Shown here: positions 1 to 64,000 of the stretch, piece by piece
How positions within the stretch are numbered: the first letter of the stretch is position 1
How the letters are laid out: every line of letters starts with the position of its first letter
From: Lineus longissimus
Lineage: Eukaryota > Nemertea > Pilidiophora > Heteronemertea > Lineidae
DNA length: 64,000 bases
Direction of reading: 5' to 3'
Assembly (NCBI RefSeq): GCF_910592395.1
Contig: NC_088322.1
Location: 11,713,431 to 11,777,430 of the forward strand
Notes under the pieces: generated by a model
Databases searched by the model: none
What the model saw: only the letters and a program-made list of their open reading frames with translations
What the model was told of the DNA's origin: nothing
Program-made: the position numbers and the translations under genes

Positions 1-2919
1 GATACAGAGCCTTATCTAGTCCACTCTTTGGAAATGTCTTGTTAATTCTTCATGTCTCCAGTAACACGTGAAAAACCCTGGGTGAAAAGTAACATGTAAC
101 AAGGGACAGTCTGAACAGTATGTAACCCTATCCTAACTGCAAGGTGATGTTTGGACTGATAATGTAATGTAACAACGATTTGTTCTACTTTGTAGGTCCC
201 TTTTAAATAATGTTGATGCTGCATGTGGCGCCTGCCACATTTACAAAATCTTAGGCTTTTAGACTTTTACAATTAAGCTGTGTTGTTTCTGTTGTGATGT
301 TGAATACTTTCTGCTGAATATATCTTTTCCTTCCATATTATTTTAATGGGTTGCTAAAACATCATTCTTAGATCATGCTTAAATCACCCTGTGTAATTGG
401 CAGTTAATATCTCAATTGGCAAATCCCTCCGCAATTGACAGTTAGTATCTCAATTGACAAATTCCTCGTTAATTGGCAGTCAGTATATCAGTTGGCAAAG
501 TCCTCTAAGTTGTAGCCAGTATCTTAATTGAATCTTGTGTAATTGGCAGTCAGTACCTCAATTGGCAAATTGCCTGTGTAATTGACAATCAATATTTTAA
601 TTGGCAAATTCCTGTGTAATTGGCAGGTGGTATCTCGATTGGCAAATTCCTGTGTAATTGGCAGGAAGTATCTCGATTGGCAAATTCCTGTGTAATTGGC
701 AGGTAGTATCTCGATTGGCAAATTCGGGAAAGTGCGGAAATGCGTATCAGCATCGATGTTGTTTTGGCAGCCCTCCTCTTGGAGCTTTAATAGACGGTGA
801 CAAATAAAAGGTTGTATTTGACTAGTACTTCTGTGAATATGTTACTGCAATGCTGGTCAGAAGTAATATCTATAATGGCGTGCAGCATTTTAGAAATTTG
901 ACTGTAACAGAATTCGTTTCAATGCATTTGACGGGCACTTGCTAATGTTCCCATGCCGTTTATGTTCGGATTTTTGCGTTGGCTTATAATCACCAAAATC
1001 TATGGCCACAAAAAGAACATCTGCAGTAACTGAAATTACTGTAGCAGGGTGGTTAAAATGTGCAATCAAAATCAAGCCAAAGTTCTAATTGCCCAAAATA
1101 TTTTGTGTCGGCGATAGATTGGAAATTTAGGTTCAGCCTGTGGGATTCGCGCAGCAAAGATGGGTGATAGCGACTTCAGTGCTACTAAAAAGTATTTTGC
1201 ACTGTGAATGATGAATGTTACTTCTGATCTGCACTGTAGCTGTAAATACTAGAGAAAGAAATTTTCTAGCAAGCTATTGTGAATCGAGGTGAATAAAGTA
1301 TGAATATTTATGAATTGAATCTGTTAATGGTTGTATAAGGACTGAGGACTCCCAACCAACAGGGCCCGGTTGTTAGAAAGCATGTTGATTCGTAACATCT
1401 TTTTTACATGTTATTTTGTGTACATGTATCAACGTGTCATCATGGTTTCATCATGATGAGGAGGTAACATGCTTTCTAGCAACTAGGGCCAGAAAGCAAT
1501 GCAACCGGAACTGCGCACCCTGGAGGTGTCACGGACTCTGGATTGCCAACAGTTGAGAAAACCTCATTGGAATCGTGACATCATCACTACCTTGCCAGAT
1601 GGATTGGAGTCTCAGCAGTGAGTTCGAGGACTTAAATCTCAGCACGTTTTAACCTTAATTTCATTGTATAGCTATCTCTCTTGCATTTGTATTTATTTTG
1701 TTATGGCATTGGCTGGGTTTGGCTTTGTTAATTTTGGAAGAATTTGGTTCCTAAACGAGATAAACAGACCGTTTTTAAAATTATAGAGTTTGTTACATCA
1801 TACAGATGTGCTTATAAAGATGTGTAAGTCAGGCAAATTTGAGGCAAATTGTTCAAGTCGAGATGTTGTTGTTGGCGAATTACATGTAAATTCTTAACCT
1901 AAGACATATTTTTTCTGAAATTTGCCTAAATTTATTTATCTCGTTTCAGAACTAAGCTCCTTAATTATCTTGTTAATATCTCTTCTAATAGAATATTATT
2001 GTCTTTCTGTTGGTCCTTGGTTGGTGTTTTATGTTCTAATTTAATTGAATAGTTCCTGTGAAAGTAGCTAGACTTCATGTATAGTACCCCAGATTCTTTT
2101 ACTATTGTTTGTGGACAATGGTAGCATCCTACTTTGGGTGTTGAGGTATCCAACTCATAGTCTAATGGTCATGGGTTCATTTGCCCGTCGCTGGTCTAGT
2201 TGAGGTGATGCATTGTATAGAAGCAGCTTCGGATAGATCAAAACTAAAAGTGGCAGCTGCAGTCAAGGTCCTAGACTATGGGGTGTCCTCTTTCTTCACC
2301 CCCCCCCCCCCATGGATCCGCCCCTGACAAACAAAACTATCTGTTTGTATTGCATGCACCAAGTACTTCTTCCTTTAACGGTGGTTGTTTATGCTTTTGC
2401 ATCAATCAATTCTGCATTTGGGTTAAGAAGTTCAAAATTGTAACAATTTATTTGGTTTCTTTCAGCACCATTCACTAGTCATTTGCTAATATAGCATGTT
2501 AAAACAAAAAATGCTTAAACTTTAACCTCAGGTGTGTCTTGCTTCTAAAATGACACCTTCGGATGGGCACACAACTGCTTCCATTGCTGCTAAAGCATCT
2601 GACTGAAATATTTTCCTGAAAATTTGGTCTGCAGAGGTAATAGTGGTCAGAATTGGTATAAGTCAGTAAAAGGTTCGAAGAACATAAAAGAAACTTTTCA
2701 AGAAGTTTTGTTAGTTATTCTAAAAGCGTCTGTAGTTAACAAAAACCTTATTGTAAATGTGAAAAAAATATTTGTATTCCAGTGATATTCGGTATATGGA
2801 CTGCGCTTGGGAATCATTGAATTTGAAATATTAGAAAATGAAAATCTGTCCTAACCTGGAGCAATAAATTGTTGGCCAAAAGAAATCTAACATTGTGTCT
2901 TAATTTTGTCTCGTTGCAG
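1..2919. other. Upstream non-coding stretch, no gene recognised
   Basis: No coding exon could be supported here. It holds the 38-bp minisatellite at 391-725, a possible poly(A) signal AATAAA at 1292-1297 that could end a transcript entering from the left, and a C-run near 2302. The exon starting at 2920 needs upstream exons supplying at least the first base of its split codon, but none with a convincing frame and donor was found, so they may be short, non-coding, or outside the window. Confidence 0.5.
391..725. repeat. Minisatellite, about 38-bp unit
   Basis: Roughly eight to nine imperfect units are visible, each built from an 'AATTGGCAG' half and an 'ATTGGCAAATTCC' half. The last units (about 613-725) are nearly identical and the left-hand ones more degenerate. 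All units keep the paired ATTGGCA words. No coding potential was seen. Confidence 0.8.
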
Positions 2920-5900
2920 AAAATGTTGAAGATGGTCAAAAGGAGAGTTCAGCCATTGATGAAATATTCCAGCAGCAGCAGGCCGACATGCCCTGGATCC
3001 CTGGCAGGTTTAGTGAATCCTCGTTGTCACATGGCAGCCTTCATCCGTCTTACGCCGAGTACCAACGAACCCGCAGCTTCGAGGGAAAGAAGAAATCAAC
3101 CGATAAAATTTACAGCGTATTGCATCCGGATAACCAGTTATGTATCGCAGAACAGGGTCATTATGACACTTATCCGGATTATTTCAAAGAAAATGTCAAA
3201 AGGTGCGTTCTTGGGGATATTTTTAGCGATTTTGTTTTGATAAGTCGACGGTTTAGCGCACCGGGGAAACCATGCTTGATTCGGTTAGACTCTGACCTGA
3301 ATAGTCACGCTGTAGTCCACATGATGTCATCACAAGAGTCAGGTTCCGAATCCTTTGATTCTAGCTCCTCAACCCCGGAGTCTGAAAATGAAACGCCCTC
3401 ACAGAATTTTGGACTGCCGATAATTTCTCTTGAGCCTGTTAAAGAGGATCTAGAGACCAGCTTTGGGACTGCCAGTCCTTCTAAATCACTCAGCCCAGTG
3501 TCGCCACGTAGTCCAAGGCCCCAGTCACCGAGGATCGATTTGGATGCAACACCTACAAAAGACCGCTCTAGTTGTTTCAATGCAATGTTGATGGAGGCGG
3601 AGAAAATTCGGAAAGCTCGAGTAGCATCTGAAGGGAGCCCTGTAAAAGATGGGAAGCGTCGGGCTAGAGTAGGTAAATCATCGCCATACAAGACTGAGAG
3701 TGGTTCTAATCCAGATGACGTGGATGGAGCCGCTGAGTCGGGGTCTGAGCCTCGTAGGCGGCGTTCTGGCCTCACAACGGTGGATCCAAATGACCTGTCG
3801 CAGCTGCGCGAAGAGGTTGAACTGCGGGAACGCATAAGCGCGATTGGTGATGAGCGGCGGAAAGACATGGAGAAAAAGCTGAATGGTCAAAAGTTTGAAA
3901 ATGCTGAAGAGGAGAATAATAATAGGCTACTTCCTGGCCCAGAGAGAACATTTGGGCCCTTCTCCCCAAGATCTGGGAGTCCAACGCCTGGCTTCGAGGG
4001 ACTTATGTTAAAAAAGGGCTTAGGAACAGATATCATGGCAGCTTCCGGTGGGTTTGGTAACCGACCCAACAGGATTTCAGAATTTGATTTGGATTTTGAC
4101 TTTGAGGCGAAGCGAAAGCGATTTGTATCAATGTCCAGTGAGAGTACTGATTACAGCGATGACTCTGGCAGTGGTACACCTACGGATGAATTTTCGCATG
4201 AGGGGCTCTTCGATGCACCGCTAGTTGGAGGTTGGAAAGACACATCCGATGGAGAAGATGATGGTCCCTTTAGTCGAACATTGGTTGAGAGTTTAAAGGA
4301 TGTTGGTTCATCGGAATCAGACTCGGAGAAATCGGAAGTAGAGGACGAAATAGAGGAGGTGGTGATAATGGAGGAAACCTTGGACGTCAATAAGGATGGG
4401 GATTATGACATTTATTACTACTGTGATGAAGAGTCTGGAGACGAAGATGGCGAATTCTGGGATGTTGGAGTCCAGGTTGAACTAGGGCCGCACACATTGG
4501 TGACAGCCGGTGTTCAGATTGCTGCTCTTGATTTGGAAAATGTACAAACGCAGACGGACTTGTCGTTGTTGGAATCTGTAAGTCTGCATATAGATGGCCC
4601 TATTTTCGATCCGATGAACATTGGCGAGAAAGAACTGAATCCTGATGCGAAAAGAAGTAAACTGCGCATCCAGTACAAATTAGACGCCATTAAGGAATCG
4701 TCAGATCTGAATTCCTTAGTTGGAACAGATATGTCAACCGATGAATTTTCAGAAAGTGGTTTTTGCAGCATGTCATGTGATTTATCACAATCGACTCCTA
4801 AAAAATCTGATCGTTCTGTCGACTCTGATAGCCTTTTTGACCACCACGATTTACTGACGAGTTCAAAAGTGACCCGCACCGTCCCAGCTCGGTTGACCAT
4901 CATTGACCGCTTTGACTTAGAGCCCAGAGGTACAGAACATGTTGAAGATCACATTATAACCAAACGCATCATTTATAAAAGTCCGTCTCCCTCAGAAGCT
5001 GATCTGGTTGACAGGGCAACTGATAAGGGTTCGTCTAATACAGAGATTTCCGTTGACTTGATTCCAGTTACTGATCGGAAGGAGTCGAAAGTATTTGGAA
5101 ATCCAAGAAAAGTTATACAGCGTGACATGGAGATGGACCCCGATTTAGAAGTTGAGCTCACGATGATGGGTCTTTTTGAATATGATTCCGCACCTGAAGT
5201 TGCTGCAGAAGTGGTTATAGCCACGTCCCCAGGTGACGTAGAGAATGACTTGGAGGAGAGGTTGGATGATGAAGAAGTGTCGACATCATGTTTCGGGCAA
5301 TTTACCTCATCTCCAGTTGGCTTTGAAAGGAGTACATTGCACTATAATTTTCCACATGATAAGAACATGGAGGAGAGGTTTGATCAGCAGACGGCACCAG
5401 TCGAACATAGTTACTGCGTATGGACACAAGACAGTGATGTTGACCCTGAAATATTTTGTGCTGATGATTCTTTCAGTGCTGAACATTTGGATAAATATAG
5501 TGGGGCATATGAGGGGCTTCCTTACAGCCCCATTTCTAGTCACGACGGACCAATAGACAGCGCTAGCAACAAAAAACACCAACTTCAGAAGATGTCACAA
5601 TCTATTTCACTACCAAACCTCCGAGACCCACGGTTTTATTGTTATGAGCCAGAGAAAAACCAGAAAACAGCTCCCTCTGGTGAGATATCTCAGTACTTGA
5701 GAACGTATGCGAAGTTGCCGAAATCCTTCTACAGTTTTCATCAGAACACATTTTGGCTATCTGCCGGGGATTTAACATGCGGGACATGTCTTAAAGTGGA
5801 AGAGCCGCTCCTTGTTTCTGAAAGATCGGAAATTCCTGTTTATTTGTCTGCAGACAGATGTCAGCGGAAGCAAAGCTGTTCATTTTCCATCAGTAGTGGA

Positions 5901-8900
5901 CTTTCTGACCAATCAGAATGCTCTGTCAATTCGCCCAGAGACGAATGCCTCAGAAAGCGCAGCCGTGCGTTTTCAATAACTAGCAATGATGGAGAAGGAT
6001 ACGTGGATTCTGTGATTTTCTTGAACACGGCCAATCAGTCTGAAACTGGATTATCGAATACATTTAGTACCTCATCTAGTGGTGCCACCTGGAGTCTTGG
6101 ACCTGAACTAAATTCCATGAAAGTGACAAGTCCTCTATTGATGGAGGATGAAAATAGAAACTGCGTTCCTGTGCGAGATAGTGACAATTCTCATAAAGAT
6201 GGGAACAGCATAGACAAAGCAGTTTCTACTGATAATCACGTGATTTTGAGTAACCATGGTAACCATGCTACGTTATCCAATCAGAATATTCCAAGTTCTA
6301 GTCATGTGACTTTTGTTGCTAATCATGGCAGCAATTCCATGTCCAATCGGAATGTTGACCATCATTATTCAAAATCCATAAGTTCACAATTCGTAACCAA
6401 TTCACCTCATTTTCCGCGAAAACATGAGAGGTCATCATTCCCGCCATCAGGTGGCACTACCAGTCCAGTATTCCTAGAGCGTGAAGACATCCTTGAGAAG
6501 GTTGTGAAGCGTCAGATGGGCAAGATCAAAGGTCACAATGAGGCGGAGATGACGGGAAAGCCGAAGAATAGGAAATCGCTGACAGAAGGAAGTGAATCGT
6601 GTCGGGTTGATTCTAAACTTGTGAGTATTCCACACGTGTGTGATTATGCTCCTCGGATAGAAAAAACTGATGTAAGTCATAAAACACCGTAGTATAACCT
6701 GGGGAAGACACTGAGGGGCAGGTGCCCATACTCATTTTTGGGACATTTTTAAATTGACCAAGAATTTTGGTAAATTGATCCAAAAATTATCGGGATGCTC
6801 CCTCACTGGCCGGGCATCTCGAGCTGCCCCTGAAACAAACTATAAAAACAAAATGTTTATTTGAACATGAGAATATGTTTAACATTTTGAGAAGATTGAA
6901 ATGTAATGACATAATCTGAGCTACCTGGCAATGCCTGGTGATTTACCAATAGACTACCTTTGATATTAATGAGAGAATTTCCTACGAGAGATCACATAAA
7001 AAGTGCCCAGTGTCCATTTATTTTCAGTCCAATAACACAGACGATCCCAAAGCTACTACACAAACACTTGCTGCCAGAGATAACCTTGCACAATCAGGTA
7101 AGTTTCACATTTTATTGCATTAAATCTCTTAAAAATGTGTTGGTTGTTGTTTTTATAAGTGATTATTTCAGAGTTTTGTTATAATATCAGGGGGGGGGGG
7201 TTAAAGTAAGTGACATATATATTCCCTGTCATTCAAGCGCAGATTTACATATACACGTACTTTCCCCATCATTCAAGCTGATAATTACACCTATATAGTT
7301 TCCTTCTCATTCAAGCTGAGAATTACATATAATTTCCATATCACTCAAGCTGAGAATTACACCTATATAGTTTCCTTCCCATTCAAGCTGAGAATTACAT
7401 ATAATTTCCATCTCACTCAAGCTGAGAATGACATATAGTTTCCATCTCACTCAAGCTGAGAATTACCTATAGTTTCCCTCTCATTCAAGTGAATATCTTT
7501 ACACGCCAGTGTCCCCTGTGAATAAACAGATAAACGAAAATAAGTGTCTCCATGCGATAACACAAATATGGTGCAAGGAAATTGGTTATCTTTTATATTT
7601 CTGAGTAGCTTGTTGACATGTCCGAATTGGCTCGCCCTGTCCTAGATAGTGCCAACACCCATATTTGTAATGATATTATCATATCGTGTAGGATTGTCTA
7701 GGCTGGTTTGATTAGAAACAGGGCCCAGTATTAGATTGAATTCACAAAAGAAGTTTCGCACTTTGTGGTCCATTTAGGAACTATTCTGTCTGATTTCTGT
7801 TTCTTAGATGGTAAGTTAGTGTCGAAATGATCCAAAGTTGATTATAGTCAATACATTTAAGACTTAGAGAAGGAGAGGGACTCACTTTTCATAATTTCTT
7901 GGTCAAATTTAAAGAATTTTCCAAACCATGACCTCTATGTGTCATGTTGGGGCTGTGCAATAAAGGAAGAGGTGATGTGAGGATCTTTTTTAGAAATATA
8001 TCTTGTACCTTACTTTAGGGTTAATGAACAAAGGGCTTTCTAAATAAAAATTTCTTTTCTCAATGATTCCTTGATCGACAACTCTGTTGACATTTTGGTC
8101 GAATATTTGTCTATAAGATCAATTTTGTCACTCCTCTTGAGACATTCCAGGCCACGAGAGCGTATTCATTTTAATCAGTGACATTTGGAGGGCTGGAGTG
8201 GTGTAGTTATTGTCGTCCAGGCATGTTGATAAGAACGCTGTGGGTACGATTCCTACTTGTCAACTATTGGCCTAAATTTTAGGAAAGCATGGCAAAAAGA
8301 TCCTCTAGAAGGAGGCAATTGGCACCAACTAAAAACGACAATGAAACACACTGTTACTCAGTAGAAACACTGAGAAACAGAGAATGGTCGTCCAGAACTT
8401 TAATCTGAATATCATAATCAGACTTGACTTCCTGAGTATGTTTTTGAAATGGGTTGAGGACATATGGACCTTTCACATCAGAACGCAAGATAGTACACTT
8501 CTTGTGTACCGGCAGTGTATAATTTGTGTTAGAATTTTATTGTTTGCTTTGGGGAACAGTCCCAATACTGACCAGTTTTCGACTTTAGGCATTTGGTGGG
8601 GAACAGTATTCACTATTATTATCATTTTTATTTTCTTTCACTCCAGGTTCGTGGAGGGGCTCCAGTGACAATCTGTCAACAGAACTTCATGTTCTTCAGG
8701 AGGCGGGTTTAGTGCGATCAAACCGAACAAAGGTAGGTGTAACAGCGAAGTGGTTTATGTTCTTTTGGTTTTGGGATAATTATATCATTGGGCTAGATAT
8801 CGTTAGGATAAGGCAAATGCAGTCAGCTCTGACTCTGTTTTGTAATAAGGATAAGCCATCACATCTGGAATAACATCTGGACTCACCAGGCTCAACGATC

Positions 8901-11900
8901 ATGAAGTCCTTTTAACGAGCTTTGTAGAGACTATTGTTAAGATTGGGATTAGACATATCGGGGCAAGATGCTGGGATAGTTGACAAAAAATCATTTTCAA
9001 CCAGTAATATGAAATATTTCGACACATCGTCTTTGACACATTTGCCTTAGCGTAATGCATATCTTTATGATGTATTTTGAAAAAGGGTCAGAAGTGTTCC
9101 CTTCCCAGGGTTATGGTGATTCCTTTAAAGGGCAGTTTTCTTTCTCAAACTTGTAAGCCCCTGTGACCTGATTTTTGCCGAGCCCCCGGCACTTGGGAAA
9201 TGAAAGATAAGTCGGCACTGAAAGGATTGGCGGCATGATCGTGCCTCCCTGCAGCTAGGGGTTGCTTTCTCTTTGGCTTGCCCATTTTTGTCCTGGACAT
9301 GATTTTTGCTGTGTATACCTCAAAAAGCATCCTGCGTGGGTCAACTCCTGATGTCAGGGGGACCCATGTTTTAGTTGATGTTGAACCATTGTCCCATTCC
9401 TGTTAAAGTGATTATCACCGACCAGACAGGTTTCATTTCAATACTATCTGATGCCGACTAAGGCACTCACTTTTCTACCCGACAGTGTAATAAAGAAGAT
9501 CCATTTTCCCCAAAATTACCTGCCGGTTACATTGTACTAGGTTCTTGCAGCGCCCCTTAATTCTTGAGGGGAGTGAAAACGGAAAAATATGAAAACCTAA
9601 ATAATTTGCGGGTGATAATCACTTTAAAAGTAGCATGCAGATTATTCCAGTTCTTTCTGTGTTTTATTCTTCCAGTTTTTGCATTAGTTTGCATGTACAC
9701 TATTTGTATGTGAGTATCATATTGGTATCCCTGGGTTAGAGTACATTCTAATCTTCACTTGTCAATTCTCTACTGCTTCTCCTAAACCGTGCTTCTGACT
9801 TTTTGAATTTCTCGAAACCAGTTCCACAATTTTTGTCCACACTTTTTTTTCAACTTGGCATAACAAAAAATGCTTTTCAAATTACAGTTGAAATTATGCT
9901 GTGCACTGCTTACCAAATCAGCTGAAAATTGGGAAGGATGCTTTGAAACATTTTGTAGATAACGTCTGTCGTAAAAATCTGACTTGACATTTAGATTTAG
10001 TCAAAGGTTAGATTATGTTGGCGACTCGGGTGAAACAAAAAACACAGAGAAAAATCATAAGGGGAAAAGCCTTTAGGAGAAACCATGGTGTGGTCTTGCT
10101 ATTGCAATTGATAGTTTTGATTTTCGGAGAGGTACCCTACCAAAACTATCTCTGTCCTCTGTGCTTGCTAGGTGATTGTCTCCTGTGTGAGTTTTGTGTC
10201 AATCTATCCATCTTTCTTTATGCCTGCCTACCTGTTCGTTTTACTTGTACTTTCTTGTGGCTCAGGTAAATAAACCAGATGACAGCAAGAACTGTAGTGC
10301 CTTGTAGTTGTACGAAAATCTCTAACCTGTGTCCCATTTCCATTAGGCTTCTTCTAAATCTGTTCCTCATCAGTTGGTCCACTGCTATTAAGTAAAGGAA
10401 CAAGAAACTATAGGCCTCCTGCACTTGTATTATGGGGACTGGTTCTGTCCAGCAACGTGCTTCTTGAGGTAAAGAACTCTGTTCATGCTATGGCTTAGCC
10501 AACAGCGTTTGGTGTCAGTCCCAGTCCAAAATAGCAAAGCCGCCTCTTTCCAGATTTTACCACAAAAAGCTCGACCACAACAGGCATTCGTCTGAAAACT
10601 GACGAACTGGCATGGCTATCTAATTCTGCCTCCAGTGTGTGCTAAGCTTTCATTCTTCAAGAGTTGGTCTTCGATTGCTTGCTTAGCATCCACCTCTCCA
10701 CCACATCAATGTAGTTATGTGACATCACTCAGGCCAATTTGTCTCAAAACTTGATTATTACATCAGTATAGTGATGCTTTCTACCTGAAAAAATAGTAGA
10801 AAGATTATGCTAAGGACCTTGGTTGTAAAACAGAAGTACAGTAGAATCTCTCTATCAGGGAAAGCCTTGGGACTTATAGAGAGGTGTCCCAAGAGGTAAA
10901 ATTTCATGGAAATTCCTTTTTGTGGAGCATAAACTAAGTGAACTAATGTACGATTTCACAAAACACCTTCTTTTATATGGTTTTTCTCCTCATGCTTTAA
11001 TAAATTTACAGATCATTTTATTTTCCAGATATTTGAATATTTGCTTCAACAATTATCCAAGATGGGACAGAATGAATCCGGACACATTGATCCCCTTGAT
11101 GAGACACCAATGGATCGAGGTTCGTATCGTCGGCATTCATTCCACGGGCCGTCGTCTACCACGCTGGATGTGAAACTGGGGCCGTCACGATCTTTATCAC
11201 ACGAGGACCTCTTGAGGGATTCCGCTGGTTTGAAGACGCTCAGTGGGGATGGGGGTACGCTGAGGAGGGATGTTCTGAAGAGACAACAGGGGTTGCGGAG
11301 GAAGGATTTCAGTGTAAATCCGAGGTGGAGCGATCCGACGCCTTGTAATAACGTCAAGAGAGAGAAAGAAGTGAAAATGAAGGACGAATTGAAAATGACA
11401 GATCCAAGGCTGACGTCAAGTGAGAATCTTCGCAGGAAATGCTACACTGACCTAGATCAAGGTCAACAGTTGAGGTACGATTCCGACGATTCGCTTGCAA
11501 ATATCAAGAAGAAACGAAAAAAGAAGGGTCGATCGAAAAATAAAGAAAGCGTTGTAGGAAATTGTGCTGCTGCGTCAGTTGAGAATGAGGCAAAGACCGA
11601 GCACATTGGTGAGATGGCAGGCTTGTTGCGCAATGACACAACAGAGGTCAAGGCCACTAAGAATGCAGCAGACATTATGACAGAACCAAAAGTCAAGGAC
11701 AACAAAACAGAGGTAACTGTCACTCAAAATGCAGCAAATGTTACAATGAAACCAGAGGTCAAGGACAACAAAACAGAGATCAAGGTCACTGTAAATGCAG
11801 CAGACGTTAAAACTGAACCAAAGGTCAAGGTCTGTGTAGCAGCAGACGTTAAAACTGGAGACAAAGTTGTAACAATGCAGCCACCTGGTTGTCTTGAGGT

Positions 11901-14900
11901 GATGAAGGTGTCACGCTCTAAGTCTATGAGCAACGTCCACCTCATTGAAAAGGCATCCCACAATGCACCACAGCAGTCGCTGATTCAACATCCAGTGTTG
12001 ACCCAGCAGACACAGCGCGAGTATGACTTTCAGTCGCTGCGACAATATTACGAATCATTGTCTGACGAAAGAGGAAGGTCAATGACTCTTCCGAAAGAGA
12101 CGTTAGCTAGGCCAATTGATGGTGCTAGATTGAAGCGTGCACTGTCCGCCTCAGATGTTCATGAAATTGCAAAATCGTCAGTCATTTTCCACACGCCTAG
12201 TAATAGTAGCACGATGGATGTTGATCTAGTCCATTCAGACCACGAGGGCAAGACAAAGAAGAAAGAAAAGAAGAAGAAGAAGCACAAGCATCATCACCGC
12301 TCTCGTGAAGAGTTGGACAGTGCAACTTCTGGTTCTGAAAAGGCAGCACCAGATGTCACATTGCCAGATGAAGCAAAATCAGTACGGAGAGAAACAACAG
12401 GAATTACAGTTGATATAAGATCGGTGAAGAGGGTAGAAAATGATGTGAGAGATGTAACGAAATCCGAAGAAGTACTGCTGAAGAGTTCAGGAGGTTGTGC
12501 AGCTGGAAATGATGCAGCAGATGGCGTGAAAGGTGCGGAATCTTTCAAAACTGTGGATGATGTTGCACGATTTGTAAATGATCAAAATGAAACAATTGAG
12601 GAGATTTCTAAGGCCTCGTTTGCGTCTAAAGTTGCCATCTTTGAACAATCAAAGCACATGCACCACAAACCAGGAGCGCACTTAGAGAAGAAGGGGTTAA
12701 CGAAGCCAAAAGATTACACTGATCTTCAGCCTGGGGAATTTGATGCTCAAATTATCCCAACAGAACATAGTCAAGTTGAGGTAGAGAAAAAAGGTCCGAG
12801 TACTTTTGTATCAGATAATTCAGCAGCACATCCAGGAACAGTTGAGAATGTCGTTTGTTCGGTTTCTAGCATTAGAGTTCAAGGAATTGCACAGGAAGTT
12901 GTTGGGACATCTGCTGCATCAGGGGATGTAAACAATACTGACGCATGTAAATCTGAGAATATCATCTTCATTAAAAACTCCTCGAATGTGACGAGTGGTT
13001 GTGGATCTAATAGGGATGTAGTTATGGAAAACAGTGACCAAGAAAATGGTCACCCGCCTTCAGACTTAATGTCGATTCCATCCATTGAGATAACTTACGC
13101 GGAAGATGTGGACCAAACTGAAAATCCAGAATTTGTACCGCTGTGTACTGAAGATACAAACGAGGCTCGAATGGCAAATCGAGATTCGAGTGTTGGGAAC
13201 ACAAATCGGAGAGATGATTCTATGGACAGTGAAGAATCGCGTGCTGCCATTGTTGAGGATGTCATCTACCAGGATATGAGTGTAGGTGGCGTATTTGCAT
13301 CACCGCACGATCTGGATGAATTGGCTTCGAGGTCACAAGAGAATCAGAAGGTCAGAGGTCAGAAGGATAGTGTCACTTTCACCCTTCCTCCTGATTTTCA
13401 TGAGGGGGCTGATGATCTTGAGATATTCATCGAAGGTCAGGGCCAAGGTCGCGATAGGACAAATTCTAAAGATTCTGTTGTTACAACGGTGTCATCGCTG
13501 AGTTCGTCTTGTTCTTCGGGTGGTTTTGAGGACTACATGCTGGAAAACCTTGCTAGGGAGCAACAGACTATTGGGGATGTGCAAAAATGTGGAAAGGGAT
13601 GGAAGGTTGTGAAAAGTGGGGCTGGGGATGAAAATTCTCAACAAACTCTGTCAAAATCAAATGGGGAAGATTCTCCATCAGGAGACAAGAAAGGGTCTAT
13701 AGATGATGCCTCGGTAACCATAGCGACCACTGAAGCCGCTTTCTTGGCAACCGAGTCTCCGAGAGGAAAGAGGCCAAATTCACTTGAGATTGGGAACGAT
13801 GCAGAGCTTTGGCTGATGACGCCCCCCGGAGTAACAGATGATGATGACATGCTCATTGTTCTGACGGGAAATGGCTATGCATCGTGTGATCGTCGAGATC
13901 AGAAGTGTGTGTTGGAGGCTTTGGTGCTGCGGGATCGTTCAAGTTCAGTGAAGGTATGTTCATGTCTCTGTCAGCTACTTAAAAGCGCAATTTTGTCAAA
14001 TGTGTTCAGGCCTGATGAATCCAACCCTAAGTTGGTTCAGATTATAAGTTTTTCTTCTCTTGGTGTCTGATCATGTCTGAAATTCCAATACTTCATCAAA
14101 CAATATCAAATAGACTTTGGTGTTTACTTTCAGCTTGTGTTAATCAAGATTGTATTTCAGGAATCATCAGGCAACTTACTAATTTCACCAGAACCATGCG
14201 GGAGATCCATTCATTTTCCTCAGCTCATTTCTCTTTCTCATTTCCCAGACACCGACAACGCCACTGACACCACACTTCCCCCCGTATGATAAGAACGTAA
14301 GTTTTTCAAGGACGTATATTTTCAGTAGTCGTTCAAAGGTTTGGCAGGAGTGCTGCTATTCCTCCACTAAGGCAGGATGAGCATGCCACTACGTGTCGGC
14401 ACCAGTTGGCTTTAATGGCTTAGTGACTCCGACTTTGGCCAGAGGTAAAGTCGACGCCAGCTACTCATGTTTCTCACTTTGTTGGGTCTCTGGCTTGCCC
14501 TGGCATAGACACCATGCAGATACAAGGAAACTCAGTTTTACATCTCATTCGAAGGACTGTGAAGAGCCAAGAATTTTACTTGCTTGAAAGCCACGCCGGT
14601 TCATCCAGAAACACGATCCTGCGTTCTCAGGATCAAACCCGGGCACTATTGCGTGGTAACCAGCAGTACCACTAGGCAATCATCTTTATGTTCTATTTTT
14701 TCAGGGTGTGCTGAGTGACTTCGACCTTCTCGACATGAGTTTGGTGAAGTACAAGGCGGACCTAAAGGAACTGGAAATGCTCGCAGACGTTGTTTACATG
14801 GATAACACGGAGAAACTCTCTGACAAAGATAGGTTGGTCGTCTCTTTTGTTATTTTTGTACAGTAGAAGTTAGTGCCCTTGTATCTAGTCTAATCGGAGT

Positions 14901-15728
14901 TCGATAAGAAAAGTTTGTGCCCCTTAAAAGTACAGTTGAAACGGGTTTTGGGAGAACATATTTTGTCTGTCATTGATGGCATGACTTTGCCTCCTTTTCA
15001 GTTTTAATACAAGCTCTTTTTTTCAGAGAAACCTTGGCTTTCATCGCTTCCATCCACTTGGAAATCTACGAAGAGGTGACAGCCGCCGAGAGGCAGTTAC
15101 TCGACTTCCGGGGCAAGGTCGAGACCATCCCGATCGCCCTGGAACAGGAGTGCTACCTGGTGGCAAACATGATGGAAAAGGTAAATTATAATCAGATACG
15201 CCAGTAAATTTGAAATGTTTCTTACACAATCAGAACTGCACTTGGGTAAGAATTTAAAATCGATCGGGTATGACATAGTTAGGTCGCATCAACTATGAAT
15301 CCTTTGAACAGTGGTACTCATTTCATCAATTGCTGATCTTTTTCTGGCCGATAAGGGATTCTAAACTCATTCCTGCACTGGTTGGAAGGCGTCTACATGT
15401 ACCAATATGATTGGTTTCTACAGCTGGTACCCTGTAGTGACACCTTTGGTTGATTTATTTCCAATGCTACTTTTGTTGGCAACAAAGTCTGAATTTTTCT
15501 TAGGGATTTTAGCATGACATGTCATAGGCACTCCGGTACACAAAATATATGTCTTCAAGTCTAGTTCGAGTGACTGTTCAACTGGAAAATATCAATCATT
15601 AAGTAAATCGTCTTCATTTCGTTTCATTACAGGTTATCTCTCTGCTGAAGGAACAATTGTACCACAACGGCATCATAGAGAGTCTCCAAGAAGAATATTC
15701 ACCCCAGTTGATGAGTCAGTCTCCCTGA
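2920..15728 (+). CDS. Large Ser-rich disordered protein with helical C-terminus (5' partial; possibly KRAP/ITPRID-like)
   Basis: Eight exons join with consistent phases: 2920-6620, 7028-7097, 8647-8732, 11029-13953, 14249-14296, 14705-14832, 15027-15180 and 15633-15728 (TGA). The visible product is about 2,401 residues. It is mostly low-complexity and Ser-, Asp- and Glu-rich, with an acidic run near 4320-4460, a Lys/His-rich basic run near 12250-12300, and recurring basic-Ser motifs such as RKQSCSFS, RKRSRAFS and LKRALSASD that resemble kinase or 14-3-3 sites. The exon 3/4 junction encodes a helical segment reading VLQEAGLVRSNRTK then IFEYLLQQLSKM. The last about 125 residues are charged and helical (LVKYKADLKELEMLADVVY, ISLLKEQL), probably a coiled coil. 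The helical tail and disordered body recall the KRAP/ITPRID family of IP3-receptor and actin associated proteins, but I cannot confirm this and no catalytic domain is visible. Exon 1 begins mid-codon after a CAG acceptor, so the N-terminus is missing. Confidence 0.75.
7216..7493. repeat. Intronic tandem repeat, about 40-bp unit
   Basis: About seven imperfect units carry 'CATTCAAGCTGAGAATTACA' or 'CACTCAAGCTGAGAATTACA' followed by a variable 'TATAGTTTCC' stretch. It lies in the second intron of the large Ser-rich gene, just after a G-run near 7190-7200. Confidence 0.75.
8190..8262 (+). repeat. tRNA-derived SINE-like segment
   Basis: An A-box-like stretch (TGGTGTAGTTATTGTCG) and a B-box-like GGTACGATTCCT (8243-8254) are spaced about as in a tRNA, but the acceptor and anticodon stems do not pair. 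This fits an old SINE head rather than a tRNA gene. It lies in an intron of the large Ser-rich gene. Confidence 0.35.
11632..11868 (+). repeat. In-frame 66-bp (22-residue) coding repeat
   Basis: Three full copies and a partial one sit inside the 2.9-kb exon of the large Ser-rich gene. Each unit reads approximately N[DK]TTEV, a variable K/T stretch, NAADV, then TEPKVKD. The copies are diverged at the amino-acid level, so the duplication is not recent. The region is Lys-, Thr- and Val-rich with no recognised domain. Confidence 0.75.
14632..14685 (-). repeat. tRNA-like SINE fragment
   Basis: Read on the minus strand, an A-box-like CCTAGTGGTACTGCTGG is followed by a B-box-like GGGTTTGATCC. The B box is one base short of consensus and no full cloverleaf is possible. 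Probably a decayed tRNA-derived SINE in an intron. Confidence 0.3.
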
Positions 15729-16695
15729 ATATTCGGTTGCTATGGAAAGAATCTGGTTGCTATATAAATATTCTAGTTGCTGACGATATTGCCTGGTTGC
15801 TATGACTGACATTTGAGCATTTATCCTGTTAAATGTTAACTTGATTGCAAGGATTACATAGATGATGTTCCGGTCTTTCTGAACGAGTGTTGAAACAACA
15901 GCCACATTTCGGCACTTTTGACAGCTTCAAAGATTGTCAGATGGTCTTGCCAATGAGGTTTACTCAGTGTAAAAGCAATTGGTCTCATTCTAGGTCTGTC
16001 TTGTATAACTTATGGTGTCTTTGACCAGGGTACCTGTTTAGTTTCACCGATTTCAGACCGGTTGATTAAATACTACGAAAGATGAAACAATAGACAAGCC
16101 TGAACATGACGTCAGGACCATCGGACAGCATCGTGTTGGCAACCCATTGTCTATCCAAATTGCTTGCCATCGAGGGACCAAGCGCATAATATCTAGCTAG
16201 AATTGAATATTTAGATCAGTGAAACCAGAGAATCGTCAAAATGACGCCATCTACAGGTAAAGGCTCCTGATGATTAGAGTACCAAAAGCAGATAAACATC
16301 ATATCTGACAGTCTGGCTCATGCTGGCACCTGGTATCCACCCATCAAACTAATGTGATGTGCAGATGTTGCTCAAGGGAAACTACTTCATATGCTTTCAA
16401 GAGAAACTGTAACAAATATAGCCTGAGGGCCTTTGCATTTGTAGGATTATTATTTACCATGTGTAGTATGGTCTTTATATTGGTACCTCAAATTGACATG
16501 ATTGAACTGCTGTTCAGTTGGTTCGAAGCAGTGGTCGGGAGCAGTACAATAGTATCGCTTTGAACCTGGCTCAGTTTATTATTTCCGTATTATTCTTCAG
16601 CTGAAAATTGTCACCGTCACTTTCTTTTAAAATTGATTAAGTTTTGTTCATAGTTCCATGTTTTGTTACAGTTAAAATATTCTTCAAAAGCAGCA

Positions 16696-16701
16696 ATAAA
16701 A
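16696..16701 (+). terminator. Poly(A) signal AATAAA of the large Ser-rich gene
   Basis: The first canonical AATAAA noticed downstream of the TGA at 15726-15728. It implies a 3' UTR of about 1 kb ending near 16720. Confidence 0.5.
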
Positions 16702-16734
16702 TTGATTTGAATCAAATCATGTGTTGTTTGATTT

Positions 16735-17135
16735 TATGAGACAAGGATATGTTCAACCTGTGTGTAACTCACTTTCGAAAGCAAGCAAAGGACCTTGGGT
16801 TTTCCTGTGTACCTCACTTCTGGAGTGCCGAGTTTATGATACAGATGGCAGTGCATATAACTCACTCTTGGAGTCCCCTGTTGTATGAGGCAAAGGCATC
16901 ATTGCCTTTAGGACTGACCTTTGGAGTCATGAGTTTTATGAGAATTTAGGAAATTATTCGAGTCTGCTTCAAGAACTCACTGGCACTTTTGAGTCCCCAG
17001 TATTATGAGACAAGGACAACAATGCCTCCAGTAATCACTTAGGCCTATGGAGTTTTAATTATGAGACGAAGAACATACAGTAGCCTACATGGCCTCAAAA
17101 GTAACTTGCTTGGAGTCCATGTTTTATGAGATGGA
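16735..17135. repeat. Degenerate intergenic tandem repeat
   Basis: Several 60-80-bp units repeat the words 'actcact..tggagtc' and 'ttttatgaga' with heavy divergence (for example near 16810, 16865, 16920, 16985 and 17110). It lies just downstream of the predicted poly(A) site of the large Ser-rich gene. No coding potential was seen. Confidence 0.5.
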
Positions 17136-17949
17136 GTGATGACAGTAGATGTTACAATCTGATTTTACGACGGCGAATCCAAGATCTTTTCCGTTGGGCC
17201 CTTGTGCCTGCAGTATAGTTAGAGATGGTTTAGTATAGGCCTATATAAGACGACATGATGACTAGGCCTATGTGGTATCAGACTTTTGTAACACTACAGT
17301 GAGGCTGTAGAAGCCCGCAATGAAATAGGCCTACAAATAGCACTACAATTAGGTTGGTTTAATTAATTATAAGCTGTAATAAAATTTGCATCTCTAAAAT
17401 GTTTGAGGATCGACTTTTTCGTTGGCCTGGGTGGGTACCCGTGTTCAATTGGGGTGCGTTTTGATTTCTGTCTTCACTGAATTATATAAGAAAGTTGTAA
17501 TCACATGCGATCAAGTGATTTTCTTTATGAAATATTTGAAATGAAGTAAGTTGCTATCATTTGAATCATTTACCAATTTTGTTAACATTCATACATACAA
17601 ATCAATAGCCATCATTTAGGTGGAGAACTCATTACATTCCAGTCTGATGACTGGCAGAAAAAAGTAGTGCTAACCTAATTGACGATCTCCGTGCAGGATA
17701 ATCTCTTAGCACTGCTTTGATATCTCGGGAGTAACACATGCATGGAGACTGATTTGGTTTACCTAGGTTTTTTTAACATGGCTGAATAATATAAGATGTC
17801 ACCAGAAAAACATTAGATATGTTCAAACAAACACGATCAGTGTAAATTAAAAAACATTAAATGCTTGTAAGCGGGGCTACACGGGCTCTCGTTTGATCTA
17901 AATTTCGTAGCGCAATCACAAACCGGTTTACTCAGCAGGTACCCTTCCG

Positions 17950-18098
17950 CATGCGCAGTGTCGACAAAATTCGCCATATTGGAAATTTGGAGTGCCCTCA
18001 CTTTCGAAAGTCTCCACAAAAACAAGCTAGATAGTCCCTAATTTCGAATATTTCGCTGCTACAGCGAGTCGTTGTGTAGCACGGGTCCTAAAGTACAG
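17950..18098 (+). promoter_or_regulatory. Candidate promoter and non-coding first exon of beta-catenin
   Basis: The coding part of beta-catenin begins 49 bases after a splice acceptor at 25810, so an upstream 5' UTR exon must exist. The best candidate ends at 18098 with the donor ACAG/GTAGGA. It is preceded by CGCCATATTGG (about 17971-17981), which resembles a YY1 initiator-type element, in a locally CG-richer stretch with no TATA box. This would give a first intron of 7.7 kb. The start site is inferred from sequence only; other first exons between 18.1 and 25.8 kb are possible. Confidence 0.35.
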
Positions 18099-21000
18099 GT
18101 AGGAGAAGTTTTAAAGTGTAATATAGCAGAGTTTTGTAGAAAACCATGTTGGTATGTGGTGTAGATTTTGCAAAACAAAGCCAACCATTCCCAAGAAGAG
18201 CTGTCAATCAAACTGGCTTCATATTAGGCATATTAATTGGTGAAAGTGAAGGGCGAAGTTCTGATGAAAATACCCCCAGAAACTACGGTTTGGAGTGTTT
18301 ATTTAGACCGGTTATAAGTTTAGATGAATATACAGGTGTTGTTCGTTGTCCCTTCAGTGATTAGATTTGCCTTTGGCTTGGTTTTGGGCCTAGTTCCACT
18401 TCGACACTCGTCTGTCTCGGTAGTTGTGACTGTGTGTCGAGTCAATCATCATGTTATGAGAGTTACTCTTACTACTTAGCTATGACAATGTTGTGGTCTC
18501 GGCAAGCTGACGTCAGAAGTCCTATCAATAGTGGTGTCCCTATGACGCTGTTCATTTCATTATACGCATTGGATATTTGACCGTATCACGGTTTAATTTA
18601 ATTTTCGCTATTTTGCCGGAACTTACGTTTGACATGCTTATGTTTTTCCGACTTAGATATTTGAGATTTTTACTGATTCTGCCGGCAATGGCCATACAGC
18701 AATCGTACACGAAATGTTACTTTGCCGGACGACACACACCGGTCTTCTGTCTGCACAAGGGATAACACCGCACTTTCATAGAAAATTTTGTCGACGCTGT
18801 TCTTGTTTGACGCTTTAATAGCGCATTCAACAGCTGAAAGACTAATAAATTCATCACCATCTGTGAGCGCGCAGCATCCTTCGTCATCATCACCAGATAT
18901 AAACATATCAAAATTGCCAATTTCAAATAATTGTCCAAGTCTGAAAATCATGAACTGCGCATGTCGAAGGGAAGTTCCGGCATTCCACTCAGAACCTCCC
19001 CTTACCAAAATTTCACGGGGTTTGCTATGCAACAGTCATTCGTAACCTTGTCCCCAAGTCAGACGTCAACACCAAATATGACTTCGCTGATATGTTTGGA
19101 ATGATTGATGTTTTTCTTCTCATAAACAGTCAAATTTCGTTGCTTGCAAAATTTAATTGGTTAGTCTTCACTTTCTCTTGCTTGTTAATTCATAAAGTGG
19201 CACTAAGTAAATCAATATGTCATTTGTGAATAAACAAATTGATCTAATCAACAGTTGTGTTTGGGGATATCCAAACCTGTAAAAATCTTCAGGTGGGACA
19301 AATTCCCTGACACTATTTGCTGATTCATAATCCCACTCCATCAAAGCTCATTAGCACCTCAGCCAATCACCTTTGTTATTCTGTGACTTGCACCACTCTA
19401 ACCAATCGGGTGCAGTATTCTAATGACAATTTGACAGATTAACCAATCAGGTGTCCCAATCTATATGATCTAATTGCAATTCCACAGATTATAATTTAGA
19501 TCGACATCTGACATGGGGATTTGGAGAGGATTATGTTCAATTTATTTATCTGAAACTCCCTGTTAGGAATAAATAAATGTTGAATAGGCATTGCTAAAAT
19601 TGGACCCCTGCCCCTGAGCAGTGCACACACTGTGCCAGCCCTCTGTATAGTTCTTTTCTTAGTGGATTATGTAAGCAGCCAGATTTAGTGTAGGTTTCTT
19701 TGTGAGGGATTTAGTTTTGGTAGGAGGGGTCACAGGACATTTTCTGTTCCTATCCAAGAAGATTGTTGAAAGACATTGGCAAGTCTGATGTTGTAATAAT
19801 TGACGAATGTGGTAACTGGGGAGTTGAATACTCTGTGCAAGCCTCGAACCTTGCCACAATTTTTCGAGGTCTGGTTGTGGAAGAGTTGTGCTTTTTGTTG
19901 TAGGTGAGTTGATAAGAATTGAACAACTACAAATACAATTGTAGCTCCAATATTTTTACTATTCTACAAATTGTGGATTCCTTGATGATAGAATAGATGG
20001 GCTGATGCAATGGAGGCATTGGTGCCTGTCACCTCTGTTGCGTCTGGAGGCACTGGGTTTGATTCCTGGCTGGTCCCTGTGGGTGCATCCCAGTGTACCC
20101 AGCAATATACTCCGGTTTCTCCACCATCATGTCCATCCCCCAGTCTGGGCCACACCCTTCTTGATAAACAAATCCTTGTCTCCAGGTAAACATTCAATCT
20201 AATGTACAGTGCCTGATATGGACACAAGGTCCCACATGGCCTGGGTACTAGGTCAATTTCCAACAGGCCTTCGTCCAGGCCATGAAGTGAAATTGGACCA
20301 TGCCAAGCGATGAACATTTCGTCACACTTCCAGTTCCACCTGGAACCAAGAATTTGTTTATCAAAAATGGTATGGTCTTAACTGGGGGATTGATGACCCT
20401 TTTTGGCCTTGATCGGTGGTTGTATTTATTTCCATGTGAATATCAATACGGGTATGGCCGTCCAAGTGTGTCACCTGTGGTCAATGACACAAGGATGGAC
20501 ACATGCCAATAATTCCTAGAAATGATTGTCAGAGACTCGATTTAAAAATGCATTTTTGCGATAAATCTTCCACAGATGACATCTGAACTCGTTAGTGACA
20601 ATAGTGTTGTTGACATTTGATTGATCTTAGAGTTTCCAAAGTTTGAGAAAAATATAATGGATTTTCAGGTAGACTAACACTTCAACAGCACTATCGCATA
20701 GTGGCACAAGGCAAATAAGGGGTACATGAAGTTCATGGCTCTTCTTGGTCAATTTTATCTTTTTTCCCAAAATATGGGGTTCTTCTCATTCCCCAATCTC
20801 CTGGTGTGTACAGATACACATGTAATGTATACATTTCGACCCTTTGACTTGACACAAGTAGCCCCAACCACCTCGATTATCATGATATACATTTATCATT
20901 ATCATACAATGTGATTTATTAGGTATTTCTTGAGAATTTTCGTTTGCCCTGGCGCTCCTTTTGACATGCTAATAATTGGGCCAATTTCTCAATTATTTCC

Positions 21001-24000
21001 GGCTTTGAGGGAAAGTGGTATGTGCGGACATGGTGATTCTCTTTAGTTTTCATGTAGGCAGTCAGACTCAGAACGTTACTCTGCTGATCTATTGCAAGAG
21101 ATGTTTGTGCCCTTATTTCTACATGTTTTTTAACAAACAGCTGTTGGCAGACAGAAGAGGGCCCATTTCTCCCTCCCCCTCCAAGCAAAAACACTGCAAC
21201 AGCCAAGAACATGCCAATACAGATCCCTTCTCTAAAGGCAGCCTGCATAAAAATTCTGTCCCCAGGTCGGACATAATGTTATGAACATCTTGGGTTGTCC
21301 TAATCCCGATAGAATGTGAGTGGGTTGTGACACCTGATTGTGTTGACACATTCACATTCATATCCTGGTAGAAATGGCTGTCTGACAATGCAGTGGCCAG
21401 TGTATTGTTGTGAACTAAACCTGCACTACATGGCTATGTGTGTTGGCTACATGTATGCACGCATAGCATATCTTTTACATGTAAACAGCCTTGCCATGTG
21501 TTCCATTATCCATAATACTTTTGAAAAGGGTTGAAACTGCACATCAGGGAAAAATTGCTCTTTTTAGTATACGATAAAAGTGATTGCGTGATGGTTTCGG
21601 GTGCCAAACTCCTGTCTCTTTCAAATCATCATGGTCCTGGAGCTCTGTCCATTAAAAAAGGAGTCTTAACTTAACATCATAAAAGTTAAAAGTTACTTCA
21701 AGATTTTGGCATAATTTTTCCTACATATTATTCAAACCTAGCTGACTACATGTTGCAAATATTTCAAATTCATGCTGCAGACCCGCTTGATCAATCAAGT
21801 CTGATTGACATTGCAAGACTGTGGACTGATATTAGCCACATGCATGACAGGGAGCCTGGATGGCTTCTAACCTGTTTTAGTTAGTAGATTTTCTTGATAT
21901 ATAGAACCTATACCTTTTACATTGGTGAATTCTCAACTATGGTAAACCCATAGAAAATGACAAGATTCCCGTCACACACTTTGCAACCTGCTCAGCCAAG
22001 TCACCATGCAAACTGCCCCAAGCCTTAGACTACTCTTCATCAAATTTACTTATCTATTCCGCACCACATCCTTGTGTCCATCAACCAACTTCTTTGATTC
22101 AGCAGGACATCAAAAAATACCCAACCAAACCAAATTATAAATCTTTAAAACAATCTGCCATTTTTGTGTGAAATTCCCACTGGGTCATGACTGAGAGAAA
22201 AGACGGTTCACCTATGGGGTTAACTAAGATTTCATTAAGAGATCATAGAACAGTGTAATTCTTTTTCTTTTTCGTGCAATTTTTCACGAACGATACGATT
22301 GATAGTGTTGGTTTTGGGTGTTCCCAGGGACATGAGGGATGAAAACCTAAGATAATTATAATCTTGATTCTGTGCTGGAGGCTTCTTCAAGATATGTAGT
22401 AAGATGTAGTAATACAACTTCAAGATTTTTTGTTGTTTGTATGTGGTGTCAATCTTGAATGACGTTTGTCACAACCAGAATGGATTGCTGAGCATTTTCG
22501 GAGAGCCGTATCTGATCTCGTGTCATTTGTACGAAGAGCACGTTCCTTGTCTACAGTATGCATATCTTTGGGGAAAACGAAGTTATCTCCGATCGGGTGA
22601 TGAATTATTCAGATGGTTTGCTTTGCCATGTTGTACAGTCTATCAGTGTACTGCTGTGTGCGTGTATTGAGGTCTGTATGTTGGTTAACCGGAATTTTGA
22701 CCAGGATGTTATTGGTAGGGTCATTCATACAACTCGGTGCATTTTGTGTTTGTGACCTGGCGTTGCAATTTCTCATCAGATGATGCTGGTAACCTCAAGA
22801 TTACCGTCTTGCATGTTTTTTTTTAGGGAGGGGGAAGAAAGCGGTAATATAAGTTTTCTCCCTTTCTAAATGGTCTGAGTCAGCCAACTCTTAAGAGCAA
22901 TATGTTTTAAGGGATTGTACTTACTACTTGGGTTGTTGCTAATGTTGGCTGGGGGGGGGGGTTGTCGCCAGGAGCGAAAGACATGATATTGTCTCGGCAC
23001 GAAACATGGCAAATCTTTCAGTATTTCGCCAATGCCAAAATCTGTATTCGATCTGCTGATCCAGTTCCAACCTGAAAGAACTGGGAATTGTGAAATAGAA
23101 ATCCCAGCTTTCCCATACAAATGCCATACCTTTCGATTGTGATCCTCTCCACCAGGTGTTGGCATCGGTGGTGATTTACCACCAGCGGCCAACATCAGAC
23201 GGAGGCCGCCACGTATTCCTCACGTGAACTAATGAAGAATGAGAGCTTTTCGAATAGATTGGTAATCAAAGTTGAAGTTTAATGTGCGGTGGAAGCAATC
23301 ATGGTCAGTCGGTGGTTGCTTCCAGTTGTTGTGCAATTCATCAGTCTGGCAGCCAGGTATGCATGTACCAATATTCATTATCATTGGTCCATTTTCACCA
23401 TTGTTTTCTGTTCTTTCTGTTCAATGTACTTGTCTCAGACTAGACTTTCAGCGCTGCGAAAACGTGTGATTTGAAATCGTTGTGATCTGCTGTTAGTTAA
23501 ACGTGCAAGAGAAAGATCTCGCATCTGAATCCAGTTAGTGGTCTTGAATCCAATACGATTCCCCCCCCCAATGAATCCCCCCCCCCCTCTCCTTTAGCTA
23601 CGGGTTAGGTTGCAGTGTTTCTGCCGCTGACTAACAGAAAACACGGAAACACGCACCTCAAACTGGCGTGTCCAACCAGGGCCGATTTGCTCAGCGTTAA
23701 TCACAGGTAGAATGATGCACTCTGGGATTGCTTTGATCTTGCTTAAACGTCGCGTCTAATTTGCGTTCCCGCTGATAGATGGGAAGAAACATGCATTAAT
23801 TTCCCAGGTGTCCGCAGGTACTCCAGAATGATGCACTCAGAGCAATTGGCAGACTACATGGACTATGTTTGCTGAATGATCCATGTAGTTTGTTATCAGA
23901 TTCAGAGTAACAGTCATGACATTGACAGTGTCCATTGGATGGGACATGACCAAGAATGACGGATAGCTAGCCAAGTTTGGGGGCGTACTTTGGCATTTGG

Positions 24001-25810
24001 TATATCATAAAGTCATTGAAAGAAAAAAAATCGTTCCATATAATATCATGTCATCAAAAAACATATCAATCAATCATTTGGAATTCTTATCCATTCCATT
24101 CAAATTGACCCGAGTTGCAGAGATGCCACCAAACCTTTCTTTTTTGTGCCAATTTACTGTGATTGATATTCGATTTAGGCCTACATGTATAAAGGACCAT
24201 CATGTCTGGGTAAGATATGTGACTATTATCGACATGGTTGAGTGATGCTTGATGTTTGAAATTGCAAATAGACCGTTAATCTTTTTCAAAAGTCAAAAAT
24301 TTATCTTTGTGTCAGCGGTGCTCTTTGAACGTATTGTTATGTTGAACTACATGTAATATTTGTTTCCGGTGATCAGTAACATGTCATAGACAGAAAAAGT
24401 CTGACAAGATTGGGCTGGTTACATCCATTTTGTTGGTTTTAGAATGACACTCGAGTTGAATACACTATAGCTACCCGTAGTGTGAACCCGTGAAATTTCA
24501 ACACAACAACTTTGTGAAATGTTGAATGACTGTTTCAAGGGTTAAAATCGCTCATTTCTATGAACTCGTCTGATCGCGCCTCATTTTCCTATAGCTCACG
24601 TAGTCTGCCTCGCTCGGTACTGCGTATTGATTTGTCTTAACAAGCTGCGTATGCCCCGCGGCCATTTCCAATACTCTCACAATAACGTCAAGGGATGCTC
24701 AGGCAGCGTAAGCACAGAATCCAAGAAATTTTATCTTCGGGGTCGGCTCCGAATAACTCTGTGAGGTCGAGTTACGATATCGAGTTCCTCGGTTAAAAAT
24801 GAAGAATTTTACGCTTGGATGAGCGTGGGGAAATTTCTGATGAGAAATTGGATATTTTCCGTAACCTTATTATGCTGGATAGTGATGTGAGTAAATTGGG
24901 GAGCCGGAAGCAAGAATAATACGGTTAATAAGTGCTGGGTACATTGGTAAAAAACGTCCCTGATTTGTTCCGTGTTTAGCGAATTTCCAATATCATAGAC
25001 TAGTGGCATTTTTAGAAGGATGCGTTTGATATCAATACTGACAATGTGGTATTTTTATAAATAGCAAAATGATAGCTTTCAAGGTGCTAATGCGAGTCTT
25101 GTATTGTAAACCAAATCTCGCAATTGTTTCTTTCCACGATTTTTGCTATTGGGAATTATGCAAATATTCAACTTTTAAACAAACAAACATCAAACTTGCA
25201 AATATTTTTGCTGCAATACAGAATTTAGTCTGTAGCTGTACTCCTATTGAAAAATTAGCTAGATTTTAAAATCAGGTAGCTGAGTGATCTGAATCGTTTG
25301 TTTGAACAGCGCTTTTATAGACAAAACTTTCAGATATGCCGAACTGTCACAAAAACCTGTCCAGAATCTATTCCTGGAATCATAGTGTGTTGGTAGTCGG
25401 CGGACATCTTGCTGTTCACTTTGCGGCAAATCTATTGAACTTTGCGTAACCATGACGACAGGTTCATTTCTAATTTGCAATCTTCTCTGAATACAATTGC
25501 TATTTTCTGTCGCGGTTTTTTTGCCGCACGCAGGTTATTGGGTGGTCTTTGTCACTTTTTCCTGATCTGATTGTGCCCATATTGTGATCACCATAGTAAC
25601 TGTACACCACTGTTCATATACTGTAGCAGCTTTCATCATGGCTGATGTGGTCAGTTGAAGAATCACTAGTTCTGTCTCGTCATGTGTCATGAACCCGTGC
25701 TCTGATAGACTTGGCAACATTACATGAATTTCCAAAATGTTATTTCCTTTTGAAATGTTGATATTTCATCACAATGTTAATTCAAATTCCATTTATTCCT
25801 ATATTTTCAG
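18099..25810. other. Long non-coding stretch, proposed beta-catenin intron 1
   Basis: No coding exon could be supported on either strand. Visible content: several CCAAT-type words (ACCAATCGGGTG, ACCAATCAGGTG, CAGCCAATCACC) near 19370-19460, a TCF-like ATCAAAG near 19339, a SINE-like segment from about 20000, a G-run near 22955 and C-runs near 23560-23590. An open frame of about 120 codons on the minus strand (18670-19032) resembles nothing I recognise. Confidence 0.5.
20000..20320 (+). repeat. tRNA-derived SINE-like element
   Basis: An A-box-like head (GCTGATGCAATGGAGGC) and a B-box-like GGGTTTGATTCCTGG (about 20055-20069) are followed by an unrelated body containing 'CTCCGGTTTCTCCACC'. Internal Pol III boxes plus a non-tRNA body are typical of SINEs. 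The 3' boundary is approximate, and no second full copy was seen in the window. Confidence 0.4.
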
Positions 25811-25859
25811 GACACGCAAAAAATCTATTTTAATCTGAAGCGCCAGAAATACTGCCAAC

Positions 25860-33114
<7,255 letters not shown>

Positions 33115-35624
33115 ACGAAAATACCTGACCCGATCTGAGGCTGGAGATCAAAAATCTGAATCTACAGTTGAAATATAGGCGGCGCTTTTGTATTGAGAAT
33201 GAACGTTGGTGTGTGGACTGCTAGTGGTGATTTTTTGTAGTCCGGATATTTTGATGCAGTGTTTTACTGTTTTGAGATACAAGCATGTATAGTGTGTGCA
33301 GGGCCAGGATTCTGTAAGTGACCTCTGACCTTTTGGACTATACGCTGCAAGGTCAGGGTCCATGCAGTTCATACGTGGTGTGTTTATCATATTCTCGGTC
33401 TAAAACTAGCTGAGCATTTAGTGAGTTGACCCAAATTTATGAAATACCTCGTTTACGTGTTTATAGATCATTATTATCATCAGCTTGCAGCCACATCTTC
33501 AAAATGATCACGTGAATTCTTTTCCGTTTGTGAAAAAAACTGCCGCCACCGCAAAACGCCAACAAGTCCGGCCAATCAGGATTCAAGATTGTACGCATAT
33601 CATTAAAAACTATGTGCTAAGGGCTGCCAGTTGTAAGATTCAAGAATGTGTATGTGAGGCGCCATCTATGTTTATGAATGGCACTAAGAGGAACTCTTCA
33701 TTAGTGTAAATGGCTATATAATCATTGTCTTTGTATATTTTCTAATGTTTTAATTAATTAACGTCGTAGGGCAGTGGTTCGTGTAAGTCTGACTTTTTGA
33801 GCCTGCAAGTAATATTTCAAAGGGAAAATGAACATCGTTATACAGACCACAGTTTTGGCAAACAAGGTGTGACACGAGAGAGGTCAACGACGACTCCTTC
33901 CTTCGAGATTCTCCAGGACTGCGGTTATTTTCAAAATGTTTGAAAATATTTTAAATGGGATTTATCCGAACTTGGGAAAACATTTTGTATTGTGACATTT
34001 CTGTTGACAGCTGTGGATAGTAAGGGTAAAGTGGGTGAGTATTGATCATGGATGATAAAATCGGATTTTGAAATTGGGTCCGCGCCAGTCTTGGGGGTTG
34101 AATTATGTGCCGAAAATAATTTCCTTCGATAGTGATTTCAAGAGTTCATAAAAATTATAGGTAATTTGTACTGTTTTGTAATATTTTCCATTTATGCACT
34201 TTTCGTACTGATAGCCAGCCTTGCCAACATCGCTTATGAGATTTTGTTCCTTGGAATTGTGGGTGAAATTTCTGTGATGTGGTTTGCTTTGAAATAGCAC
34301 AAGAGCTAATCAGATTTGATAAGAAATCAGTTGAATAATGTCTGTTGTTTAAACTGGTTAACTGGAGCCAGTTTTCCTAAGCCAGTACTATGAAGACATT
34401 TTTTTGGACATGATGATGGTTTATATAAATTCTTGATGTACTTTTCGAAAAAGTTAGGAAAATAACCCAGTTCTTGAAAAGCCGTAGGTCTAACAATTCG
34501 TGGAAGAAAACTTCTCACAATGCTAGGACCAGAAATGCTGTGCATTAATTCAATTCCTGTGTAGATTTCTTGGTTCAACTTTGAGTGAATTCGAAACCTC
34601 ATCTTTATTGTAACATTGTAGCCAAATCTACAGCACTTGTACCTAAAAAGTGCACAATTTTGACTAGTGTAAAAACACTTGCAGGCTGTCTCAAAAAAGT
34701 GATCGTTCATTCTTGGTTCTCAGAATGTGAGGCAGTTTTTCTGAGGCAGCCTATGTACATGTAAATGCAGTCGCATTGCACTGTATTCGTGACGGGCACT
34801 CTCCACTACTGGGGTGGGGTACTGTGTGTTGTAGAGTGTCCTCCGTGGAAAACTTTATTGGCAAATTTTGAGATTTTGAAATTCAAAATTTTGAGATTTT
34901 CCTGGTTCTCCCATGTTTACGTTTGGTTTAACAAAACAGTGTTTTATGCATAACATTAACACATTATGATAAATATAGTCACGTCTTTTTTAGTTCGGGA
35001 CAGTATTGATCGGAAAAGTATAGATTTTAGTGAAAAGTTTGCGAGTATTATACAGTTATATGATTCTTATACAAACAAGACTTGCGTTGTGAGCATCCAA
35101 GGTTCCCTATCCAGGGGGATTTGCTCCTTTTGACTTCGTGCCTTTGTGACAAGTTTGACATCTGCCTGTTTGGCCATTGATCATTGATTGTTCACAGGAA
35201 GTTTCCATTTCATTTAGCAAGTCCCATTATTTTTCACTCGGGGAACTTCAGCAAATTTCGTTGGTCAAAATTCTGATCACAGTGATGGTTTCCTCGAAGT
35301 CACAACCGTCACTGTTGAAAGTTTTACCTCCAAACATGGCAAGGTCATGTCTGATCCATGTTCCATTTTGATCTGATTTTTTTGATTTGATTCGAAAACT
35401 ATACCTAACATCTTCTATCGAATTTGAATTTCGAAAGTGAATACGTGAAAACCAACTTAGACTTAGTTTCTCTTGAGGGGTTCCTTGTATGCTCAGCACA
35501 TAAGTTGTGTGTTTTTATACTATGTCCATTTATTTTGTAACCAGTGATGTCATAGAGTCGTCTGCCGTGTTTGTGGTCTCCGTATATCTAGCTATATGTG
35601 TACATTTTAATAGACAAACTTGGT

Positions 35625-35630
35625 AATAAA
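35625..35630 (+). terminator. Poly(A) signal AATAAA of beta-catenin
   Basis: Canonical hexamer about 2.5 kb after the stop at 33112-33114, followed by a T-rich stretch near 35650. It implies a long 3' UTR (33115 to about 35645) with no other supported gene inside it. Confidence 0.6.
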
Positions 35631-35649
35631 TCCATTTTGATACAAAAGT

Positions 35650-36435
35650 GTCTTTGTTCTTTCTATAATTGGGTGCCTGATGGTCTTGGATTTGATATCA
35701 GACTCCAGCTCTCCAAATGCATCCAATGGCCGCTATAAAATTGTTCATAGAGACTTTCTCTGTTTGAATCTGGTTTCTCTTTATCTCTTTGACGAACGCT
35801 GCCATCCCATGGACGCTAAATCGTCCGTAGGATCTGTTGAAAACTCATATATAAATCTGTTTCCTCCCAAAGCTGCCTGATCAGCTAACATTGGCTTTTC
35901 TTGTTTATCGCTTTAGGCGAGGGCTGTCCAATGCTATCATTTATTTTGACCTGGGGTCGGCCATCTGCATCGTTTTTAATGAGGTATCAAAAGACCCGCC
36001 GCTATAAATCATGTTGGACCATTTAATATCCGTGTCAAAACTTTCTCCGATCCCGGCTTTTGATCTTGTCCGCTGCTTTGACCAATCGGCTTTCGCTGAT
36101 GGTCATGATGTCGGTTGACACCTGTCAATTAAAGACGGGCCCCTTGCAATTTGTTCTCTACGGAAAGAGACTGGATGACCGATGGCCACACTGACAAGGA
36201 ACTACTTCACTTGCAAATAAACACCTGTTTCCGATCTGATGCTTTGCACTGTTGAGGTACTGATATTGGATTTAGATGAGGTTGTGAAATTGACTTTGCT
36301 GGGTGTCTTGTGACAGAGTTTTTGACAGGGATGCTTAGCTTAACTGGTTTTCATGCCATTATTACGCTGCAGGACCTGTTGGCCTGCAGCAGTAAAGAAC
36401 TTAAACATGAAATTATATAATATTTGACAATATTT
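35650..36435. other. Intergenic stretch between convergent genes
   Basis: Lies between the 3' end of beta-catenin (+) and the predicted 3' end of the protease-like gene (-). No ORF, RNA gene or clear repeat was supported. A minus-strand AATAAA (36436-36441) could terminate the protease-like transcript. Confidence 0.5.
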
Positions 36436-36749
36436 TTTATTTTTCGATTGGTAAGGTCGATCACACTCTTACAAGAGAATTTGACAATGTTCAGAAGCTT
36501 TTCATTGACACTGCGTTTGGGATCCCTCTTAACCTATAGGGGTACTCTCCCTTTACTTTTTGGCATAAAGGCCAAGGCACTTTAGTCCTTCAGACCTGAA
36601 AAATGGTGTAAATTGCAGCGTTAATAGTTAAAGGTGATCACATACTAAATAACATTTTCTTACTTTAAACGTTTCGAACTGGTGTTGCGTCGTTATCTCT
36701 TTCTCGATCAATGTCACCAAATGAATCTCGGATCTACATTGAATTGCCC

Positions 36750-39700
36750 TTATACGGAGACTACACATGTTGGAGCGAAGGGCCTTTAAGTAAGAACGAT
36801 ACTACAATGGACTGTCTAATGGAGAGACCAGCTGGAGCTATCGTCACAGCTTCTAAACTTACATTGCGGTCTTCTCAACTGCATCCCACGAACACCGGCT
36901 CCACAGCTTGTGCTTGTCTAGATCCGACGGAGTTGCGGACATGATGTCATAGCATGCGTCGGACTTGTCGTACGGCCCTTCCTCTGCGCCAAGCCTGGAA
37001 AGGTCGAATACTTATTGTTGATTTAGGAACATGTGGTGGTAGTGGTGGTAGTGGTGGGGGTTGTTGTGGTTGTTGTTGTAGTGGTGTTGGTGGTGGTGTT
37101 GATGGTGGTGTTGGGGGGGGGGGGGAGTGATGGTGTGTGGTAGTGTGTGTGGCGGACATGCATGATGTCACAGCATGGGGTAGACCTGTCGTATGTGCAA
37201 TGATTCGCCTAGAAACCATGGATTGCTAGTTTCTGCCATCCGCACTGTGCCCAAGTTAAATAAAGGGGTATCAGTTCCCGGCACGGGGACGGAGGGGGCA
37301 GTAACAAATTTAAGCTCCTGATTTGGCGAAGGGGACGGAGGGGGGGGGGGGGTGCTTTCACACTTACTGATGTCCTATCTCATGTGCGATCAGCCAAGAC
37401 CAAATTCCTTCTCCGGTGTTAAAGATCTGTCCGTTCACGACGAGCACTGGCCATTTCGAGCAGGCGGCGCCGATGGGGGCAAAACCATAGGCTATATGTA
37501 TATATGGATGAAAATCAAAACAAAATGTATTGCTTTTGTCCAAAAGCATACTCGTATAGCAGTTGACCATTTCAATCGGAGACAAAAAAAGAAGATAAAG
37601 AATTGAAAATTAAGTTGCAAACAGGAACCATGGGTTTGGATTCTGTTAATCTGTTTTGAAGAAGTAGCGTCCGGAGTGTACACTCCGGACGCAGTGGACC
37701 GGCATCGTCTTATCACCGACGCTTTGTAGTAGGCCTATGCTAAACGATTTATGATTATAATTTATAACGCAAAGAGGGAAACGATTTGCAACGATAATTT
37801 CCGTTTCAGAGATTGCGAAAGCGGCAAAAGCGGATTTTCGTTGCATTTCGTTCAACGATTCTGAAACGAATAATTTTGAGATTGAAACCAGCAACAGATT
37901 CGGTAGGCATCGATATCGATGACATAATTTTGTCGAGAATAGATCGTGGGTCGAACGTGAACTTACGGGCATTGTATCGCTTTTGCTCGGCATCTCTGGA
38001 AATTAAGAAAGAGCAGCTACACGTGGAGCATTTAACAACTCTTCGACTCAGTTATCAAATATGCAAGATTTGACAGCCTCCTATCTGAAATGGCTTTCGA
38101 CATCCAGACGACATTAAAAGTACAAACTAAGTACAAACTAATAAAGATATAGGCCGGGTCTATTTGGCAAGCCGCTCGCCGAACAGGCATCTTTTTTTGT
38201 CATGTTTGGTGAGCCGCTTGCCAAACAGCACTAAAAAGCCACCCTGTTCGGCCAGCCGGGCTTGCCAAACAGGCAAAAAATCTACCCTGTTTGGCGAGCT
38301 GGAGACTTTACTTTAATATCAATTAGTTCGGCTCTCCATTCAGGACAAGAAAAAATCGCTGTTTGGTAAGCCGGGCTTGCCAAGTAGTCACTTCCAAAGA
38401 ATATATCAGGTGCCGCCCATGTTCAGACACAGCATCCTGGCACCGGTTTTCAATAACTCCGCCTCTCGATATAGGAGCTAGCTACGCCCCTGGTATATTT
38501 TAGACACTTCGAGGCACTGGGATACTTACGAGAAGATGAGCGCAGCCAAATCGTACCCAGATGAATGCGATTTGGCGTACTCAGCTAACTGGACGAACCC
38601 ATCTCCATCATATCGCGCGGCGGATTGAATCCACTGAAATATGGATTGTACAAGGTAACACCACGAAGAATGACGAATGAAGATGAATAAGTTGATCGAT
38701 GAATGTCGTAAGAATGGTAATGGAGACGTTGAATGAAGAATGAAGAAGACGACGTATGAAGAATGAAGAATGAAGAAGATGAATTATAAGTTGAACAATG
38801 AATGATTTGAAAAATGACTGATGAAGGATGAGGGGAAGGATACGTCGAATAAAAGATGATGAAGAAGAAGAGGTTGAACGATGAATGAAGAATGACCGAT
38901 GAGTAATGAAGGATAAAGGATGAAGAATGAAGACTACGTCGAACGAAGAATGAAGATGGAGACGTCGAAGGAAGAATGGAGAACGATGAATGAAGAACGA
39001 ACAATACATATGTACATGTATAAAAAATGTACACAACATTGAATTACGTTGAATGATGAATGACGAATGAAGAAGAAGAAGTCGTCGGACAAAGAATGAA
39101 GTAGAAGAATACGTCGATTGGCGAATGACGAGTATAGAAAGTAGAATTAGAATAGAAGAATAAGAAGAATTTTAATACGAAAGAAGACGAAGAAGCTGAA
39201 CAAGGCTTGAAGGAGGAGGCAAGGAACAAGACTAGAGAACGAAGAAGAGACGAAGAACAGGAGGGAAAAGTATCTGTATTTCTAATCTGAAAAACTCACC
39301 GGGTCGGCAGTTCGGCTATCCACTCGTTGTATATCAGCAATGGACACGGACATGTCGTAGGGGAAGCCTGCATTCCTTGAAAGAACCCAGTCAATCTTGA
39401 AAGGAAAAAATAACTGAGCGTGTAAAATATGGGAAAGCCATGTCTTCTAAAGCAACTGGTACACAGCATAAGCATCTTACCTAATATTGTATCAACACCC
39501 ATCCTTGAGTACTGCGGATCACTGTGAAGGTTCAGCCAAAGACCTTTTTCATACATGTATATATCAAGGATTTCTAGAGCGGGGGAGGTCTAAGGAAAAG
39601 GGTCGTTAAAGAACTGGACTTTTGCGGTACGGTTCCTCCTTTTTAAAATAAAACCTTGGTTGGTTTTCTCGCAGAAAATCCAAAACCATCGGAACTAAGG

Positions 39701-40254
39701 GCTAGGAGACCGGTCAAGGAAGAGAGGTGACCAAGGGCGGTCTAGCAAATCCGTAGCAAGACAGGCGTATGCCATAATAAAAAGCTTACCCCTTGTCGTG
39801 TTTCGGTCCGCAGGCTTTGCTGTAGTTTGGACCAAGTGAAACCAGATTGGAAGTTCTCGTAGGCCTGTATCTGCTCCGAAGTAACGAATAGTGCCAGCCT
39901 TATATTACCCCTCTCTTGCCCGAGAGCTTGCGAAGTAAGAAATAGAGTCTTAGTATTCATGTTCATGTATCATACTGGGTGTCATAAAAAAACCAAATCA
40001 AATTTGGTCTCAAAGGAAGCACATGTCAGTCAACATGCATTTGAACAAAATCGTTCCAGCGAAATTGTGCGGCTTAGAGAAAACGGCAAATTTTCATTGA
40101 GATTTACATACGTACGAGTTTTGTTGCAGACATGCAGTGTGAGTTTTGCCTTGAGACATCAAAAATGGGCTGAAAACACATTCACTGTGAGATTGAACTT
40201 ACCAATATTGCTGCAAGCCAACACTGAGAGGAATATCAGTGACCACATCTTCAT
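36750..40254 (-). CDS. Secreted metzincin (ADAM/ADAMTS-type) protease-like protein with altered zinc site
   Basis: Eight minus-strand exons keep phase: 40203-40254, 39790-39926, 39481-39589, 39300-39367, 38530-38633, 37368-37550, 36863-36994 and 36750-36783 (TAA), giving about 272 residues. The first exon is a signal peptide (KMWSLIFLSVLAC). The body looks like a reprolysin/ADAMTS catalytic domain: early strand NIRLALFVTSEQI, then SSGYDLAALIF, AYGFAPIGAACS, the zinc helix HEIGHQLGAEE spanning a phase-2 junction, and a Met-turn DIMS followed by LWSRCSW. There is no obvious prodomain, disintegrin or thrombospondin repeat. The family consensus is HExxHxxGxxH; here the third ligand position is Glu. 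The 37368-37550 exon could instead begin at 37532, removing six residues, and the acceptors of the 39300-39367 and last exons were picked by phase. Function as an active protease is therefore uncertain. Confidence 0.75.
37030..37135. repeat. TGG/TTG-rich microsatellite
   Basis: An imperfect run of GGTGGT, TGTTGT and GTGGTG triplets ends in a long G-run near 37115-37127. It lies in the intron between the zinc-helix exon and the Met-turn exon of the protease-like gene. A second G-run is at about 37339-37352 in the same intron. Confidence 0.85.
38151..38398. repeat. Dispersed repeat, copy A (about 248 bp)
   Basis: Nearly identical to 55486-55731 over the whole length. The ends are imperfectly inverted: the left begins GGTCTATTTGGCAAGCC and the right, reverse-complemented, reads TACTTGGCAAGCC. 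The interior repeats GGCAAGC/GCTTGCC words. This suggests a short non-autonomous element. No coding capacity was seen. It lies in an intron of the protease-like gene. Confidence 0.8.
38650..39270. repeat. GAATGAAGAA-type satellite tract
   Basis: About 600 bp of degenerate GAATGAAGAA, GATGAATGA and ACGTCGAA words, purine-rich on the plus strand. The open frames it creates on the minus strand are Ser/Phe/His-rich low-complexity artefacts. It fills much of one intron of the protease-like gene. Confidence 0.8.
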
Positions 40255-41262
40255 CTGAAAAAAAACAAACGACTTTATTCAGGCGAGAGGGGCATTAAAC
40301 TCGTACAACTGCCTGTACAACCTAACTGGAAACTGCGGCTAATGGAACATGTTATCAAATTTAGCTTTACAGCCTCAAAATCGGGCAACAACTCATCACA
40401 CAGAAGAAAGAAGACTATATTTTTTTACAGCTGCCGCGGCCTTCGCCTCATTCTCGGTGTGTGATCGTTTCAAGGAACACTGAAGAACCAACCAACTGGC
40501 AGCCTCTTGTTGAAGATGAAACGTCTCCCCTGGCACGGCCTTGTACTCAACATTGAAGACCACATACTCACAAGAGGCTGCTGAACTGACGCCAGGAACA
40601 AGTTGATGCCAAAAGCGGAGATAGTGGAGGTAGGTCACGGGTAAGATCGCTTGATGCAGTGAAGCGATATGGTACGGCTGGTGGTGGTAATGGTTTAAAT
40701 CCACTTGTTGACCGCTGCCAGTGACAGTGGGGATGACTTGATGGATCGACGGAAGATAATATTATCAAGTCCGATTGTTTTTCGGTGCTGTCTCTCTTGC
40801 TCTGATTTTGAAAGAGGACATCCCCGGACCCTGGGACCTTATCACCAGTTTGACCATTACTGAACCGTGAGGCCTGTATCCCCATAAACTATATATGGGA
40901 ACGAGGTCTGTGTCATGCAAAAATAAATATCGGCATTGGGAACGTCGACGGCATCTTTTCAAATAAGCCAGATCTGTCTTTTATGTCAAGAGACATGTTT
41001 AACAAATTCAGAGATAGGCCCCATATTCCCACGATAGTGTTTGTTTAAGATTGAAAACATTCTGTCAGTTCATATCAAACTGTCACTAGAGTACACTACA
41101 ACAATTATTTGCTCTTAAAATCAACATCGTGTCAAATTTTATGTCAAATTTATTCAACATTCTATATAAAATTATAGTAGCTATATCTAGGGCCAAGATC
41201 CCCTAGGTCATTGCATGTAGCAACCCCAATTACGACCACCGTAGAGATTTTTAAATCATTAA

Positions 41263-41770
41263 AGCTGAACTGCATGCACAAAACCAGAGCACCCCATGCG
41301 GCAATAGTAAGAAATTCAAACGACCGAAAGGCCCTTCTGAATACGGCCTGAAACATGATAGACCTCCAATGTTTCGATGCGCTTGATTTCACAAACCAGT
41401 AAGCCACAGGACGGTGCGGAAAATTTCTGGTTCATCTCTCAAAAATAAAGCATAATCGCTTCATATAAGATATATTTGCTGGCAGCTGCGGATCACAAGA
41501 AAGCCGCCCTAGCTCAGACGGTTAGAGCGTTCGTATTCTGAGCCCGAGTTCCCGGGTTCGAATCCTTAGAGAAGATTTTGATTTTTTCCTCTTCCATAAT
41601 TCTCCGAGACTGACCGCATCGTCCTGTGGCTTGCTGGTTTGTGAAATCAAGCTCATCGAAGCATTGGAGGTCTATCATGTTTCAGACCGTATTCAGAAGG
41701 ACCTTTCGATCGTTTGAATTTCTTACTATTGCCGCATGGGACGCTCTGGTTTTGTGCATGCAGTTCAGCT
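41263..41770. repeat. Inverted repeat, about 157-bp arms around a tRNA-like core
   Basis: Left arm 41263-41419 and right arm 41614-41770 are close reverse complements, for example left 'AACTGCATGCACAAAACCAG' and right 'TTTTGTGCATGCAG', or left 'CCACAGGACGGTGCGG' and right 'CCGCATCGTCCTGTGG'. The spacer of about 194 bp contains the tRNA-like segment at 41502-41568. Point differences are spread over both arms, so it is not new. Confidence 0.8.
41502..41568 (+). repeat. tRNA-like segment (Pol III A and B boxes)
   Basis: Contains TAGCTCAGACGGTTAGAGCG, a near-perfect tRNA D-arm/A-box, and GGGTTCGAATCC, a perfect B-box, at tRNA spacing. The acceptor (GCCGCCC) and anticodon stems do not pair with what follows, so a functional tRNA is unlikely; a tRNA-derived SINE head or tRNA pseudogene fits better. 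Placed between the arms of the inverted repeat. Confidence 0.55.
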
Positions 41771-42141
41771 GCCTTTTCTAGGGCTCAAGGCTTAGAATCT
41801 GCCCTTATAAAGAAAGGACGCTGAGAATATGATATGTTTTGGTTAGGAAGTAAAATGGTGGCCAGCGGTAGAATGGTTCACCATTTTAGTATTCACCATT
41901 CATAGTGACTGCCTCTCCTGCTACACGGACTATTATTGACCAGCTAGTCCATTAGACAGCAGGAAAGATGTTTACTCTTACGTAATGAGTTACATTGTAA
42001 ATAATGAATGAGAAAAAAATAATACGCTTATATCGCCAATGATTGTAGTCCAAATCGACGAGATCTGCAGATATGTCGTGACACACAACATGCTTTGCAA
42101 AAAGTTGATGCTGAAATTGATAATTCAAATACAAAAAGTAA

Positions 42142-54832
<12,691 letters not shown>

Positions 54833-55099
54833 TTCGATGCGGCAGGGTGTGTCAAAAACAAGACAAAAGTATGCTTCAAGAAACGGTTGTTTATTATAGT
54901 GCCACTAAAATGACCGGCGAGATTTGGCTGATGAGACACTTTTTACTTCCAATCTCCTATTTCTAACGACATGTTTCTGGCGAGAATGCTGTTTGTACAC
55001 TTTTTTCCTGAAACGAAACATATTTGTTACTTTTACTAAATAACTCCAATACAAAACTGTCCTCATCTTATCAATGGCAAACGCACAATCGTTATTAAC

Positions 55100-55105
55100 A
55101 ATAAA
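55100..55105 (+). terminator. Poly(A) signal AATAAA of the glutamate receptor gene
   Basis: Canonical hexamer about 270 bases after the stop at 54830-54832, implying a short 3' UTR ending near 55125. Confidence 0.55.
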
Positions 55106-55485
55106 CTCAATTAGTTGCATCTACAATAGTCATATTGACTTATTCATTGGTTGGTTGGTGTTTCAAAACACCGAATTCACACAGGTTCCCCTCTTGTTGT
55201 GCAATTCACAGACGTTGACGTAGGGTGGTCCACAAACAAGTCGTCGATGATTTCACAAAGTGATCAGTCGCCAATTTTTCTGAAATTGAGATAACAGCGC
55301 CATCTTAGTTATACTAGCCATGTCTGCCACACACCAATTATCAGAGTGATATTCAAAGTCAATGTCACTTCTATAACTCTTTACCCGCTATTCATGCATT
55401 TCGTGCCATTATACTCTATCATATGTCATGCACAGACTCATTCAAACTGTATGAAATCTTTGAGTGGAGTTTTCTCAAAATGAAA

Positions 55486-55731
55486 AGGCCGGGTCTATTT
55501 GGCAAGCCGCTCGCCGAACAGGCATCTTTTTTGTCCTGTTTGGAGAGCCGCTTGCCAAATAGCACTAAAAAGCCACCCTGTTCGGCCAGCCGGGCTTGCC
55601 AATAGGTAAAAAATCTACCCTGTTCGGCGAGCTGGAGACTTTACTTTAATATCAATGAGTTCGGCTCTCCATTCAGGACAAGAAAAAGTCGCTGTTTGGT
55701 AAGCCGGGCTTGCCAAGTAGTCACTTCCAAA
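55486..55731. repeat. Dispersed repeat, copy B (about 246 bp)
   Basis: Same orientation as and nearly identical to the copy at 38151-38398, with a handful of substitutions and small indels. It is bounded by GGCCGGGTCTATTT on the left and AGTCACTTCCAAA on the right. The flanks differ from those of copy A, so only the element was copied. Confidence 0.8.
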
Positions 55732-55739
55732 TGAAACAT

Positions 55740-56541
55740 TTGTTGATTGGTCACTTCATGAAATCATCTATGAAGTGTGCAATTATGGTTTTCCAACCCT
55801 AGTAGAGAAAGTTTCTGGCAGAATTACATCATTTGTAGAAATTTTAGCAAATCATAATCGATTGCACACTTATATCTGTATATCTTGGTATATATCATCC
55901 TCAATGAGCAAATACATGCTTGTGCAAATCAATGTTAGAAGGAATCCAATTCATCAACAGGTGAAAATTAGCGCTTAGCTGGCAGAGATTCTAATTTGAA
56001 TGCCCTCAAACATGCCAAATCCGCCTTTACTTACACATCAGCATACATGCATTAACATGTGCCTATATAGTAGAGTTCATTTGCACTGTCCATATTTCGT
56101 CATTCCGCCCCTATCTGATATTCCACATTGATGGAAGTGGCATATACATCTGAAGTGATATGTACTATACCTCTTCAGATGACAGGTGGAGCGATGTTGA
56201 TGTAAACACTTTTCACAATGTACATGTACATGTACATCAATCCCCATCGACTATGCATGGGGTCATATCATATCGTTCAAAGGTATAAACAAATACATGT
56301 ATACATGCGCATGTCTTTCGGCAGATACTGAGGATATTCGATTTTCTTTGAAGCAAGCGTGAAATTTGGTTTACTCCTCCGTAAAATAGACTTATCTGCT
56401 GATTCGGCCTGGAGCAAAACAGCATATCATACATTATAAACCTGGGAATGGCCGAATGACCAGGTGTACCGCGCAGTCAGCGTTCATTTCTCCCGAATGG
56501 TTTCTGGATTTAATAGGGTGGTGAATGAATCCGTGTATAGG
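55740..56541. other. Intergenic stretch
   Basis: AT-rich, with tACATGTa-type words near 56220-56300 and no ORF, RNA gene or splice-consistent exon that I can support. Confidence 0.5.
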
Positions 56542-56548
56542 CCAATAG

Positions 56549-57113
56549 CGCTGAAAGGGTGGACGTCGTCCTGGGTGGACAAATGGTACCCAGGTTCGAG
56601 ATCGACTGGACAATAAGCACCCTGGGTGCCATTACACTAGACAAATAGCACCCAGCTTCATTTTGCCTGGCTTACGGATCTTAGGGGCGACGTTTCTTGC
56701 AATCTCGTTCTATCTCGCGCCGTGGTACTTGCGGCATTAGCAGTGCTCGAGATAAACAGAAAAAACGCGTTTAGGCCTATAGGTCTTTGAAAGCACATTT
56801 CGGATATATCGCTCCTATATACCTTTTCTGAATAAATCATCCGAAATGTGCTTTCAAAGACCTTTAGGCCTAGACGCGTTTTTTCTGTTTATCTGTTCTT
56901 TTTATTTCGCGCACTGCTAATGCCACAAGTACCACGGCGCGAGATAAAACGAGATTGCCAGAAACGTCTTCGTCCCTAAGATGCGTAAGCCAGGCAAAAA
57001 GAAGCTGGGTGCTATTTATCTAGTGTAATGGCACCCAGGGTGCTTATTGTCCAGTCGTTCTCGAACCTGGGTACCAATGGTCGGCACCCAGGACGACATC
57101 CACCCTTTCAGCG
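56549..57113. mobile_element. Fold-back transposable element (565 bp, about 255-bp inverted arms)
   Basis: The left arm begins CGCTGAAAGGGTGGACGTC and the right arm ends with its inverse, GACATCCACCCTTTCAGCG. Complementarity runs on through GTGCCATTACACTAG / CTAGTGTAATGGCAC to the centre, where GAAAGCACATTTCGGA meets TCCGAAATGTGCTTTC around a spacer of about 35 bp. The flanks are CCAATAG (56542-56548) and TCAATAG (57114-57120), a probable 7-bp target-site duplication with one mismatch. No transposase is present, so it is non-autonomous. Confidence 0.85.
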
Positions 57114-57354
57114 TCAATAGCGCTTTGATACAGTACAGTTGTAAAGTAGTATATGAGCCTACGTTTGATTTTACATTTCACACAATGTTAAGAAAGTGAT
57201 GTGTGCATCAAGAATGTCGGATTAAGGGTGATGATTCAGCTGAATTCGACATTTTCTTATTTTCTTACCGGCGGCAAAAAGCATCCTGGTACCTACGATG
57301 CCATCGACACAACCTACAATGCTTAATTCGATCACAAGCATGGGCATGGGGACG

Positions 57355-57476
57355 GTATATATCGAGAACGAAGTTCTTCAAGTGGGGATCTCAAAGCGAC
57401 GAGTGCAATTTCGTTCCTATAAATTATCACCCACTCTGGGGAGAGACATACCATTCTGACTGAATCCAACATAAAG
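57355..57476 (+). promoter_or_regulatory. Tentative promoter and 5' UTR exon of peptide gene 1
   Basis: The exon with the start codon of peptide gene 1 is preceded by an acceptor (TTTTACAG, ending 58745), implying an upstream 5' UTR exon. The best visible candidate ends at 57476 (ATAAAG/GTAAGT) and has a TATA-like GGTATATATCG at 57354-57364. Inferred from consensus only. Confidence 0.3.
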
Positions 57477-57936
57477 GTAAGTCTTCCAGACCATTTTATC
57501 CCGAAATTTACCCAAATTCACCACACATGATACGCCATGCGAGCGTGACCTTGTTTTCTTTAGAATTGTAACTTATCGTCAGGGATAGCTCCAAAGTATT
57601 GCTATAATAAGCAATAGTTATTGAGCCTGGGAACTTGTCAGTGGAATACTGGTAGGTCCCCGAAGCGATCGAAGCGATGAGTTAAAGCAGTGTCTTTCTG
57701 AAAGTAACAATATGATGTACAGTCTAGCTAGCCCATTGATATCAAGACTATTAGTCCATACCATATCTCGCAAAAAGGGACCAAACCAATGCGATTTGTA
57801 GCATATTGTTAAAAAATATTTCTAATTACATAACGTCAAAGCAATTGCGCAAGTTATTCATTTTTTAATCTGCCATTTTAAAAAACCTAAAAATATCTTT
57901 ATTTCGAACTTATTTTGAAAAATTTCGTAAAAAATG

Positions 57937-58008
57937 GATCAGAATGGGAATCGAACACTGGACCTCAGAGGCGACAGGCGCTGATGATTCCACTACGCCA
58001 TAGGGACA
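57937..58008 (-). repeat. tRNA-like SINE segment
   Basis: On the minus strand, TGGCGTAGTGGAATCATCAG (A-box region) and GTGTTCGATTCCC (B-box region) lie at tRNA spacing, followed by a T/A-rich tail. No full cloverleaf was found. It lies in the proposed first intron of peptide gene 1. Confidence 0.45.
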
Positions 58009-58809
58009 TCACATACGCCATTCTATGAAAAATGGAGTCATATAATAATATTCAAGCTTATTCTCTCTGCCAGTTTTAGCTTTCATGTGGTATAAGTCAC
58101 TATGCATACATTTCGATCACGTAGGATTTTCAGACTCACAGTTTCGTACTAATTTTGTTGATGATGAGATCACAAAAAGGTATTTCCTTTAGGATAAAAC
58201 AGTATCGCCCAACATATTTTAATCATGTCACAAACTTTCGGGTGACAAGACCCCCTAAATGTCTTATAAATCTTATAACACGTGTATGAGGCCATTTGGC
58301 GGCTATAGCGGCCAATTCATGCAGGGGTAGAGTTTAGCGATCACCTGTCCGATTGTTTGTCATCGTGATCAGCACTCTCCCGGTCTTCGGTCCTAGGTCT
58401 CATTTTATGCCACCCGCTGAAAACCGAGTCAGACTTGGCAACGATATTTACCATGACGACGCTTGGAGAATGTATGATCAGGTTCGAACAATGGAATAGG
58501 CGTTCGCGTCGGCGTTGCGGGGGCTTCGCGAAAACTCCCTACTAGATAAACTTCCGGTCCTGCGCCAGAAGGATGCACAAACGCGAACAACATAGTTTTG
58601 TCGCCCCCTTCGGAAAATACCCTACTGGCTGTTGAACCCCGCCTTTAAAGCCCAAAGTCCAGCAAATCAAAAGTTATTTACAGGTTTACCTGGTGGAAAA
58701 TAAAGGAAAACGGAAATTATTGCTTACACCTATTTCCTTTTACAGATAAACACCCAGTTAACTATATTAACAACCCAGGGTTACACCCCATTTCACCAAA
58801 AGAAGCCGG

Positions 58810-60202
58810 ATGTGCCGCTTCATGCTTAATGTCTTCTTGGCGTTTGCCATCATCATGCTCGTGACTCACTTAGTCGCAGGTAAGTCAACATTCATTACGT
58901 TTTTATATCAGTACCATACGCTTGTGTCTCTCCTAGTTGCGCTGATTTGAAATGGCTCGAAATCTAACCTAGTTCCTTACGTTTTGATATCAGTATCATG
59001 CGCTTATGCGCATATAAATTTGTGTTTGTCTTAGTTGCGTTGATTTAATATTGTTTGAAATTTATATCCAGTACGTATTAACACCATTTGAAATTTTCAA
59101 ATTCAATTACCAAATTTCAAATCACGAATGGTGTAGGCCTTTCATACTTAGTCGTCAATTTCAGCTGACGACAACGATGATATTAATGATGTGTTCGAAG
59201 AATTCCTTAAACGCCGCAAAGGTAAGTGTTCAAGATATGGCCAACTGGCCAACTTTTAAAGCGCCCTGCAAACGATGGAGATTTGTTTCAGCGGCCAGCG
59301 ATATATACCATGCGTCAAATAGCCGGGCCTCATTCAAACCAACCAGCACTCTTATAGCATATGCTTTTAGTCGCTGCTACCTGCGACGGAGTCATGAAAA
59401 CTTTGCAATTGTGGTTGGAATGCAACCACTGATTGGTTCAATTGCAATCACTCGTATGTTGTCAGATTACTGTCGCAGATCGCAGCGACTGAAAGCACTC
59501 GTTTGTGCCACACTAGAGATAAGTATTTGAAATTTGCAAATTGCAATTATAGGGAACGGAGATATCACCGATATGACCCACGGACGAGTGTACATGTTGT
59601 CACTCACCGCAGCGATAGATATTGTAGTTCTATCTACTCTCGTTCGCTCTCTGTAAGGGTTTGTGTCCGGCAGCCATTTTGGTTCAAATTTTGCTGAGTC
59701 ATAGGAGGAACATTGCTAATTATTTTTCTCTTGTGCATTGTTTTTGCACGCCAATACCTCGATACACTCAAGCTAAGTGCATAAAAGGTATGCATACACA
59801 TTGTGGGGTGAAATTTAGCTTTTGGAGCACGTTGCCTATTGTTTAGTCCAGAGACTTACCATCCCTTTCGTCAGCAATCATTTGGCTAAAATTGCAAATA
59901 TGCACGTTCAGTACACATCAAGGAATTGCTGTGCAAAATGAAAACCAGGAGAAATAAATGAACGTAGCCAAAATGTGTGACCCCCAAAACCCCAAGATGC
60001 CATCCACCTTAACTCAACATATTTTTCAGCTACACCGGAAGAGGACGCTGTTGCACGCCGCTCATGGGCTAAAGTCGCGAGCATCTTTAAAGGCATTGGT
60101 AGCACGGCGATGAACGCTGTCAAAGTTGCTCTTCCAGTGGCGAACGCCTTACTCGCTAACATGACTAATGGGAAAAAGAGGGATATAGAGGAGAATAAAT
60201 AA
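58810..60202 (+). CDS. Precursor of a secreted amidated cationic peptide, antimicrobial-like (peptide gene 1)
   Basis: Three coding exons, 58810-58879, 59165-59221 and 60030-60202, joined by phase-1 introns. Exon one is a hydrophobic signal peptide ending LVA. Exon two is an acidic propiece (ADDNDDINDVFEEF) closed by LKRRK. Exon three starts with an acidic spacer (TPEEDAVARR) with a dibasic site, then a Cys-free peptide of about 36 residues that begins SWAK, has three Lys, no acidic residue and regularly spaced hydrophobics, then NGKKR (amidation Gly plus dibasic cleavage) and an acidic tail DIEENK. The layout of acidic pro-regions and an amphipathic amidated cation with Trp at position 2 is that of linear alpha-helical antimicrobial precursors such as cecropins. 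The exact family is not recognised; a neuropeptide or a membrane-active defence peptide is the alternative. The start codon is the only Met-led signal peptide in frame. Confidence 0.75.
59368..59490. repeat. Small palindromic element in peptide gene 1 intron
   Basis: Left arm AGTCGCTGCTACCTGCGAC (59368-59386) pairs with right arm GTCGCAGATCGCAGCGACT (59472-59490), matching at 17 of 19 positions, around a spacer that has its own CAATTG-centred symmetry. Looks like a MITE fragment. Confidence 0.6.
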
Positions 60203-60805
60203 TCAACTGATGTAATATCTATCAGTATACTTAGGTATGTGGCATTTGTGTTAGGCAGACCCGTGCAAACTTTTTACGGCAAACATGACCAAAGTTTGCT
60301 GATATATGTGCAAACAAAAATTTGTCAATGTAGACCAGGCATTATCTGCAAGTGAGCTTCTTAAAACTTATTGAGGTTGCTCACTTCATCAGGACATTAT
60401 AGTATCATTCGACGTGTACGTGATTTCATTGTGTCTACCAGATGGAAAATGCTTCATTTCTCTTAAACTCATGAGTTCCCGTCTTCTGTTATTTCTTGAA
60501 TATGGCAAAGCGACTTTTCTGTATTGCTCCAGGCGATTAATGTATAGATCTCTCTTCAAGGCGATATAGGTCTTTCATATTCATTTTGCATTTTTCTCTC
60601 AAATTTTTTTCTGAAAATTTGCCAGTGTGAAGCTGTCCTTGTAGCAATATACTACATTCTTCTTTTTCAGTTACGCTACAAAGTCAGACGCCACCGAATC
60701 TTTGGACTCTCAGTACCTCTTATACCAGCCACTCAAATATATTCCGTTTTTCCCGCAGGAACCTGTAGCTCTTGTTTAGAAGACATTAAAGCAAATGGTG
60801 AAATC
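60203..60805 (+). other. 3' UTR of peptide gene 1, with an intron
   Basis: After the TAA at 60200-60202, a donor CTTAG/GTATGT lies at 60234/60235 and an acceptor TTTTTCAG ends at 60670. The terminal UTR exon runs from 60671 to a poly(A) signal ATTAAA at 60784-60789. The same donor, acceptor, first bases of the UTR exon and ATTAAA recur, inverted, at 63036-62535 in the second gene, which supports the model. The junction is 32 bases after the stop, inside the usual 50-55-base limit for triggering nonsense-mediated decay. Confidence 0.65.
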
Positions 60806-61403
60806 ACGTCTTGATATTTATTTGATTGGAATCAATTGTGAGATTAAGTTACACGAAGTGGGCGATATGTGTCATGTTACAACGGATAAGGTGGCATCGC
60901 CCGATTAAGTGACCTTACCGAAGAAGTAACACAAAATCAACCGATTGAGTGACCCACATCCGTTTAGGTGACACTCCATCGCCCGATTAAGTAGGAAGAC
61001 ATGTTCTCAAGAGAAGACGACCTTGTTCGTGGCCTTGGTTCGTGGCTATATTTCACCTCCTTGACTCTCAAATGGATCAAAAACTTCGTCTGTTAGTAGG
61101 TTGGCGAAGCCCGTTTCGTAACGCCCGGGTATTATAGCCCTGGTCGTTCTGTACACTGCGTTTCGGGCTGGTGTTCAATATTCGCAATCATAGGCACCCT
61201 TCCTTCTCTGACAGCCCAATAGTGGGATTATCAGGAGTTCGAGCAATCCAGCCCAACATAAACAACGTCAGTGTCCTGTCGGCCTGTGCGCCTCGGGCTA
61301 GACTATCATAGGCTGCCACAGCCAATGGACATGACGGTGAGAGCAACATCACAGTCACAATCAGATTCTTCCCCCACTGTGAGAGAGATGCGACCGACAC
61401 AAT

Positions 61404-61521
61404 GGGTGATATGAATAAAGACTAGCAAATGCTTTTATCTAAATCTCCATGTACATTTACACTAGGCCTTCCTGTACAAAACCGGAGTAAAAGCATTTGC
61501 TAGTCTTTATTCATATCACCC
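61404..61521. repeat. Hairpin with perfect 34-bp arms
   Basis: 61404-61437 (beginning GGGTGATATGAATAAAG) is the exact reverse complement of 61488-61521, around a 50-base loop. Arms this long and perfect suggest a recent insertion or a folded RNA. No TIR or TSD beyond the arms was identified. Confidence 0.85.
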
Positions 61522-61544
61522 AATGACACCAAGTTGAACCTGAT

Positions 61545-62340
61545 TGCTAAAACAGTCAGATAGTTGAGACAGTCACAACCAGACCGAGCCCAATCTGTTT
61601 TGCCAAAACTGAGCTTGAGGATGATGAGAGCAGTCACAACCAGACCGAATCGGATCTGTCTGCTCCAACGCTTCGCCATAACTGTTACAGAACTCGGCTA
61701 GACTTGGGAGGACTTTGACTAGGTCCACTATTATATCCGACACGGTGGGATAGACGAGACAGTCACAAAAGACAGATAATTTGTGTGTCTTTCTACTCTC
61801 TCATGGTCGTGCCTCTGACCGTCTGTGACATGTCTCGACTAATACAAATTGGGCAAGGTTGTATCCCAGCCATCCCTGATACTTACTTGAGTAGAGATAG
61901 GTTCACAACCAGACCGAACCGGACTTGTCTACCACACTGTTTTGCTGCAACTGAGGCATATGAGAACAGTCACAGCCAAACCGAATCAACTCTGTCTGAC
62001 CAAACGCTTCGCCGTAACTGTAATAGAGATGAGACTGTAACAGAGACGGGACGGCCATCACAAGGTTAAATTGGACTTGGAAGGAAGGTGCTATGTATGG
62101 TCGACACGTTGAGATGGACGAGACAGTCACAACAAGACAGATTATTTTTGTGTCTTTCTCTCATCAACGTGCCTTTGATTGTCCACGACAAGTCTCGTCC
62201 AGAGTTTTACCCCATTCAGCAGAGTTATATCCTATCCCTACATTTGCTTAGTAGTAATGGGGTACAACACAAATAGGCGAATGTCATGGGATTATGTGTG
62301 TGTCTTTCTCTCATGAACGTGCCATGGTGGTGTCCCATCC
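61545..62340. repeat. Imperfect tandem repeat, about 360-bp unit with 60-bp sub-units
   Basis: 'CAGTCACAACCAGACCGAA' type words recur about seven times (for example near 61570, 61630, 61905 and 61970). A longer segment beginning GACAGTCACAA..AGACAGAT and continuing TGTGTCTTTCTCTC is repeated at about 61760 and 62123, with a partial third copy near 62296. It lies between the two peptide genes. Confidence 0.7.
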
Positions 62341-62534
62341 TATCCTTACCCGGGTGGGTATGTCGAGTCGTCCATCATCCAAATTTCGTTCTGGTTTCTG
62401 CTGCAAACCTGCAAGAAGCACACCACTTGTCGCGGTGGTTAGTGACGAGATGAGCTGTTCCACTGTCGGCGGAGTGTAATCGAGTACTAAATGCGTGAAA
62501 TGACTTTACGTCAAAATGATAAATATCAAGACAT

Positions 62535-63077
62535 GATTTCACCTTGTGCTTTAATGTCTTCTAAACAAGAGCTACAGGTTGATAACGAGAAAAATCGGGA
62601 AGTGGCTGGTATAAGAGGTAGGCTTACATGAATGTTAAATATTCGGTGATGACCGACTTAGTTGCGCAACTAAAAGAGAAGAAGAATTCTTTTTATTCAC
62701 AGATACAAATGCTCAAAAGAAAAATGTCACATGTAGATTTAAGGCATATCAGGGTAGGACAGAACTTTATATGATGCCAAAGCAGTGACGAATCGATTTG
62801 TTTAGCTTGCGATTACGACGATGTTTTGCTCATTCTCCAAAGCAGACATGGTATTCAAGCATAATCTCTCTGGCAGTATTAGCGTCCGTGCATGTTGGAA
62901 AGTCGCTGTATATTATAAACTTTAAGGAGCAGCTAATGTACATATGCCTCAGTTAAGACTAGTCAGTGAAGCAAACAGTAATTCTAAAGCTTCTGATGAG
63001 GCGTCACACCACAGCCACAACATTATTCCTATTACCTAAGCAAACTGATAGATGTTACATCAGTTGATCAGTCTTCC
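62535..63077 (-). other. 3' UTR of peptide gene 2, with an intron
   Basis: On the minus strand the stop (63078-63080) is followed by a donor CTTAG/GTAATA at 63036/63035, an acceptor TCTTTTAG before 62669, a terminal UTR exon and a poly(A) signal ATTAAA at 62550-62555. Aligning it with peptide gene 1 shows shared sequence around the donor (TCAACTGATGTAA, ATCTATCAGT) and along the UTR exon (CACCGAAT, CCTCTTATACCAGCCACT, CCTGTAGCTCTTGTTTAGAA). Confidence 0.65.
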
Positions 63078-63652
63078 CTAGTTCTCATTAATATCTCTCT
63101 TTCCGCCGAGGATTTTGCCGACGATTGGGAGAGCACCTTGCGCAAAGTTGCCAACTTTTTTCATAGCGTTCGTGAACTTAGACCATGATCGGCGTGCAAC
63201 CTCTTCGTCTTCCGGATTAGCTGAAAAATATATTGATGTAAACTAAGCTGGGTGTCCGAGAAGGCAAGGTAGAGTCTAAAATGTATAAATTACGGCAACA
63301 CACGGGTCAGGTTTCCGTCGCACTGCACGCAGAGAGTATCCGGTTCCGAGAACCAATCCAGAATGACCCACTTATGTGTAGGACGTCATCAGTTGTTGGT
63401 TATGAATCACAGCTGTCACTGTTGGATCCCAGTCGTGAATGCGAAACCCTTTTTGTACCCCGTTCTGATAACGGGATCAGGAACGAAAACCATTCTCGAC
63501 GGAGCGGTTCTCGGACGGGATAGCGAAATCTCACTTATGAAAAAGTTGAGTGCGTGCTGCGGTGTAATGACCCAAGTTGCATACATAGTATGCCTTTTAC
63601 ATACCTTTGCGGCGTTTGAGGAAATCTTCCAAGGCATCATCGTATTCGTCGG
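63078..63652 (-). CDS. Precursor of a secreted amidated cationic peptide, antimicrobial-like (peptide gene 2; 5' partial)
   Basis: Paralogue of peptide gene 1 in the opposite direction. Visible coding exons: 63605-63652 (acidic propiece ADEYDDALEDF closed by LKRRK) and 63078-63220 (spacer NPEDEEVARR; a Cys-free peptide of about 28 residues starting SWSKF with four Lys and no acidic residue; amidation and cleavage signal GGKR; acidic tail DINEN; stop TAG). Both introns are phase 1 at the same codons as in gene 1. The signal-peptide exon should lie at higher coordinates, but no match to it exists up to 64000, so it falls beyond the window. The peptide body is eight residues shorter than that of gene 1 and largely different in sequence, while the processing motifs and SW start are kept. 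Confidence 0.75.
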
Positions 63653-64000
63653 CTGAAACGGATGTGGATACTATTAAGATTACGGAATATACATTGTATG
63701 TGGTCGGCAAAAGGGCGGGATGGACCGTTTCGAATTCTACAACCAGTGAAAGTTGCTGAAACAATCGCTGCGTTAGAATTTCTTTTGTTATTGAATTACA
63801 GGATGAAATAAAGCACCTTGTGCAGCAGTGCAGTGTAGCGAAAGCGATATCCTTTTCCTAGCTTTCTGCTATTGCAGCTGGCTTGCCTTTAGAACTGCCC
63901 AAATCTTCCCTCCTCCTGCCTGTACACTGAAGCTTTTCTTCCACCAAGACCCCTTTGCGTCTTAGTTTTAGAATAGAACGTGATGGTGCGCAGTAACTGG
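63653..64000. other. Window edge inside intron of peptide gene 2
   Basis: No counterpart of the signal-peptide exon was found on the minus strand here, although the matching intron in gene 1 is only 285 bases. The intron must be longer in gene 2. Confidence 0.5.

Follow-up and report, generated by a model that had tools for sequence, protein, structure and literature searches.

Two convergent paralogous genes, A on the plus strand and B on the minus strand, lie in a 64-kb window of the genome of Lineus longissimus (Nemertea), the window being the whole stretch of DNA that was analysed. Judged from their sequences, they probably form a two-gene family of host-defence peptides. The best reading is that the peptides would be membrane-active and cecropin-like in layout, being neither cecropins nor centrocins by sequence. 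The original prediction had placed a pair of three-part paralogous precursors here, from 58810 to 63652; both ends are exact and the pair is real, with exons that align between A and B. All the elements it had listed are found (KRRK, ARR, a mature N-terminus SW, a Cys-free mature part, G-KKR or G-KR and an acidic tail), and its picture of a secreted, amidated, cationic peptide family with no recognised name is supported by the sequence. As it did, we infer an innate-immune function for the A and B peptides.

Gene structure

Features of the locus are summarized in Table 1. Comparison of the two copies establishes A and B as paralogues in which the exons, the splice sites, the promoter block and the 3' ends are all conserved. 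They share one exon plan, in which a noncoding first exon is followed by a signal exon, an acidic propiece exon, an exon for spacer, mature part and tail, and a noncoding last exon. Gene A has GT/AG splice sites, phase-1 introns and coding exons at 58810-58879, 59165-59221 and 60030-60202, which give a predicted precursor of 99 residues; its stop codon (60200-60202) is followed by 32 nt of 3'UTR in the same exon, and the donor region past the stop keeps 33 of 36 positions in gene B. The coding exons of gene B inside the window are 63652-63605 and 63220-63078 (minus strand), with a stop codon at 63080-63078 and then 42 nt of 3'UTR; its signal sequence lies 0.9-1.0 kb outside the window. The TATA-containing upstream block is identical between the genes at 102 of 136 columns, and transcription of gene A probably starts near 57447. 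The 3' noncoding exons agree at 109 of 126 aligned bases. The gene B signal exon, the conserved TATA box and the 5' and 3' noncoding exons are new beyond the original prediction. kappaB-like sites of the type near the TATA box are not enriched in the window (104 vs 108.6 expected). Exact 8-residue words of the window cover 818 of 818 residues of the Lineus longissimus beta-catenin, which excludes the echinoderm origin that a likeness to centrocins had first suggested. Rfam and tRNA scans gave no matches.

Table 1. Features of the gene A and gene B locus, in window coordinates
Feature	Position	Strand	Remarks
Gene A TATA box (putative promoter), TATAAA	57418..57423	+	Within block aligned to gene B upstream region
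Gene A 5' noncoding exon, start approximate	57447..57476	+	Exon end and donor GTAAGT at 57477 kept in gene B
Gene A signal exon: 64 nt 5'UTR, then MCRFMLNVFLAFAIIMLVTHLVA	58746..58879	+	First ATG of the exon at 58810
Tract near-identical to gene B, signal exon and 129 nt of intron	58743..59008	+	263/266 columns (98.9%)
Gene A acidic propiece exon, ADDNDDINDVFEEFLKRRK	59165..59221	+	
Gene A spacer/mature/tail exon	60030..60234	+	ATPEEDAVARR, mature SWAKVASIFKGIGSTAMNAVKVALPVANALLANMTN, Gly-KKR, DIEENK
Gene A 3' noncoding exon, 3' end approximate	60671..60805	+	ATTAAA at 60785
Gene B acidic propiece exon, ADEYDDALEDFLKRRK	63605..63652	-	
Gene B spacer/mature/tail exon	63036..63220	-	ANPEDEEVARR, mature SWSKFTNAMKKVGNFAQGALPIVGKILG, Gly-KR, DINEN
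Gene B 3' noncoding exon, 3' end approximate	62535..62669	-	ATTAAA from 62555 in sense

Chance open frames were ruled out because the paralogues are conserved. Between A and B, 76-99% of aligned bases are identical in the five exon segments compared, each above the best of 60 shuffles. Among five intron stretches, three stay at or below the best shuffle, a fourth of 40 nt is barely above it and the fifth lies inside the near-identical tract. The mature parts themselves align with a score that only 2 of 3,000 shuffles equalled. A regular expression for the layout, composed post hoc with the genes already known, matched twice in the window and in none of 60 Markov sequences, each 64 kb long, and each of three exon queries found only the A and B copies in the 391-Mb genome.

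Predicted peptides

The predicted products are Cys-free, amidated and amphipathic, with 36 residues in A and 28 in B. Past the signal, the two precursors are charge-balanced (+13/-13 and +12/-12); the mature parts have no acidic residues and side-chain charges of +3 and +4. Such a charge is modest, and the hydrophobicity of peptide A is rather high (mean 0.31 vs 0.08 in the centrocin 1 heavy chain), both of which count against a host-defence role. The best 18-residue hydrophobic moments are 0.49 and 0.52, reached by 2 and 8 of 1,000 shuffles respectively; the same script gives 0.55 for the centrocin 1 heavy chain. Both mature peptides keep an Ala-Leu-Pro (ALP). At 100 degrees, the N-terminal parts up to the Pro have moments of 0.38 (p 0.0065) and 0.46 (p 0.0015), and the 11 and 7 residues past it show no significant amphipathicity (p 0.26 and 0.12). 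Single-sequence AlphaFold2 models are helical for both (mean pLDDT 83.3 and 81.6) but say little, because the helices continue across the spacer and are unbroken at the Pro. With the signal peptide judged by hydropathy only, the precursors show the secretion signal, anionic proregion and Cys-free cationic amphipathic helix of the linear cationic helical antimicrobial peptides, as that class is outlined in the available part of PMC7387483.

Comparison with known peptides

Pfam, NCBIfam, PDB and a collection of 5.8 billion proteins held no significant match to A or B, and it is on these empty searches that the family appears undescribed, as the original prediction had proposed. Pfam and NCBIfam gave only matches under their cut-offs. 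The PDB matches were weak, with E 0.033 for a designed protein and E 1.4 and 2.8 for others, and in the protein collection precursor A drew 9 candidates and the A-B alignment 11, none of them scoring. A phage collection gave no match, as expected. ARRSW-like strings are absent from the full-text literature searched. The helminth-screen peptide fAMP-LP-5 resembled mature A at p 0.01 and was rejected, this being one of six comparisons.

The insect cecropin layout, unlike that of A and B, is not known to include an acidic, dibasic-cut propiece. Excerpts available on insect cecropins describe active forms of 34-55 residues, several of them amidated and many with an N-terminal Trp, in which a basic amphipathic N-terminal domain, a flexible proline/glycine hinge and a more hydrophobic C-terminal segment follow one another; peptide B, at 28 residues, is shorter. 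Cecropin P1 of Ascaris begins with SW, as do both mature peptides, but has no detectable sequence similarity to them (its scores are reached by 50% and 17% of shuffles). The Pfam cecropin family was not matched by hmmscan of the precursors (E up to 1) or of the mature peptides (E up to 10), and a cecropin homologue was dropped for want of sequence support. In the centrocins of sea urchins, 30 residues of prosequence precede a cationic chain of 30-32 residues, the second of which is Trp in centrocin 1; gene A has 29 or 30 such prosequence residues, according to where the signal is cut. The centrocin prosequence is conserved and the active chains change faster. Unlike A and B, centrocins are Cys-bridged heterodimers that include a light chain and an interchain; the disulphide-joined heavy and light chains that define them are not found here, and the centrocin 1 heavy chain has no sequence similarity to A or B (62% and 51% of shuffles as high). 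In the passages available, the antimicrobial precursors of frog skin join an antimicrobial domain that is hypermutable to a signal that is conserved and have, as in A and B, an acidic propiece with basic cut sites; these are vertebrate genes, likened by layout.

Evolution of the pair

The signal exons of A and B are 99% identical, and the near-identical tract around them appears to reflect gene conversion. The mature parts show a nonsynonymous difference of 0.45 and the flanking coding parts one of 0.19 (permutation p 0.0028), at a similar synonymous difference (0.48 and 0.50), a contrast drawn from one gene pair over 63 of 76 aligned columns, the 13 gapped columns being dropped. In the flanking coding parts dN is 0.21 and dS 0.81; in the mature part dN is not above dS. 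On these figures, the flanking coding parts are constrained and the mature parts are diverging nearly at the silent rate, a pattern that fits a defence peptide.

Alternative functions

Lineus longissimus is known for its toxic mucus. The main rival to host defence is a cytolysin of this mucus, secreted by skin glands and lysing animal cells, with any antibacterial effect secondary. The available excerpts report alpha-nemertides from the mucus of this species and membrane-active A-toxins and parborlysins from related worms, and suggest that the C-terminal amphipathic helix of A-toxins is important for lysis; peptide A is also hydrophobic and of low charge. Nemertean toxins are likewise small secreted peptides of the same animal group, with duplicated genes in the excerpts seen. 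Nemertides and A-toxins are, however, described there as disulphide-bridged, and the mature A and B peptides contain no Cys; their precursors also differ from A and B, the sequences being compared through database searches only. No such peptide occurs among the matches listed from the nemertean toxin literature, of which parts were available. We consider a cytolysin unlikely.

A single-copy amidated ligand for a receptor, that is, a peptide hormone or neuropeptide, is distinctly unlikely. The neuropeptide layout likewise has a signal, dibasic cuts and C-terminal amidation, and a single-copy precursor such as A or B would escape the published nemertean pattern search, which required a minimum of 3 amidation or five dibasic sites. 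The C-terminus is usually the most conserved part of amidated receptor ligands, but it is little conserved here (...MTN-amide in A vs ...ILG-amide in B). The length of 28-36 residues and the amphipathicity also argue against a ligand, and there is no sign of the peptides among the names (not sequences) in the mass-spectrometry section of the nemertean paper. The original prediction would have yielded to strong likeness to a characterised neuropeptide family; no such likeness was seen in the libraries searched.

It is very unlikely that the peptides permeabilise an attacker's epithelium for the channel toxins of the defensive mucus, in which case they would serve both as immune effectors and in toxin delivery, and gene conversion would keep the signal exons alike while the active part diversifies. 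Frog skin antimicrobial peptides have been proposed to help frog poisons across epithelium in this way (PMC5686178, available in part).

That A and B are pseudogenes or were silenced recently, and so lack a product, is extremely improbable. There is no match among the proteins searched, though the collection includes at least one NCBI protein of Lineus longissimus; but annotation often overlooks small genes, and here the frames are open, the splice sites intact, the promoter block and 3' ends conserved and flanking dN well below dS.

Proposed mechanism and significance

As host-defence peptides, A and B would be made as follows. The signal peptide would be cut off past VAA (A) or VTA (B), and the acidic residues of propiece and spacer would offset the basic charge and hold the precursor inactive; short anionic propieces are said, in the text available, to neutralise the charge of AMPs. 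A dibasic-cutting convertase would then act past ARR and past GKKR/GKR, and trimming with PHM/PAL-type amidation would release SW...N-amide (36 residues, A) and SW...G-amide (28 residues, B). At anionic bacterial membranes the free cationic peptides would become amphipathic helices and permeabilise them, the Ala-Leu-Pro sitting at about the position of the cecropin hinge. Duplication followed by fast change of the mature part may thus have given two different peptides in one secretory and processing cassette.

Among the matches listed, no linear Cys-free antimicrobial peptide of a ribbon worm is reported, subscription literature being mostly outside the sources searched. Cys-rich antimicrobial candidates of nemerteans have been published and nemertide alpha-1 was assayed for antimicrobial activity, and a study of Amphiporus lactifloreus found no match to known antimicrobial peptides, according to the available parts of these papers. 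The Toll and Imd pathways are described in Lineus ruber. If active, A and B would provide the phylum with a linear effector that could act downstream of Toll and Imd; they would also offer a clean example, in two genes, of a secretory cassette that stays conserved while its product diversifies.

Gene structure and precursor organization

The window carries two paralogous genes, A and B, placed face to face. The original prediction of a pair of cationic amidated peptide precursors at 58810..63652 was correct in both coordinates and precursor anatomy. Gene A encodes a 99-residue precursor consisting of MCRFMLNVFLAFAIIMLVTHLVA (signal), ADDNDDINDVFEEFLKRRK (acidic propiece), ATPEEDAVARR (spacer), SWAKVASIFKGIGSTAMNAVKVALPVANALLANMTN (mature peptide), GKKR (amidation Gly and dibasic site) and DIEENK (acidic tail). 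With its signal exon, found on L003 (the chromosome sequence continuing beyond the window), gene B encodes an 86-residue product with the N-terminus MCRFMLNVFLAFAIIMLVTHLVTADEYDD. The stop codon lies 32 nt (gene A) or 42 nt (gene B) from the downstream exon junction. By the usual rule, stops so near this junction would escape nonsense-mediated decay.

Features of the window and of L003
Feature	Coordinates	Strand	Remarks
Gene A coding exons	58810-58879, 59165-59221, 60030-60202	+	GT/AG sites, phase-1 introns
Gene B exons inside the window	63652-63605, 63220-63078	-	
Gene B signal sequence	L003 8418-8349	-	918-987 nt past the window
Putative conversion tract	gene A 58743-59008; gene B L003 8484-8220		
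Intronic direct-repeat copy (family D7)	58973-59008		
kappaB-like site	57384-57393		one mismatch
Fold-back element	56544-57124		about 0.56 kb
AATAGCGCT copies	56544-56552, 57116-57124		bracket the fold-back element
Diverged direct repeats (families D1-D5)	61330-62323		31-76 nt, clustered between genes A and B
Inverted pair	61400-61525		38 nt, in the D1-D5 cluster
beta-catenin gene	25860-33111		all 818 residues of the L. longissimus protein covered by exact 8-residue words
Tubulin exon	46479-47642	-	Pfam Tubulin and Tubulin_C; alpha-tubulin-like by eye
Ionotropic glutamate receptor-like exons	44007-53504		Lig_chan at 53142-53504, E 2.6e-18; weak receptor-domain hint at 44007-44417, E 0.084
Very long open frames	2904-6689, 10942-14067	+	1262 and 1042 residues; no Pfam families above cut-off

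Conservation extends to noncoding parts. Between A and B, an upstream block that carries TATAAAT and a short noncoding exon (3' end AAAG|GTAAGT) matches at 102 of 136 columns (E 1.5e-19), the 3' noncoding exon with ATTAAA at 109 of 126 aligned bases and the splice donor region after the stop at 33 of 36. When A-B identity, computed over the longer of the two sequences, was compared with the best of 60 shuffles, all five exon segments exceeded the shuffle maximum (0.99, 0.70, 0.61, 0.69 and 0.81 vs 0.62, 0.58, 0.57, 0.60 and 0.66). The stretch immediately 5' of the TATA box barely did so (0.68 vs 0.67). Three of the five intron stretches did not, the final 40 nt of intron 3 did barely (0.72 vs 0.70), and the remaining one lies inside the putative conversion tract. 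A regular expression for the precursor layout, composed post hoc once the genes were known, matched twice in the window and not at all in a control set of 60 Markov sequences, each 64 kb long. The kappaB-like site lies within the block common to A and B, 24 nt 5' of the TATA box; such sites show no enrichment across the window. The fold-back element is near-palindromic; its nested arms measure 113, 73 and 56 nt and are 92-96% complementary. It resembles a MITE insertion 5' of gene A.

Copy number and evolution of the pair

The assembly searched comprises 391,118,348 bases, and the genome publication gives 391 megabases (PMC8593623). Whole-genome searches with three gene A queries each yielded two scored candidates, A and B only: this held for the mature exon at an E limit of 0.001, for the 3' exon at 0.1 and for the signal exon at 10. 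Such counts are lower bounds for repeats and large families. No further gene copy was found in a 40-kb region around A and B.

Around the signal exon, from the splice acceptor onward and through 129 nt of the following intron, A and B are identical at 263 of 266 columns. Since their coding sequences outside this tract differ at about half of the synonymous sites, the tract is best read as the product of recent gene conversion. Its 3' limit coincides with the end of the D7 repeat copy, so repeats may bound the exchange. Rates were compared over coding sequence outside the tract after removal of 13 gapped columns out of 76, of which the mature part accounted for nine. For the 36 flanking codons, drawn from propiece, spacer and tail, pS was 0.496 and pN 0.186; for the 27 codons of the mature part, pS was 0.478 and pN 0.450. 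This contrast in pN was equalled or exceeded in 0.28% of 5,000 permutations. As dN (0.69) is not above dS (0.76) in the mature part, its change can be called relaxed or diversifying, but not proven positive selection.

Relatives, predicted structure and function

Neither precursor A nor the A-B alignment gave a match among about 5.8 billion proteins, in a search that depends on shared 5-residue words and could let distant relatives escape. Although L. longissimus is represented in this collection by one or more NCBI proteins, no match appeared, so the gene appears to lack annotation there or to have been annotated in a different frame. Searches of Pfam, NCBIfam and PDB turned up no significant match. 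In local alignment, neither the centrocin 1 heavy chain nor cecropin P1 matched the peptides of this pair better than shuffles.

In the precursors without their signal, acidic residues are as numerous as basic ones (13 each in A, 12 each in B). The mature peptides contain no acidic residues and carry side-chain charges of +3 (A) and +4 (B). Their maximum 18-residue hydrophobic moments are 0.49 (A) and 0.52 (B), and the same computation gives 0.55 for the centrocin 1 heavy chain. AlphaFold2 models one long helix per exon product (mean pLDDT 83.3, pTM 0.45 for A; 81.6 and 0.50 for B), weak support for helical mature peptides because single sequences were used with no alignment and the helix extends through the spacer.

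Judging from the precursor anatomy and the workings of such precursors elsewhere, the predicted precursor would be secreted and stored in charge-balanced form, cleaved at dibasic sites and amidated at the C-terminus of the released peptide, which would then act on membranes. The products of A and B are probably host-defence peptides. Action as a mucus cytolysin is an unlikely alternative, a role as a hormone is less likely still, and a silent gene is highly improbable.

The comparison literature covers centrocins (EeCentrocin, PMC4805251; centrocin 1, PMC3561256), marine antimicrobial peptides (PMC10608444), cecropins (PMC6929098), helminth (PMC10414684) and Ciona helical (PMC7387483) antimicrobial peptides, nemertean toxins (PMC6410017, PMC5864730, PMC9415933, PMC7460313, PMC11768458, PMC9132205, PMC10674772), Lineus ruber immunity (PMC9835746) and nemertean neuropeptides (PMC8557429).

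The A/B family itself is unmatched in the searches above. Peptides that are linear, amphipathic and preceded by an acidic propiece form a well-known kind. Nemerteans already have antimicrobial candidates: one toxin study describes a defensin- and myticin-like, possibly antimicrobial candidate from Lineus sanguineus mucus (PMC10674772), and another places one peptide in the antimicrobial class with p 0.45 (PMC11768458).
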